Source of the DNA: an uncultured Candidatus Saccharibacteria bacterium
Lineage (GTDB): Bacteria > Patescibacteriota > Saccharimonadia > Saccharimonadales > Saccharimonadaceae
Assembly: GCA_947302125.1 (NCBI GenBank)
Contig: CAMYUL010000004.1
Location: 29,507 to 93,506, forward strand
DNA: 64,000 bases
Direction: 5' to 3'
A model generated the notes under the pieces. The model was given only the letters and a program-made list of their open reading frames with translations. It had not been told where the DNA came from and made no database searches. The translations under genes and the position numbers were made by a program. Within the stretch, counting starts at the first letter, position 1. Every line of letters starts with the position of its first letter. Shown piece after piece: positions 1 through 64,000 of the stretch.

Positions 1-2
1 AT

Positions 3-404
3 AACCGCTTCTATGTTTACTCAAACAACACTTTCCCAACCAAAGATGCCGGCCTAGATACTTTTGACATTGCCTTAGAAAGTGATATCGATTTCACCCC
101 TGACAATTTCTATATTTGGTCAGAGAATGAGTTCCTCGTAGCCACAAAGGATAACAAGATTGCCTTATTTGACGCAGAACTAGACCGCCTATCAAGATAT
201 GATGTTGAAGGTAATTTCCATTACTTCCTCGATGATTATCTCATTGGCACAATTAAGGATGACAAGCTCATTGTCTATGACTTTGACGGTACTAATCGTC
301 ACGAGCTAGCTAGCGCGACCGGACTTTCCACCATCGCCAAGAACAACAAATATCTCTATTATCAAAACGGTCGCACTATCACCAGGGAAAAGATTTTGAA
401 CTAA
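3..404 (+). CDS. C-terminal fragment of hypothetical protein (5' end outside window), repetitive beta-rich sequence
   Basis: Open frame from the window edge to TAA at 402-404 (NRFYVYSNNTFPTKDAGLDTF...REKILN*), followed by a hairpin. Confidence 0.75.
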   Translation, partial: NRFYVYSNNTFPTKDAGLDTFDIALESDIDFTPDNFYIWSENEFLVATKDNKIALFDAELDRLSRYDVEGNFHYFLDDYLIGTIKDDKLIVYDFDGTNRHELASATGLSTIAKNNKYLYYQNGRTITREKILN

Positions 405-407
405 AAA

Positions 408-442
408 AAAGAGCCCCTGTAGGCTCCATCTCTTCTTATTAT
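408..442 (+). terminator. Rho-independent-like hairpin GAGCC-CCTGTA-GGCTC
   Basis: Inverted repeat just after the stop codon. Confidence 0.5.
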
Positions 443-468
443 AGCACACTTAATTAATTTTGTCAAGA

Positions 469-555
469 TGGTGGGCAACGAGGGACTTGAACCCTCACTC
501 TCTTACGAGAACCAGATTTTGAGTCTAGCGCGTCTACCAGTTCCGCCAGTCGCCC
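469..555 (-). tRNA. tRNA-Leu(CAA), CCA encoded
   Basis: Reverse complement GGGCGACTGGCGGAACTGGTAGACGCGCTAGACTCAAAATCTGG...GAGGGTTCAAGTCCCTCGTTGCCCACCA; long variable arm; loop CTCAAAA. Confidence 0.93.
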
Positions 556-604
556 AATATGTTTATTATACCACAAAAATCAGAAATCGTGTTATAATTA
601 ACCC

Positions 605-1906
605 ATGGATACCGGTGGGCAATCTTCTAATGATCGCAGTCGGCAGACCGCAACAGAAATCGCCAGAAGGAAAGTTCTGGCGGCATATGGTGGCGGTACC
701 TCTTTTTTGCGCAAAACCGAAGGGTCTACTTTTCAGAAAAATCTTGGCAAAGCTGCTAACAATATGCCCGTAGAAGCATACATCGCTACCAGACAAGCTA
801 AGAAAGTTATCCAACCATCCCAGTCAGCTCAGTCAAATCAGCCGGTCGCCCAAGGCGCTCCATCCTACAAGCAAACCCCAATCAGCACAACGGTCACTAC
901 CAACAACAAAGCTACCGCCGAAGAGTGGCAAAAATATCACACCGCCTGGCAAGACTATTACCAAAAATACTACAGTGACTACTATGCCAAAGCTGCCAAA
1001 TCTTATATTGAGAATGAGCGCCTCAAAGATGAGCGCAAAAAACATGACGAAGAGGTCTTGGAGACTCCGCAGCTCCCAGTCAATCCTACTGAAGAAGAGG
1101 AACAGTCCATCATTGACGCCCTCAAAACCACCGTCAAAAAGCACGCCGCCACTACTATGAAAAAATCCCGCAAAATGCGCCGCCTAATGCCACTTCTAGC
1201 CGGCGCGGCAGTCGTCCTAATCGTTCTATTCTTACAATACAACCGCTTAATCTTTGCACCAATCGCCGCCTACGTCTCACCAGGAAATAGCGAAGATACT
1301 GGCATTACTGCTCTTGATCCTACCCTAACTACTGCCATTTCCGCCGACAATCGCCTCATGATTCCAAAGCTCAACGTCGATGTACCAGTTCACTTTGGCA
1401 TCGCCAATGACACCGACACAGTCAACGCCGCCATGGAAAACGGCGTCGCCCAGTTTGCCATTCCTGGCGCCAGTGCTATGCCAGGCGAGATCGGCAACCT
1501 CGTCATCACCGGTCACTCTGCTGGCGACATTTACAGCAATAATCAGTACAAGTTTATTTTCTCCGGCCTTGAGCGCCTCGGAAATGGCGATCTTATTTAC
1601 ATCGATTACGAAGGCAACCGCTATACCTACTCTGTCACTAAGATGGAAACCGTTGAACCAAACAACGTCTCCGCTCTAGTCTATGAGACCGACAAGCCAA
1701 TGCTCACTCTCATCACCTGTACCCCTCTGGGAACTTCTCGCTACCGTCTACTTGTCACCGCCGAACAGATTAACCCAGCCCCATCTGGCGCCACTCAGAC
1801 CGACTTCGTCGACAACGAGGCCGACGGCCCTTACGAGGCTATGCCGGAAAATGAGCCAACTTTCTTCGAGAGAATTTGGAATTTCCTAACCGGTCAAAAT
1901 CGTTAA
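605..1906 (+). CDS. Sortase (class D/E-like) with N-terminal cytoplasmic/TM region
   Basis: Sortase signatures VITGHS and LITCTPLGTSRYRLLV; TM segment LLAGAAVVLIVLFL. Confidence 0.88.
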   Translation: MDTGGQSSNDRSRQTATEIARRKVLAAYGGGTSFLRKTEGSTFQKNLGKAANNMPVEAYIATRQAKKVIQPSQSAQSNQPVAQGAPSYKQTPISTTVTTNNKATAEEWQKYHTAWQDYYQKYYSDYYAKAAKSYIENERLKDERKKHDEEVLETPQLPVNPTEEEEQSIIDALKTTVKKHAATTMKKSRKMRRLMPLLAGAAVVLIVLFLQYNRLIFAPIAAYVSPGNSEDTGITALDPTLTTAISADNRLMIPKLNVDVPVHFGIANDTDTVNAAMENGVAQFAIPGASAMPGEIGNLVITGHSAGDIYSNNQYKFIFSGLERLGNGDLIYIDYEGNRYTYSVTKMETVEPNNVSALVYETDKPMLTLITCTPLGTSRYRLLVTAEQINPAPSGATQTDFVDNEADGPYEAMPENEPTFFERIWNFLTGQNR

Positions 1907-1987
1907 GTTTTTTCGCAAAAAAGTATTGCTTATTGCCACGCTAACGGTTATAATAAGAATAACCTATTTTGTGGAGTGTAATACAAT

Positions 1988-3016
1988 ATGACTAAGATCA
2001 AGATTGATGATGGCAAAAAAACTCGGAAGATTTCCGTTTCTTCTGCGGAGACCCATACGAGCGTCCAGCGCTCCACCACCTTATCTCGCCGCTACGTCCA
2101 TCGCCCAGTTGCTAAGAAAATTGCCGTTTCTGACGCTAACAAGCCAGCAGAAAAGGCTACAAAGTCCAAGAAAGTTATTGCTAAGCCAGCTACTAAGAAG
2201 GTCATCAAAGTTGCTTCTGCCGCTGACAAGTCCGCTAAGCCCGTCGCAAAGAAAGAATCAAAGGATGTCGCTAAGGCTAATGCCGAGATTTTGAAACAAT
2301 CCAAGCTCGCCGCTAAGGCCGCCGCTGAGGCAGAGAAGAAAGCTCGCCTCGCCGCCGTCAAGGCCAAAGCCGACGCCGAGAGACGTGCCCGCATCGCCGA
2401 GAGACAAGCTCGCATCGCTGAGAGGCAAGCTCATCTTGCTGCTAGAAAATCTGTCAAGAAAACTACTTCCGACGACAAGATTCTAAAGAGCGCCCTCAGG
2501 AATGTCGCCTCTATGGATGAGCCAGAAGAAATGCCAAAGAAGTTCAACAAGAAACGCCGCGCTCGCCGCGTATTCTTTGCCTTGCTTTGCTCCGCTGCTA
2601 CAGTCAGCGCCCTTGTCGCTTTTGTCCATTTCAACATGCCTGATCTTTCCGTCCGCGTCGCCGCTATGCAAACCGGCATCGAAGCCACTTATCCAACCTT
2701 CATCCCTAGAAACTACAGCCTTTCTAATGTTTCCTCCGAGAAAGATGGCGAGGTCGTAATGTACTTCAATGGCCCAGAGGGCGCCGGATTCTCCCTTTCT
2801 GAAGAAAAATCCACCTGGGACAGCACCGCCCTTCTTAATAATTACGTCAAGAAGAATTACCCAACCGATTTTACCACCATGCGTGAGCAAGGCATCACTA
2901 TTTACGTCCGCGGCGACAAGGCCTGCTGGGTTAATGGTGGCCTCCTTTACAACATTCACGCTACTGGCAAAAACCTCACCAAAGAACAAATTAGAAACAT
3001 CGCTACCTCTCTATAG
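1988..3016 (+). CDS. Ala/Lys-rich single-pass membrane protein, function unknown
   Basis: Long ORF; coiled-coil-like ARIAERQARIAERQAHLAAR; TM segment; conserved-looking C-terminal domain. Confidence 0.75.
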   Translation: MTKIKIDDGKKTRKISVSSAETHTSVQRSTTLSRRYVHRPVAKKIAVSDANKPAEKATKSKKVIAKPATKKVIKVASAADKSAKPVAKKESKDVAKANAEILKQSKLAAKAAAEAEKKARLAAVKAKADAERRARIAERQARIAERQAHLAARKSVKKTTSDDKILKSALRNVASMDEPEEMPKKFNKKRRARRVFFALLCSAATVSALVAFVHFNMPDLSVRVAAMQTGIEATYPTFIPRNYSLSNVSSEKDGEVVMYFNGPEGAGFSLSEEKSTWDSTALLNNYVKKNYPTDFTTMREQGITIYVRGDKACWVNGGLLYNIHATGKNLTKEQIRNIATSL

Positions 3017-3057
3017 ATTCTCCTGGAAATCCGCTTACTTTGTGGTATAATATTTTT

Positions 3058-4578
3058 ATGAATATTACTCGTTTTGCACCTAGCCCTACTGGCTACATCC
3101 ACCTTGGAAACGTCAGAAGCGCTATTTACCCATATCTTATCGCCAAACAGTCTGATGGTGGTAATTTTATTTTACGTATTGAAGACACTGACCAAAACCG
3201 CTACGTAGAAGGTGCAACCGAGTTAATCTTAGAGACCCTTACTTGGCTCGGCCTTGATTGGGATGAGGGAATCGAAAAAGGTGGCGATCACAGCCCATAT
3301 TATCAATCCGAACGCCGCGACATCTACCACGCTTATGCCAGGAAATTGCTCAAAGCCGGCCGCGCTTACGCCGATCCGACCCCTTCAGAAAAGATTGACG
3401 AGTACAGAAAAGAAGACAATGAGAAAAAGCTCCCATTCCTCTACCGCAATCACCGTCCAGAAACGGCTGATTCGTCTGATGCTTGGGAGCCAGGTACACC
3501 TCTCCGCTTCAAATCCGATCCAAAGAGCGTTGAGTGGCACGACGAAGTCATGGGCGATCTAAAGACCGGCCCAGAGGTTATGGATGATATCATCTTAATC
3601 AAGAAAGACGGCCTCCCGACTTATAACTTCGCCCACATCGTGGACGACTACGAAATGCAAGTTACTCATATTGTTCGCGGTGTAGAATACCTCTCCAGTA
3701 TGCCGAACTACTTAGCAATTTACGAAGCTCTTGGTATCTCCCATCCGAAGTTTGTATCTTTGCCACACGTCTTAGCCACGCAAGGGAACAAAAAGCTTTC
3801 CAAGCGCGACGGAGCTAAATCGGTTATCGATTACAAGGATGAAGGCGTAGTTAAGGAAGCTATGCTAAACTACCTCGCCTGCCTTGGCTGGAACGATGGT
3901 ACCGAGCAAGAAATCTACAGCAAGGACGAGCTCATTGAGAAATTCGACATCTCCCGCATCCAGACTTCCGGCGCTCGTTTCGACGAAGTCAAGCTGCTTT
4001 GGCAAAATGGTCAATGGATCCGCAAGATCTACGACGAGCAAGGTGTAGATGCGCTTTACGACCGCACCGTCTCTAGAGACGAGGCCTCTATTAAGAGCAA
4101 TGCCATCAACCCTACCAGAGATAGTCTAATCAACTTTTGGCCAGAAATTGCCATGGATTATTCGGAAGACTATCGCAAGCAAGTCTTGTCCATCATTTAC
4201 GATCGCCTCAAAGTTCTGTCTGATCTCAGAGAATACACTACTTATTTCTTTGAGGATCCACGCATTGATCTAGAGTTCTTACAGAGCAACAAATTTATCA
4301 AAAAGCTCTCCGAGACCGAACAGCGCGACTTACTCTCAGCCGCCATCGACAAACTTCAGAATGTCGAAGATTGGACTGCAGATAATTTACAAAACACCCT
4401 TAACGACCTTCTTGCAGAGACCGGCAAAAAGCCAGCAGAGCTCTTTAGCCTCATCCGCATTGCGATTTCTTACGCCAATTTCTCACCGGCGCTTCATCTC
4501 ACTATGGCAGTGCTTGGAAAAGACCGCACTATTGCTCGCCTTAACGCTACTTGCTCCGCTATCGTCAACGATCTCTAA
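3058..4578 (+). CDS. gltX: Glutamyl-tRNA synthetase
   Basis: FAPSPTGYIHLGNVRSAIYPY, LRIEDTDQNRY, KLSKRDGAKS. Start placed at 3058 because upstream codons overlap TATAAT at 3046-3051. Confidence 0.95.
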   Translation: MNITRFAPSPTGYIHLGNVRSAIYPYLIAKQSDGGNFILRIEDTDQNRYVEGATELILETLTWLGLDWDEGIEKGGDHSPYYQSERRDIYHAYARKLLKAGRAYADPTPSEKIDEYRKEDNEKKLPFLYRNHRPETADSSDAWEPGTPLRFKSDPKSVEWHDEVMGDLKTGPEVMDDIILIKKDGLPTYNFAHIVDDYEMQVTHIVRGVEYLSSMPNYLAIYEALGISHPKFVSLPHVLATQGNKKLSKRDGAKSVIDYKDEGVVKEAMLNYLACLGWNDGTEQEIYSKDELIEKFDISRIQTSGARFDEVKLLWQNGQWIRKIYDEQGVDALYDRTVSRDEASIKSNAINPTRDSLINFWPEIAMDYSEDYRKQVLSIIYDRLKVLSDLREYTTYFFEDPRIDLEFLQSNKFIKKLSETEQRDLLSAAIDKLQNVEDWTADNLQNTLNDLLAETGKKPAELFSLIRIAISYANFSPALHLTMAVLGKDRTIARLNATCSAIVNDL

Positions 4579-4586
4579 TTTTGCCT

Positions 4587-4687
4587 TACCTTAAGCGCTT
4601 TTACGATTACCATAAGCTTTTTTATTGTTTATCATAAACTTTTTGACACTTACCATAAGCGCAAACTCCACATACCATAAGCTTTTT
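4587..4687 (+). repeat. Five direct repeats of TACCATAAGC(TTTTT), 21/22/21/22-bp spacing
   Basis: Copies begin at 4587, 4608, 4630, 4651 and 4673. Confidence 0.9.
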
Positions 4688-4721
4688 GCCTTTCCATTCC
4701 GCTTATGCTATAATTTAGCGT

Positions 4722-6053
4722 ATGGATACATCAAATGATAATCAGATGGAGTCCGTAGCAGAAGAGGTCGTCGTGGTCTCAGAAGAAGTTACGACAAAAG
4801 CTCCAGTTAAGAAGAAATCTAAGAAAACCAAGGAGTTCAAAAAAGTCAGCACTCCAAAAACTGAAGAAGAGCTCAAAAAGAGTAAACACAAAAAATGCAT
4901 CATCATTACCGCCATTGTTATTTTGCTTCTTGCCATTATTGGCGGAGTAGTCTGGCTTGTATTTTTTAGCAATATTTTCAAGAACGAAGAGACTGTCGTA
5001 GAAGATGAAGAAATCGTCGTAGAAGGACCGAAGTTTTATGGTAAGCTCTCCGGCCTTCAAATCAAAGACGAATCAGAAAACTCTAAACCAACTTATTGTA
5101 TCCAAATCCCTAACGGCATCGACGGTGCCCGCCCGCAAGCCGGCCTAAACCAAGCCGCCGTGGTCTTCGAAGCTATCGCCGAAGCTGGCATTACCCGCTT
5201 TGCCGCAATTTACCAAAATCCAAAAGATGAGGCTATCGGCCCAATCCGTTCACTTCGCAACTACTATCTAGACTGGGATACTCCGTTTGATTGTACCGTA
5301 GTCCACGCCGGTGGCGCCACTGACGCCATTGCCGCACTTCGCGCCGGCGGTTACCGCGAGGTTGACGAGTCACTCATCTACACTTGGCGCAACGTTTCTT
5401 CCTACTGGGCACCAAACAACCTCTTCACCTCAGCCGAGCTTCTCGAAAAAGCCGCCCGGGATGACGGCTATAGCTCTTCTAACCCACAAGTGCTACCGCG
5501 CCTCACGCCAGAAGAAGCCGCAGACGCTGTTGCCACCGCCCGCAAAAATGCTGGCCTAGATCAAACTGAAGAGAACGCCGAGGAAAATGCCGAAGAGAAT
5601 GTCACTCCTCTCGTCAAAGAAATTGCCGTCAATTTTGGCGGAGTCGGCAGCTTTAACACCGTTTATCATTACGACGAAGCCACTAATTCCTATAATCGTT
5701 CCTACGCTTCTGGCGAAGATCATATCGTCTACACTTGCATTGACACCGGCAAAGCCCAGCCTGATCCAAAAACTGACTGTGGCGTAGCTAAGCAGGTCAG
5801 CCCTTCAGCCATCGCCGTCATGAAGGTTGATGAGTATCTTGATACCGATAATTATCATCATGTTATCCAGACCATCGGCACTGGCAATGCCTATATCTTC
5901 CAGAATGGCACCGCCACTCGTGGCACCTGGAAAAAGAATAGTAAGTCCGCTCAAATCGAATTTAGAGATGACAGTGGCAACACTATCTCCTTTACTCCAG
6001 GACAGCTCTGGATTGCCGCCATTCCAAACTCCGGTGGTAGCGTCAGATATTAG
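4722..6053 (+). CDS. DUF3048 (YerB-like) membrane protein
   Basis: RPQAGLNQAAVVFEAIAEAGITRFAAIYQNPKDEAIGPIRSLRNYYLDW resembles the DUF3048 family; N-terminal TM. Confidence 0.8.
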   Translation: MDTSNDNQMESVAEEVVVVSEEVTTKAPVKKKSKKTKEFKKVSTPKTEEELKKSKHKKCIIITAIVILLLAIIGGVVWLVFFSNIFKNEETVVEDEEIVVEGPKFYGKLSGLQIKDESENSKPTYCIQIPNGIDGARPQAGLNQAAVVFEAIAEAGITRFAAIYQNPKDEAIGPIRSLRNYYLDWDTPFDCTVVHAGGATDAIAALRAGGYREVDESLIYTWRNVSSYWAPNNLFTSAELLEKAARDDGYSSSNPQVLPRLTPEEAADAVATARKNAGLDQTEENAEENAEENVTPLVKEIAVNFGGVGSFNTVYHYDEATNSYNRSYASGEDHIVYTCIDTGKAQPDPKTDCGVAKQVSPSAIAVMKVDEYLDTDNYHHVIQTIGTGNAYIFQNGTATRGTWKKNSKSAQIEFRDDSGNTISFTPGQLWIAAIPNSGGSVRY

Positions 6054-6092
6054 TCACTCCAACATTATCCATCGCCCGTTGCAAAATTAAGC

Positions 6093-6462
6093 AGGAAAAA
6101 GGCCCGTAGAATTAACTACGGGCCTGGCAGGTATGGTGACAACGCACATGGTAGAAGTAGTAGTGAAAGTGCCACAAAGTGGTGTGGTGAAGGACTTCTG
6201 ATGTGCGGAGGGATTGCCACACAGGGTTTCTCGAGTGAACTCTGTGTCGGGGGAAAGCAACCCCTTGTCTATGTGCTACATTTTGCAGACTTTCTGCAAA
6301 ACGCCGTTTTTTTATTTAGTAGGCTTCCTATTGTAGATTTAAATCTACCTACAATTGTAGATTTTAGCTATGATTGCTGTAGATCTTACTCTACTTATTC
6401 CGCAGGTCTTAGCCTACCTTTCTAGGTGAATAAAATGCCCCAAAGGGCATTTCTCACTCTAT
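6093..6462 (-). ncRNA. Structured ncRNA candidate, family not recognised
   Basis: Minus promoter TTGACT-17nt-TATAAT (fwd 6492-6497 / 6469-6474), terminator AGGCCCGTAG-N6-CTACGGGCCT-TTTT at the other end, several long internal stems; no good ORF. Confidence 0.6.
6095..6125 (-). terminator. Rho-independent terminator
   Basis: AGGCCCGTAG/CTACGGGCCT followed by T-run on the minus strand. Confidence 0.8.
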
Positions 6463-6559
6463 GCCTTTATTATAGCACACATAGCCAAAAAAGTCAATAC
6501 CATTTATGCTATTTTACCCACTTTACATTCTCCGCTCTCTGTGTTAAAATAAAACAAGT

Positions 6560-6636
6560 GGTTCCGTCGTCTAGTGGTCTAGGACGTCTGGTTCTCATCC
6601 AGAAAATCGCGGGTTCGACTCCCGCCGGAATCACCA
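6560..6636 (+). tRNA. tRNA-Glu(CUC), CCA encoded
   Basis: GGTTCCGTCGTCTAGTGGTCTAGGACGTCTGGTTCTCATCCAG...GGGTTCGACTCCCGCCGGAATCACCA. Confidence 0.93.
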
Positions 6637-6753
6637 AACTAGGATCAGAGCCAAAAGTAGGCTCTTTTTTATATCACGAAACTACACTATAAACCCACTC
6701 GAAAGGGCTTATTTTTATTGCTTTTTTAAGGAGAAAATGTTATAATTAAGCGT

Positions 6754-8157
6754 ATGAAAACTCTTCCTATCGTCGCATTAATTGGCCAGACTAACGCCGG
6801 CAAATCCAGCCTGCTTAATCGTTTTGCGCACAAAAATATTGCCATTGTAGCCAGGGAAGAGGGCACCACTCGCGACAATGTTGTTACTAGCATTGACGAC
6901 AAATTCCTACTAGTCGACACCGCCGGTCTTAAAAACCCAGAAGATAGTTTCGAGGCCAGCATCCAGGAGCAGATTAATGACGCTATCGACTCCGCCGAAA
7001 TTATCCTACTTACCGTCGACTCTACCAAGTATTTCAACCATTACGACAAGAATATTGCTAAGTCCGCGCTCCGCTCCAAGAAGCCGGTATTCTTGCTACT
7101 CAATAAGTCCGACCGCGGCGAGGCTCTAGACATAAACGAGTTCCGCGCTCTAGGCATCGATGAGTCGTATATTTTCCGCACTTCCGCCACCACCGGTCAG
7201 GGAATCGCAGAGGTTAAAAAGGCAATTCTAGCAAAAATCCCAGAGCCAAAAGCTTCCATCAAAGACGACGAAAACACCTTAAAGATTGCCCTTATCGGCC
7301 GTCCAAATGTCGGCAAATCCAGTCTTTTTAATTCTCTTGCCAAGAAACAACAGGCCATCGTCAGCAGCCGCCAGGGAACCACTCGCGATATCAATCGTGT
7401 AGAGATTAAATACCACGGTCGCACCCTAGAAATCCTTGACACCGCCGGCCTCAGAAAGCCCGGCCGCCGCGAAGTCGGCATTGAGAAATTCTCCGCCATC
7501 CGCACCCTCGCCGCCATCGAAGAGGCCGATATTTGCGCCCTTCTAGTAGATTCCACCGAGCCACACTCCAAGCTCGACCAGTCTCTCGCCGGCCAAATCG
7601 TCGAAGCTGGCAAGGGAATTATCATGGTTGTTACTAAGTCCGACCTCTTAGAAAACGCCGAACCAACCAATTACTTCGGCGAAGAAAACATCAAAAACCG
7701 CACCGCCGCCGACTTCCTATTAGACCAACTCGAGCGCGATTTCAACTTCTTACCATACGCACCGGTACTCTTTACCAGCTCCGAAACTGGCAAAAACGTC
7801 ACTAAGCTATTCGAGCTCGCCGAGCAAATCGACGAAGCCCGTCATCACCAAATTGCCACCAAGGACTTAAACCACATCTTACAGGAGGCCAAATCCGAAC
7901 ACTTGCCAGCCGGCCTTAAAAACACTCATCCAAAGCCGAAATACATTGTCCAGACCGACGTCTGTCCGCCATGGTTCGTCATTCACGGCCACGATCTCGA
8001 CCTCTTGCACTGGTCTTACAAGCGTTTCTTGGAGCGCAAAATCCGCGAATTTTACCCTTATGTTGGTACGCCAATCATGTTCTCATTTAGAAGTGACAAT
8101 AGTAAAAAAGCACAAGATCTAGAAGACGGTGCCCCTGCAAAGAGAAAGGTTAGCTAA
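6754..8157 (+). CDS. der: Ribosome-associated GTPase Der/EngA (two G domains)
   Basis: GQTNAGKSSLLNRF and GRPNVGKSSLFNSL, DTAGL motifs, C-terminal KH-like domain. Confidence 0.95.
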   Translation: MKTLPIVALIGQTNAGKSSLLNRFAHKNIAIVAREEGTTRDNVVTSIDDKFLLVDTAGLKNPEDSFEASIQEQINDAIDSAEIILLTVDSTKYFNHYDKNIAKSALRSKKPVFLLLNKSDRGEALDINEFRALGIDESYIFRTSATTGQGIAEVKKAILAKIPEPKASIKDDENTLKIALIGRPNVGKSSLFNSLAKKQQAIVSSRQGTTRDINRVEIKYHGRTLEILDTAGLRKPGRREVGIEKFSAIRTLAAIEEADICALLVDSTEPHSKLDQSLAGQIVEAGKGIIMVVTKSDLLENAEPTNYFGEENIKNRTAADFLLDQLERDFNFLPYAPVLFTSSETGKNVTKLFELAEQIDEARHHQIATKDLNHILQEAKSEHLPAGLKNTHPKPKYIVQTDVCPPWFVIHGHDLDLLHWSYKRFLERKIREFYPYVGTPIMFSFRSDNSKKAQDLEDGAPAKRKVS

Positions 8158-8159
8158 AG

Positions 8160-8678
8160 ATGAAATTAATTGTCGGTTTTGGCAATCCAGAAGCAAAATA
8201 TAACTTTACCCGCCACAATTCCGGCTTCTTAGCCTTAGATTTTTATGCCAAAATCAAAGACCTTTCCTGGGAAAAGACCGAAAAAATGGGTGCCATCTGG
8301 CTAAAGACCAAGGATGCTATCTTTATCAAGCCTCAGACTTATTACAACGAGGTTGGGCGCAGCATCCAAGCCTTCGCTCACTTCTATAAGATCAAACCCG
8401 CCGATATTTTAATCGTTTGCGATGATTTCAACCTCGAATTTGGCAAAATTCGCCTCCGCGAAAAAGGCTCCGCCGGCGGCAATAATGGCCTAAAATCCAC
8501 CATTAAAGAGCTCGGCACCGAAGAATTCCCACGCCTCCGCCTCGGTACTGGCAACCCAGAACTCCGTCAAAAACTCGGCGACACCGACTTTGTCCTTGGT
8601 AAATTCACCCCAGACGAAAAAGCCGCCCTCCCAGACATCCTCCGCGAAGTCTCCGCCAAGCTTGACGAAATTATCTAA
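8160..8678 (+). CDS. pth: Peptidyl-tRNA hydrolase
   Basis: MKLIVGFGNPEAKYNFTRHNSGFLALD, GSAGGNNGLKS. Confidence 0.95.
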   Translation: MKLIVGFGNPEAKYNFTRHNSGFLALDFYAKIKDLSWEKTEKMGAIWLKTKDAIFIKPQTYYNEVGRSIQAFAHFYKIKPADILIVCDDFNLEFGKIRLREKGSAGGNNGLKSTIKELGTEEFPRLRLGTGNPELRQKLGDTDFVLGKFTPDEKAALPDILREVSAKLDEII

Positions 8679-9675
8679 TCATCCATCGATTCGCACCTAG
8701 GGACTTAATCGCCCCCTTGATTTCCAGCGCCGTCACCGCCTGAGAAAAGTCCGCCGCAGAGAAACCGCCTTTCTCAATGATTTCATCGCCATCACAAATC
8801 CCAGACACCAAAAACCCCAAAACCTGCACTTCCACCTCTGTTTCTGCCAGCAGGGAAAGTTGCTGTAATTTCTTTTCCTGCGCCGATAGACGCCGCTTGT
8901 GAACGTCGCCTCTCCCACCACATTTTGCATCACCTCTGCCATAGCCCACACTATCATCATCGCCCCTATTAAAACCACTAGGGAATAACAGCCCCAAAAG
9001 ATCCGCCTCCTCTGTATAAGGCGCCGCCCCCTGCGCCAACAACTTATTGCACCCCTTAGATGACAGCCGCGTAATGTCTCCCGGCACCACCATCAGATCC
9101 TTCCCCTGGTACAGTGCGTGTGTTGCAGTATTAAGTGACCCGCTCCTATCCGCCGCCTCCGCCACCAGCACCACGTCCGACAGCCCGGAAATTATCCGAT
9201 TTCTCTCTAGAAACCGCACCTTAAGATGCGTCTTACCTTCCGCCAAATCATCTGGCCCATATTCAGAAATCACCGCCCCGCCCTTTTCTACAATCTCTCC
9301 GGCCAGTCTTACGTGCTCCTTCGGATACACCTCTGTAATTGGTGTCCCCAGCACCGCCACCGTCACACCACCCGCATCTAACGCACCCCTGTGCGCGATT
9401 GAATCTATCCCATACGCCAGACCCGAAACTACCACCGCCCCCGCCTTCGCCGCCGCATAGGCCGCCTTATACGCCACCTCATATCCATAAGAGGTATTCT
9501 TCCTAGCCCCCACGATCGCCACAGTAGGGCATTTTTTGGGCAATTTTCCATAAAAATACAACATTTTTACGTTAAGCGCAAGCGGAATTAACACCTCTGT
9601 AAATTCATGCTCTTGGGGTGAGATTTTATTGATTTTCATAAAAAATATGAAAAAAGTGTTGACTTTATTTTTCAA
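8671..9675 (-). CDS. dprA: DNA processing protein DprA (start may be at 9639)
   Basis: VAIVGARKNTSYGYEVA, VVSGLAYGIDSIAHRGAL, GSLNTATHALYQGKDLMVVPGD. Confidence 0.92.
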   Translation of the reverse strand: MKNKVNTFFIFFMKINKISPQEHEFTEVLIPLALNVKMLYFYGKLPKKCPTVAIVGARKNTSYGYEVAYKAAYAAAKAGAVVVSGLAYGIDSIAHRGALDAGGVTVAVLGTPITEVYPKEHVRLAGEIVEKGGAVISEYGPDDLAEGKTHLKVRFLERNRIISGLSDVVLVAEAADRSGSLNTATHALYQGKDLMVVPGDITRLSSKGCNKLLAQGAAPYTEEADLLGLLFPSGFNRGDDDSVGYGRGDAKCGGRGDVHKRRLSAQEKKLQQLSLLAETEVEVQVLGFLVSGICDGDEIIEKGGFSAADFSQAVTALEIKGAIKSLGANRWMIR

Positions 9676-9687
9676 CTGTGCTATAAT
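9659..9687 (+). promoter_or_regulatory. Sigma70-type promoter TTGACT-17-TATAAT for ncRNA
   Basis: -35 at 9659-9664, -10 at 9682-9687. Confidence 0.75.
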
Positions 9688-9693
9688 GATAAC

Positions 9694-10042
9694 AGTTAGG
9701 GGTCAAAAAGACCTCAAACTGCACCTAAATAAATCATAATTTCTATCTACTATTTTAGCATACTTTTGCTGAAAAAGTAGACGAAGTTGCGTATTCTCGA
9801 ACCCCTTCGGGCTTATGATTTCTCTTTTATGGTCCTAAGCTTATAAGTATTACCTCCACTTTGAAGGATCTTTCGAGGATATAGCAACCCCCACAACCGG
9901 CGGGCCCCAATTTGTGTGAGGTGGGTCGCGCTTCCGGGGCTTCCCCGGTATCTGGCAAAAGAAGCGTTGCGGGGATTACAAAGAGCCCTCAGGCGGGATT
10001 AGGTGATGCCCACCCTTACCTAATCCCACCCGAGGGCTTTTT
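9694..10042 (+). ncRNA. Structured ncRNA candidate of about 350 nt, family not recognised
   Basis: Consensus promoter, long-range pairings (AAATCATAA/TTATGATTT; GCAAC/GTTGC; CCGGGG-CTT-CCCCGG) and strong terminator; no credible ORF. Confidence 0.6.
9984..10042 (+). terminator. Long-stem rho-independent terminator
   Basis: AGCCCTC..GGGATTAGGT..ACCTAATCCC..GAGGGCTTTTT. Confidence 0.85.
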
Positions 10043-10096
10043 GCTGTCTCAATAACCCATCCCGCTCAAGCTTGACAAGTGTGATACAATTAAGAT

Positions 10097-12406
10097 ATGT
10101 CAAAAAATTTAGTCATCGTCGAGTCGCCTGCCAAGGCGAAAACTATTGAGAAGTATCTTGGGCAAGATTTCAAGGTTATGTCCTCTGTTGGACACGTCAG
10201 AAAAGATACCAAAGTTGACCCAGAAAATGACTTCGAGGTTACTTACGAAATCGACGCCGACCATAAGAAAATTGTAGAAGATCTAAAAAAAGCCGCCGCA
10301 AAATCCGACAAAATCTGGCTCGCTACCGATGAAGACCGCGAAGGAGAGTCAATTTCTTGGCACTTAATCGAGGTGCTTAACTTACCAAAAACCACCAGCC
10401 GCATCACTTTCCACGAAATCACCGAGCCAGCCCTAAAGGAAGCTATCAAAAACCCCCGCAAAGTCGACATGGACATGGTCTATAGCCAGCAAGCTAGACA
10501 GACCTTAGATATGCTCGTCGGTTATGATTTGTCTGGCGCAGTCCGCAAAAAAGTCCCTGGCGCCATCAGCGCCGGCCGTGTCCAGAGCCCAGCTTTAAGG
10601 CTCGTCGTTGAGAAAGAGCGCGAAATCGAAAAATTCGCCACCAGCTCTACTTATAAAGTTTCTGGCAAATTCAATAAGCAGGGCCTAAAAACCACTTTTG
10701 AAGCCGTACTAGACGGAGATAGCCCAGATACTAAGGACAAGGCAAAAAAGCTCTTAGAGAGCCTAAAAACCGCCAAATACAGCGTTTTAAGCACAAGCGA
10801 AACCGAGGCTTTGAAGGCCAATCCAGTGCCATTTGCTACTGCCGCACTTCAGATTGAAGCTAACGCCAAGCTCGGCTTTTCATCCAGCACCACTATGCGC
10901 GCCGCCCAGGGACTTTACCAGGCTGGTCACATCACCTACCACCGCACCGACTCGCTTAATCTCTCTACTCAGGCCTTAGCCAGCATCGCAAAATATATTG
11001 AGAAGAATTATGGCAAAGAATATCTCAAAGTCCGCCATTTCAAAACTAAATCCGCCGGCGCCCAGGAAGCCCACGAGGCCATCCGCCCAACCCACATTGA
11101 AACAGAGGTTGCAGGCGCCAATGATTACGAAAAACGCCTTTATAACCTTATTCGCACCCGCACTCTAGCCACTCAAATGGCTAACGCCAAGGTTAACCGC
11201 ACTACCGTCAAAATTGACACAAACAAGAAAGTCACCTTCACCGCTAAGGGCGAAGTAATTATCTTCGACGGCTTTCTTAAAGTCTATGGCAAGTCTAAAG
11301 AATTAGATCTACCAAAGTTAGCAAAAGGCGACGAGCTAGAATCACAGGAAATCACCGCTCGCGAGACCTTCGCCAAGCCGCCTGCTCGCTACACCGAAGG
11401 CTCTCTAGTTAAGAAGCTTGAAGAGCTCGGCATCGGCCGCCCATCCACTTATGCTTCCATTATGTCCGCCATCCAGGCCCGCGGCTACGTCATCAAGGGC
11501 GACTCCGAAGGTGAAGAGCGCGAAGTCACTGAATTTACGCTCAAAAACGCTAAGATTACCGAGGAAAAAGTCTCAGAAAAATCCGGCTCCACCAAGGGCA
11601 AACTCATTCCTACCCCTGTCGGCGAGCTAGTCTCCGATTTCCTGACTGATCATTTTAACGAAATTGTCGATTACGGATTTACCGCCGGCATCGAGGAAGA
11701 TCTTGATAAAATTGCCGAGAAAAAGCTTGAAAAGGTCAAGATGCTAAGAAGTTTCTACGGCCCATTCACTAAGCTTGTCAAAAATTCCGACGATGTTGCT
11801 CGTTATAATAATTCCACCTCTCTTGGCGTAGATCCAAAAACAGGGAAGAATATCTATGCCAAGATCGGCAAAAACGGCGGCTTCATTCAGCTTGGAGAAA
11901 ACGAGAAAGAATCCGGTGAGAAGCCACGCTTCGCCCCTCTACCGAAGGGCGCCACTGTCAAAACTGTCACTTTCGAGCAAGCCTTAAAACAACTTGCCCT
12001 TCCAGCTCTTCCGCGCAACCTCGGCACCGCCAAAGACGGCACAGAGATTATTGCCGCCGCCGGTCCTTTCGGTCCATATCTTAAATGCGGCAAATATAAT
12101 ATCCCAATTAAAGGTTATGACCCCTATAAGATTACCCTTAAGGATGCTGAACCTCTTTATAAGAAAAAAATTGACAGTATTATTGCCGACTGGGACGATA
12201 TTATGATTATTGTCGGCGCCTACGGCCCTTACGTCAAAGGCCCAGGTCGTCACAACAACGTCAAGATCCCTAAAGAAATTGATCCAAAGAAACTAACTAG
12301 AGCTCAAGCTGAAAAAATCTTAAAAGAAAAACCAAAATCCGCTCGTCATGCTCCTCATAAGAGGAAAAAGACCACTAAGAAGACGGCAAAAAAGAAGACT
12401 AAATAG
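10097..12406 (+). CDS. topA: DNA topoisomerase I
   Basis: LVIVESPAKAKTIEKYLG, DEDREGESISWHL, SAGRVQSPALRLVVEKE, ITYHRTDS; basic Lys-rich tail. Confidence 0.95.
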   Translation: MSKNLVIVESPAKAKTIEKYLGQDFKVMSSVGHVRKDTKVDPENDFEVTYEIDADHKKIVEDLKKAAAKSDKIWLATDEDREGESISWHLIEVLNLPKTTSRITFHEITEPALKEAIKNPRKVDMDMVYSQQARQTLDMLVGYDLSGAVRKKVPGAISAGRVQSPALRLVVEKEREIEKFATSSTYKVSGKFNKQGLKTTFEAVLDGDSPDTKDKAKKLLESLKTAKYSVLSTSETEALKANPVPFATAALQIEANAKLGFSSSTTMRAAQGLYQAGHITYHRTDSLNLSTQALASIAKYIEKNYGKEYLKVRHFKTKSAGAQEAHEAIRPTHIETEVAGANDYEKRLYNLIRTRTLATQMANAKVNRTTVKIDTNKKVTFTAKGEVIIFDGFLKVYGKSKELDLPKLAKGDELESQEITARETFAKPPARYTEGSLVKKLEELGIGRPSTYASIMSAIQARGYVIKGDSEGEEREVTEFTLKNAKITEEKVSEKSGSTKGKLIPTPVGELVSDFLTDHFNEIVDYGFTAGIEEDLDKIAEKKLEKVKMLRSFYGPFTKLVKNSDDVARYNNSTSLGVDPKTGKNIYAKIGKNGGFIQLGENEKESGEKPRFAPLPKGATVKTVTFEQALKQLALPALPRNLGTAKDGTEIIAAAGPFGPYLKCGKYNIPIKGYDPYKITLKDAEPLYKKKIDSIIADWDDIMIIVGAYGPYVKGPGRHNNVKIPKEIDPKKLTRAQAEKILKEKPKSARHAPHKRKKTTKKTAKKKTK

Positions 12407-12411
12407 CTATA

Positions 12412-12535
12412 AATAGCACCACTTACATAAAAAATCTAGTGCAAGGTGAATTGTCAAAATGACACTAAAGTTGTCATTTTGACTTCAATTCAGCCTTGAT
12501 ATGCACTAGAGTTTTTTATGTATCGTGGTGCTATT
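12412..12535. repeat. Long nested inverted repeat A1 (about 32-bp outer stem around a 53-bp core)
   Basis: AATAGCACCAC..ACATAAAAAA..CTAGTGCA pairs with TGCACTAG..TTTTTTATGT..GTGGTGCTATT; core IR GTCAAAATGACA/TGTCATTTTGAC. Confidence 0.92.
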
Positions 12536-12752
12536 CTTTGTTATTCTTCATTATTCTTGCCGCTTTTCACCGTTCTTATTTGCCATATTCCGCTTATTTT
12601 TGAACTTTTTCAAAATAAATTATTGACTATGTAAAAAATGTGGTACAATAGAACATAGAAAGTCAAAAAATATAAGTTGACATTTGCACAAAAATATGCT
12701 ATCATAAGCTAAATGAACAATATTAACTGAGGTGGAATAAAGGAAAATTTTC

Positions 12753-13784
12753 ATGGACCAAAATGCGGATGTGATCGCAAATGCGATCAAAGGCAGCCTA
12801 AAAATTATCGAACAAGACCGTGAAAGAGAAATTATCACGCGTCGTTTCGGGCTAAACGGGTCGAAAGAGACCCTTGAACAAATCGGCGAAATGTTATCTA
12901 TTACACGTGAACGTGTTCGCCAACTAGAAAAAGCTATTTTAATTAGACTTAAAGTTTGCTCCGAAGATGGACAAATCAAAGAGCTAGCCGCCGCTGAAAA
13001 GATTATCATCCGCAATCTTACAGAAATGGGCCGCATCGCTCGCGTTTCTTCCTTAGCCGACAAAATTTACGGCCATACCACCTCCGAAGAAGAACGTGCT
13101 GGTCTCAGCTTCCTTGGTAGCATCTCTGCAGCTCTTACTACTATTGATGAGAATGATCAATATTACGCCGCTATCGGTATTGCCGAATACGGTGACACCT
13201 CTAAGGTAAAATCCAAAGTTGACGAAATTGTTTCTGTTGTCAAAAAAGAGAAGAAGCCAGTCACTATTGATAATCTCGATGAGATGCTTGACTATGAGCA
13301 CCCTTCTCATATCGAAGCTGTCGCTTCTGTTTCCAAGCAGTTAGCTACCCTAAACGGCCTCTGGGGCCTTGCTAAATGGCCAACCGTTAATCCAAAGAAT
13401 ATTCGCGACAAGATCTTCGTAATCCTCGAGAGCAAGAAGGAGCCAATGCACTTCGCTGACATTGCTGCCGCTATCGAAAGCTCTGATTTTAAGAGAAAAA
13501 ATGTCACCGTCCAGGCTATTCATAATGAGCTTATTAAGGATGATCGCTTCGTGCTTATTGGCCGCGGCATCTACGCACTAGACAGCTGGGGCTACGCAAA
13601 GGGAACTGTATCTGATATTATCAAGGGCATCCTCGAAAAATCTGGTAAAGCTATGACCAGGGAAGAAATCGTCCGCGAAGTTCTTCACGCCCGCAAAGTC
13701 AAAGAAACTACTATCCTTCTCAACCTCCAAAACAAGAAATTCTTTGAAAAAGTCGGCAAAAACTCTTACAAACTTGCCAAATAA
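12753..13784 (+). CDS. Sigma-70 region-4-like HTH protein fused to HARE-HTH/RpoE-delta-like domain(s)
   Basis: ITRRFGLNGSKETLEQIGEMLSITRERVRQLEKAIL (sigma region 4); C-terminal MHFADIAAAI...VQAIHNELIKDDRFVLIGRGIYAL. Confidence 0.75.
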   Translation: MDQNADVIANAIKGSLKIIEQDREREIITRRFGLNGSKETLEQIGEMLSITRERVRQLEKAILIRLKVCSEDGQIKELAAAEKIIIRNLTEMGRIARVSSLADKIYGHTTSEEERAGLSFLGSISAALTTIDENDQYYAAIGIAEYGDTSKVKSKVDEIVSVVKKEKKPVTIDNLDEMLDYEHPSHIEAVASVSKQLATLNGLWGLAKWPTVNPKNIRDKIFVILESKKEPMHFADIAAAIESSDFKRKNVTVQAIHNELIKDDRFVLIGRGIYALDSWGYAKGTVSDIIKGILEKSGKAMTREEIVREVLHARKVKETTILLNLQNKKFFEKVGKNSYKLAK

Positions 13785-13851
13785 TTTTATCAGAAACTAA
13801 TTAGTGGGTTTCTTTTCCATAGATTTTATGCTAAAATGATTATGTAAGATT

Positions 13852-16599
13852 ATGCTAGCAGCAATCATTAACTTTATTTTAATGCCGATTGTCTGGGTGC
13901 CAATCGTTGGCGTCCTCGGTTTTTTAACCTATAAAAACTACAAGAAATTAAACAAGCTCAAGGTCTTGAATGTCGACAGCGTCCTCTTGATGCTCGAGAT
14001 TCCGCGCACTAATGATAAGAAGGAGTTGGCCGCTGAGCAACTTTTTGCTAGCCTTCACGGTATTTTGAGAGACAAGATTGAGCTCAAAAACTCCGACGGC
14101 GTGCAGGAGCACTTAAGTTTTGAAATCGTTTCTACTGGCGGGCAGATCCGCTTCTTCGTCTGGACACCAAAAGTCTTGCAGAGCTTTGTCGAGGGTCAAA
14201 TTTATGCTCAATATCCTACTGTCCAAATCTACAAAGTTAAAGAAGACTATGTCGACAAGCGCAAGGAACATCCAGTTTGTTACTCTTCGGAAATTACCTT
14301 AACTGAGAATGAAGTCTTACCAATTAAGACTTTCGAAAACTTCGAGGTCGACCCTCTAGCTGGTATTACTGGCACGCTCGCCAAGCTTGATCCAGACAAG
14401 AAAGAAGAACTCTGGATTCAGATCCTAATCCGCCCAATCCCTGACGACTGGCACAAATCCACTACTGATAAATGGGTAGAAAAAGTCAAATCTGGCCAAA
14501 AATCATTCAGACTTCTTGGTATTGATTGGATTTGGCTAATTACCGCCATTGGCGCACTCTTCCGCCCGCCAGAAGGGGGAACTGAAGCCCCTGTTAAGGT
14601 GGAACTTTCCGAACGTGCCAAGACTCAGGTAGAAAAAGCCGAGGAAAAAGCAACTAAGCTCGGCTACGAAGTTAAAATCCGTCTAGCCTACCTTGGCGAC
14701 GATCAAATGGACGCCAAACTTAATATGCAAGCCCTTGTTGGTACTTTTAAACAGTACAACTCTACTAACTTAAACGGCTTCAAGAGTGTTGGCGGCACTT
14801 TTGACAGTTCCGCGCTTGACGCCTATAAGTTACGCCAATTCAACGGTCACGGCTTTATTCTTAACATTTCTGAGCTCGCATCCGTTTATCACTTGCCACA
14901 CACTTCTGTGGAAACTCCTAATATTGTTTGGGCTACTTCCAAGACTGCTGAGCCTCCTGCACAGCTTCCTCTCATTACTGGCAACGCCGCTAGCGACGAA
15001 AATATTTCCGCTTTCGGTCTTACTAATTTCCGCGGCATCAATCATCAATTCGGCATGCTTCGCCGCGACCGTTCTCGTCACGTCTATATTATTGGCCAAA
15101 CCGGCGCCGGTAAATCTGGTATGCTCGAGCTCTTTGCCCTCTCTGATATTTTCTACGATCAGGGCTATTGCATTATCGATCCGCACGGTGACTTCGCGAT
15201 CAATAACCTCCGCTTTATCCCAGAAAAACGTATCAAAGACGTAGTTTACTTTAACCCGGCCGACACTCAATATCCAGTCGCCTTCAACCCTCTAGAGCTT
15301 TCCGACCCAGCCAGAAAACCAAATGTCACTTCTGAAGTTATCGGTGTGCTTAAACGTATGTTTGGCGATTCTTGGGGTCCACGCCTTGAGCATATCTTAC
15401 GTTATACCCTCTTAGCCCTCCTCGACCGCCCAGAGACGACTCTTCTCGATATTTCTCGCATGCTTACCGATAAGGATTTCCGCAAGGAGACCCTCGACTA
15501 TTGTAAAGATGTCACCGTCTTACAATTCTGGAAACACGAGTTCGGCCAGTGGAATGACAAGCAAGTTAATGAGTCTATCGCCCCTGTCCTTAACAAGGTC
15601 GGCGCCTTTACGGCTAACCCAATCATTAGAAATATCATCGGTCAACCAAAGTCTAGCTTCGACGTTCGTCGTATCATGGACGAAGGGAAGATCCTCGTCG
15701 TCAACCTCTCCAAGGGCCTCATTGGTGAAGATAACGCCGGTATCCTTGGCGCTTTCCTCGTTACTAAGGTTCAGCTTGCAGCCATGAGCCGCTCAGACAT
15801 TCCTGATGTCGCTGATCGCCGTCCATTCTATCTCTATGTCGATGAGTTCCAGAACTTTGCTACTGATTCCTTTGCCGTCATTCTCTCTGAGGCCCGCAAA
15901 TACGGCCTTAACCTCACCGTTGCTAACCAGTACATTTCTCAGATGACCGACACCGTCCGCGATGCCGTCTTTGGCAACGTCGGTACTACTATTTCTTTCC
16001 GCGTCTCCGCCGATGATGCCCCACTCCTCGTTAAGCAGTTTGAGCCTACCTTCGAAGCTCAAGACCTCTTGCAGATGAATAACCGCAACTTCGTTATCTC
16101 TATGATTATCAATGGCGAAAAGGTTCCAGCCTTCTCTGCTACCACCTTATCCATCCCTAATACTCCTAAGGACAACTTTGAGGCCATTGTCGCTTCCTCT
16201 CGTATGAAGTACTCTCGCCCACGCGCCGAAGTCGAAGCTGAGATTAAAGAGACTATTGAACAGTCCGAAAAGTATAAGAAGGAGCTTTCTGACTCTGGTC
16301 GCGAAGCTGGTTCCAGGGGTAATCCTGCTAATAAACAGGGGTCCACCCCTGTTAAAGAACAGGGAACTACGGTAGAAAAGAAGGGCTTCGCCTTTCAACC
16401 CTCTCCTAAGTCGGATTTCAAGAAATTAAAGCTTTCCCCAAACGCCGCCGAGAATAAAGAAAACCGCCCAAGCCTCAAAGATCTTGGCAAGCTAGTTGCT
16501 GAAAAACAATCGCCAGAAAAGGGAAATGATAAGAAACAGGGAAACGGCCCTAAGAAACAGGGAAATTACCCTAAGAATCACAAGAATCATCATCAATAA
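13852..16599 (+). CDS. VirD4/TraG-like type IV secretion/conjugation ATPase (DUF87-like)
   Basis: Walker A IIGQTGAGKSGMLEL, IIDPHGDFA, Walker B FYLYVDEFQNFATDSF; N-terminal membrane segment. Confidence 0.85.
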   Translation: MLAAIINFILMPIVWVPIVGVLGFLTYKNYKKLNKLKVLNVDSVLLMLEIPRTNDKKELAAEQLFASLHGILRDKIELKNSDGVQEHLSFEIVSTGGQIRFFVWTPKVLQSFVEGQIYAQYPTVQIYKVKEDYVDKRKEHPVCYSSEITLTENEVLPIKTFENFEVDPLAGITGTLAKLDPDKKEELWIQILIRPIPDDWHKSTTDKWVEKVKSGQKSFRLLGIDWIWLITAIGALFRPPEGGTEAPVKVELSERAKTQVEKAEEKATKLGYEVKIRLAYLGDDQMDAKLNMQALVGTFKQYNSTNLNGFKSVGGTFDSSALDAYKLRQFNGHGFILNISELASVYHLPHTSVETPNIVWATSKTAEPPAQLPLITGNAASDENISAFGLTNFRGINHQFGMLRRDRSRHVYIIGQTGAGKSGMLELFALSDIFYDQGYCIIDPHGDFAINNLRFIPEKRIKDVVYFNPADTQYPVAFNPLELSDPARKPNVTSEVIGVLKRMFGDSWGPRLEHILRYTLLALLDRPETTLLDISRMLTDKDFRKETLDYCKDVTVLQFWKHEFGQWNDKQVNESIAPVLNKVGAFTANPIIRNIIGQPKSSFDVRRIMDEGKILVVNLSKGLIGEDNAGILGAFLVTKVQLAAMSRSDIPDVADRRPFYLYVDEFQNFATDSFAVILSEARKYGLNLTVANQYISQMTDTVRDAVFGNVGTTISFRVSADDAPLLVKQFEPTFEAQDLLQMNNRNFVISMIINGEKVPAFSATTLSIPNTPKDNFEAIVASSRMKYSRPRAEVEAEIKETIEQSEKYKKELSDSGREAGSRGNPANKQGSTPVKEQGTTVEKKGFAFQPSPKSDFKKLKLSPNAAENKENRPSLKDLGKLVAEKQSPEKGNDKKQGNGPKKQGNYPKNHKNHHQ

Positions 16600-16618
16600 T
16601 TCCCCTTCTTACCTCTGT

Positions 16619-16644
16619 TAATTCCCCAAGAAATTGGGGAATTA
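16619..16644. terminator. Inverted repeat TAATTCCCC-N8-GGGGAATTA
   Basis: Directly downstream of the 13852 CDS. Confidence 0.5.
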
Positions 16645-16941
16645 TTAGTTCTCTACCCCTGTTTAACACCTATTCCACCCCTATTAACCAACCAACATCA
16701 TGGTTCTCTACCCCTGTTGCGCCCCAATACTACCCCTGTTACACCCCAATACCACCCCTATTTCTCCCCTGTTCCACCCCTGTTAAATCCTCACAAGGCC
16801 ACAGAAAGCGCCAGGACGCACGTTTTAGTTAAAACGACTACACATACGTCTACGGGCATTAAACGGCCTAGAATCGCACGAGAATGGGGAAATACACGAA
16901 AAGTAAGCATAAGCACCAACAAACCACAAAAAATCAGCCAT

Positions 16942-16969
16942 AAAAAGACGCATGGACAATCGTCTTTTT
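16942..16969. terminator. Hairpin AAAAAGACG-N10-CGTCTTTTT
   Basis: Inverted repeat with T-run. Confidence 0.5.
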
Positions 16970-17115
16970 GCGATAGTTTTAATGTCGCACAATGTATATT
17001 TTACGACATTAACAAAGCCGCCACCTATATATATGCCAATGCCTAAAACAGCCCATAGTCCTGGGGGAAAGACTATATATTGTCTCCTATATTGCCTTTA
17101 AATTTAACTATTTAC

Positions 17116-17241
17116 ATATGACAATTTCTTTTCGAAACGGATAAATTTACTGAGGTCACGGCGCGAGTACGCGTCTTGAGCCGCGCCGCAGCGCCGCCTG
17201 ACCGAAGTAGATTTATCCGCCTTGAGAAAAGCTTGTCATAT
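17116..17241. repeat. Long nested inverted repeat D
   Basis: ATATGACAA..CTTTTC..CGGATAAATTTACT..GGTCA pairs with TGACC..AGTAGATTTATCCG..GAGAAAAG..TTGTCATAT; GC-rich inner hairpin. Confidence 0.88.
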
Positions 17242-17510
17242 TAAATGCGTTAAATTTAGAGGCATTTTCCAGGACTTTTCCACAGCTAAACCCCGCCACC
17301 CCTGTTATCTCAAATTTTTCACGCGCAAAAATTTTTATTTGACATTTCCCTCTTTTATTTCCCTATTTCCCTTTTTCCCTGTTAATTTTGCCAAAATCAG
17401 TCAAAATCCAGTGTAATTTCCTACTCGCATTACCCCTCTGTTTCCCTTCCCGAACAAAAACCGAACACAGGAAACTACCACTGAAATAACAGAGGTGGAC
17501 CCCTGTTATT

Positions 17511-18056
17511 TTACTTATAATACCCTTTTTCCTTCACTCTCACATCTATATACTGAGGATGAATATCTTTCTCAGTCACGTATTTAATCATCCTTGAGGC
17601 ATCTTCAGCCGACACCGCAGTACCCCTGTCCATATTTAGCTTTACGTAGTAATCATATCCGTCAAGAAATACATCAATCTCACGGTTCTTTCCAGCTGGC
17701 ACCACCGCTCGATTAACTGTATAGCCAATATCCTTAAAATCACCCTCGATTATTCCTACGAATTCCTTCATCCTAGAAGTAATCCCTACGTGTCCCTCGT
17801 CAATAATCTCTACTGTTGGGACAATTGCTGTCGCAGCTTTTTCCGCTTTTTCCCTGTTTTCCGACCAAATCGACACCTCCACCACAATCACCGTCGCAAT
17901 AATACCAAGCACCGCCACTAGGGAAAGCACCTTTACAATTTTCTTAGCTTTCTCACGTTTACGTGCCTGCAATCGTTCGGACTCGCTCTCTTGCCTCTCC
18001 CATTCCTGGGCGATCGTCCGGCCTACACGCATAGTGCCTTTATTTTTTCTCGACAT
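17511..18056 (-). CDS. Single-pass membrane protein at the FtsQ position of the dcw cluster (FtsQ/DivIB-like by position only)
   Basis: ORF downstream of murG, start at MSRKNKG; TM VLSLVAVLGIIATVIVV. Confidence 0.6.
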   Translation of the reverse strand: MSRKNKGTMRVGRTIAQEWERQESESERLQARKREKAKKIVKVLSLVAVLGIIATVIVVEVSIWSENREKAEKAATAIVPTVEIIDEGHVGITSRMKEFVGIIEGDFKDIGYTVNRAVVPAGKNREIDVFLDGYDYYVKLNMDRGTAVSAEDASRMIKYVTEKDIHPQYIDVRVKEKGYYK

Positions 18057-19344
18057 CTTTCCCACCTTTATCAGGATCGGACTTCGGCTCAGCCTCCTCG
18101 GCCGTCTCAATCTCGCCAAGATTGCCATCTGCAATCTTTAATAGAATATCTGCTAAATCTTTTGCAGCCTTTGGCTTATATGTTTCATGCAATTTACTCG
18201 CCAAGTCCGCACGCACTCTTGGGCTACGCACTAATTTCTGCGTTAGTTCTAATAATATCCCCGGCTGCTGCACCATCCTATCGTCGCCAATCATCTCTAC
18301 TGCCCCCATTTCCATGAGTTTTTCCGCGTTCTTCATTTGATGACCGCCAGGCAATTTTTCAAACGGTACTAATATTACAGCCTTAGAAAGCGCTGCAAGC
18401 TCAGCAATAGTTGTCGCCCCCGCGCGAGAAATCACCACGTCGGCCGCCCCCATCAATTCATCCATTGTCGAGTTAAAAGCCCACATCCTAAAATCAGAAG
18501 CCAGCTTTGCTTTATCCCAGTTCTCATATTTCTTCAAATCCACCATTTCCTCATAGCGCTCTCTGCCAGCTACTAATCCTACACTTGTAAACTTTAGCAT
18601 TTCCGGCAAAATCTCACGCATCGCTTCGTTCATATGTTGAGCACCCTGACTACCGCCGGTCATTACCACAAGCGGCCGATCCTCAGAAAAACCAAAAGCT
18701 TTCTTCAGTGCCGCCTGACGCGAAGCGGAGACCTTCTTAAACTCCGGCGCCACTGGTACGCCCGTAATCACTACATTCTTATTTGCTCCATTATAAAATT
18801 CTGAGACGCAAATCACCTTAGCATGCTTCATTAGAATACGATTAGCCAACCCCGGCACTGCATCCGACTCGTGCACCACATAAGGAACCCTCAAGAATCT
18901 CGCCACAAGCCCAACCGGCAGCCCTACAAAGCCACCTTTCAAAAATACCACGTCTGGTCGCGATTTGCGCGAAAGCATCCTAAAGAATGACTGCAAAATC
19001 CCACCGACAAATCCGATGAACCCGCAAATATTTCCCCATACAAGGTCATGCATTGTGGTCCCAAAATTCTTAAAATAATCTACGAATTTCCATCCAGCAT
19101 ACCGATGAAACTTACCAGACGACACTTTGCGTACCTGAATATACGGACGCTTACCGGAAACACGTGACTCCTCACCCCAAGACACGCCAATCTCCGTCGT
19201 AATCTTTACGACGTTTTTATAATACTTGCGATCCGTCCAAAACTCTACGCGAGTCCTCGGACGTTCTGCTAAAATTTCACGCACTACGGCGACGGCCGGG
19301 GTTATATGACCCCCTGAGCCCCCGCCCACTACTAATACTTTCAT
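18040..19344 (-). CDS. murG: UDP-GlcNAc:lipid II transferase MurG
   Basis: VVGGGSGGHITPAVAV, VVMTGGSQGAQHMNEA, DVVISRAGATTIAELAAL, LPGGHQMKNAE. Confidence 0.95.
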   Translation of the reverse strand: MKVLVVGGGSGGHITPAVAVVREILAERPRTRVEFWTDRKYYKNVVKITTEIGVSWGEESRVSGKRPYIQVRKVSSGKFHRYAGWKFVDYFKNFGTTMHDLVWGNICGFIGFVGGILQSFFRMLSRKSRPDVVFLKGGFVGLPVGLVARFLRVPYVVHESDAVPGLANRILMKHAKVICVSEFYNGANKNVVITGVPVAPEFKKVSASRQAALKKAFGFSEDRPLVVMTGGSQGAQHMNEAMREILPEMLKFTSVGLVAGRERYEEMVDLKKYENWDKAKLASDFRMWAFNSTMDELMGAADVVISRAGATTIAELAALSKAVILVPFEKLPGGHQMKNAEKLMEMGAVEMIGDDRMVQQPGILLELTQKLVRSPRVRADLASKLHETYKPKAAKDLADILLKIADGNLGEIETAEEAEPKSDPDKGGKDVEKK

Positions 19345-20482
19345 TATTTACCTCTCTTCCAGTATAACACGAAAGTTGACAAACTAAGCCAAGTGACACT
19401 GCGACAAACAACATACTTGTCCCACCATAGGATAGAAGCGGCAAAGTAATACCAGTAAGTGGCACCAACCCTGTCATTGCCGCAATGTTTATAATTGTCT
19501 GCGTCGCTATCCAAGCAAAAACTCCGACCGTTACGAGACTCTTCTCTGTCTCTAGTTTTGCTGATACTTTCAAAATTCGAGATAAAAGCAAGAAAAATAC
19601 TGCGATGATAGCGAATAATCCTACAAATCCGAAGGTTTCTCCCATCACTGCAAATACCGAGTCATTAATTGACTCCGGCAAGTACCCAGTCGCCTGTACA
19701 CTATTCCCTATTCCCACACCAAGCAAGCCGCCAGTACCAATTGCCATTTTTGCATTGTCAATATGATATGTCTCGTCCGAACTTCCCTGTCCAGAAAAAG
19801 TCATCATTCTCTCTAGGCGGTGCGGCGAAGATAAAATTGCAAACAACCCACCGGCCGCTACTACCGCCACCGCCACTAAGAAATAATTCAATCGAATTCC
19901 GCTCATAAATAATATCCCCAGGACAATTGCTACCATCACGATACCGGTACCCAAATCTTTTTGTGCAATTACCACAAAACCAAGCGCTATTATCGATACA
20001 ATCGCAAACGGCTGCAAAAAATCTCGTGTTTCCAACTTGTGCTCCGCCTTATAGCGCGCTACAAGCTGCGCTAGATATAGTACCAGCCCCAACTTCAAAA
20101 GTTCCGCCGGCTGGAACGTTGTTACACCAAGGTTAATCCACCTACAACCACCCAGCTCACAGACCGCAAGTGAAGAGTGAATTGCTGAAGCCAGGAACAA
20201 TATCGCACAAGCCACGAGTCCGGTTACCATGATCCATTTTGAATACTCGCGTAGTTTCTCATATGGAATCTTAAATGCCGCAAAAAATCCAATCACCGCA
20301 AGTATTACCGACTTTAGCTGCGAGATAAAGAAATAGTTAGTTGCAAGTTTCTTGTCGTCAGGAAGTGTAGCGTTCATAAAATTTACCCTCTGTGGGCCAA
20401 TTGCAAAAATCACAATCAAACCTATCGCTAGTAGGACAAAGGTTAATATTGTAATTATTCTGTCACTTTTATGTTTTCGCAC
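19277..20482 (-). CDS. ftsW: Cell division protein FtsW (SEDS)
   Basis: Multi-pass; GCRWINLG, FQPAELLKLGLVLYLA, LPLLSYGGTSML. Confidence 0.92.
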   Translation of the reverse strand: MRKHKSDRIITILTFVLLAIGLIVIFAIGPQRVNFMNATLPDDKKLATNYFFISQLKSVILAVIGFFAAFKIPYEKLREYSKWIMVTGLVACAILFLASAIHSSLAVCELGGCRWINLGVTTFQPAELLKLGLVLYLAQLVARYKAEHKLETRDFLQPFAIVSIIALGFVVIAQKDLGTGIVMVAIVLGILFMSGIRLNYFLVAVAVVAAGGLFAILSSPHRLERMMTFSGQGSSDETYHIDNAKMAIGTGGLLGVGIGNSVQATGYLPESINDSVFAVMGETFGFVGLFAIIAVFFLLLSRILKVSAKLETEKSLVTVGVFAWIATQTIINIAAMTGLVPLTGITLPLLSYGGTSMLFVAVSLGLVCQLSCYTGREVNNESISSGRGLRGSYNPGRRRSA

Positions 20483-20504
20483 CTAACTAACCTCCAAATT
20501 TGTT

Positions 20505-21536
20505 CTAGGCGATTCCCCCTGCTGCCGCAATAAAGACGCCCACTAGTGCTAAGACTCCGGCAATTACCCAAAATCTCATTACGATCTTAGCCTCACCCCA
20601 GCCCTTTGCCTCTAAGTGATGGTGAATTGGAGCAGAAATAAATAATTTGCGCTTGAAAACTTTTTTCCAAATCATCTGAAGAAGTGACGAACCAGCTTCC
20701 ACTACTAGTAGCCCGCCGATAATCGGTAGCAAGAAGAACGAGTTGGTCATCATTGCTACTACACCAAGCCCAGCGCCAAGTGCAAATGAACCCACATCTC
20801 CCATCATAAATCTTGCCGGTGGCACATTAAACCAAACATAGGAAAGCAACCAGCCGACCACTGTTAGACAAAAGCCGACTAGCATCCACTGACCCTGAAG
20901 GAGTGCAATAATTCCAAAAGCACCATAAGCAATCATACATAACCCACCAGCTAGACCATCAAGTCCATCAGAGATATTTACCGCATTAGAAGTTGCCACT
21001 ACGGCAAACGCAAACACTGCAATCATTAACATTTCCGGAAGGATCCATTCGCCAACAAACGGAATATGAATCGAGCTCCACCCGAGCTTCACTGCAAAGA
21101 ACCAGCCAAGCACGATTCCTACCGCCGTAATCATCGTAAATTTTACCGGCGCGCGCAAACCTGCTGCCCCATGCCCGTCGCCAAAGACATTAATCATATC
21201 ATCAATTAGCCCTACAATGGAGCCACCCAAAAACCCAAACAGCGGCAACCAGGTTTGGCCCCTATCCCAGTTGCAGATGTATGTCACTAGTCCAACTGTT
21301 ACTACGCCTACAATCCCCGCCATTGTTGGAAAGACTCTCTTGAATTTATGCGCATGAAGCTTTGTCATTACCGGAAGAGCTTTGCCGTCAATCGCTGTCT
21401 TTTTTTGCTTTTTCCAGAATTTATACTTATACGCAAAGTGTGTATAAATTGGCGTCAAAAACATCGCTAGAAGAAATGCGCCCAGCGCCAAAACTAACCC
21501 ATAAAACATCTCGTCACTTATTTTGATGCTAAGCAT
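20505..21536 (-). CDS. mraY: Phospho-MurNAc-pentapeptide transferase
   Basis: KTAIDGKALPVMTK, VGLIDDMINV, NAVNISDGLDGLAGG, PIHHHLEAKGW. Confidence 0.95.
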   Translation of the reverse strand: MLSIKISDEMFYGLVLALGAFLLAMFLTPIYTHFAYKYKFWKKQKKTAIDGKALPVMTKLHAHKFKRVFPTMAGIVGVVTVGLVTYICNWDRGQTWLPLFGFLGGSIVGLIDDMINVFGDGHGAAGLRAPVKFTMITAVGIVLGWFFAVKLGWSSIHIPFVGEWILPEMLMIAVFAFAVVATSNAVNISDGLDGLAGGLCMIAYGAFGIIALLQGQWMLVGFCLTVVGWLLSYVWFNVPPARFMMGDVGSFALGAGLGVVAMMTNSFFLLPIIGGLLVVEAGSSLLQMIWKKVFKRKLFISAPIHHHLEAKGWGEAKIVMRFWVIAGVLALVGVFIAAAGGIA

Positions 21537-23269
21537 TAATCATTTCCTCCTGGTTTTATTTTTAAATAATCGATCATATACGTACTCATTTTATCAAATA
21601 TCGGCATCGCGTCCCTTTCCCCCTCCATCTTGACGCCGTCCCCCCATATCTTTACCATTATAACATATTCTGGGGTATCCTGGGTAGCCCCACCAAACCC
21701 AACGTAGTTACCGATCGTCTCGTCAAATGTATATGCACCGTCCTTAATTCCCTGCGAAGTACCAGTCTTGCCACCAATGTAATATCCCGGCTTATCAACA
21801 CCAGTTGTTCGCTTGTATGACCTTACATTGTATAACATTTCTCGCATTGTCTTAGAAGTCGACGAAGAGATTGTTTGTCTAATCGACTCTGGAGCTTGCA
21901 GATAGTTAAACGTCCCGTTTGGCAAAACTTCGCCAGCCACCACGGTTGGACGGAAATATTCGCCACCATTAATCACGCTAGAAAACGCCGCCGCAAGCTG
22001 CATCATTGTAATATTCATACCCTGACCAAATGTCATATTCGCATACCTAGAATTGTAAGCATCCTCAGCATCTGGTTTTGTAATATAACCCTTAGCTTCC
22101 ACTAGCTCAATATCCGTATATTCGCCAAATCCAAATTTATCATGATAATATTCATACAGTCTATCTTTCCCTTTTTGCGTAATCTGCGAAGCATCATCGC
22201 CAAGCAGCATTAACGCTGTCATCGACGAGGTATTGAGCGAGTAGTCTAAGCCAGTCTGCATTGTAATTGTACCTAGCTGCCCCTTATAGGCGTTCTCAAT
22301 TTTCCAGTTATCGACCATCAAATAGCCTTTATTGTCATAAGTTGTTGCTGGCGACATTTTCCCTTGGTCAATTGCCGCCGAGAACGAGAAAGTCTTGCAC
22401 ATCGAGCCTGGCTCATATGCACTCTCAAGTGGTACGTTTACAAACACCGAGGCGTCCTCAACTTCATTATATTTTGTCGCATCATACGTCGGGACATTCG
22501 CTAATGCCCAGATTTCCCCAGTCATCGGATCCATCACAATCCCCGCTGCATTAGTCGCCGCCGAATGTTCTACCGCATCCGACAAGATTTGCTCCATCTT
22601 ACTCTGGATATTGCGGTCAATCGATAATACGACATTTTTACCATCCTTCGCCGGAATACGCACGTTGTCATCGCCAATTGAAAGTGCCACATTATTTACA
22701 TCTGTCACAGTCTTCAAAATACCGTCCTCTCCAGCCAGGTCCTTATCTAGCGCTTGTTCTACACCATATTGGCCATCACCATCATTATTCACGAATCCGA
22801 GCAGTGACGAGGCTAGTTGCCCCTCTGGATAAACCCGCGCATTTCCCTCCTTATAATATACGCCTACTAGATTCGCCGTCCGGATCTTCTGCACGGCGTC
22901 CCGTTTTACTCCACGCGCCACTATATAATACCTTCTCGTCTTGTCGGCAAATACATCCTTCCACTCAGCTACCACCTTATCACCAGCTATCTCACTAATC
23001 AGTCTCTCTGTTTCTTTCGGATCAGCAATCATCGGGTCTACGATAATTGTCCAAACCGCCTCATTCATCACTACCACAGTCGGCTCATCGCCGTCCATCA
23101 TATAAATTTCTCCACGTTCCGCCGGCACCGTATATTGCACTACGTGCTCCTGCTCCGCCCTTTTCACCCAGGCATCGTGCTCAAAAATCTGAATCATAAA
23201 AAGCCGCACCAAAACTAGTGCGACCGCTGCCACCAAAATAATTCGAAGCGCCTTTACGCGTTTTTCCAT
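21536..23269 (-). CDS. ftsI: Penicillin-binding protein 2/FtsI transpeptidase
   Basis: YEPGSMCKTFSF (SxxK), SLNTS (SxN), GGKTGTSQ (KTGT). Confidence 0.93.
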   Translation of the reverse strand: MEKRVKALRIILVAAVALVLVRLFMIQIFEHDAWVKRAEQEHVVQYTVPAERGEIYMMDGDEPTVVVMNEAVWTIIVDPMIADPKETERLISEIAGDKVVAEWKDVFADKTRRYYIVARGVKRDAVQKIRTANLVGVYYKEGNARVYPEGQLASSLLGFVNNDGDGQYGVEQALDKDLAGEDGILKTVTDVNNVALSIGDDNVRIPAKDGKNVVLSIDRNIQSKMEQILSDAVEHSAATNAAGIVMDPMTGEIWALANVPTYDATKYNEVEDASVFVNVPLESAYEPGSMCKTFSFSAAIDQGKMSPATTYDNKGYLMVDNWKIENAYKGQLGTITMQTGLDYSLNTSSMTALMLLGDDASQITQKGKDRLYEYYHDKFGFGEYTDIELVEAKGYITKPDAEDAYNSRYANMTFGQGMNITMMQLAAAFSSVINGGEYFRPTVVAGEVLPNGTFNYLQAPESIRQTISSSTSKTMREMLYNVRSYKRTTGVDKPGYYIGGKTGTSQGIKDGAYTFDETIGNYVGFGGATQDTPEYVIMVKIWGDGVKMEGERDAMPIFDKMSTYMIDYLKIKPGGND

Positions 23270-23288
23270 GCTTCTATTTTATCACAGT

Positions 23289-23633
23289 TTATTCATTAGC
23301 ATAACCAGAAACTTGTCCATCTGGCATATTCACAGCAACTTCTGACGTCTCCGCCGCAGCGACAGATGTCAGTCTCGCTTTTTCTACGGCTAGATCTTCT
23401 TTCCTAGCCTGAAGATCAGAAATCTCATTTTCAATATTCGAAAGTTCATAATCATACGTCGTAGCCTTTACGCCTTGAGTCGCATAAATCAATCCAACAA
23501 TCAGTACCATCAAGCCAAAAATCGCAGTTAAACTCATATTTCCCAGACGTCTAGTCGTATGTCTAACCGTGTTTTGATTGCGAGACCAAGAATTTGTCAT
23601 CATTCCTCGCCTTGATACATATTCGTTTCGCAT
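23289..23633 (-). CDS. FtsL-like septum protein
   Basis: Short single-TM coiled-coil ORF upstream of ftsI. Confidence 0.6.
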   Translation of the reverse strand: MRNEYVSRRGMMTNSWSRNQNTVRHTTRRLGNMSLTAIFGLMVLIVGLIYATQGVKATTYDYELSNIENEISDLQARKEDLAVEKARLTSVAAAETSEVAVNMPDGQVSGYANE

Positions 23634-23694
23634 TATTCCCTTTCGATTTTTGTTTTTCGTTTTTAATAATTCAAAATAATTCGAGCCTATGTGT

Positions 23695-23876
23695 TTATCT
23701 ATAATCCTAAGACCGGGGTGATCACTCCCCGCAGAGCTATAAGTGCTGAAAGCTCCGCCCCGGGAAGGTCATATATTATATAAACACCTACCAGGCTCTA
23801 CAACCTGGTGGAGGTTTCCCTCCATGTTGCCCGGCGGAAAAGTTCAAAACTAAACCGCTACGGGCTGACTACTTTC
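23695..23876 (-). ncRNA. Multi-hairpin structured RNA between rsmH/sORF and ftsL
   Basis: Minus strand: GCCCG..GCGG..CCGC..GGGC; GGAGG-GAAA-CCTCC; ACCAGG..CCTGGT; GTGTTTAT..ATAAACAC enclosing further GC stems. Confidence 0.55.
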
Positions 23877-23942
23877 TTAGCGAAAGTTAACTTTGATTTT
23901 CTGTGCACGAGATTTATTCATGACAGTGATTTGACGTGGCAT
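23877..23942 (-). CDS. Small ORF, 21 aa: MPRQITVMNKSRAQKIKVNFR
   Basis: AAAGGAGG Shine-Dalgarno 6-7 nt before ATG; located between rsmH and ftsL. Confidence 0.55.
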   Translation of the reverse strand: MPRQITVMNKSRAQKIKVNFR

Positions 23943-23965
23943 ATTTTGCCTCCTTTGTTTTATTT

Positions 23966-24847
23966 TTATTTTTTATTTTTAACAACCACGCGAAGTTTTG
24001 CACTCCTCGCACGTGGGTTGTTAACTAACTCCAACTTCTCCGCCACAATTGGCTTTTTGTTAATTAATTTAAGCTCGCTCTCCTCGCCGAGGCTTGAAGC
24101 TCCTTTAAAATAATCTTTTACCAACCGATCTTCTAGACTATGGAAAGTAATAATCGCAAGTCTTCCACCGGGCTTCAAAAGCTTCGGTAGAATCGGCAGC
24201 GTCTTTTCGATTAATGACAACTCGTCGTTAACTACGATCCTAATCGCCTGAAACACCTTAGTCGCCGGATGAATCCTTGACTTTGCTGTTTCTTTTGCAA
24301 TTGCATTAGCTAGCTCAGTTGTTGTCTTAAACGGCCGAGACAGCCTAATGATCTTTGCTACCTTCCGCGAGAACCCCGGGCTCATCTCTCCATACTTTTC
24401 AAAAATCTCGACTAGTTCCCTCTCGCTCCATTTATTCACGATATCAGCCGCAGTCATTTCCTGCCGCCTATCCATACGCATATCGAGAGGTCCATCGTTC
24501 AAAAAAGAGAAACCACGATCCCCTTGATCTAGTTGCGGAGAAGATACCCCAAAATCAGCGAGAATCATATCGTAAGTTTCTCCACACTGTAAACACTGTA
24601 GCGCCGCACTGTAAAAGTCCATATGCAGAATCTCAATCGGTTCACTTTCGTACTTCCCTTTTAAGATCTTTACCGCATAATCGTCTCGATCAACTAATGT
24701 CGAGCTTTTATAGTTCCGCGTTACATCCAAAATCGCACCTGCATGTCCCGCATAGCCCGCAGTAAGATCCAAATATGAATCTCCTAGCTTAGGGGATAAG
24801 CATTGCAAAACTTCCGATAATAACACTGGTTTGTGGTATTCTTCCAT
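23966..24847 (-). CDS. rsmH: 16S rRNA (cytosine1402-N4)-methyltransferase
   Basis: YHKPVLLSEVLQCL, YLDLTAGYAGHAGAIL, DFGVSSPQLDQGDRGFSF. Confidence 0.95.
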   Translation of the reverse strand: MEEYHKPVLLSEVLQCLSPKLGDSYLDLTAGYAGHAGAILDVTRNYKSSTLVDRDDYAVKILKGKYESEPIEILHMDFYSAALQCLQCGETYDMILADFGVSSPQLDQGDRGFSFLNDGPLDMRMDRRQEMTAADIVNKWSERELVEIFEKYGEMSPGFSRKVAKIIRLSRPFKTTTELANAIAKETAKSRIHPATKVFQAIRIVVNDELSLIEKTLPILPKLLKPGGRLAIITFHSLEDRLVKDYFKGASSLGEESELKLINKKPIVAEKLELVNNPRARSAKLRVVVKNKK

Positions 24848-24883
24848 TACTTATATTATATCACTACAATATAAGGTTTCAGT

Positions 24884-25111
24884 AGTTTGAGGGTGGTCAA
24901 CTAGAAATTTTCGCGGGTTTGTTTTGGTTCAATTTTTATTTAAGTTGCCACATAATCTTCACCACGAAGCGAGTTCGTAGTCGTTGAGAGCTTAATGTGT
25001 CATTGGTTGTTCATTAGAGTTAATTGGGAGGTGTTTAGAAGAAGAACTAACGGTTTTGATTTCGCGTATCCTAAACGCGCACAAAAACTCCTAGTTGACC
25101 AACCTCAAACT
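24884..25111. repeat. Long inverted-repeat element C (21-bp outer stem, 1 mismatch, about 186-nt interior)
   Basis: AGTTTGAGGGTGGTCAACTAG / CTAGTTGACCAACCTCAAACT followed by TTTTTT. Confidence 0.9.
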
Positions 25112-25285
25112 TTTTTAATGTACTTTTTTGCTGTGGATGTTTTTGTTTTGTGTTCCACTTGACCTTAGTTTAGCACAGCTTATGCTAAAAAGTCAAGGCC
25201 ATTTTTGGCCATTTTTCTACATTTTTAGTTTTCCACCACCCCTGTGGAAAACCATTGTTGACAATTCCCTTTCGATATTTTACAA

Positions 25286-25310
25286 AAACCGAACAAGCCG
25301 TGTTCGGTTT
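25286..25310. repeat. Hairpin AAACCGAACA-agccg-TGTTCGGTTT
   Basis: Perfect 10-bp inverted repeat upstream of ppa. Confidence 0.7.
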
Positions 25311-25373
25311 CTACATTTTGTTCGGAAATACCCTTATGTATGATATAATATATAAAACTAAAAGGAGTAAATA

Positions 25374-25901
25374 ATGGCAGATTTTAATAAAATCCTAGAC
25401 CCAGGAGACTATGAGAACGGTGAGATTAACGTCGTAGTCGAGATTCCTACCGGATCTAATCATAAGATCGAATGGGATAGAAAGAACGCTTGTTTCATGC
25501 TTGACCGTATCGAGCCAATTGCTTTCGCAAAACCTTGCAACTATGGCTTTATTCCTCAGACATTAGATGAGGACGGCGACGAACTCGATGTTCTTCTGAT
25601 TACTGATCAACCTCTTACTACCGGCATCTACACTAAGGCTCGCGTTCTTGGTGTTATGAAGTTTGTAGATGATGGCGAAGTCGACGATAAGATTATTGCC
25701 GTCCCTGCTGACGACCGCAACAACGGAGATGCTTACCAGTCTCTAGAAGACCTCCCTAAGCGTCTTATCGAGCAAATTGAGTTCCACTTCGACCACTACA
25801 AAGACCTCAAGAAACCAGGTACTACCAAGGTTGAAAAGTTTGCTGGCCTAGACGAAGCTAAGACCGTCATCAAAGACGCCATCGCTCGCTGGACCGCCTA
25901 A
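25374..25901 (+). CDS. ppa: Inorganic pyrophosphatase
   Basis: VVEIPTGSNHKIEWD, NYGFIPQTLDEDGDELDVLL; SD AAAGGAG. Confidence 0.95.
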   Translation: MADFNKILDPGDYENGEINVVVEIPTGSNHKIEWDRKNACFMLDRIEPIAFAKPCNYGFIPQTLDEDGDELDVLLITDQPLTTGIYTKARVLGVMKFVDDGEVDDKIIAVPADDRNNGDAYQSLEDLPKRLIEQIEFHFDHYKDLKKPGTTKVEKFAGLDEAKTVIKDAIARWTA

Positions 25902-25935
25902 TCCTACACCATTCTTCAAGAAGCGTATTCTTTAA

Positions 25936-26052
25936 GAAGCATAGTAAATAAAAAAGTCTGTACATAGAGAGGCTGAATTGAAGTCAAAATGACAACTTTA
26001 GTGTCATTTTGACAATTCACCTCAGTACAGACTTTTTTATTTACTATGCTTC
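25936..26052. repeat. Long nested inverted repeat A2 (perfect 28-bp outer stem around a 53-bp core)
   Basis: GAAGCATAGTAAATAAAAAAGTCTGTAC / exact reverse complement; core identical to A1 in opposite orientation. Confidence 0.95.
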
Positions 26053-26058
26053 CCTATT

Positions 26059-27381
26059 CTACAGCTCTTCAGGCTTAACTCTTACCTGTTTCGCTGTATC
26101 ACGATCACGCACCGTCACCGTGCCATCTTCTAGGGTGTCAAAGTCGATTACAACGCACTTTGGCGTACCAATTTCGTCCTGTTTGCGATACCTCTTTCCG
26201 ATATTGCCAGAATCGTCCCATGTGACATTGCCATACTTAGCACGCAAATCACGATAAACTTCCTGTGCCTTAGCCACTAACTCAGGCTTGTTCTTAAGTA
26301 GCGGTGATACACAAAATTTATACGGAGCTAATAATTCTGGTAGTCGCAGCACCACGCGCGTCGAACCATCAACCTCATCCTCAGCATATGCTGCCGACAG
26401 CACGGCTAGCATCAAGCGCTCCACACCGATCGAAGGCTCAATTACGTGTGGCACAAACACCTCGCCGGTATTCTTATCACGGTACTCCATGCTCTTGCCA
26501 GACTCACGTGCGATATTAGTAAGATCGAAGTCTGTTCTATAAGCCAACCCCATCAGTTCTTCTCTACCGTTTGGATAGTCAAACTCAATATCTACAGTAC
26601 GCTTAGAATAGTGTGCCCTATCTTCTGGTGCTACTTCTTCTTCGTGGATAGCATCAGCCGGAAGTCCGATCACGTTTTCTAGAAAATCATGCTGCGCTTT
26701 AAGCATCTTCTCAAAATTCTCTTCCCAAGTTGTCGGTTCCACAAAATACTCGATCTCCATCTGTGAGCATTCGCGGTCACGCAAGATATAATCACGTGGA
26801 GAAATCTCGTTCCTAAATGCTTTTCCTTGCTGAGCTAAACCAAATGGTAAAGACGGATAAATCGTGTCTACTACATTCTTATAGTTAGTGAAGATGCCCT
26901 GCGCAGTTTCTGGGCGAAGATAAGCAATCGACTTATCGTCAGACACTGGCCCGACGTGCGTAGAAAACATCATATTAAACTTACGAATCTCGCCCCAATC
27001 ACTCTTACCACAAGTTGGGCATTTCGCACCAGTTGCTAAGAATTCTTCCGTAGTTACTGATTCAGATAGACCATCAGCCAATTTGTCTGCCCTAAACCTA
27101 CCGTGACAGGATTTACACTCTACGAGCGGATCATTAAAAGTATCGACATGTCCAGAAGCTACCCAAGTTCTTGGGTTCATCAAAATCGCTGCGTCCACTC
27201 CATATATGTCCTCACGATCTTCTACAAAATACTTCCACCAAGCGTCCATGATCTTGCGTTTCAAAGACACGCCAAGTGGCCCAAAATCCCAAGTACCAGC
27301 CATACCGCCGTACACTTCTGATCCTGGGAAAATAAATCCCCTACGTTTACATAAGCTTACAATGTCTTCTGTTTTACTCAT
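26059..27381 (-). CDS. glyS: Glycyl-tRNA synthetase (class II alpha2 type)
   Basis: MSKTEDIVSLCKRRGFIFPGSEVYGGMAGTWDFGPLG, RPETAQGIFTNYKNV, IEPSIGVERLMLAVL; start at 27381 after TATAAT. Confidence 0.95.
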   Translation of the reverse strand: MSKTEDIVSLCKRRGFIFPGSEVYGGMAGTWDFGPLGVSLKRKIMDAWWKYFVEDREDIYGVDAAILMNPRTWVASGHVDTFNDPLVECKSCHGRFRADKLADGLSESVTTEEFLATGAKCPTCGKSDWGEIRKFNMMFSTHVGPVSDDKSIAYLRPETAQGIFTNYKNVVDTIYPSLPFGLAQQGKAFRNEISPRDYILRDRECSQMEIEYFVEPTTWEENFEKMLKAQHDFLENVIGLPADAIHEEEVAPEDRAHYSKRTVDIEFDYPNGREELMGLAYRTDFDLTNIARESGKSMEYRDKNTGEVFVPHVIEPSIGVERLMLAVLSAAYAEDEVDGSTRVVLRLPELLAPYKFCVSPLLKNKPELVAKAQEVYRDLRAKYGNVTWDDSGNIGKRYRKQDEIGTPKCVVIDFDTLEDGTVTVRDRDTAKQVRVKPEEL

Positions 27382-27398
27382 ACCCCCATTATACCACA

Positions 27399-28076
27399 TT
27401 ATATCTGAGAAAGCGCCCGCGCAATATACAAGATCTCAGAAAGGTCAAAACTACCAGCCTTTACCTTCAGGGCCAATGGCAATTTAGCCGTTAGCATCAG
27501 CCTCAGCATCTTGATCTCATTCGTAGAAATCTTGCCATTAGGATTCTTAACAAGGGCCCGCTCCAAAGTATCCCAACTATATTTTTCTCCTACCACCAGC
27601 TTCTCGCCATCAGTATCCATATATAAGTTTACTTGTTCACCGGAAATCCTCAGTAGATTCAAATAAAACCATGTTGTCACTATTTCAATGTCAGCACCGT
27701 CATTTAGCGCCTCAAAGCATTGCGTAAGCATCGAAAAATACTCTGGACTATCTACCGCTTCTGCCGCTTTAGACACTCGTTTTAGCATCTCCGCCGCCGT
27801 CTCCATTCGTGTATAATCAGTCAACAAGTTCTTAAAAAATTTATTCATCTTAGCCGAAGTCAATATCGCAAACTCACTCTTGCCTTGATGTACCACGATG
27901 TCTGATAGGCAAAACATCTCTATCCCTCCAGCCAGTCTCGACTTTTCCTTTCGAACTGCCTTAGCCATCACCGCCATTTTCCCTTGTGGAGTCAGAATAT
28001 TTAGGATCCGGTCTGCTTCACCATAGTTGGTGCGCCTCAATACAATTGCCTGCGTCTTTAAATCTTGTCCAGACAT
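27399..28076 (-). CDS. recO: DNA repair protein RecO
   Basis: QAIVLRRTNYGEADRILNILTPQGKMAVMAKAVRKEKSRLAGGIEMF. Confidence 0.9.
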   Translation of the reverse strand: MSGQDLKTQAIVLRRTNYGEADRILNILTPQGKMAVMAKAVRKEKSRLAGGIEMFCLSDIVVHQGKSEFAILTSAKMNKFFKNLLTDYTRMETAAEMLKRVSKAAEAVDSPEYFSMLTQCFEALNDGADIEIVTTWFYLNLLRISGEQVNLYMDTDGEKLVVGEKYSWDTLERALVKNPNGKISTNEIKMLRLMLTAKLPLALKVKAGSFDLSEILYIARALSQI

Positions 28077-28402
28077 TTTCTTACACTTTCCGGGGTCAAT
28101 TCCGCCTTATTTATCACCGCTACAACCCCATAATTCTCTAATCCGACTGGAGAAATTTCAATAGATGACACAATTACGATTGGAACTTTCCCCGTATCGC
28201 TATATGACGCCATCTCATTTAAAAGCGTAAATCCATCCGGCCCATCAAGCAGTACATCCAAAAAAATCATATCTGGAACTTCGTCATTCATTTCGTTAAT
28301 CGTATCAATCACGTTTGTAAACCGCCGCACCTCACAATCAGAAAGATACCGCTCTAAACATTCAGCAAACAATTCGTCATCATCAACAATATATACTAAC
28401 AT
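28058..28402 (-). CDS. Receiver-only response regulator
   Basis: YIVDDDELFAECLERYL, DMIFLDVLLDGPDGF; no output domain. Confidence 0.85.
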   Translation of the reverse strand: MLVYIVDDDELFAECLERYLSDCEVRRFTNVIDTINEMNDEVPDMIFLDVLLDGPDGFTLLNEMASYSDTGKVPIVIVSSIEISPVGLENYGVVAVINKAELTPESVRKCLDKI

Positions 28403-29088
28403 TCAAATAGGCTCGCTTGCTTAGATGGCATTAACTCTACAAAGAAGCTCGTCCCATCCCGGTGTCGTACCGCGCCTACATTTGCATTCATATATTGCGA
28501 AAACTTCGAGGCAATATACAGCCCCAGCCCAGAAGATCCTGGCCGCATCGCAATACTTGTCGGCTTCGTTACCCAGCCCTTCTTTAAGCTCTTCCAAACA
28601 TCCATAGGTAGTGCCGGACCAAAATCTCGCACATCCAAACGCACTTTACCATCCTTATCAGACAAAGTTAGTTCACTCCTCGTTTCTTCATCAGAATAGT
28701 GCATTGCATTTAAGCAGAAATTATATATCACACTATATAATAGTTCCCTATTAGCAAACACTAGTCTATTCTTGTTGCGATATTCAATCTCCAAATTACG
28801 GTGGTTGAACCAGAATAGCTTTCTGAGCTCAGCCGTCACCTCGTCACATACCGCACGTACGGCCACCGGCTCCATTTCAAAGAGGCCATCATCAAGTCTT
28901 GCGATTTTAGTAAGATCCTGTACCTGCCGAAGCGCCCTATCCGACACGCCAATCATCTGATTCTGGATCTTCCTAAGATCCTCCGCATCGGTTGCAAAAT
29001 CCATAGAAAAAGCCAGTTGTTTTAGTAGACAGAGCGGCGCTTTTAGTTCGTGCGCTGCAACAAGAATACCATTTACCTCGCTCTCCAT
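28396..29088 (-). CDS. Soluble sensorless histidine kinase
   Basis: H-box AAHELKAPLCLL, N-box NFCLNAMHYS, DFGPALP, GSSGLGLYI. Confidence 0.85.
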   Translation of the reverse strand: MESEVNGILVAAHELKAPLCLLKQLAFSMDFATDAEDLRKIQNQMIGVSDRALRQVQDLTKIARLDDGLFEMEPVAVRAVCDEVTAELRKLFWFNHRNLEIEYRNKNRLVFANRELLYSVIYNFCLNAMHYSDEETRSELTLSDKDGKVRLDVRDFGPALPMDVWKSLKKGWVTKPTSIAMRPGSSGLGLYIASKFSQYMNANVGAVRHRDGTSFFVELMPSKQASLFEC

Positions 29089-29117
29089 ACCTCTATTCTA
29101 ACACAAAAAGAGGGAGA

Positions 29118-29897
29118 TTACTGGTTAAATCTTACTGAATCCATAATTCGGTTGTAATCTTCTTCAAAGATCATTGCATCGGTCTGCATAATAGCAGCCT
29201 TGTCGCGAATCTTAAACACTGTAGCAATCCCAACTAAATTACTCTGTGGGAGCTCGCCTCTATAGATATTAGCGCTCTCACCATTTACGAGCCTTACGTC
29301 CACAGACAATTTGCCGCTCTTCACGTAATTCTCATATATGCTAATGTAGCTATCATAAGATTGGTCTTTAATAATTACACGAAGTGCATTAATGGTGTCC
29401 TGGCCAACTGGAAATACTTTCCCAGGGTTGAGATATGCCTCATAGTCGCCACCAGAAGAAGCATCTTTAGCCTCATAAACACTCCAGGTCTTTGGGAACT
29501 CAAAAGATAACTCACCATAATCGATCGGGCCAGCGAATGTACTGTTTGGCATTTTTTCTCTCTCGACAAATTGATTCTCGAGCTCATCTGCCTTCTCTTT
29601 CACGGCGGTCGCTACGGCTGCATCAATCTGACCATCCACATCCTTCTGTACAGTATCCCACTGTGAATACATCCAGGCAAAAAGACCAATAAAAGTCACT
29701 GCGACAAGTCCAGCCACAATAGCAATAATCATAAAAATCGTTGCCTTATTACTGTTAGAAGTAGCAGCGACTGGCACTAGCTTAGCAGTTGGCTGATTGT
29801 AATTTCCAGCCACTGGCTGCCCTTGAGCTGGCTGAACCGGCTGAACAGGCTGCGCTGCAGGCTGAGCTTGAAAAGGTTGAAATGGTTGATTGTCCAT
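29118..29897 (-). CDS. Membrane protein with Pro/Gln-rich N-terminus, unknown function
   Basis: MDNQPFQPFQAQPAAQPVQPVQPAQGQP; single TM. Confidence 0.7.
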   Translation of the reverse strand: MDNQPFQPFQAQPAAQPVQPVQPAQGQPVAGNYNQPTAKLVPVAATSNSNKATIFMIIAIVAGLVAVTFIGLFAWMYSQWDTVQKDVDGQIDAAVATAVKEKADELENQFVEREKMPNSTFAGPIDYGELSFEFPKTWSVYEAKDASSGGDYEAYLNPGKVFPVGQDTINALRVIIKDQSYDSYISIYENYVKSGKLSVDVRLVNGESANIYRGELPQSNLVGIATVFKIRDKAAIMQTDAMIFEEDYNRIMDSVRFNQ

Positions 29898-29918
29898 ACC
29901 CTTATTATACCGCTTACG

Positions 29919-30125
29919 CTAGTCTTTTGTAAAGTCTTTATTTATGACTTCAATTCGGTTTTTGAGTTCAGTCAAATCTTTTTCGATCTCGCGCGAAAAA
30001 TCTACCGTCTTTTTATATTTCTCTTCCGCCTCATCCAAATTGAATTCTTCGGAATAGAACCAGTCCACCATCCCTTCTAGCTCTTTGATTTTTGTCGAAA
30101 TCTTCTTTTGTGCTTCCTTTGCCAT
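29919..30125 (-). CDS. xseB: Exodeoxyribonuclease VII small subunit
   Basis: Short acidic ORF coupled to xseA; KIKELEGMVDWFYSEEFNLDEAEEKYKKTVDFSREIEKDL. Confidence 0.8.
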   Translation of the reverse strand: MAKEAQKKISTKIKELEGMVDWFYSEEFNLDEAEEKYKKTVDFSREIEKDLTELKNRIEVINKDFTKD

Positions 30126-30126
30126 A

Positions 30127-31218
30127 TTATCTCCTTTCTTTTATATTCTTAACATTTGCTTCTGCAATTTTATCGTAAGTCGTAATTTTCACTGCACCAC
30201 CAGGAGATAATTCCCCAGACACAATTGCATACCCTCGCTTCAATGTATTGTCAGGATTTGCCGCCATCAGCATTTTTTTCTTGGCCTCAATATCACGACA
30301 AGATCTCTCGATTTCTTGCAAAATCTTCGATCCCACATCTTTAAAATCTGCCAAAGCAGCCGCGCTAGAAATCCCGTCTACGATTTTCGTATACACACTG
30401 GAGACGAGCGACCGTACCCTAGAAATTTCCGCACGTTTATCTGGCGTCAGCATTTCCGCCACATTAGACGGCGTAGAAGCTCGAATATCCGCTGCCAGAT
30501 CCGCCAAGCTTTCATCTACTTCGTGACCAATCCCAGTAATCACTGGAATTCTCGAAGCCGCAATTTCTCGAACCAATTTTTCATCATTAAATACCGAGAG
30601 ATCATCAGCACTGCCACCACCCCTAATAATCGCGATAATACCTACGTCTTCATGTTCATTAAAATATTTCAGCGCTCTAATAATCTGATCCGCAGCTTCC
30701 ATTCCCTGCACCTGAGTATGCGCCGTCAAGACCTCCAGCCCGCCCCATCGTGCATTCAAGATCTTACAAAAATCTGCATAGCCCGCCGCTTGCGTAGAAG
30801 AAATCACACCAATCCGAGATAAATCGTCCGGAATTCCCCGCTTGCGCGAAGCATCAAACAGCCCCTCGGCAGTCAACTTTTTCTTTAGTAGCTCAAAGCT
30901 CTTCTTAATGCTCCCCTCTCCAATCGGCGCCATTTGCATCACCGTTAGAGAAAACTTCCCCCACTTTGTTACCTTTGGAAGGCCCTTCACCGCAATCTTC
31001 ATGCCGTCTTCTATCGGCATTCTTAATTGAAACACCGGCAAGAAGCACGATACGGACGATTCTTCGTCCTTAAGATCAAAGAACACCCATTTCCCCTGGT
31101 TTACCTTGAACCCAGAGACCTCGCCTACCACCTTTACGCCAGAAAAACTATATTCCAGCGTCTCATTACAAACCGCCAAGAATTGCGATACGGTAAAAAC
31201 TGGCGAATCGGAAGACAT
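30127..31218 (-). CDS. xseA: Exodeoxyribonuclease VII large subunit
   Basis: TVSQFLAVCNETLEYSFSGVKVVGEVSGFK, IIRGGGSADDLSVFNDEKLVREIA, PVITGIGHEVDESLADL. Confidence 0.93.
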   Translation of the reverse strand: MSSDSPVFTVSQFLAVCNETLEYSFSGVKVVGEVSGFKVNQGKWVFFDLKDEESSVSCFLPVFQLRMPIEDGMKIAVKGLPKVTKWGKFSLTVMQMAPIGEGSIKKSFELLKKKLTAEGLFDASRKRGIPDDLSRIGVISSTQAAGYADFCKILNARWGGLEVLTAHTQVQGMEAADQIIRALKYFNEHEDVGIIAIIRGGGSADDLSVFNDEKLVREIAASRIPVITGIGHEVDESLADLAADIRASTPSNVAEMLTPDKRAEISRVRSLVSSVYTKIVDGISSAAALADFKDVGSKILQEIERSCRDIEAKKKMLMAANPDNTLKRGYAIVSGELSPGGAVKITTYDKIAEANVKNIKERR

Positions 31219-31220
31219 GC

Positions 31221-32195
31221 TTATCCTCTAGGAGGCTCGCCCTCAGCGTCCTCTAACAACTTCTTGGACTTGATCTCGTAGCGCTTGCCATTAACTGGCG
31301 AAACATAGTAATCTTCATTCACCAAGTTTACAAACATTGTCAAATCTTTGTCATCCATAATGATGATTGAGCCATCATCATCCGTCATCAGCTCCAACTC
31401 CATCTTATCAGCGTACTCAATCAAATCTTTCTGGCTCATTTCTTCTGGGATGTCAAAAGCCTGTACCTTCTTAAGTAATGGTTTCTTATCCGCAAGCAAA
31501 GTATCTAGAGTTAAGCCTTCGGAAAAGCTCAACTTGTATTTCTCGGAAAGTTCCTTTGCCTTTTCTTCAGCAATCACTTGAGATTTATAATCATACTGGA
31601 ACAGCGTTTCAAACTTTGGTTGATTAAAGATAATCACAGTGCCATCAATAATTGCTACCTGATTATCTGCTGGCATCTTAATTGCCACCTCAGCAGAAAA
31701 CGGTTCAAAGCTCTCGCCGTTTAGCTCCCAAGCTTGCGCGCCCTTAAGTGCCGAAGAAGCCGCCACGCCCTTAGCAATGTAGAATACCTTGGTGCCGCTC
31801 TCCCCGCCAGGATAAGAAAACTTTGCGATGATTCCCTTAATCTTCTTAAATTCGTATTCATTATCAGAGAAATAATCAATATCCTTGTACTCATGCTCAA
31901 TCAAATGGATCAAAGTCTCAGCTCTACCAACCTTAGACAAATCAGTACGATAAACTACTTTGTCTTCCCCGTCAGAAAGTTCATAATCACGGCACTCAAG
32001 ACCTTTATTTGCCTCCTCGATAATATATTTTATGGCGGCATTCATAAACATCTCCTTGACGTTACCAGTCAAAGAGTCGGAGTAACGCACTTTGTATGGT
32101 GTGTAATTTTTATTAAACAAAAACAGCTCTACAGAGACGTTATTTTTAATTTCATCAATTTCATTTGCCCACTGAAAAACATCAAATTTTTCCAT
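31221..32195 (-). CDS. Hypothetical protein
   Basis: Long ORF with SD-like GAGGTAAAATG start context. Confidence 0.7.
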   Translation of the reverse strand: MEKFDVFQWANEIDEIKNNVSVELFLFNKNYTPYKVRYSDSLTGNVKEMFMNAAIKYIIEEANKGLECRDYELSDGEDKVVYRTDLSKVGRAETLIHLIEHEYKDIDYFSDNEYEFKKIKGIIAKFSYPGGESGTKVFYIAKGVAASSALKGAQAWELNGESFEPFSAEVAIKMPADNQVAIIDGTVIIFNQPKFETLFQYDYKSQVIAEEKAKELSEKYKLSFSEGLTLDTLLADKKPLLKKVQAFDIPEEMSQKDLIEYADKMELELMTDDDGSIIIMDDKDLTMFVNLVNEDYYVSPVNGKRYEIKSKKLLEDAEGEPPRG

Positions 32196-32228
32196 TTTAC
32201 CTCACTTTAAGCACCTAAATACTATTAA

Positions 32229-32795
32229 TTATTTGTTATCAATTATATCACTCTTCTCGAGCATTTCAAGATAAGATTCCTGGGAGATATTCTTAGTGGA
32301 AAGGTGGAATAGCTTTAGCGTACGCTTAAGATCTGCCATTACTTCAGAGACTTTGTCATTCTCGTCAATAGCTGTCTCGATCTTTACGTAGTGGCCATCA
32401 AGCTTATCGACTTTATCAAGATAGATACGAGAGACGTCAGATAGCTTAATGCGGCGGCGGCGGCGAGAGATTTCTTTAGCAAGGACAAAACCGAGTTGAT
32501 GGAGAATATTTACAATTTCGGTATAATCGCGGACTACGGAACGATCAGTGATTTCAATACCAGAATCCTCAATGTGACGCTTCAAAATTAGCTTGTAAAT
32601 TGCTGGCTTATCTACCGAGCTCATCTCTGTGCGCATTACCAAGCGTGGAAGGTTCATTCCTCTCTTGTAGCCACGTGGTACATAGACCCTATCGTGTTGA
32701 TAAAGAGTTGGTTCAAACTCTAGAGAGATGTCCTTTACTCTCTTCTCGAACTCCTCGATATTGTCGACTTTTACTTTGATAGTTACACGCTTCAT
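32229..32795 (-). CDS. CYTH-domain-like protein
   Basis: VTIKVKVDN...YKLILKRHIED...RRRRIKLSDVSRIYLDKVDKLDGHYVKIETAID resembles the CYTH beta-barrel. Confidence 0.6.
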   Translation of the reverse strand: MKRVTIKVKVDNIEEFEKRVKDISLEFEPTLYQHDRVYVPRGYKRGMNLPRLVMRTEMSSVDKPAIYKLILKRHIEDSGIEITDRSVVRDYTEIVNILHQLGFVLAKEISRRRRRIKLSDVSRIYLDKVDKLDGHYVKIETAIDENDKVSEVMADLKRTLKLFHLSTKNISQESYLEMLEKSDIIDNK

Positions 32796-33223
32796 AGCGT
32801 CTCTCCTTTCCTTGCTTTATTTGCCCATTCGTCCGCTAATTCATTTAACTCGGTACCCACATGCCCCCGTACCCAAATTAATTTCGCATTGGATTCTTTG
32901 TATAATCCATATAACTTTTTAACTAGGTCTAAATTTTGGATTTCCCCAGGGGTACTTTTTTTCCAGCCACGGCTTTCCCAGCCAGCAGCCCATTTCGTTA
33001 ATACGTTAATCCAAAACTCTGAATCCGTATGGATCTCAGCCTCTTCTCCATCTAATAACTCTAGAGCGGAAATTAATGCCGATCCTTCCATTCTGATATT
33101 CGTGGTATCCTTATCGCATCCCAGTGCTACTGGCTGCCCCACTCCATTAAGATCTTCAATTACCGCATAGCCACCAGGCCCCGGATTCGGGTTTGCGCTG
33201 CCGTCGGTCCACAACTTTCTCAT
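32792..33223 (-). CDS. rnhA: Ribonuclease HI
   Basis: LWTDGSANPNPGPGGYAVI, IRMEGSALISALELL, VRGHVGTELNELADEWANKA. Confidence 0.92.
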   Translation of the reverse strand: MRKLWTDGSANPNPGPGGYAVIEDLNGVGQPVALGCDKDTTNIRMEGSALISALELLDGEEAEIHTDSEFWINVLTKWAAGWESRGWKKSTPGEIQNLDLVKKLYGLYKESNAKLIWVRGHVGTELNELADEWANKARKGETL

Positions 33224-33278
33224 TACTTACATTATACCACAAAAAGCCAAAATCGTACAGAGGTATTGCTAATAATTT

Positions 33279-34703
33279 TTATTTTTCGTTATTCAGCTGC
33301 GCACGCAATTTTTGCTTGGCGTGTGTCGTAAAAATCTTATCAAACCAAGAGGCTTTAGCCGTCTTATTTTTACTCGTCATAATCTCCACCACATCACCAT
33401 GTTTCAGTTTTGTATTAAGATTACTAATCTTCCCATTTATCTTTACACCAATCACGTGCTCACCAATTTCCGAATGTAATCGATACGCAAAATCTAGTGG
33501 TAATGACCCCTTAGGAAGATCGATAATGTCGCCCTTTGGTGTATATACGAAAATTTTGTCCGCAAACAAATTAAGCCGCAATTTCTTGATATCTACTTTC
33601 TTGCCAGCGCGCAACTTTGCCGCCGTGTCCTGAAGCTCCGTAATCCATAGCAAATTTGTCGGCAAATGCTGAATCTTCCCCGTCTTGTAATTCTCTGTTA
33701 GCTTCTGTTCATTATAATAAAAACTTGCCGCCAAACCACGTTCCGCATACTCGTGCATTTCCTTCGTTCTGATCTGAAATTCTACGATGCGTTTGTCTTT
33801 CGTAATCACCGTAGTATGGATCGACTGGTAACCATTTTGCTTTGGCATTGCAATATAATCCTTGATGCGCCCAGACATTGGCATGTATAGTGAGTGAATC
33901 ACACCGAGCGCCAAATAGCAATCGGTAATGTCGTTTACAATAATTCTTAGTGCCGTCAGATCATAGATCTCACCCATATTTTGATTGTGCTTAGCAAGCT
34001 TACGATGCAAAGAATAAACCGATTTCACCCTACCGGACATCTGGAATTTAATCTTCTCACGGCCCAAAGCCTCGGAAACTTCCTTCCTAATTTTTTGCAT
34101 CGTTTTTTCCGCAGAAGCATTATACTCCTCAATCAAATTTCGAAGCTCTTCATAGCGTTTCGGGTCAACATAAGAGAATGCAATATCAGCCATCTCTACG
34201 CGCAGGCGCCCCATGTTTAATCTATCCGCTAACGGTGCAAAAACTTCTAGAGATTCTTTTGCGATTTTCTTTTGCTTATCTGGCGGAAGTGCCGAAAGCG
34301 TTCGTAAATTATGTAGCCTATCGGCCAGCTTGATAATCAAAACCCTAATATCCGCACCTGTTGCAACTAGCAGACGTAGTAGGTTGCTCTTTGTTTGCGG
34401 TAGATAAGTATCAAGATCGCGCATTCCAGAACGTGCGCTCCCAAGCTTCGTCACGCCATCAACCAAAAAAGCTACTTGTTCACCAAACTGATCCTTGATG
34501 TCTTGCAAAGTAATGCTAGTATCTTCAATTGTATCGTGTAGGACTGCAGCGATAATCGTATCCTCATCCATTCCCCAGTCTTCCACGATCTTCATCACGG
34601 CAAGAGGATGAGTAATGTACGGATCGCCAGACTTCCGAAACTGCCCCTCGTGGGCCTTCGTTGCCAAAGCAATCGCATCTTCTATACGTTTTTTCTGCTT
34701 CAC
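33279..34703 (-). CDS. rel: RelA/SpoT-family (p)ppGpp synthetase/hydrolase, HD-synthetase-TGS without ACT
   Basis: HD motif VLHDTIEDT, GYQSIHTTV, EFQIRTKEMHEYAERG, TGS-like C-terminus. Confidence 0.9.
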   Translation of the reverse strand: MKQKKRIEDAIALATKAHEGQFRKSGDPYITHPLAVMKIVEDWGMDEDTIIAAVLHDTIEDTSITLQDIKDQFGEQVAFLVDGVTKLGSARSGMRDLDTYLPQTKSNLLRLLVATGADIRVLIIKLADRLHNLRTLSALPPDKQKKIAKESLEVFAPLADRLNMGRLRVEMADIAFSYVDPKRYEELRNLIEEYNASAEKTMQKIRKEVSEALGREKIKFQMSGRVKSVYSLHRKLAKHNQNMGEIYDLTALRIIVNDITDCYLALGVIHSLYMPMSGRIKDYIAMPKQNGYQSIHTTVITKDKRIVEFQIRTKEMHEYAERGLAASFYYNEQKLTENYKTGKIQHLPTNLLWITELQDTAAKLRAGKKVDIKKLRLNLFADKIFVYTPKGDIIDLPKGSLPLDFAYRLHSEIGEHVIGVKINGKISNLNTKLKHGDVVEIMTSKNKTAKASWFDKIFTTHAKQKLRAQLNNEK

Positions 34704-34718
34704 AAGAATATTATATCA

Positions 34719-34750
34719 AAAAAGCCTCAGCTTTCGAAGGCCGAGGCTCT
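34719..34750 (-). terminator. Terminator downstream of parB
   Basis: GAGCCTC..GAGGCTTTTTT on the minus strand. Confidence 0.65.
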
Positions 34751-34756
34751 AAAATC

Positions 34757-35599
34757 TTATTTCAACTTTTCGATTAACTCTTTCAGCTCGTTTTCGTCTT
34801 TACAGGAGAATGTAATGCTTTTTGCACCAATGCGTACCTTAGCAGCATACTTATCTTGGAGAGCGACTTCCTGTTTACGATAGCCCATTGTTTTTACCGC
34901 AACAACTGAACTCTTCTTTTTGCTAGAAGCCATGTACTGCTCTACTTGTCTTGCGCTCCAGCCCTCTCCAATAATCTTCGGCAAGACTGTGTCAATCGTC
35001 TTCTTGTCCGCCTTAATTAATGGACGCATCACACCTTCAGTGAGCTTATATGTACGCATTGCTTCTTTTGCGTTATCTGGCAAATTCAAAAGTCTCAGGC
35101 TATTCGTAATTGCAATCTCACTTTTACCAATTCTCTTAGCAATTTCCGCGTTGCTCATATTGAACTGATTCTTCAACTTTGCATAGGCTGTAGCAAGCTC
35201 AATCGCTGACAGATCTTCCCTTTGTGCGTTCTCAATAATCGAAAGTTCCAATCTGTTCTGAGCGTCGAGTGTTCTAACGATTGCTGGAATCTTAGAAAGC
35301 CCAGCGATCTTTGCTGCGCGCCATCTGCGCTCGCCAGCCACGATCATGTACTTATCTTCGTTCTTAATTACTACGATCGGAGATAATACGCCGTGTTCCT
35401 TAATTGACAATGCCAAAGCGTCCAATGCTTCCTTGTCAAAATCCTTACGTGGCTGATCTGGATCTCTCTCAATCTTATCGAGCTCAATTTCCGAAAGTGC
35501 ATCTAGCACTACGTCTGCTGTTGGGTCAAATTCATCATCCACCAACTCTGTTGGGATTAGGCTCTCAAACCCTCTACCAAGTCCGTGTTTTCCCACCAT
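34757..35599 (-). CDS. parB: Chromosome partitioning protein ParB
   Basis: QPRKDFDKEALDALALSIKEHGVLSPIVV, VAGERRWRAAKIAGL, HTH region. Confidence 0.93.
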   Translation of the reverse strand: MVGKHGLGRGFESLIPTELVDDEFDPTADVVLDALSEIELDKIERDPDQPRKDFDKEALDALALSIKEHGVLSPIVVIKNEDKYMIVAGERRWRAAKIAGLSKIPAIVRTLDAQNRLELSIIENAQREDLSAIELATAYAKLKNQFNMSNAEIAKRIGKSEIAITNSLRLLNLPDNAKEAMRTYKLTEGVMRPLIKADKKTIDTVLPKIIGEGWSARQVEQYMASSKKKSSVVAVKTMGYRKQEVALQDKYAAKVRIGAKSITFSCKDENELKELIEKLK

Positions 35600-36372
35600 T
35601 ATTTGCTCCTTCCTGTTCTTTCTTCAACTTCTTTAGTTAATTCCTTGTAGGCTTTTGCCCCCTTGGAGAACTTGTCGTAATTTCCTACCGGCACGCCATG
35701 GCTCGGGGCCTCCGCTACGCGTACATTGCGAGGGATTGCCGTCTCGAATACTTTATCTTTAAAGTATTTCTTGATCTCAGCCAAGACCTCTACAGATAAA
35801 GAGGTCCTCTTATCATACATCGTCGCAACCACGCCCAAGAGTTTCAAGCCTGGGTTCATGGCCTTCTTAACTAATTTCATACTATCAAGTAGCTGCGCCA
35901 CACCTTCAAGTGCATAAAATTCCGTTTGTACTGGAAGTAGTAAGTAATTTGCGGCGATCATTCCATTTACAGTTAGGAGAGACAGGGACGGAGGCGAATC
36001 GATAATTATATAATCGAAATCAGCTTCTACGCTGTTAATTGCCATTTTCAGCTGAACAAATTTTTTATTCAACTTCGTCATTTCTACTTCTGCGTTAGCA
36101 AGCTCTGGAGTAGTCGGCGCAATATAGAGATTCTTGTACTTTGTTTCTAAAATCGCATCAGAAAGTCTAGCTTGACCGAGCACCACATTTGTCATTGTGG
36201 CCCTCAAATCATTCTTTGCAATACCAAGTCCAGAGGTAGCATTTCCCTGCGGATCAAAATCAACGATTAAGACTCTAAACTTATCTTTCGCTAGATAATA
36301 GCCGAGATTTACCGCCGTAGTGGTTTTCCCGACACCTCCTTTTTGGTTAGTTATACAAATAACCGTAGCCAT
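35599..36372 (-). CDS. parA: Chromosome partitioning ATPase ParA/Soj
   Basis: ICITNQKGGVGKTTTAVNLGYYLA, VDFDPQGNATSGLG. Confidence 0.95.
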   Translation of the reverse strand: MATVICITNQKGGVGKTTTAVNLGYYLAKDKFRVLIVDFDPQGNATSGLGIAKNDLRATMTNVVLGQARLSDAILETKYKNLYIAPTTPELANAEVEMTKLNKKFVQLKMAINSVEADFDYIIIDSPPSLSLLTVNGMIAANYLLLPVQTEFYALEGVAQLLDSMKLVKKAMNPGLKLLGVVATMYDKRTSLSVEVLAEIKKYFKDKVFETAIPRNVRVAEAPSHGVPVGNYDKFSKGAKAYKELTKEVEERTGRSK

Positions 36373-36399
36373 AATGGTATTATAGCACAGCTTCTTAAT

Positions 36400-37041
36400 T
36401 TAAACTACCCATTTTGTTAGACCACATACTTTCTGAACCTTCTTTGTAATGTCCTCCTCAAAATCTATCAGTTCTCCCCTCCATCCAATAATTTCCTCTA
36501 GTCTGTCCCTCTTTTCTAGTAAACCTTCATTTAAAACTAGCACCCTCACGCCAATCTTTATCTCATTTGAAAGGTCAGGCAAAGTCAATCTATTCCTATA
36601 CTTCGTAGCCTGAAGCCATTTCTTGCAATCCGGCTCCGTTATGCCCACATGTTCACATCTTGCCTTCATCCTCTGATACGCCTCGGTCCTTCTTAGCGCC
36701 CATGGCGCCAAAATCAATATTTCTCGCGCGCCCTTAGTCAGCTCATCTAGATTTCCCTCATACCCAACAAATTTCTGGCTTAAGAATCTGCTTCTCAAAT
36801 CCGCTAGTATTGTTAACGCAAGAATCGGATCCGCAATCACAATTACCTCGGCCATTCCTATATATCTTTCGATCTGTTTATATAGCCCCTCTCTTGCACT
36901 AATTCGCCCACTCTCATCACGGCCAATTTCCACCACAACTCGCTCGACTTCTACCGGCAAAGCATCTTTTATCCGCTGCTCCAGCACTTCCCCGCAGCAT
37001 CCACAATCAAAGATTAATACTTTTTGTTCCATATTCCCCAC
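36400..37041 (-). CDS. Hypothetical protein
   Basis: ORF VLIFDCGCCGEVLEQRIKDALPVEVERVVVEIG...; no confident family. Confidence 0.65.
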   Translation of the reverse strand: MGNMEQKVLIFDCGCCGEVLEQRIKDALPVEVERVVVEIGRDESGRISAREGLYKQIERYIGMAEVIVIADPILALTILADLRSRFLSQKFVGYEGNLDELTKGAREILILAPWALRRTEAYQRMKARCEHVGITEPDCKKWLQATKYRNRLTLPDLSNEIKIGVRVLVLNEGLLEKRDRLEEIIGWRGELIDFEEDITKKVQKVCGLTKWVV

Positions 37042-37081
37042 ATCCTATCATAAAAACACCCCTCCTGAGCCCTCCTAACGT

Positions 37082-37110
37082 CGCTTATGCTACGTCACGT
37101 AGCATAAGCG
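37082..37110. repeat. Perfect 29-bp palindrome CGCTTATGCTACGT-C-ACGTAGCATAAGCG
   Basis: Direct reading. Confidence 0.95.
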
Positions 37111-37164
37111 GAAATTTACTCGTCTAGCCAGACAGCGCTCACTAGAAAGCCTCTCGTGCTCCAC

Positions 37165-37196
37165 AAAAAATACCTCCAGGAAGGAGGTATTTTTTA
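37165..37196 (-). terminator. Terminator after rplU (AAATACCTCC/GGAGGTATTT, T-run)
   Basis: Perfect inverted repeat with A/T tracts. Confidence 0.8.
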
Positions 37197-37203
37197 ACTC
37201 TAC

Positions 37204-37512
37204 TTATTTGATTGAGGTGATCTCGATCAAAGAGTATTTCTGGCGGTGACCAGTCTCGGTATGCACACGCTTCTTAGAGTGGTAACGGATGACGCGAACT
37301 TTGTCACCAGCGACCTTCTCTTCTACGACCTTAGCCGAAACCTTCACGCCCTTTACTTCTGGTGTACCGACCGTAGTCTTATCACCATCAATAACGAGGA
37401 GAGCAGGTAGTTCGAGCTCTTTTGTGCCTGCCGGGAGGAGGTCCACCCGTAGGGTCTCTTTTTCGGAGGCGAGGTATTGTTTCCCGCCAACGAGGATAAC
37501 TGCTTTCTTCAT
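37204..37512 (-). CDS. rplU: 50S ribosomal protein L21
   Basis: KKAVILVGGKQYLASEKETLRVDLL, VRVIRYHSKKRVHTETGHRQKYSLIEI. Confidence 0.93.
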   Translation of the reverse strand: MKKAVILVGGKQYLASEKETLRVDLLPAGTKELELPALLVIDGDKTTVGTPEVKGVKVSAKVVEEKVAGDKVRVIRYHSKKRVHTETGHRQKYSLIEITSIK

Positions 37513-37562
37513 ATTATTCCTTTATTAGCTCAGATAATTGTACCACAGATTGGCAAAAAACG

Positions 37563-37596
37563 CAACAAAAAGCCGCGATAAAGTCCGCGGCTTTTT
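37563..37596. terminator. Bidirectional terminator AAAAGCCGCG/CGCGGCTTTTT
   Basis: Inverted repeat with A/T tracts downstream of the LPXTG gene. Confidence 0.75.
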
Positions 37597-37605
37597 AGCT
37601 CTTTA

Positions 37606-39054
37606 TTATAAGATGCTATCTTTTACAATATCATCTTCCGGTTTTTCTGCTACTGCTGCAGGATTTACAGGAGCTTCAGCGGATGGAGCAGTTTCAGCAG
37701 GCGAAGTAGTTTCAGCTACTGGAGTCTCCTCAGCTGGCTTAACTTCTTCCCTCTTAAAAAGATCGTCAGCGTTAATATCACTGCTCATATTTGCACTACC
37801 GGATACGCCAGCAGCGGAAGTCGCCTTCTTAAGCATCTTGCGAGAACGATAGAAGTAATAACCGCCGCCACCGATTACTAGAACTACTGCCACAGCCATA
37901 ATAATTTCACCAGGGCCAGTAGTTGGAAGTTCAGTTGGAGTAATATTGCATACGCGATGAACAACAATCTTAGTGCTGTCTGTATTCTTACCACTATGTG
38001 TAGCAACGAAAGCATTATTATATACTACGGTATCGCCACATGGGAACAGCTTATTGTCATCAGTAACTGTTGCCTTGTAAGTTACCCAAGCTTCTTCGCC
38101 GGCAATCATTGCCCCAAGACCAAGACCATCACCAAATAGTGATTCAGGGGTTTTGTCGCCCTCTGGATGACGGGTAGAACTTGCAAAAGTTGAACCGCTT
38201 ACATAATTTAGTCCCTCTGGGAAAACATCGTGAACCGTTACACCAGTTTGCTCAGTTGTTCCGGTATTCTTGTAATGAATTCTAAATTTCAAAGTATCAC
38301 CAGGGGCAGCAGTGATTTCATCTTGCCAATTCTCCGTACCATCAAGAGTGACTTTCTTATCAATCTCAAAATCTGGCTGATCAACCTTGATACGGAAGTT
38401 TACATAACCTCCATATTCATTACAACCCGGGATCATACCCCACATCGTATCGTAATGGCCTAGAGCGACACCCTCTTTAGATCTCAAAGCTTCACCAGAC
38501 AATACTGTTCCATTAGTTGTACCATTGTTACTAATTACTGCAGAATTCGGAACGTAATTGAGATAAACTGGAGTATTCGTCTTTAGGTAAGTTGAGTCAT
38601 AAACAGTTTGCGGATCAGCATTTGAAGCTGTGATATATGCCTTAATCAAAGCTTTTTGACCTGCTTCAAGATAGGTAGGAAATTCTACTCTTAAATACGT
38701 ATTTCTGGAGATACCTTTGCCACTCTCGTTTAAGCTTGCCGAAGCATCATTGTGATAATAAACGGAAACCTGATATTCTTTACCAGGAATCGCCTCGATT
38801 TCATCAACTTCATTATCAGTCCCAGCTTCACGGATTCTTACGAAATTCCTTTCGTCTCCTAAGAATGGGTTATTCTCAATAGAGTTAAACACTACATGGT
38901 CGGCCGGAGCATCCCATGTATAAACCTTACGATTTTGTGGGCCCCACGAATCCTCTTCGACCGCTGACGCTTCCTTAAATTGTAAGAAAGCGAACACGAA
39001 TGCAAGTGCGACTACTGGTAGTAGTAAAATTCTTTTGAAATTAATTTTTTTCAT
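37606..39054 (-). CDS. LPTTG-anchored surface protein with DUF11-like repeat
   Basis: Signal-like N-terminus; APGDTLKFRIHYKNTGTTEQTGVTVHDVFPEGLNYVSGS; LPTTGPGEIIMAVAVVLVIGGGGYYFYRSRKM. Confidence 0.85.
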   Translation of the reverse strand: MKKINFKRILLLPVVALAFVFAFLQFKEASAVEEDSWGPQNRKVYTWDAPADHVVFNSIENNPFLGDERNFVRIREAGTDNEVDEIEAIPGKEYQVSVYYHNDASASLNESGKGISRNTYLRVEFPTYLEAGQKALIKAYITASNADPQTVYDSTYLKTNTPVYLNYVPNSAVISNNGTTNGTVLSGEALRSKEGVALGHYDTMWGMIPGCNEYGGYVNFRIKVDQPDFEIDKKVTLDGTENWQDEITAAPGDTLKFRIHYKNTGTTEQTGVTVHDVFPEGLNYVSGSTFASSTRHPEGDKTPESLFGDGLGLGAMIAGEEAWVTYKATVTDDNKLFPCGDTVVYNNAFVATHSGKNTDSTKIVVHRVCNITPTELPTTGPGEIIMAVAVVLVIGGGGYYFYRSRKMLKKATSAAGVSGSANMSSDINADDLFKREEVKPAEETPVAETTSPAETAPSAEAPVNPAAVAEKPEDDIVKDSIL

Positions 39055-39074
39055 TTTTTCCTCCTTTCCTTTCT

Positions 39075-42000
39075 TTATGATGCATTATTCTTTAACGCTG
39101 CTTCAGCTTGTCTTAACATTTCCGCTGCTTCGTCATTGGTACCAGGAGACGTGTCCACTGGCACGACTCCGGTGTCGTCAACTGGGGTAGTTGGCGCCTC
39201 GCTCCAGCTCACTTGATCTGCTGGGTTCGTATTTACGCCTTCTGTATTGATTTCAGGGACTACTTCTTGTCCAGCTGAAACCGTATTTTCGTCAATCGGA
39301 GCAGTCGTCTCAGTCATAATGGCCGGATTATTTCCTTCCCATGGATTAGTATTTGTCTTAGGCTCCAATCCCGGTTCTGGCTCTGGACTTGGTTCTGGCT
39401 CTGGTTCAGGTGTCACCGTAGGCGTATCATCTGTAGTAGTAGTTGTTGTAGTAGTTGTTGTTGGAGTCCCCTGAGGTACCGTTTGTGCCTGAGTCTCAAC
39501 GTTCTCTGTAGCTTTTCGTGTTGCCTCTTTCATAATCACTTGAACCGTAGTCTGAGTATCATCACCACATTCTAGACGATCAGAGATCATACTAATCTGC
39601 TGACCAGCTGGAATACGATAGATGCTTCTAATTGCGTCCTCGTCATAGATTGAATTACCATCTTTATCAACGAACTCTAAGCCGATACCAGTAGGAGTCG
39701 TTTTCTTTACGGCGAACGCCCTAATAATATTGTTCATCTTATCGATAAATCCGTGCTCGCTATATGTATATGGGTTCTCTGCGTAATTTACTACTCTGAC
39801 TTCGCCACCATTCATCTTCTCAAAGAAGCGTTCATAAGTATCATTAACAAATGCGCTATAGCCTTCTGGCTCCGCAGAGTCTTTCAGCATATCTGCCACT
39901 GCGTTGATCTCTTCCTGAGTGTCAATTAGTTCTTCAGTGCCATCACCATTAATGTCATACATGAAGTCGCCCATCTTTGCACGAAGCGAAACGATACCCT
40001 CTGGAGAGTTACCCTTAGCCTCCAAGATGTGATGTAGGACTTGGTTAGTTGACATTCTGCCACTATCAAGCGCTTCGATAAATGCTGCGTCAGCCTGCTC
40101 TGGAGTCATTTCGTAATCTGGGTCGACCATCTGGCGGACCAAGTTCTGACCAAGCAAGTTTGCACCATCCTTGTTATCCGATAGGAATGGATCAAGCATC
40201 TCATTATAATTGCCCTCACGGTGCGGCATCTGGATTAACTCGAAGTTGCCATTCTCTGCTGCGCCGTTTACGGAAATATAGTTTCTGCCATTCTCCGGAC
40301 TAAAGTCTACCGGACCCTGGATATTATCAGTTGGAACAGTATCGATCGATTGATATGTATATTCTACTGGATCGCTATTTCTAATAGATTCTGCGCCAAC
40401 CGTTGCGAGTGCTGCTTCTGCCTGAACCCCACTTGGCACGTTGAAAGGTGCGCCATTTAACGTATAGCTAAAGGTAGTAATTTCTGCCGGGTTGGTAAAG
40501 CCAATGCTCTCTAGTGTGCCAGAACCGGATGCGGTAGCAAGTACATTGTAACCACCTTCCCCACCGGCCACTTCCTGGACTACGCGCATTGCGCCACCAC
40601 TAAAGTTACCCTGCGTAAACATACTCGCCGCTACAGAATCCGCCGGCACGACAACTGTGCCATCAGGAGCAACGTCAAGCACGATACCAACATCGCCAAG
40701 GTCCTTGCTTGGTGTCAATACAACTTGTAGTTTATCGACATTGATATCACCAGCATTTGACAAAGTGTTCACCTGAAATACGAGATCACCATCATTCTCA
40801 ATACCAGCTGGGACAACGTTGACTGCCCTGTTTGCGCCCTCAGCTGCTACGTATCCCTTAATATCAATATTGGCAATCTTATTACCAGTCTCGATTCCCT
40901 CACCATAAGCCTCAGCGTTGGAACTCTTAAAGTAGTCGTAAATTCCTTCGGTAGTCCTTGCGCCTTGAGCCATATGGGTTTCAGCTGTCTCATTAATTTC
41001 AAAGCCCTTAGACCTTAAGAACTTCATGCTCTCATTTGACATCTTACCGGTTTCGGCATCAAAGGTAATTCCACCATCGCCCTCAGAAACAACTGTTTCA
41101 TTACCGACTTTAAGCTCATAGATGCCGTTGCCATCGTCGTCAACTAGCTGTGGCTCGCCCTTTGGCACTGTTTCACCAACGCTACCCGAATCAGCAACAG
41201 TTTCACTAGCTGACGTATCTGCTATTTTATTGTTGGCTTTAGGAGCCATTTCTTCAGATACACTTGCTTTGTTCGCAAAAAACGTCCTCACTCCACCAAC
41301 TACGGCACCGACACCAGCACCGACTATAGCACCAGTGACTGCGTCGACCATCGCCTGACGAAGGATAAAGCCAAGTCGCTTCTGTTCGATGCCCTTCTGA
41401 GATTCTCTTAGCTCATTCATCTTAGCTAAAACAGCCTCATCACCACCAGCTTTAACGGCGCTTTCACCAAGCATCTCATTAGCTTCCACCATTTTTTCTA
41501 CGAGTAAGCTACGTTCTCTATCGACGTTGCCTTCAGAGTATCTAATAAGGTCAATCTTTAACCTCTTTGTTCCCTTTTCATTAGTCAAGTTCTCCCTTGC
41601 CATAATATCGACGACAGTATCTTTCATGTCGCGCTTGACTGTATTTTTGAACTTGTTAGTATTTATTACGTCTAACAATCCCTCTATTTTATGTCTGCTT
41701 AGATCCCCTTTTTCTAGCTTATTGACCGCATCAATTAGCTCCTTACGCTTCAATTTATTTAGTCCTTCCATTTTCGGAAGACACTTCTTTAGTCCGTCGA
41801 TTAGAATCTTCGAGCTTCCATCTTCCCTATTGCGTAATTCCGTAAATCTATCGGCTATCTTCCCGTCACCAGAGACGAAATTAAGAAGGATCATGTCTCT
41901 CTCTAATGTGTCATAGAGGTCCTTGGCATTCTTCCTACCGCGCTTCTCATTGATCTCACTATATCTATCTTCGCCAGCTGCATTCCTTCTGATTGTAATG

Positions 42001-43412
42001 ATCTTTTCATATATTTTTCCGATCCTGGCCTTTTTGGACTGAGCTGCATTCTCAACGGTGCCGCTCTCAGTAGTATCGCCCTTAGTGGCGCCATCTTCAG
42101 CAGCGCCATCGTCACCTTCCGTACCTTGTTCGGAATTATTTTTAGCTGCTTCTACCGCCGCAGCCTTAGCCAACTCAGCTCTCTCTTCCGCAGTAATAAT
42201 TGCTTCACCACTCGTAGCATCAGTAATTTCCGCCTTAGACATTTTTTCTCTAGCAGACCCAATACCATGGATTGCGCCAAAAACTGCACCAGCTGCACCA
42301 CCTGCTATAGCACCACTAGCCACCCCACCAGCAACCCTAGCACCAACAGCAGCTTTCACATCCGCTCTAGCATGTGTAGTCGTCTTATAGTGAACTAAAC
42401 CACCAAGCACGCCAGCAGCTCCCACTACCTCAAGTACACTATTTACTGCACGCTTAGTGTTAAGCCCTTCCCTCATCGAGGCATTATACAGTGACAGATT
42501 TCCTCTATCCAAATAATTGTCAAAGGCTTCGCTGCTGACCTTATGCTTTACTAGATCTTCCACGCCATTTGCAGCCGATCTCAGCCCCTCTACCTCTGCG
42601 AGGCTCTTATCGCTATGGTCGCCAACAAGGAACATAACGACTTTATTTTCCAAGAACTTTCTCTTAAGATTTGATTGATTGTCTCCGAACACTCCTTCTT
42701 TCTGCCATCCTGCAAGCTTCTCGTCGTATGCCTCACGAGCCTTTTTCATTGCTTCGGCATCTTTAAACTTGTAGGCTTGTTCCATTTCTTTATACAGATT
42801 TTTTAACGCATCGTTAACTTCCCGCGTCACTGGGTCATCGACTTTTTCAACTTTCTCCCCATTAGCCAAGGCTATAGTATCAGTTGAGTCGACTTTATCG
42901 GCAAAGCCAGACTTTTCGAGCGCAAGTCTTGCTTTTCTCTGTATATATTCGTCGCTACCAACGCTGGCCACGCTCTTAGCCTCTAAATCTAACTCCTCAA
43001 AAGCCGCCTTAGTGTCACCAGACTTAGATACTGCACTGGCCGCCTTAGCACGCCAGCCTGCCATAATAACTTGTTTGATGACTGGAAGATTGTTAACTAT
43101 TCGCTTTAGTCCGCTATATGATGCCATCTTCTGCTCAACCGCTTCGTTGATAGTGTTGTCTCTACTTGTCTTGTCTTTTTCGGTCAAGATGATATTTGTT
43201 TTTATCCCCCCCTCAAGATCTACTAGGTCATTACTAACTTTGCCAAGCTGCATAGCTGTGGCAATTTTAAGGTCAATGTTTTCGCCATTTTTCATAGTGT
43301 CGCCTGCAGGCTGGTCACCTACTGGTGACTGGTCTGCTTTAGGCACCGACACGCCAGTAGAAAGCTTATCGATCACGGCGGGCGAATTGCTTCCGTTGAG
43401 TATTTCTGCCAT
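39075..43412 (-). CDS. 1445-aa putative surface/envelope protein with two Gly/Ala-rich hydrophobic segments and a PE/T-rich tail
   Basis: Single long ORF; GAIAGGAAGAVFGAIHGIG, GAIVGAGVGAVVGGV; TTTTTTTTTTDDTPTVTPEPEPEPSPEPEPG. Confidence 0.75.
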   Translation of the reverse strand: MAEILNGSNSPAVIDKLSTGVSVPKADQSPVGDQPAGDTMKNGENIDLKIATAMQLGKVSNDLVDLEGGIKTNIILTEKDKTSRDNTINEAVEQKMASYSGLKRIVNNLPVIKQVIMAGWRAKAASAVSKSGDTKAAFEELDLEAKSVASVGSDEYIQRKARLALEKSGFADKVDSTDTIALANGEKVEKVDDPVTREVNDALKNLYKEMEQAYKFKDAEAMKKAREAYDEKLAGWQKEGVFGDNQSNLKRKFLENKVVMFLVGDHSDKSLAEVEGLRSAANGVEDLVKHKVSSEAFDNYLDRGNLSLYNASMREGLNTKRAVNSVLEVVGAAGVLGGLVHYKTTTHARADVKAAVGARVAGGVASGAIAGGAAGAVFGAIHGIGSAREKMSKAEITDATSGEAIITAEERAELAKAAAVEAAKNNSEQGTEGDDGAAEDGATKGDTTESGTVENAAQSKKARIGKIYEKIITIRRNAAGEDRYSEINEKRGRKNAKDLYDTLERDMILLNFVSGDGKIADRFTELRNREDGSSKILIDGLKKCLPKMEGLNKLKRKELIDAVNKLEKGDLSRHKIEGLLDVINTNKFKNTVKRDMKDTVVDIMARENLTNEKGTKRLKIDLIRYSEGNVDRERSLLVEKMVEANEMLGESAVKAGGDEAVLAKMNELRESQKGIEQKRLGFILRQAMVDAVTGAIVGAGVGAVVGGVRTFFANKASVSEEMAPKANNKIADTSASETVADSGSVGETVPKGEPQLVDDDGNGIYELKVGNETVVSEGDGGITFDAETGKMSNESMKFLRSKGFEINETAETHMAQGARTTEGIYDYFKSSNAEAYGEGIETGNKIANIDIKGYVAAEGANRAVNVVPAGIENDGDLVFQVNTLSNAGDINVDKLQVVLTPSKDLGDVGIVLDVAPDGTVVVPADSVAASMFTQGNFSGGAMRVVQEVAGGEGGYNVLATASGSGTLESIGFTNPAEITTFSYTLNGAPFNVPSGVQAEAALATVGAESIRNSDPVEYTYQSIDTVPTDNIQGPVDFSPENGRNYISVNGAAENGNFELIQMPHREGNYNEMLDPFLSDNKDGANLLGQNLVRQMVDPDYEMTPEQADAAFIEALDSGRMSTNQVLHHILEAKGNSPEGIVSLRAKMGDFMYDINGDGTEELIDTQEEINAVADMLKDSAEPEGYSAFVNDTYERFFEKMNGGEVRVVNYAENPYTYSEHGFIDKMNNIIRAFAVKKTTPTGIGLEFVDKDGNSIYDEDAIRSIYRIPAGQQISMISDRLECGDDTQTTVQVIMKEATRKATENVETQAQTVPQGTPTTTTTTTTTTDDTPTVTPEPEPEPSPEPEPGLEPKTNTNPWEGNNPAIMTETTAPIDENTVSAGQEVVPEINTEGVNTNPADQVSWSEAPTTPVDDTGVVPVDTSPGTNDEAAEMLRQAEAALKNNAS

Positions 43413-43414
43413 TT

Positions 43415-43864
43415 CTACTCCTCCGCGCCTTCTGCCGCACCAGTGTCTTCAGATTCTTTTCCTAAATAAATATCTCTAAATTTCGCCATAGTCACACCAA
43501 GAACTTCATCAGTATCAACACCAGCCTCATCGATAGCCTTCGCTACTGCTTCTGGTTCGATCTGACCCTTTTCCTCGGCTATCTTCGAGAACTCTTCTAA
43601 CTTATCGTCTGGAAGAGCAGAAATTAACGACCTGTCCATTTCTTGCATTAAACGAGTTTTAAGATCGTTAAAAATATCCTGTCTAAGCTCATCGCTCTCA
43701 GGATTAATCCCCTTCTCATCCATTAGCCCCTCGATGAACAAATTTATTGTCTCTTCATCGGTAAGATCTACAGGAAGCTCGTCAGCCTCCGCGTCAGTAG
43801 TATTAACAGGAGCTTCAACAGGAGCATCCTGCACTGGCATATCGTTAGTATTAGTATCGTCCAT
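43415..43864 (-). CDS. Small acidic protein, same operon
   Basis: ORF of 149 aa adjacent to the 1445-aa protein; TTGACA-16-TATAGA promoter upstream. Confidence 0.65.
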   Translation of the reverse strand: MDDTNTNDMPVQDAPVEAPVNTTDAEADELPVDLTDEETINLFIEGLMDEKGINPESDELRQDIFNDLKTRLMQEMDRSLISALPDDKLEEFSKIAEEKGQIEPEAVAKAIDEAGVDTDEVLGVTMAKFRDIYLGKESEDTGAAEGAEE

Positions 43865-43984
43865 GGCGAAAAAGACCTTTCTTTTTATTTAATATGACCT
43901 TATCTGTCTTTATTCTATACCGCTTACGCTTATTTTGTCAATACTTTTATGGTTATTCCAAGTGGTGCCTTCTCGCCAAAATCA

Positions 43985-44014
43985 AAAAACCGAACAAAGC
44001 GTTCGGTTTTTTAT
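43985..44014 (-). terminator. AAAAAACCGAAC-aaagc-GTTCGGTTTTTT
   Basis: Perfect inverted repeat with T-run. Confidence 0.85.
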
Positions 44015-44029
44015 AAGTTGTAAAGTTCT

Positions 44030-44179
44030 TTAATGGCTTACATTGGCTGCATTAATTGCGCTTCTACCGAAGAAACGATTTATCCTCTCCTTCGCTTCCT
44101 TACTAACTTCCCCGTTTCCACTATATTGCCCCTCACCAGGGAGAGCTTGAAAGCTCATTACGTTGATATTTCTGCTCAT
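44030..44179 (-). CDS. Small ORF, 49 aa, not in supplied track
   Basis: MSRNINVMSFQALPGEGQYSGNGEVSKEAKERINRFFGRSAINAANVSH; SD AAAGGAG; promoter TTGACA-TAGTAT upstream; own terminator. Confidence 0.65.
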   Translation of the reverse strand: MSRNINVMSFQALPGEGQYSGNGEVSKEAKERINRFFGRSAINAANVSH

Positions 44180-44326
44180 ACTTATAGGCACTCCTTTTTG
44201 TTGTTTTTATATTTGTTTGTTAGATTGTTTATTTTATTATCTAACTGTCTTCTATACTAGCACACTTTGTTAAAAATGTCAATACCTTTTATGCTTATTT
44301 TTCGCACTTTTGTCAAATTACAGATT

Positions 44327-44478
44327 AAAAATAACTAGGAAATGCAGGCTTTAGACTCTATAACCCAATCAGATTTGAAGAAAAAAACGTATATTCCTGA
44401 CGCGAGCGAAGCGAGCCAGGGTATGACATTTTTTTCTTCAAGTCCTAGAGTCTAAAGCCTGCATGACTAGTTATTTTT
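44327..44478. repeat. Long nested inverted repeat B
   Basis: AAAAATAACTAG-gaa-ATGCAGGCTTTAGACTCTA / TAGAGTCTAAAGCCTGCAT-ga-CTAGTTATTTTT; inner TTGAAGAAAAAAA/TTTTTTTCTTCAA. Confidence 0.95.
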
Positions 44479-44506
44479 TCCCCTATTATGTGATATAATA
44501 TAACCC

Positions 44507-47398
44507 ATGAGTTACATGCCACGCCGTCGGGCTATCGAATACGAAAAAGCACTAGTAGATTGGTGGAAGAAAAACCAAATTTTCGAAAAATCTATCAACT
44601 CTCGCCCTGCAGGAGATAGTTATGTTTTTTATGACGGCCCTCCGTTTATCACTGGCAACCCGCACCATGGCACACTCTTAAGTTCTATTGTTAAGGACGC
44701 CGTTCCCCGCTTCTGGACCATGAACGGCCGCCGCGTTGAAAGAAGATGGGGCTGGGACTGCCACGGTCTTCCTGCTGAAAACTTTGTCGAAAAACAGCTT
44801 GGCATTACCGACCGCCGCGACATCGGCACCAAGATTAGCCTAGAAAATTACATCATCAAAGCCCGCGAGTCTATGGTCGCCAATTCCGAAACTTGGGAAT
44901 CCACCATCGATCGCATCGGCCGCTGGGTAGATTTCAAAGGCTCCTACAAGACCATGGACAAGAATTTCATGGAATCTGTCTGGTGGGCATTTAAGACTCT
45001 TTATGAAAAAGGCAAGATTTATGAAGGCCGCAAGGTCTTGATGTATGATACTAAGTTTGCTACCCCTGTCTCCAAGGCTGAAGTCACCATGGACAACGAC
45101 GCCTATCAGGAAGTTACTGACCCATCCGCCTATGTCAAATTCCCTATTGATAAGAATAGGTACTTCCTCGCCTGGACTACCACCCCTTGGACCCTGCCAG
45201 CCAATATGGCTCTTGCCGTTAGCTCCAAGCTCACCTATGTAGAGGTCAAGGTCGAGAAAGATACCTTCATCCTCGCCAAGTCCCGCCTTGAGGCGACCTT
45301 CGACAAAGAGGTCAAATACGAAATCGTCAAAGAGCTTAAGGGCAAAGACCTCGTCGGCATGAGCTATCAACCGATCATCGAAAACCCTCATAATAAGAAA
45401 GAGACTTACACTGTTCTCGCTGGCGACTTTGTTTCCGACGAAGACGGTACTGGCATCGTCCACATCGCTCCAGCTTACGGCGAAGATGACTATGCTCTCT
45501 GCCAAAAGCATGACGTCGACTTTGCTGACGTAGTTGATGAAAACGGCTACTATCTCCCAGATATGGCTGAGAAACTTTACGCTCTTGGCGTCCGCGACAC
45601 CGATGAAAACGGTATCGAGATCTGGGCCGGCAACAAGTTTATCGCTAAAGTCCTAGAAGCCGCTGGCATCATTTACAAGATTGAATATATTAAGCACGAG
45701 TACCCATTTAACCCTCGCTCCAAGCAGCGTATCATGTATCGCGCCTTCCCTAGCTGGTTCTTCGATATCGAGGGCAGCAAGTCTCTCATGCTTGAGCAAA
45801 ACGAAAATATTAACTGGTTCCCAGAATATCTAAAGCACGGCCGCTTTGCTAAGAATATCGAGCAAGCGCCTGACTGGAACCTCTCCCGCGACCGTTTCTG
45901 GGCCACCGCCATGCCAGTTTGGAAGGGCGACAAAGGCTCTATCAAGGTAGTCGGCTCTTACGATGAGCTTTACGAGCTGTCTGGCAAACGCCTTGAAGAT
46001 TATCACCGCCCATGGATTGACGAGATTGAGTTTGACATCGATGGCGAGCATTTCACTCGCGTCGACAAGGTCTTAGACTGCTGGTTTGAGTCTGGTTCCA
46101 TGCCATTTGCCCAGCTTCATTATCCTTTCGAAAATAAGGAAAAATTCGAGAAAAATTATCCTGCCGATTTTATCGTCGAATATGTTGGTCAAGTTCGCGC
46201 CTGGTTCTACTATGTCCACGCTGTCAACACTGCATTATTTGGCAAAAACGCCTACAAAAATGTCATCACTACTGGTACCCTTGCCGGTAATGATGGCCGC
46301 AAGATGAGTAAATCTCTTGGCAACTTCACCGATCCAAACGAACTTATGGACAAGTACTCCGCTGATTCCCTTCGTTTCTTGCTTCTTTCTAGCCCAGTAC
46401 TTTCCGGCGAAGACTTTGCCCTTCTAGACAAAGACGTTTCTGACACCGCCAGAAAGCTTTCCATGGTCTGGAATGTTTACGATTTCTTTACTACCTACGC
46501 CAACGTCGATGGTTTCGAAGGCGACGACAAGTTCGACGCTACCAGCCTCAAAAATCCTCTCGATATCTGGATCGTCTCCAAGCTTCACATCTTGAGAAAC
46601 GACATCACCGAGGGTATGGAGGCTTACAATTTACCAAAGGCCACCGTTGGCATCCTGCCTTTCATCGACGATCTTTCTAACTGGTTCGTCCGTCGTTCCC
46701 GCCGTCGTTTCTGGAAATCCGAAGATGACACTGACAAAAACGAAGCCTATCAGACTCTCTATTATGTTCTTACCTACTTAAGCAAACTACTCGCTCCGTT
46801 TACCCCATTCTTAGCTGAAGAGTTATATCAAAGATTAACCGCCAACTTTGAAGACGCTACCGACTCTGTCCATCTTAAAGATTGGCCAGAAGCTGGCCCA
46901 GTTGATGTCGAAGTCGTAGAAAATATGGGACGCACCCGCGATATTATTTCCGAAGGCCTCGGTCTCAGAATGCAAAAGTCTGATACTGAAGACCAGATTA
47001 AGATTCGCCAACCGCTCGCTAGCTTCACTTATGCTGGTGATAAGCTTGATGATCTCTATGAGAAAATGATCGCCGACGAGCTCAATGTTAAGACAGTCAA
47101 AAATGGCAAAGAAACTTACCTCGATAAGACTCTCACCGAAGAACTAAAGCAAGAAGGCTTCGCCCGCGAACTCATCCGTGTTGTCCAGGCCGCCCGCAAG
47201 AAAGCCGACCTCAGCGTCGATGACCGCATCAAGCTTTACGTCTCTTGCGAACTAGACAAAGCTCAGCAAGAAATCGTCGCCGCAGAAACCCTTGCTACTT
47301 CCCTCTTCACAGAGAAGGATCCGCAGAATTTCGCTTACGACGAGATCGCCAAAATCGATGGTGAGCAAATCACTATCTCGTTAGAAAAGCAGGCATAA
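44507..47398 (+). CDS. ileS: Isoleucyl-tRNA synthetase
   Basis: DGPPFITGNPHHGTLLSSIVKD, WGWDCHGLPAENFVEKQLG, DGRKMSKSLGNFTDP. Confidence 0.95.
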   Translation: MSYMPRRRAIEYEKALVDWWKKNQIFEKSINSRPAGDSYVFYDGPPFITGNPHHGTLLSSIVKDAVPRFWTMNGRRVERRWGWDCHGLPAENFVEKQLGITDRRDIGTKISLENYIIKARESMVANSETWESTIDRIGRWVDFKGSYKTMDKNFMESVWWAFKTLYEKGKIYEGRKVLMYDTKFATPVSKAEVTMDNDAYQEVTDPSAYVKFPIDKNRYFLAWTTTPWTLPANMALAVSSKLTYVEVKVEKDTFILAKSRLEATFDKEVKYEIVKELKGKDLVGMSYQPIIENPHNKKETYTVLAGDFVSDEDGTGIVHIAPAYGEDDYALCQKHDVDFADVVDENGYYLPDMAEKLYALGVRDTDENGIEIWAGNKFIAKVLEAAGIIYKIEYIKHEYPFNPRSKQRIMYRAFPSWFFDIEGSKSLMLEQNENINWFPEYLKHGRFAKNIEQAPDWNLSRDRFWATAMPVWKGDKGSIKVVGSYDELYELSGKRLEDYHRPWIDEIEFDIDGEHFTRVDKVLDCWFESGSMPFAQLHYPFENKEKFEKNYPADFIVEYVGQVRAWFYYVHAVNTALFGKNAYKNVITTGTLAGNDGRKMSKSLGNFTDPNELMDKYSADSLRFLLLSSPVLSGEDFALLDKDVSDTARKLSMVWNVYDFFTTYANVDGFEGDDKFDATSLKNPLDIWIVSKLHILRNDITEGMEAYNLPKATVGILPFIDDLSNWFVRRSRRRFWKSEDDTDKNEAYQTLYYVLTYLSKLLAPFTPFLAEELYQRLTANFEDATDSVHLKDWPEAGPVDVEVVENMGRTRDIISEGLGLRMQKSDTEDQIKIRQPLASFTYAGDKLDDLYEKMIADELNVKTVKNGKETYLDKTLTEELKQEGFARELIRVVQAARKKADLSVDDRIKLYVSCELDKAQQEIVAAETLATSLFTEKDPQNFAYDEIAKIDGEQITISLEKQA

Positions 47399-47415
47399 AA
47401 ACGCCAAAACAAACA

Positions 47416-47447
47416 ACAAAGCCAGGGTATACATCTCCTGGCTTTGT
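47416..47447. terminator. Convergent terminator ACAAAGCCAGG/CCTGGCTTTGT
   Basis: Perfect inverted repeat between convergent genes. Confidence 0.8.
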
Positions 47448-47456
47448 TACTGGACC

Positions 47457-47723
47457 CTATTTATTAGCAAAATACGAGACTTCATCAATCTGTGGCATTG
47501 GTGTTCCCTTCCACATATTGATCAATCTTCCATCGTCATCAGTTACAACTACCGCCGGGTACTGCAAAATATCATATAACTGCGCAAATTTCTCGCCAGC
47601 AACCGTTTCCGGATCAAGATCAATAAAGCCAGAAAAGCCAGTGTCTGCCGTGTAGTCACGTTTCCAATCACGCACCTCCCTAGCGTAGTCAGTTTGTTCG
47701 TTCCATAAGATCGTTAATTTCAT
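47457..47723 (-). CDS. Thioredoxin-fold-like protein lacking CxxC
   Basis: YDILQYPAVVVTDDDGRLINMWKGTPMPQIDEVSYF. Confidence 0.55.
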   Translation of the reverse strand: MKLTILWNEQTDYAREVRDWKRDYTADTGFSGFIDLDPETVAGEKFAQLYDILQYPAVVVTDDDGRLINMWKGTPMPQIDEVSYFANK

Positions 47724-48181
47724 TTTTCGCCCTCCTTTTTGGCTTTTTGCTGTTTAATAATCTGCTCAAACTCTGACAAAGTGGTAAATTCCTGAAACAC
47801 GCTAGCAAATCTCACGTAAGCCACTTCATTCACTTCTGCCAAAACGTCTAGGGTAATCTGCCCGATCTGTCTAGAGGTTACTTCTTCTAGACCCAGCTCA
47901 TAAATCCTTTCTGTGACCTGGTCTACAACCTGCTCCACTTCTAGCGACGAGGAGAAAAACTTACCTACGCTTCTCCTTACAGAGGTAATTAGTTTGTCCC
48001 TATCGAACTCCTCCTTATTACCACTGCGCTTCCGCACCATAATTGGCGGCAGTTCGATCCTCTCATAAGTCGTAAAACGATGCTTTCCATCCGAAGAAAT
48101 CCGCCTACGGCGAATCATACCATCAGCAGTCTCCCTACTTTCCAGTACTTTACTATCACCAATTCTGATTTTCTGCACCAT
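47720..48181 (-). CDS. nrdR: NrdR-like repressor (ATP-cone) with degenerate zinc ribbon
   Basis: VLESRETADGMIRRRRISSDGKHRFTTYERIELPPIMVRKRSGNKEEFDRDKL...VAYVRFASVFQEF; expected cysteines absent. Confidence 0.88.
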   Translation of the reverse strand: MVQKIRIGDSKVLESRETADGMIRRRRISSDGKHRFTTYERIELPPIMVRKRSGNKEEFDRDKLITSVRRSVGKFFSSSLEVEQVVDQVTERIYELGLEEVTSRQIGQITLDVLAEVNEVAYVRFASVFQEFTTLSEFEQIIKQQKAKKEGEK

Positions 48182-48203
48182 TTTACCTCACTCGCCCTAT
48201 AAA

Positions 48204-48230
48204 TTAGCACTCTTTTTAAAAGAGTGCTAA
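48204..48230. promoter_or_regulatory. CIRCE (HrcA operator): TTAGCACTC-N9-GAGTGCTAA
   Basis: Exact 9-9-9 CIRCE consensus. Confidence 0.85.
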
Positions 48231-48237
48231 TGTTTAA

Positions 48238-49467
48238 TTATTTATCTTTGTGTCTGCGTAGCTTTGCTCTTAGGGATGGCGGGACATCCAAATCTTCCTC
48301 AGAATCTTCAGACCTAATCGAATCCCACATGTTTCCCTTATTCTCTGCAGCAAATTCTTCTTGTGAAGCCTGTGGCTTGTTTTCATCAAGGCTATTTAAT
48401 TCTACCTTTTCGCCATCGTCATTATCGATGGTCTTCTCCTCAGCCTCAGACACGGCTGGAGTCTCTGGCATAGTAGCTGCAGCAGCAGCTTCAGCAGCCT
48501 TACGATCTAGTTCCTTATAATATTCGGAGTCAAATCCAGTTGCAACTACGGTAATTACAATCTCATCTTCTAGCTCTGGACGAATAGATGCACCAAAGAT
48601 AATGTTTGCATCTGGGGCAACTGCAGAGGTAATTACCTCAGCAGCTTCCTGGATCTCAGACATACTCATGTCGTAACCACCAGCTACTGAGAAGAGGACG
48701 CCTCTAGCACCTTCAATCTTTACCTCAATTAGTGGGGATTCAATAGCCTGCTGAGCAGCGAGTACTGCGCGGTTTTCACCAGAAGCACGGCCAATGCCCA
48801 TAAGAGCCGAGCCGGCATTCTTCATAATTGCCTTAACATCGGCAAAGTCCAAGTTAATCAAGCTATGCTCAGTAATGAGCTCAGAAATACCCTGAACACC
48901 CTGACGAAGCACGTCGTCAGCGATCTTAAAGGTTTCAAGAAGTGGAGTACGAGGATCAATTGTCTGAAGCAACCGATCATTAGGAATTGTAATCAAAGCG
49001 TCAACTTCATGAGTCAACTTCTCAATAGCATTGTCGGCGTTTTCCTTGCGGATTGGGCCCTCAAATGAGAATGGGCGAGTAACCACGCCAACTGTCAGAA
49101 TATCTCTATCGTGAGCTTCCTGGGCAACAATTGGGCCAGCACCAGAACCAGTACCACCGCCAGCACCCAAAGTAATAAATACCATGTCTGCACCGTCTAG
49201 AGCCTTGCCGATAATCTCACGGCTTTCCTCAGCGGCCTCGCGACCCTTTTCAGGATCACCACCAGCGCCTAAGCCTTTGCCGATATGAACTTTGTTATCT
49301 GCTGCGGAATGATGCAAAGCTTGCGCATCAGTATTAACTGCTACAAACTCTACTCCGTTTAGACCGACTTCTTTCATTCGGTCCACAGCTGAACCACCGG
49401 CGCCGCCGACTCCGACAACCTTAATGCTTGCTGTGCTCTCCACCTCTGTTGGCTTGATTTCAGGCAT
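48238..49467 (-). CDS. ftsZ: Cell division protein FtsZ
   Basis: VVGVGGAGGSAVDRM, ITLGAGGGTGSGAGPIVA, C-terminal DVPPSLRAKLRRHKDK. Confidence 0.97.
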   Translation of the reverse strand: MPEIKPTEVESTASIKVVGVGGAGGSAVDRMKEVGLNGVEFVAVNTDAQALHHSAADNKVHIGKGLGAGGDPEKGREAAEESREIIGKALDGADMVFITLGAGGGTGSGAGPIVAQEAHDRDILTVGVVTRPFSFEGPIRKENADNAIEKLTHEVDALITIPNDRLLQTIDPRTPLLETFKIADDVLRQGVQGISELITEHSLINLDFADVKAIMKNAGSALMGIGRASGENRAVLAAQQAIESPLIEVKIEGARGVLFSVAGGYDMSMSEIQEAAEVITSAVAPDANIIFGASIRPELEDEIVITVVATGFDSEYYKELDRKAAEAAAAATMPETPAVSEAEEKTIDNDDGEKVELNSLDENKPQASQEEFAAENKGNMWDSIRSEDSEEDLDVPPSLRAKLRRHKDK

Positions 49468-49561
49468 TTTATATCCTCGCTTTAATAAACTTTAAACCTA
49501 TTATAGCACAAAAAAATAGATTGCAATACTTTATTTTAAATTTTTTGTTCAGGAATTACCT

Positions 49562-50788
49562 CTAGAATTTTTTGAAAAAGCCTTTGAGTAGACCGCCACC
49601 GGATTTCTTCTTTTTCTTCTCGTGATGCGAGCGAATTATCTGACCATTATCTTTTGCCGCCATCAAAACCAAGCCTACCGCAGCGGAATATTCTGGCTTA
49701 TAAATGGCCTCTGCTACACCACCAAGCCCAGAAGGAGCTCCAATCTTAATTGCGGCTTCTAGTGCGTCCTTTGCGAACTCAGAAACGCCCTTAAGTCTTG
49801 CGCCACCGCCAACCAGTACAATCCCCTCTGGTAGCTTATGATCATACTTTGCAAACTTCAGCTCCTTACGTACACCGTCGAAGATTTCCGCTAGTCTCGC
49901 CTCAATAATCTCCGAAATTTCTGCTCTAGAAAATGCCATTTCTTCTCTGCCACGACGCACCAAAATCTCACCGGCGTCATCACCCTCAGCAGTATTCCTT
50001 GCCGCAAAGCGCCTCTTAATATCCTCTGCAATCTCCGTATCAATCTCTAACACAATCGCAAGGTCATTTGTAATATTGTTCGACCCTACTGGCAATACGC
50101 CCACATACTGCAAATCCCCTTCCTCAAAAATTGCAATAGAGGTTGTCGCTGCGCCAAGGTCAATCACTGCTACACCGTTCTCCATCTGCTTCTCAGACAA
50201 AACCGCTCGCGCTGCCGCCACTACTGAAGGAACTAGCTTCTCAGCCTCTACCTTCGCGCCCTCCGTAGCCTTACGCAAGTTCACAGAATTTGGAGCCAGC
50301 GCCGAAATCACACTTGCTTCAAGCTCCAATCTAGCACCAGTCATGCCTAGTGGATCCTTAATCCCCTTCTGTCCATCAAGCGTATACGACAATGGCAAGA
50401 CATCCAAAATATCTCTGTTAGCCGGCACCCTACCAGTCACTGCTGCGCCTTCTACGCGTGCCAAGTCGTCTTCGGTAATCTCATGGTCCTCCGCCCCGAC
50501 CGCAATCATACCCTCGGCCTTCACGCTCATCACGTGTGCACCATTAATTGAAACATATGCCGAGTTCACCTCGAACCCGCTCATGCGCTCTACTTCACCA
50601 AGCATCCTATCAATCGACTCAGCCGGGCCAGTCAAATTAGCTACTACGCCTTTTCTCATTCCAGAATTCGGGCCTTCATTATAGCCGACAATAGACACAG
50701 AGCCATCTCTACCTACCGTAGCCACCACCGCGCGTACGTTCTCCGTACCGACATCAAGGCCAACTACGTATCTGAGATTCTCTTCCAT
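49562..50788 (-). CDS. ftsA: Cell division protein FtsA
   Basis: VVGLDVGTENVRAVVA, VIDLGAATTSIAIF, VLVGGGARLKGV; start at 50788 after TATAAT. Confidence 0.93.
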   Translation of the reverse strand: MEENLRYVVGLDVGTENVRAVVATVGRDGSVSIVGYNEGPNSGMRKGVVANLTGPAESIDRMLGEVERMSGFEVNSAYVSINGAHVMSVKAEGMIAVGAEDHEITEDDLARVEGAAVTGRVPANRDILDVLPLSYTLDGQKGIKDPLGMTGARLELEASVISALAPNSVNLRKATEGAKVEAEKLVPSVVAAARAVLSEKQMENGVAVIDLGAATTSIAIFEEGDLQYVGVLPVGSNNITNDLAIVLEIDTEIAEDIKRRFAARNTAEGDDAGEILVRRGREEMAFSRAEISEIIEARLAEIFDGVRKELKFAKYDHKLPEGIVLVGGGARLKGVSEFAKDALEAAIKIGAPSGLGGVAEAIYKPEYSAAVGLVLMAAKDNGQIIRSHHEKKKKKSGGGLLKGFFKKF

Positions 50789-50809
50789 ACCCCCATTATA
50801 GCACAAGCG

Positions 50810-51559
50810 TTATACTTCGGTCAATATTTCATAACCATCTTCAGTTACAAGTACCGTATGTTCGCAATGACAAGCAAAGCTTCCGTCATTCGTCACTACA
50901 GTCCAGCCAGATTCATCATCTCTATCGATATGATTTGCTGCCTTGCCCAAAGTTGACATCGGCTCGATGCAGAGCGTGTCGCCAACTTTTAGTTCGTAAC
51001 CATGGCCCCTTTTACCATAATTCGGCACATCTGGAGAAAGATGCATCTTGTCGCCGATAAAGTGACCCACATAGTTTTCTACTACCCCCAAATGTCCCTT
51101 CTCGAGCACTTTCTGTACAGCATAGCCAATATCGCCTAGCTTCGCCCCCGGCTTCACCTGCGCGATTCCCTCATATAGCGCACTTTCTGTCACAGAAATC
51201 ATCTTCTTGTAAGCTGGCGACCCCTTACCACCAACCAACATCGTAAACGCCGAATCAGTATAATACCCCTTGTACTTGATTACCATATCAAACGACACCA
51301 CGTCGCCCTCTTCAAGCACTTCGTCCGAAGGCGCACCATGGACAATCTCTTCATTCACAGAGATACAAATCGCTCCTGGGAACTTCTCCTCTAGTTCATC
51401 ATAAGCCACTATCGCCCCACGTTTTTCCACCTCTTTGCGCACCCAGGCATCAATCTCCTTACCGGTCATCCCCGGCTTTACGTATTCCTTCAGGTCTTTT
51501 AACAGCTGACCTAGAATCTTACCGCCCTCCCTCATTGCAGAAATTTTATCATTCGCCAT
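50810..51559 (-). CDS. map: Methionine aminopeptidase type I
   Basis: CISVNEEIVHGAPSDEVLEEGDVVSFDM, GHFIGDKMH, HCEHTVLVTEDG. Confidence 0.95.
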   Translation of the reverse strand: MANDKISAMREGGKILGQLLKDLKEYVKPGMTGKEIDAWVRKEVEKRGAIVAYDELEEKFPGAICISVNEEIVHGAPSDEVLEEGDVVSFDMVIKYKGYYTDSAFTMLVGGKGSPAYKKMISVTESALYEGIAQVKPGAKLGDIGYAVQKVLEKGHLGVVENYVGHFIGDKMHLSPDVPNYGKRGHGYELKVGDTLCIEPMSTLGKAANHIDRDDESGWTVVTNDGSFACHCEHTVLVTEDGYEILTEV

Positions 51560-52172
51560 AAGATTTCTCCCTTTTTACCGCATCGTTTTCAATACTTTCT
51601 GGGTCCGTGTCTTCCCAAACTTTTGGCGAACCCGGAATTAATTCCCGAACAATTTTATTTATACGCTCGGTCACAGTTTCAAAATCGCCTGTACCGTCAA
51701 TATGAAAAATCGCTACATTCCGTTCTTCTAACAGAGGTAGAATCGAACAAATATTTTGCTCAAATACCGCAAAACGCTTCTCCAAAACCTCCATAGTATC
51801 GTCGCTTCTGCCGCGTTCTTGTACTCGCTTGTATAATTCTTCTTTTGGCACGTCTAAAATAATTGCACCCTTCATGTTGTCAAAGAACTTACCGTCCGGT
51901 TCTGCGAGTAAAATATTTACCTGCTCCATATCGCGAGGATAGCCATCTAACACTACCTCCATCCCCTCAGCCTCGGCGAATTCGATCTGCTTATTCATCA
52001 GCCTTACCACTGTCGCATCATCTACCAGCTCCCCAGCATTCAAGATGTCGTCGAACTCCCCCGTATCACGTAGTACTTGACCTACAGATAACCACCTCCA
52101 ACCATATTTATCAGCAATAATCCGCCCCTGTGTACTCTTGCCACTTCCTGCCGGCCCAAAAAATGCTATCAT
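51549..52172 (-). CDS. Adenylate-kinase-like NMP kinase 1
   Basis: FFGPAGSGKSTQGRIIADKYG, VVLDGYPRDMEQ. Confidence 0.85.
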   Translation of the reverse strand: MIAFFGPAGSGKSTQGRIIADKYGWRWLSVGQVLRDTGEFDDILNAGELVDDATVVRLMNKQIEFAEAEGMEVVLDGYPRDMEQVNILLAEPDGKFFDNMKGAIILDVPKEELYKRVQERGRSDDTMEVLEKRFAVFEQNICSILPLLEERNVAIFHIDGTGDFETVTERINKIVRELIPGSPKVWEDTDPESIENDAVKREKSYGE

Positions 52173-52675
52173 AACACCTCCTTTACCCTGTTAAATACTT
52201 CATCGACCGTGCCCAATCCATCAACTTTTTTAATCTCCACTCCAGCAGCAACTAGCACGCCGTCCACCTCTTGGCGCATAGCACGATAATCGGCAAGTCT
52301 CCTTGCTATTACCTCTGGCGTATCCTGCTCTCTCCCTCTCAAAGCTAATCTAGAATACACTTCCTCATCAGAAATATCGATCTCTATCACCTCAGAAACG
52401 TCTAAGGACAGTGCCATTTCTGCCTGCCTCTTCGTACGTGGGAAACCATCAATAATAGCATCCCGTACACCGCTTAGCTCGTTAGCAAGCAGCGCAAAAG
52501 TCGTCTCATCATCTATTAGTTTTTCAGTTTTAAGCTGTTCTTTTACTTGGGGATCCTCACTCTTTCTAAATAATTCCCCAGTAGAAATCCAAGCGCACCC
52601 CAAAAATTCCGCTAATTTCTGACCCTGCGTACTCTTACCGCTTCCTGGCGCGCCAAGCAAAATAATTCTTCTCAT
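52169..52675 (-). CDS. adk: Adenylate-kinase-like NMP kinase 2
   Basis: ILLGAPGSGKSTQGQKLAEFLG, IDGFPRTKRQAE. Confidence 0.85.
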   Translation of the reverse strand: MRRIILLGAPGSGKSTQGQKLAEFLGCAWISTGELFRKSEDPQVKEQLKTEKLIDDETTFALLANELSGVRDAIIDGFPRTKRQAEMALSLDVSEVIEIDISDEEVYSRLALRGREQDTPEVIARRLADYRAMRQEVDGVLVAAGVEIKKVDGLGTVDEVFNRVKEVL

Positions 52676-52745
52676 GCCACTATTATAACAAAGTACCGAA
52701 AAAAGTGTTGATTTTTTGAAATCTCTCTGATATAATTATGCCAAT

Positions 52746-52964
52746 ATGTCTATCAAAGTTACAAGAAAAGATCAAGGCGAGGCCAATGAGAACATCATTC
52801 GCCGCTTCAACCGCAAGGTTTTACAGAGCGGTATTATGCCTCTTGCCAAGTCTCAGATGCGCTTCTCTAAGCCTATTTCCAAGCGTGAACGCCGCAAAAA
52901 GGCAATTCTCCGCGAGATCAGAAAAGCTGAGAAGGCCGAGAGAATTAAGCTAGGTCTTAAGTAA
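52746..52964 (+). CDS. rpsU: 30S ribosomal protein S21
   Basis: IIRRFNRKVLQSGIMPLAKSQMRFSKPISKRERRKKAILRE. Confidence 0.85.
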   Translation: MSIKVTRKDQGEANENIIRRFNRKVLQSGIMPLAKSQMRFSKPISKRERRKKAILREIRKAEKAERIKLGLK

Positions 52965-52970
52965 ATCTTC

Positions 52971-53001
52971 AAAAATACTGCGAACCTCGCAGTATTTTTT
53001 T
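52971..53001. terminator. AAAAATACTGCG/CGCAGTATTTTT
   Basis: Inverted repeat with T-run between rpsU and recJ. Confidence 0.85.
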
Positions 53002-54667
53002 ATTCAATCCCTACGATTCGACCCTCTACGCTTCTCGTCCCCTGCCATTCGTTTTCCATCACTGTGATCAAGATGTTTGCGCTCTCCCCCATCTCCACCT
53101 CAAACCACGTTTTCTCGGCATAAAACGCCACTAGTTTCATTGTCTTACCATCCGCCCCCTTTACTAGCATTCTTAAATGTTTCCCGTCTGCACCCATCTT
53201 AGAAACATCAAGCACCGTCACGTCGCGCAGCAAAAACACCGGCTCCAAATTCCCCTCCCCCCAAGGCTCCAGCGACTTTAGCTCTTCTAATAACTCTAGA
53301 TTAAATTCTGACAAATCCTTCGTCACAACATCTATATCTCGCCTCAAGAATCTTTCCTGGTTGACCAGCTTCAAACTCCCATAATAATCATTCATTCTCT
53401 TGCAAAATTCCGAATAATTCTCTGCGCTTAGCCTCACACCCGCCGCCGCCGCATGTCCGCCTCCAGAGATTAATAGCTCCTGACAACTTGCCAAAGCTTT
53501 TGCCAGATTATACTCGCCAAAACTTCGGCCGCTCCCCTTAAGGTCGCCATCTATTTCCGCCAGCACAAAGCATGGCTTCTTATATCTCTCTGTTAATCGT
53601 CCAGCAATAATCCCCAGCACCCCCTCATGCCAGTCACCCTTTACAATCAGCACCGGATCTCCATCATCACCCCTATTTTCTATCTCGGCTACCGCCGCCT
53701 GTTGCTGTTTACGACGCTCAGAGTTTAGACGATTTAATTCCTCGGCCACCCCTGCTGCTTCTACCTTAGAATCCGTCGTCAGTAATTTTAATGCTAGTTC
53801 CGCCGTTTCCATCCGTCCAGCCGCATTTAGTCTTGGCCCAATCTGGAACCCAACTGCCTCCGAAGATAGTCGCTTCACAGCAGCCACCTGCATCAAGGCT
53901 AGAAGCCCCGGCCTCCGCGTCTTACCCAGCACTATCAACCCGTAATAACAAATCACCCTATTTATCGCCGACATCGGCATCGAATCACACATCGTTCCAA
54001 TCGCCGCCAGATCCATCAGCCACTTCTCTTGCCCCTCCGAAATCTCCCCCTTATCCGCCAAGAATTTTGCCAACATAAACACCACTCCCGCCCCTGATAA
54101 ATCTGCAAGCTCTGCAATATTATCGGTCGCTGGCCTCTTCCCCTCAGCAATCTCTGCCTGCACCCTTAGCGCCTTCTTTCTAAAATCCGGCCGCTTCGGA
54201 TTTACTACCGCCACCGCCGCAGCCGGCACCTCAGACGACAGCTCGTGGTGGTCCGTCACCACTGTATCTATCTTGGCATTAGCCAATTTCTTGATAATCT
54301 CCGCATTATTTGACCCGCAGTCCACCGTAATTACGAGCGTCACCCCCTCAGACACCGCCCTTTCGACTAACCGCTCACTCATCCCATATCCATCTAAAAA
54401 CCGGTCAGGAAGCATTGTGGAGACGTCAGAAACCCCGATTAACCGCATAATTTCGCAAAAAATCGCCGTCGCCGTCACCCCGTCAACGTCATAATCCCCA
54501 TAGATCAACACTTTCTCCCCAGCATCCCGCGCCTTCAAAATCCGCGAAACCGCTTTTTCTACATCTGGTAATTCTCCGCAAAGCCCGGACAAGACCTCAT
54601 ATTTTGGATGCAAAAAGTCCTCGCTCACCCCCCGTTTTTTAAGGAGTTCGTCAAACAGCTTGCTCAT
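53000..54667 (-). CDS. recJ: Single-stranded-DNA exonuclease RecJ
   Basis: VLIYGDYDVDGVTATAIF, VVTDHHE, GPRLNAAGRMETAELALKLL, SGGGHAAAAGVRL. Confidence 0.95.
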   Translation of the reverse strand: MSKLFDELLKKRGVSEDFLHPKYEVLSGLCGELPDVEKAVSRILKARDAGEKVLIYGDYDVDGVTATAIFCEIMRLIGVSDVSTMLPDRFLDGYGMSERLVERAVSEGVTLVITVDCGSNNAEIIKKLANAKIDTVVTDHHELSSEVPAAAVAVVNPKRPDFRKKALRVQAEIAEGKRPATDNIAELADLSGAGVVFMLAKFLADKGEISEGQEKWLMDLAAIGTMCDSMPMSAINRVICYYGLIVLGKTRRPGLLALMQVAAVKRLSSEAVGFQIGPRLNAAGRMETAELALKLLTTDSKVEAAGVAEELNRLNSERRKQQQAAVAEIENRGDDGDPVLIVKGDWHEGVLGIIAGRLTERYKKPCFVLAEIDGDLKGSGRSFGEYNLAKALASCQELLISGGGHAAAAGVRLSAENYSEFCKRMNDYYGSLKLVNQERFLRRDIDVVTKDLSEFNLELLEELKSLEPWGEGNLEPVFLLRDVTVLDVSKMGADGKHLRMLVKGADGKTMKLVAFYAEKTWFEVEMGESANILITVMENEWQGTRSVEGRIVGIE

Positions 54668-54966
54668 TAGCCGATAGTCTTACTCTGACCCTTGTTAGAA
54701 GATAATTGCTGACTCTTAATCACCATACTCTGCAGCTCTTTTAGGAGCGGAAATTGCTTATTCGTCTGATAAATCTGCGTATTTCCCTTCTTTGTCACAA
54801 TCACAAAATTCCCCCGCTCTAACCGCTTCAACTCTCTTTGAATATTCCCCGGATCTTCCTTGATTAACTTCGATAGACCTCTGACGTGAGTCCTAAAATC
54901 TGGATACTTAGCAAAAACAACTAGAATCTTTCTGCGCACTCTGGATGTAATAAAAACGTCTAACAT
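54667..54966 (-). CDS. Winged-helix transcriptional regulator
   Basis: SRVRRKILVVFAKYPDFRTHVRGLSKLIKEDPGNIQRELKRLERGNFVIVTKKGNTQIYQ. Confidence 0.75.
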   Translation of the reverse strand: MLDVFITSRVRRKILVVFAKYPDFRTHVRGLSKLIKEDPGNIQRELKRLERGNFVIVTKKGNTQIYQTNKQFPLLKELQSMVIKSQQLSSNKGQSKTIG

Positions 54967-55054
54967 TTTACCTCGCTTTTTCTTTCCTCTATTATACACC
55001 ACCCTTAGTCATTTTTACAACACTTTTCTTCGTGTAAAATGCTATAATAAGGCT

Positions 55055-57010
55055 ATGTTCTGCGAGGTGATACCTATCCGACTTTTTCGTGAAGATGGTG
55101 GGGTCTTGACCTATTCTTTTGACGCCTCTGCCCCTGTAAAAATCGGCCAAATCGTCGAAATCCCTCTCGGCAAGAGCAAAACTTACGGCATTGTCACAAA
55201 AATCGTAAAAAACGTCGATTTCAAGACTAGGGACATCTTAAAAATCCTCTATGACGAGCCGCTCCCACCCCATATTATCAAGGCAATTTTCTGGCTTTCA
55301 GAATATTATCTAGTTCCACTACCCCTGTCAGCTAAACTCTTCTTACCTCAAGGTCTCGGCAAAAATAGGTGTCAAAAAGCCACGACAAGTACACCCATCA
55401 CCTCTATAAAAATCGCTGACATCCCTCTAAACACCGCTCAAAACCGCGCCCTAAAGGAATTACGGACCGCAGAAAGCGCTACTAAATTACTCCACGGCAT
55501 CACCGGCTCTGGCAAAACCAACATCTACCTCAGCCTCGCTAAGGAGGCTTATTCAACCAAAAAATCGACTATCCTCCTCGTCCCAGAAATCGCCCTCACC
55601 TCTCAGCTCGTCCAAGTTTTTGAAAAAACCTTCGGAAAATGCGTCACTCTTATCCACTCTAATCTCACCGAGGCCGAGCGTCATCTTATCTGGGAAAATA
55701 TCTTAAAATCTAAAGCCCCCCAGATTATTATCGGACCCCGTTCTGCCCTTCTCTCCCCCGTCAAAGACCTTGGCTTAATTATTATTGATGAGGCTCACGA
55801 ATCTACTTATTTTCAGGAAAACACCCCTAAATATTCCGCCCTCCGCCTGGCTAGTTTTATCGCCAGCACCGAGAAAATTTCCTGCATTTACGGCACCGCT
55901 ACCCCTCTTATTTCCGATTACTATCTCGCCGGTCAAAAAGACGCTATCATCACTTTGTCCGAAAAAGCCAAAACCGATGCCAAGCCACCTAAGTTTCACC
56001 TTATCTCTCTCAAAAATCGTGAGAATTTCATCAAAAATCGTTATTTTTCCGATCAGCTCTTAGCAGCCATTGAAGAAAACCTCAAAAGTGGCCACCAAAC
56101 CCTAATTTTTCACAATCGCCGTGGCTCCGCACCCCTCACTCTCTGCGAAGAATGTGGCTGGCAAGCTCTCTGCCCTAACTGCTTCTTACCTCTTACTCTT
56201 CATTCTGATACTTACACCTTAATGTGCCACACCTGCGGCCACACTTGCCCTGTTCCAAAATCCTGCCCAGATTGCAAGACCCCTGGAATTATCCATAAGG
56301 GCTTCGGCACCAAATTACTAGAACAAGAGTTAAAAAAGTTGTTCAAGGACGCCAGTGTTATCCGCTTTGATGCTGATAATGCCAAGAGTGACACTCTTGC
56401 CGAGAATTTCGACAAGGTCAAAAACGGCGAATTTAACATCATTATCGGCACCCAAACCGTAGCTAAGGGCCTCGACCTACCCCTATTAAAAACCGTTGGC
56501 GTCGTCCAGGCCGATGCCGGGCTCTCCCTTCCCGACTTCTCCGCCCCAGAAAAAACTTACGAGCTTTTGAATCAGGTCATCGGCCGCGTCGGCCGCGGGC
56601 ATCTCGACGCTACCGATGTTTTCATCCAGACTTACCAGCCAGAAAACCCTGTTATCACCTCCGCTATCCACTCCGATTATCAAGCCTTTTACAAAGCTAC
56701 TCTAGGCGCTAGGAAGAAGGGCCACTTCCCACCTTTCTATTATCTCGCCAAGCTCAGCGTCACTTATAAGACCGAGGCCGCCACTGTCAAAAACATCACT
56801 GCACTTTATCGCTCACTCTCTGGTACTTCTCTAGAAATTACTAAGCCTACTCCTGCTTTCCATGAACGCACCACCAGGGGCTACACCTGGCAAATCTTCC
56901 TTCGCTCCACCTCTCGCACTAAGCTTCTAAGCACCTTACGCTCCCTCCAGTCCCCTGCCAAAAACTCCGGCAACCTCCATCTCACCATCGACCCGCCTTC
57001 CCTGCTTTAG
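55055..57010 (+). CDS. priA: Primosomal protein N' (PriA)
   Basis: LLHGITGSGKTNIYLSLAKEA, LIIIDEAHESTYFQ, Cys-rich zinc region CEECGWQALCPNCFLPL..CHTCGH. Confidence 0.93.
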   Translation: MFCEVIPIRLFREDGGVLTYSFDASAPVKIGQIVEIPLGKSKTYGIVTKIVKNVDFKTRDILKILYDEPLPPHIIKAIFWLSEYYLVPLPLSAKLFLPQGLGKNRCQKATTSTPITSIKIADIPLNTAQNRALKELRTAESATKLLHGITGSGKTNIYLSLAKEAYSTKKSTILLVPEIALTSQLVQVFEKTFGKCVTLIHSNLTEAERHLIWENILKSKAPQIIIGPRSALLSPVKDLGLIIIDEAHESTYFQENTPKYSALRLASFIASTEKISCIYGTATPLISDYYLAGQKDAIITLSEKAKTDAKPPKFHLISLKNRENFIKNRYFSDQLLAAIEENLKSGHQTLIFHNRRGSAPLTLCEECGWQALCPNCFLPLTLHSDTYTLMCHTCGHTCPVPKSCPDCKTPGIIHKGFGTKLLEQELKKLFKDASVIRFDADNAKSDTLAENFDKVKNGEFNIIIGTQTVAKGLDLPLLKTVGVVQADAGLSLPDFSAPEKTYELLNQVIGRVGRGHLDATDVFIQTYQPENPVITSAIHSDYQAFYKATLGARKKGHFPPFYYLAKLSVTYKTEAATVKNITALYRSLSGTSLEITKPTPAFHERTTRGYTWQIFLRSTSRTKLLSTLRSLQSPAKNSGNLHLTIDPPSLL

Positions 57011-57060
57011 CCCTTACGCTTATGCTTGAGAAGATGCTCAAAAAATGCTATAATCACCTT

Positions 57061-57633
57061 ATGAATATCATCACTACCCCAGATCCCCGTCTCCGTCAGA
57101 AGTCGACTAAGGTCGGTGTTATTGATGATGGAATCAAAGATGTTATCGCGGAAATGCTCAAAAACTCCCTTGAGTGGGAGAAAGATCACCCGCACGAGCT
57201 CTCTGCCGCCATGGCCGCGCCTCAGCTCGGCATCAACAAGCGCATTATTATCGTCCGCGATGATCTAGACGATAAGAATAATAACAGCTTTACCGCCCTC
57301 ATCAACCCAGAAGTCATCAAGACCGAGGGTAAGACCATTACTGATTACGAGGGCTGCCTCTCTGTTCCAGAGATTTACGGCAAAGTTCCTCGCCCAGAAA
57401 AATGCAAAGTCAAGGCGATTTTGGAAGATGGCACTCCTGTTCGCATTAAAGCCGAGGGCTATCTCGCCCGTACTTTGCTCCACGAAATCGACCACTTAGA
57501 CGGCATTCTCTTTATTGACCACATCAAAGATGTTAAGGACGCTTTCTACATCATGAATAAGAAAGGCGATCTCGATCCGCTTGATTATGACAAGCACATC
57601 AAAGGCAATAAGGAGCTTTTCCCTGATGATTAA
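57061..57633 (+). CDS. def: Peptide deformylase
   Basis: AAPQLGINKRIIIV, YEGCLSVPEIYGKVPR, LLHEIDHLDGILFID. Confidence 0.95.
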   Translation: MNIITTPDPRLRQKSTKVGVIDDGIKDVIAEMLKNSLEWEKDHPHELSAAMAAPQLGINKRIIIVRDDLDDKNNNSFTALINPEVIKTEGKTITDYEGCLSVPEIYGKVPRPEKCKVKAILEDGTPVRIKAEGYLARTLLHEIDHLDGILFIDHIKDVKDAFYIMNKKGDLDPLDYDKHIKGNKELFPDD

Positions 57634-58393
57634 GGTAATTTTCTTCGGTAACGGCCCTCTCGCCGACTACGCGTTAGAAGTCTTAAGAGATCGCGTCGAC
57701 ATTATTTTTCACGCCAGAACCCGTGAAGACCTAGCAGAAGTTAAACGTCTCAAGTCTGAGCACCCTGATGCCTATGGAGTGCTCGCCTCCTTCGGCGTCA
57801 TCATCAAGCAAGATGTTCTTGATCTCTTTGAGCCAGCAGGAATTTTAAACATCCATCCTTCTCTCCTTCCTCAATATCGTGGACCTTCCCCTATCGAAAC
57901 CGCCATCTTAAATGGCGACACCCAGCTCGGCGTCTCTGTTATGAAGCTTGTAAAAGCCATGGATGCCGGCCCACTTTATTATCAAACTAGCTTCACTTTC
58001 CAGGAAGACACCCCTAAACTAGCCATTTATGAGCAACTCGGAAAAGCTGGTGCCACCTGGATTGCTGATCACCTTGAAGATCTCGGCACCCCTATCCCTC
58101 AAGAGGGCGAGCCAACCTTCACTAAGATGCTTGATAAGTCCATGTCGCCCCTAGACCCTTCCAAGAAAACCGCCTCTGAGCTCCTCAATGAAATCCGCGC
58201 CTTCTCTGGCTACCCAAAGAGTAAATACGAGTTCTTTGGCCTAGACTGCACCATAATTTCTGCCCACGTCGGCGAAGATTCTCCTCTTACTTTACCTTGC
58301 AAAGACGGTACCGTCCTCTCTATTGATCAGATCCAACCTGCCGGCCGCAAAATCATGGACGCCAAATCCTTCTTAAACGGCTACGCCAAGTAG
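57626..58393 (+). CDS. fmt: Methionyl-tRNA formyltransferase
   Basis: IKVIFFGNGPLADYALEVL, ILNIHPSLLPQYRGPSPIETAILNGDTQLGVSVMKLVKAMDAGPLY. Confidence 0.93.
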   Translation: MIKVIFFGNGPLADYALEVLRDRVDIIFHARTREDLAEVKRLKSEHPDAYGVLASFGVIIKQDVLDLFEPAGILNIHPSLLPQYRGPSPIETAILNGDTQLGVSVMKLVKAMDAGPLYYQTSFTFQEDTPKLAIYEQLGKAGATWIADHLEDLGTPIPQEGEPTFTKMLDKSMSPLDPSKKTASELLNEIRAFSGYPKSKYEFFGLDCTIISAHVGEDSPLTLPCKDGTVLSIDQIQPAGRKIMDAKSFLNGYAK

Positions 58394-58458
58394 GCTCTAT
58401 CAAAATCTACATGGAAAAATCTTGCATTTTTTTGCCATAAGCACTATAATCAAAGCAT

Positions 58459-58875
58459 ATGCAATTTGACGACAATTTTCTAGCAGAGGTGGGGTTGTCA
58501 AATCTCCCCGCAGATCAAAAGTCCGCTTTTTTGGCGCACGCCCAAGAAGAGCTCGAGGTTCGTGTCGGTACCAAGATGAGCGAAGGGCTTTCCCAAGAAC
58601 AAATTTCCGAGTTTGAAGGCATTATGAACAATGACCAACAGGTTATTAGAAAAGTCGTCGCCGATCTTGGCATCGATTTCCGCCAAGACCCAATTTACCA
58701 GAAGCTACTAGCCAAATATAATCTCAGCGAAGGCACTTGGGAAGTTATTTCCGAATATCTCTCTATTAAATGGATTCAAAAAAATCGCCCAGATTACCGC
58801 GACATTGTTACTTCTGTCGCCAATGATCTTAAGGCAGAAATCAAGCAGGACGCGCCGGCTATTCTCGCCGCTTAA
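58459..58875 (+). CDS. DUF5663-like small protein
   Basis: ORF with TATAAT 8 nt upstream; LSNLPADQKSAFLAHAQEELEVRVG. Confidence 0.7.
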   Translation: MQFDDNFLAEVGLSNLPADQKSAFLAHAQEELEVRVGTKMSEGLSQEQISEFEGIMNNDQQVIRKVVADLGIDFRQDPIYQKLLAKYNLSEGTWEVISEYLSIKWIQKNRPDYRDIVTSVANDLKAEIKQDAPAILAA

Positions 58876-58894
58876 GATGTGTTATAATTAAATT

Positions 58895-59947
58895 ATGTAT
58901 CTAGCTATAGACATCGGAGGTACCAAAACTTTAATTGCCGCTTTTAACCATCGTGGCAAAGTTATTAAGAAGCATCGCTTCAAGACTCCAGGCAACAAGA
59001 AGACCTTCCTAGCCGTCCTAGAGGCTGCCCTGATTCCCTTTTCTGTCCGCCATCGCTCTAAGATTGAGCAAGTCATTATTGCTATTCCTGGAATCATCGA
59101 GGATAATATCGCCGTCAAATTTGGCAACCGTCCTTGGAAAAACCTCGATCTAGAAAAGCAGCTCGGTCATCTGTTTGATTGCAAAATCACCCTAGAAAAC
59201 GACGCAAATCTTGCCACGGTTTTTGAAACCAGCAAGAAAAAAGGTCTCGGGCTCTATCTTACCTTCTCTACCGGTATCGGTGGCGGTCTCGCCAGAAAAG
59301 GCCAGCTTGCCAAAAACTCCGGTTCTGTCGAGCCCGGCCACACCACCTACATCTTTGATAACAAGAGCCTGGAATGGGAAGATATCGCTTCCTGTGCCGC
59401 TATTGGTGCCGTTTATGATCGTCAAGCCACCTCTGTTCGCGGCGAGTCCGCCTACGAAGATATCGCACTTCGCGTTGCCCTCGGACTCCCAGAGGTCATC
59501 CAGAAATATCATCCAGATTATATCGTTATTGGTGGACCACTCGCCAAGCTTTTCCATCACTTTAAAGCTGACCTTAGAAAAGACCTCAAGAATCTCCTCC
59601 CTAACAAGTCCCTTCCCCGTATCGTCCCCGCTCGTCGCCCTAAAGAATCCGTAATTTACGGTTGCTATCTCTTCGCTAAAGCCCGCGCCAAGAAGGCAAA
59701 GAAGTCTCAAAAGACTCGCGCTAAGACTAATATTAAGTCTTGGGACGACACTAAGAAATCTCGCCAGCTCGCCGCCGAAAACGCCAGAAAAGCCGCCAAA
59801 GAAAACGCCAAGCTTGAGAAACAAAAGCTCAAAGAAGAAATGAAAGTAATGAAGGAAAAAGCCAAGGCCCGCGCCAAACAGGCTAAGCAGGCTAAAAAGG
59901 CTAGCCGTTCTCAAGCCTCCAAGAAGGAGTCCCGTGGCCGGAAATAG
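58895..59947 (+). CDS. ROK-family sugar kinase-like protein with Lys/Ala-rich C-terminal extension
   Basis: YLAIDIGGTKTLIAAFNHRGKV, ENDANLATVFE, STGIGGGLARKGQL, IVIGGPLAKLF. Confidence 0.85.
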   Translation: MYLAIDIGGTKTLIAAFNHRGKVIKKHRFKTPGNKKTFLAVLEAALIPFSVRHRSKIEQVIIAIPGIIEDNIAVKFGNRPWKNLDLEKQLGHLFDCKITLENDANLATVFETSKKKGLGLYLTFSTGIGGGLARKGQLAKNSGSVEPGHTTYIFDNKSLEWEDIASCAAIGAVYDRQATSVRGESAYEDIALRVALGLPEVIQKYHPDYIVIGGPLAKLFHHFKADLRKDLKNLLPNKSLPRIVPARRPKESVIYGCYLFAKARAKKAKKSQKTRAKTNIKSWDDTKKSRQLAAENARKAAKENAKLEKQKLKEEMKVMKEKAKARAKQAKQAKKASRSQASKKESRGRK

Positions 59948-60389
59948 CTCCGACCTTAGATTTGTTCATCAACTTATCGCTGACTATCCAGAATTCCGCT
60001 TTCGCTTAAACGCCAAGCGGTTTTCTTATCGTCAAAACACCATTTTTGCGGGTCCACCCCAACCGTTTTTTGGCCTTCAGACGCTCCACGAGCTCGGTCA
60101 CGCGTTAAAAGGCCACCAAGACTATATCACACACGTTGATCGCATAAAAATCGAACGTGAGGCCTGGGAGACTGCAAAAACGGTATATCAAAAATACCTG
60201 AACCAGGCCAAAACCAACCCAGAATTAGCCAAAATCCTCCCCGAGTGGGACGATGACTATGTCGAAGACTGCCTCGACACCTATCGTGACTGGCTTCACG
60301 CAAACTCTAAGTGCAAAAAATGTGGCCTCACCCGCTATCAAACCACCGATGGCCACTATCACTGCCCCCATTGCGAAAACTTTGCCTAG
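59934..60389 (+). CDS. HExxH-motif protein with C-terminal zinc ribbon (putative metallopeptidase)
   Basis: GTG start in ROK tail; TLHELGHALKGH; CKKCGLTRYQTTDGHYHCPHC. Confidence 0.65.
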   Translation: MAGNSSDLRFVHQLIADYPEFRFRLNAKRFSYRQNTIFAGPPQPFFGLQTLHELGHALKGHQDYITHVDRIKIEREAWETAKTVYQKYLNQAKTNPELAKILPEWDDDYVEDCLDTYRDWLHANSKCKKCGLTRYQTTDGHYHCPHCENFA

Positions 60390-60407
60390 GACTCTTTTTA
60401 TGCACAA

Positions 60408-60439
60408 AAAAATTGAGCAATCTCGCAGCTTTGCTCAAT
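60408..60439. terminator. AATTGAGCAA/TTTGCTCAATT hairpin
   Basis: Inverted repeat after the 59934 CDS. Confidence 0.7.
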
Positions 60440-60547
60440 TATGATACCTCTATTATATATCACCAGATGTATAATGTCAACGCTTTTTTTAATTTTTTTG
60501 TTCGGGAAATCCGAAAATATTATAACATATTTTTTACCAAAAACGTA

Positions 60548-60576
60548 TTGACAAAACGGAAGCGGTATGATATAAT
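60548..60576 (+). promoter_or_regulatory. Near-consensus promoter TTGACA-17-TATAAT
   Basis: Direct reading, upstream of the KGG-repeat gene. Confidence 0.8.
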
Positions 60577-60642
60577 GTGACCATAACCCTTAAAAAGGGA
60601 TTGTTTATTAGTATAAAATGGTGGGCAGAAACGGAGCAAGAT

Positions 60643-60846
60643 ATGGCTGGTACTCGTAATGGTGGCCTTAAAGCTGCTGACACCAACCGTGCTAAATACG
60701 GCAAAGAGTTTTACGCTCAGATCGGCCGCAAGGGTGGCAAAAATGGCCACACTGGTGGTTTTGCCGCTAACCCAGCTCTAGCTCGCATTGCCGGTGCTAA
60801 AGGTGGTCGCATCTCCCGTCGTGGACCTGCAAAGAAATCTGTCTAA
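60643..60846 (+). CDS. KGG-repeat (GsiB-like stress protein family) small protein
   Basis: GRKGGKNGHTGGFAANPALARIAGAKGG; SD GGAG before ATG at 60643. Confidence 0.8.
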   Translation: MAGTRNGGLKAADTNRAKYGKEFYAQIGRKGGKNGHTGGFAANPALARIAGAKGGRISRRGPAKKSV

Positions 60847-60861
60847 TTAGATTTCGCGATA

Positions 60862-60897
60862 AAATAGGACTTCTCGTTGAGGAAGTCCTATTTTTCT
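60862..60897. terminator. AAATAGGACTTC/GAAGTCCTATTT
   Basis: Inverted repeat with T-run. Confidence 0.8.
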
Positions 60898-60976
60898 ATC
60901 ATGATAATAAAAAAGAACCCTAGAAGGGCCTTTTTATATGGTGGAGTGCCGAGTGGGGGGACACCGGCACCCCATG

Positions 60977-61053
60977 TGGTGGGGATATGTGGACTTGAAC
61001 CACAGACCTCGTCATTATCAGTGACGCGCTCTAACCAGCTGAGCTATATCCCC
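60977..61053 (-). tRNA. tRNA-Ile(GAU), CCA encoded
   Basis: GGGGATATAGCTCAGCTGGTTAGAGCGCGTCACTGATAATGACGAGGTCTGTGGTTCAAGTCCACATATCCCCACCA. Confidence 0.95.
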
Positions 61054-61086
61054 ACAGATAAAGCGCTGGTACAAGTTCAAGCAAAT

Positions 61087-61163
61087 TGGTGGAGCAACAG
61101 GGATTCAAACCCTGGACCTCCGCCTTGCAAAGGCGGCGCTCTAATCAGCTGAGCTATTGCCCC
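61087..61163 (-). tRNA. tRNA-Ala(UGC), CCA encoded
   Basis: GGGGCAATAGCTCAGCTGATTAGAGCGCCGCCTTTGCAAAGGCGGAGGTCCAGGGTTTGAATCCCTGTTGCTCCACCA. Confidence 0.95.
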
Positions 61164-61252
61164 GCAGATGCTTGCCTTGTTCCCCTATTATATCGCACTT
61201 TAATGATTTTGTAAACCCAAAAATTCATCTACTTTCATGCTATAATAGCCCC

Positions 61253-61603
61253 ATGAATATCAATGACTACCAAAAACAAGCAGCTAAAACTGATACTTTC
61301 AAAGACGCCATCCCTGTCACCGACCTCGCCACCCCAGGTTTTGTTGAAAAAGCCCTCGGCCTCTCTGGTGAAGCGGGCGAAGTAGCTGACAAGATCAAGA
61401 AAATTATCCGCGACAAATCCGGCAAACTCACCGAAGAAGACCGGCAAGAAATCGTTCTAGAACTCGGTGACGTCCTCTGGTATGTCGCCAACGTCTCCCG
61501 CGTCCTTGATGTTTCCCTCGAATATGTTGCTAACAAGAACTTAGAAAAGCTCGCCGCTCGCCAAAAAAATAACACCTTGCACGGTTCTGGCGACCACCGC
61601 TAA
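61253..61603 (+). CDS. MazG-like nucleotide pyrophosphohydrolase
   Basis: ALGLSGEAGEVADKIKKIIRDK...ELGDVLWYVANVSRVLDVSLEYVANKNLEKLAAR. Confidence 0.85.
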   Translation: MNINDYQKQAAKTDTFKDAIPVTDLATPGFVEKALGLSGEAGEVADKIKKIIRDKSGKLTEEDRQEIVLELGDVLWYVANVSRVLDVSLEYVANKNLEKLAARQKNNTLHGSGDHR

Positions 61604-61641
61604 ATCTTGACAATACTAACCTCTAGCCTTATACTAAGACT

Positions 61642-61881
61642 ATGGATTGGAATTATAGCATCGGCTGGCTCTTCGTCGGCATCTTAATCTTGGCCGCTGG
61701 TACAGCCATCACCGTTTTATATCAAAAAATCTCTGATACTTGGGCTTCCGGCCCAGCCTCTTATGACAAGGTCAAGCTAGTTGGCATTATTACTGCCATC
61801 CTCGGCCTTATCATCATGGCAAATCTTCACACCTTAATCTTGTCTCTATTCGTGAGCCTTGTCTTCAAGGGATTCATGTAG
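61642..61881 (+). CDS. Small two-TM membrane protein
   Basis: TATACT 6 nt upstream of ATG; hydrophobic segments. Confidence 0.55.
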   Translation: MDWNYSIGWLFVGILILAAGTAITVLYQKISDTWASGPASYDKVKLVGIITAILGLIIMANLHTLILSLFVSLVFKGFM

Positions 61882-62418
61882 AATCTGCTTTGCCCACTCA
61901 TACATTGCCACTCCGCTAGCCACGCCCACATTCACTGAGCGTGTTGAACCATAACTGGATATCTCTCTAATATCGTCACAAGCATCTAGAATTTCCTCCG
62001 GCAACCCATCCGACTCACTCCCAAATATTAAGGTCGTATTCTGTTTGAATTTCTTATCTTCAATCTGCCCAAATTTCTTAATATACTTATCGGCAACATT
62101 ATTTTCAATTGCCACCATTTCCCTCCCCCGCGCACGCTGATCGCTCAAAAATTCCTGAACATCGCTCCAATACTTTACCGTCAAATACTTGTCTGTGCAC
62201 ATCGCCCCGCGCCGATTATACTTGCGCCGCCCCACAATATGTACACACGAAACGTTAAAATTATTCGCATTCCTTACAATTGTTCCCGCATTAAAATCAT
62301 GGAAAACATTATAAATCGCCACCTCAAGCGCCGAGCGTTTCTCATCAAGCCGCTCAACCACCTCTTCGTTGGTCAGCCCCTTAAATTCATCAATTAAATT
62401 TCTAGTGTCTTCTTCCAT
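61846..62418 (-). CDS. TrmH/SpoU-family RNA methyltransferase
   Basis: NVFHDFNAGTIVRNANNFNVSCVHIVGRRKYNRRGA, LIFGSESDGLPEEIL, RSVNVGVASGVAMYEW. Confidence 0.88.
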   Translation of the reverse strand: MEEDTRNLIDEFKGLTNEEVVERLDEKRSALEVAIYNVFHDFNAGTIVRNANNFNVSCVHIVGRRKYNRRGAMCTDKYLTVKYWSDVQEFLSDQRARGREMVAIENNVADKYIKKFGQIEDKKFKQNTTLIFGSESDGLPEEILDACDDIREISSYGSTRSVNVGVASGVAMYEWAKQILHESLEDKAHE

Positions 62419-62473
62419 CCATTAAGTCCTTTTAGACTTATTTATCTAGTTTTATCTCTTAAATTATACCACA

Positions 62474-62496
62474 AAAAGCCCCCGACTTCGGGGGCC
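62474..62496 (-). terminator. GGCCCCCG-aagt-CGGGGGCTTTTT
   Basis: Perfect stem followed by T-run on the minus strand. Confidence 0.85.
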
Positions 62497-62501
62497 ATGG
62501 G

Positions 62502-63599
62502 TTATTGTGGAATTATAATTACTATTGGCTTCTTCTGGCCGGGAACTTTAATCGATATCTGAATTTCCGAGCCATTACTATCAATATTGCACTGTTCTTT
62601 ATTGTTACTATCAATACCGCATCGCTCTTTAACATTGCTATCATTACATTGCTCTTTAACATTGCTATCGGTATTGCATTGCTCTTTACCGCAAGTTTCC
62701 GGCTTCTCGTTAATAACTTTCTTAGCAATCTCAACCTCTGGCTTGCTAGCAACATCATCCTGGTTCAGACGTTTATTCTGTCCGCCTCTTCTATCCGTAC
62801 AGCACAGCTCTTCCGGCAAGCCAAGCACCTTCCACCACTCTTCTCTTGGGCCCAAGTAGTTCGTAATCAACTTCCAGTTCGGAAGCTCCGGATCAATCTT
62901 ACATTCCAAGGCCTTTGGCAATCTGCCATTAGCCTCAAAGAACTTCCTTATGCGACTAATCGCCTCTTCCTTCTCAAATTGCGGCTTACGCCCAGGCTTA
63001 CCCTTGGGCTTCTCCACGTATTGTTCTCTATAAGCTGTCATAGCTGCCACCTTTATTCCATCATAGGACTTAAACACTTTCAGTAGCTCGCTACTAAAGC
63101 CTACTCCTGGCAATTTAGCCACATCCTTTACATCTTCCGGAAACTCTCCATTATTCTCAAGTACCATCTTAGCTAGCGCATCTTTTAGTTCCTGTTTTCT
63201 CTCTTCCGTAATCTCTTTCTTTTTCACCTGCTCTACCTCTACTTTCTTGAAAATCTTTCTCTTTTTCCCATACAAACTTACTTCACTTGCGCCAATCCTA
63301 AAAAAGTCTCCAACGTCGACTATTTTTTCTTCTTCTTGCAACTCTTGCCAAACTTCTTCTACTGCTTCCATTGGCGAGCTCCAAAATTCATAGTACGCAT
63401 CTTCTTCTGGCATTCCGCCCCCAAACAACTCTTGTTCAGTTATTTTCTTCTTGAGCATCTTCATTCTTTCTCTCAGAATGTCTTTGATTGCCTTGCGCAC
63501 ATCGCTAACTTCTATCTCTTTCTGCGATACAAGTTTATTTGTACCAGAAATACTCACCGGCATCAGACCGGCGCATAATTTGAGCTTTGCCATTCGCAT
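62502..63599 (-). CDS. Hypothetical protein with C-terminal Cys-containing decapeptide repeats
   Basis: GKEQCNTDSN/VKEQCNDSN/VKERCGIDSN/NKEQCNIDSN. Confidence 0.75.
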   Translation of the reverse strand: MRMAKLKLCAGLMPVSISGTNKLVSQKEIEVSDVRKAIKDILRERMKMLKKKITEQELFGGGMPEEDAYYEFWSSPMEAVEEVWQELQEEEKIVDVGDFFRIGASEVSLYGKKRKIFKKVEVEQVKKKEITEERKQELKDALAKMVLENNGEFPEDVKDVAKLPGVGFSSELLKVFKSYDGIKVAAMTAYREQYVEKPKGKPGRKPQFEKEEAISRIRKFFEANGRLPKALECKIDPELPNWKLITNYLGPREEWWKVLGLPEELCCTDRRGGQNKRLNQDDVASKPEVEIAKKVINEKPETCGKEQCNTDSNVKEQCNDSNVKERCGIDSNNKEQCNIDSNGSEIQISIKVPGQKKPIVIIIPQ

Positions 63600-63756
63600 T
63601 CCCCTTTCTTAAGAAACCATAATCCACAAAAAATTAATGTACTTTTGCCCACTCTTAAAACTCCCATAATTATATCTGTAAAATGGTTATTTTGCAAGCA
63701 TAAGCATCGCCATTAGCCATACCTAGCGCATTATCTCAAGCAACTTTTTCGAGCCA

Positions 63757-63781
63757 CCAAAAAACCACCATTCAGGTGGCT
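63757..63781 (-). terminator. Terminator downstream of 16S rRNA (GCCACC-tgaat-GGTGG-TTTTTT)
   Basis: Inverted repeat and T-run on the minus strand, about 180 nt after the 16S 3' end. Confidence 0.7.
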
Positions 63782-63957
63782 TCTTAGAATCTAACTAGGA
63801 GTTAACCCTTCAGTTGTGCAATTTATCATCATCGTCGTAGTAATGCTTGCGTCGAATCGTCTTAGTAAAAGACGACAAATGTTATGCTTCAAGCTTCCAA
63901 GCACAACTCGACCGACCTAGCTACTTTCCCTAGGGAAAGCGCTGTTTTCCTTCTCAA

Positions 63958-64000
63958 GAAAGGAGGTAATCCATCGACACGTTCTCGTACCGATGCCTTG
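63958..64000 (-). rRNA. rrs: 16S rRNA, 3' end only (gene continues beyond window)
   Basis: Reverse complement CAAGGCATCGGTACGAGAACGTGTCGATGGATTACCTCCTTTCT; conserved 3' terminus with anti-SD CCTCC. Confidence 0.9.

Follow-up and report, generated by a model that had tools for sequence, protein, structure and literature searches.

Long hairpins with a shared core and locus-specific arms as probable copies of a small mobile element in a Saccharibacteria genome

Two long hairpins, D and E, in a 64,000-nucleotide stretch of DNA (the window) from an uncultured Candidatus Saccharibacteria bacterium are probably copies of a small (~50-120 bp) non-coding mobile hairpin, here called F1, with outer arms that are largely host flanking sequence and its inverted copy. 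This and related Saccharibacteria harbour several families of such elements, F1 among them. As an earlier note on this DNA had claimed, positions 12444-12496 and 25970-26022 are exact reverse complements of each other, and a 21-mer probe of this core gave no matches by chance in 100 shuffles. In copy D, the core lies on the minus strand (element orientation GGCTGAATT..AATTCACC) within a complete hairpin at 12412-12535, which starts 6 nt past the stop codon of the upstream host gene topA (DNA topoisomerase I, 10097-12406, plus strand) and has outer arms at 12412-12443 and 12497-12535. The gene after topA (12753-13784) combines sigma-70 region 4 and HARE-HTH domains, an unusual pairing. In copy E, the core lies on the plus strand within a complete hairpin at 25936-26052, between the convergent genes ppa (inorganic pyrophosphatase, 25374-25901, plus strand) on the left and a class II aminoacyl-tRNA synthetase gene, probably glyS (26059-27399, minus strand), on the right. 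The outer stems are as previously described, ~32 bp in D, where small internal loops interrupt it, and a perfect 28 bp in E (25936-25963 and 26025-26052, with an A-tract/T-tract). The description of these stems as unrelated holds for their outer parts, whereas the inner parts (the A-tract and ..GTGCA) are recognisably related among copies. Whichever strand is folded, the predicted energy of the full hairpins is ~-61 to -63 kcal/mol. Elsewhere in the window, the motif CCCCTGTT is repeated in tandem at 16648-16785, and ACCCCTGTTA is dispersed in this genome and its relatives (15 copies, compared to 1 for the reversed control).

The genome assembly is fragmented (673,495 bases in 13 contigs, 88.6% complete), and its gene calls are mechanical open reading frames. 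The F1 core is present at 12 loci in it, identical or nearly so. The earlier note had named occurrence at two places only, with no empty sites in relatives, or an assembly duplication, as what would speak against its observation; the number of loci and their different flanks exclude two places only and an assembly duplication, and the 12 loci and reciprocal empty sites in a sister species support its reading of a tiny copied module. A phage or plasmid origin was rejected since database comparison gave no match. The common form of the 12 cores is GGCTGAAT..AGTCAARATGACA-loop-TGTCATYTTGAC..ATTCACC, from which one copy departs by a G-to-A change in its last stem. The core folds as an imperfect hairpin, with two conserved interruptions: a bulge of 1 nt (C) and one of 3 nt, which reads ATA in two copies and GAA in the others. 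Outside the core, arms beginning AAATTAGCC / AAATTAGCCGT are common to six copies, arms beginning AGTTTAATAG / AGTTTAATAGTTTAT are common to two, and the outer sequence is peculiar to each of D, E and the copies at C1 and C7. All F1 copies are intergenic, and none is in frame in a gene. Half copies adjoin the copies at C1, C2, C3 and C11, and these duplicated half arms beside full copies suggest slippage or the insertion of one copy into another. Three-armed or nested F1 structures were seen at C1:83580-83788, C3:37363-37542, C3:58042-58206 and C2:66195-66474.

The F1 core was absent from all 59 relatives in a first set and present in 2 of 174 genomes of the genus, this one and that of a sister species with ~80% identity. 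Outside this genome it was found on a single contig, from Candidatus Saccharibacteria RGIG5788 (sheep ileum), which appears to be the same-genus genome G151, and there it lies within unrelated arms. The contig is syntenic with this genome around its F1 copy, with a DNA identity of 71-83%. The sister's copy is a hairpin of ~130 nt between convergent genes; at the orthologous site here (GCCAGATAATTTACTGC), two convergent stop codons lie 1 nt apart and the hairpin is absent. The right arm of the sister's copy holds the last codons and the stop codon of the right-hand gene, and its left arm is an inverted copy of the right. Conversely, by match coordinates only, the flanks of copy D (window positions 12371 and 12587) are 6 nt apart in G151 compared to 215 nt here, and the topA copy is missing from the sister. 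By the same comparison, the flanks of the E site are 185 nt apart in G151 and 171 nt apart here, and the F1 core was not found at that site, which suggests that something else of similar size lies there. No syntenic match to C3:20001-40000 was found in G151, which is 77% complete. The empty sites which the earlier note had asked for in relatives are therefore present in both directions, and the F1 positions are species-specific in both genomes. Since these genomes represent species rather than strains, with one genome per species, the insertion events are old and the differences could include deletions.

In a census of the genome, 41 hairpins had a score of at least 18, compared to none in three shuffled genomes, and 32 of them fall into four families of 12, 7, 7 and 6 copies. 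The four families have a common plan of a conserved head and locus-specific outer arms of ~20-36 bp. Within the window, elements of this architecture are also found at 17093-17264 (census family 4) and at 44327-44478 (census family 2), the latter 28 nt upstream of a tRNA synthetase gene of the isoleucyl/valyl type. Outside all four families, a 28-bp inverted repeat with a 172-nt spacer lies just upstream of the ppa region (24884-25111). At all 20 loci of families 2-4, no arm of the family matched better than the partner arm from the same locus, ties included, and median arm scores were 24-27 for own-locus pairs compared to ~6 between loci. In family 3, arms reach 27-36 bp and are perfect or contain few mismatches. 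Many of the outer arms extend over the end of a gene, including its last codons and stop codon, and some perfect arms of 27-34 bp span stop codons. When placement was judged by open reading frames of at least 100 amino acids, 17 of 31 copies lay between co-directional, 11 between convergent and 3 between divergent genes, while the corresponding numbers for all gene pairs were 409, 72 and 70; convergent sites are thus in excess (13% of gene pairs, P ~0.001). In one or more of the three divergent cases, a conserved gene of 75 amino acids lies in between.

Hairpins recur across the genus at the 3' end of ppa, where E lies. Other species have there either a simple terminator or a long hairpin, whose family may be unrelated or related, and 10 of 30 loci score at least 18. 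The ppa hairpins of five same-genus relatives were multicopy in their own genomes in all five cases, and the outer arms of these families differ between loci where loci were read. Hairpin load varies, from 10 hairpins scoring at least 20 in the 731 kb of G027 to 12 in 280 kb of G033. Some heads are shared between species, since the head of census family 3 (GGACTT.. / AAATCTGGTCTAAATCTCATTA) recurs in G027 and G090, and the core from G005 recurs in G033 and G088. In two relatives, copies lie in frame inside conserved genes, namely TypA/BipA, TatD, ValS and Der in G121, and YchF, RecX, TlyA and CysS in G005; the YchF copy is a clean 42-residue insert compared to two orthologues. The TatD, TlyA and RsmD-like genes of this genome also contain hairpins, which belong to none of the four families.

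These loci bear on which of the two arms was there first. One arm encodes the conserved GE region in RluB of G005, the HPDEA motif in this genome's TatD, and the conserved RE tail in a transporter-like gene at C11:6589. In all three, the arm past the element is the inverted copy. The orthologues in G027 and G033 have no such hairpins at the ends examined. Taken together, these results show that the elements are dispersed, that empty sites exist, that the outer arms are specific to their loci, and that at several loci one arm is ancestral and the other is extra. It is mainly because one arm is conserved coding sequence that we prefer inverted copying of the host flank over insertion of the module into the loops of existing terminators or other hairpins, with the outer stem as the old stem. 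The latter explanation, which we consider unlikely, would fit the finding that the joined flanks of E form a plausible terminator (AAAAAAGTCTGTAC-loop-GTACAGACTTTTTT), the simple terminator at the ppa end in relatives, and the elements nested in older copies at C2:66195-66474 and C11. However, neither hairpin nor terminator is present in this genome at the site orthologous to the sister's F1 copy, in-frame copies sit where a terminator is impossible, and perfect arms of 27-34 bp across stop codons exceed the length of an ordinary terminator. The proposal that the module lands in terminator loops thus fails as a general rule, since several arms are inverted gene ends rather than old stems and some of the relatives' elements lie inside coding sequence. 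Both D and E have a stem with a T-tract, and a terminator scan limited to loops of 3-8 gave none.

We also considered whether the hairpins are a functional RNA (for 3'-end processing, stability or termination) with a conserved head, in which selection keeps the stems paired. In an alignment of ten distinct F1 sequences, both sides had changed in 12 of 35 pairs, whereas none of 500 shuffles scored as high and slid controls gave at most 4; copy E, which is displaced by one column in this alignment, weighs against the structure. This covariation supports the earlier suggestion of a conserved head with compensating locus-specific stems, and the internal-loop heads conserved across species and the excess of copies between convergent genes also agree with an RNA function. 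In contrast, 10 of the 14 outer-helix pairs had changed on both sides compared to 2 of the 21 core pairs, and inverted copying alone, with no need for selection, would give outer-helix covariation of this kind. Pairing is maintained in the core as well, by selection or by template switching, as its two double changes show. In addition, the heads and positions are species-specific, in-frame copies occur in unrelated proteins, and no Rfam family matched above its gathering score (only tRNAs matched in the window). An RNA function as the explanation of these hairpins is thus improbable.

Next to the two hairpins there is no transposase, as had been stated previously. The search for an IS200/605-like helper which the earlier note had suggested came out negative: no Y1 enzyme was found in this genome (88.6% complete), and 3 of 99 genomes of the genus have one. 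Accordingly, the Y1 (TnpA_REP) tyrosine transposase that marks REP/REPIN elements with RAYT was not found in this genome. A reverse transcriptase was rejected as a helper because it is absent here, though 14 of 22 tested genomes of the genus have one. These reverse transcriptase genes (~390 amino acids) were found in 1 of 14 other genomes of the order; their neighbourhoods look like diversity-generating retroelements, and the loci that were read (L213, L214, L217 and L218) carry no such hairpins. Neither a helper enzyme nor an excised form of the element was found. F1 resembles a MITE in being a short, non-coding, dispersed unit with terminal inverted repeats, and the six copies that are alike over ~120 bp including the arms, like the two other copies with common arms, indicate that those arms travel with the element, which counts against host-copied arms at these loci. 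F1 and the other families might thus be ordinary MITE- or REP-like repeats with outer arms that are diverged subfamily terminal inverted repeats, moved by an unseen transposase that could be missed in an incomplete genome. This is very unlikely, since direct target duplications of at least 5 bp, a further mark of MITEs, were seen at one of 32 copies, which is chance level, the Y1 enzyme is as rare as described above, and the arms of families 2-4 match only at their own locus, with some matching host coding ends.

On the preferred reading, each copy consists of a conserved head with fixed bulges, followed by outer arms of ~20-36 bp that the element itself largely does not carry: one of them was already present as host sequence, and the other is an inverted copy of it. 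For the origin of this arrangement we propose the following route. At the target, a DNA hairpin would be attached to the end of a strand, either by joining or by copying, and its free 3' end would fold back and prime the synthesis of ~20-36 nt along the host flank. Joining of the extended end to the far side would then yield the order flank, element, inverted flank. On this reading, copies are gained at gene 3' ends in this genome, whereas other families also gain them in frame within genes. Mismatched spacers between the core stem and the outer arms in some copies are not expected from uninterrupted fold-back synthesis, and the arms could have arisen after insertion. SbcCD is a nuclease that attacks long hairpins, and SbcD is part of it. 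SbcD was not found above the cut-off in any of 36 genomes of the order, including this one, while 13 of 14 control genomes responded; long hairpins could thus persist, and the absence of SbcCD may help copies to do so. D, E and other copies that have a T-tract and lie at gene ends probably double as two-way terminators. Later fold-back template switching would keep the arms paired, and template switching is documented to create and maintain hairpins (PMC8794818). We suggest only tentatively that these elements form a class that inserts with an inverted, not direct, 20-36 bp copy of its target by hairpin joining and self-primed synthesis, at gene ends or in frame in essential genes, and without a classical transposase.

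Several known systems share some of these properties. As summarized in the portions of PMC10969869 used here, Rickettsia palindromic elements (Ogata 2000, 2002) comprise several dispersed hairpin families of ~100-150 bp, as found here, and insert in frame into conserved genes, as seen here in two related genomes; other families do so in relatives and in this genome, whereas F1 does not. The Rickettsia elements belong to another phylum, F1 is intergenic, and host-copied outer arms are unmentioned for the Rickettsia elements in those portions. In-frame coding palindromes are called unique to Rickettsia, going by the title of Ogata 2002 (cited in PMC10969869). The REP/BIME, ERIC and BOX/RUP/SPRITE repeats (PMC2267715, PMC10969869) are likewise small dispersed hairpins, mostly intergenic, some terminator-like and some inserting into each other; in contrast to them, the present elements have no RAYT/Y1 partner, low copy number and locus-specific outer stems. 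Locus-specific perfect inverted repeats in coding sequence are known as the mitochondrial coding palindromes of Nematomorpha (PMC6649704), for which template switching was proposed as origin and upkeep, and as template-switch hairpins (PMC8794818). No shared repeated head is described for these, whereas here a conserved mobile core lies inside locus-specific arms. In the literature searched, which lacked most subscription journals, no paper was found that describes elements of this kind in Saccharibacteria or Patescibacteria, and an inverted target site duplication was found for a fungal case only.

Although repeats are expected to be purged from small, streamlined genomes, this genus has several families of long hairpins, some of them inside essential genes. 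If outer arms are indeed made by inverted copying of the host flank, this would amount to a new insertion signature, and these genomes would offer a natural setting in which to test whether hairpins, terminators and new protein segments arise by fold-back template switching.
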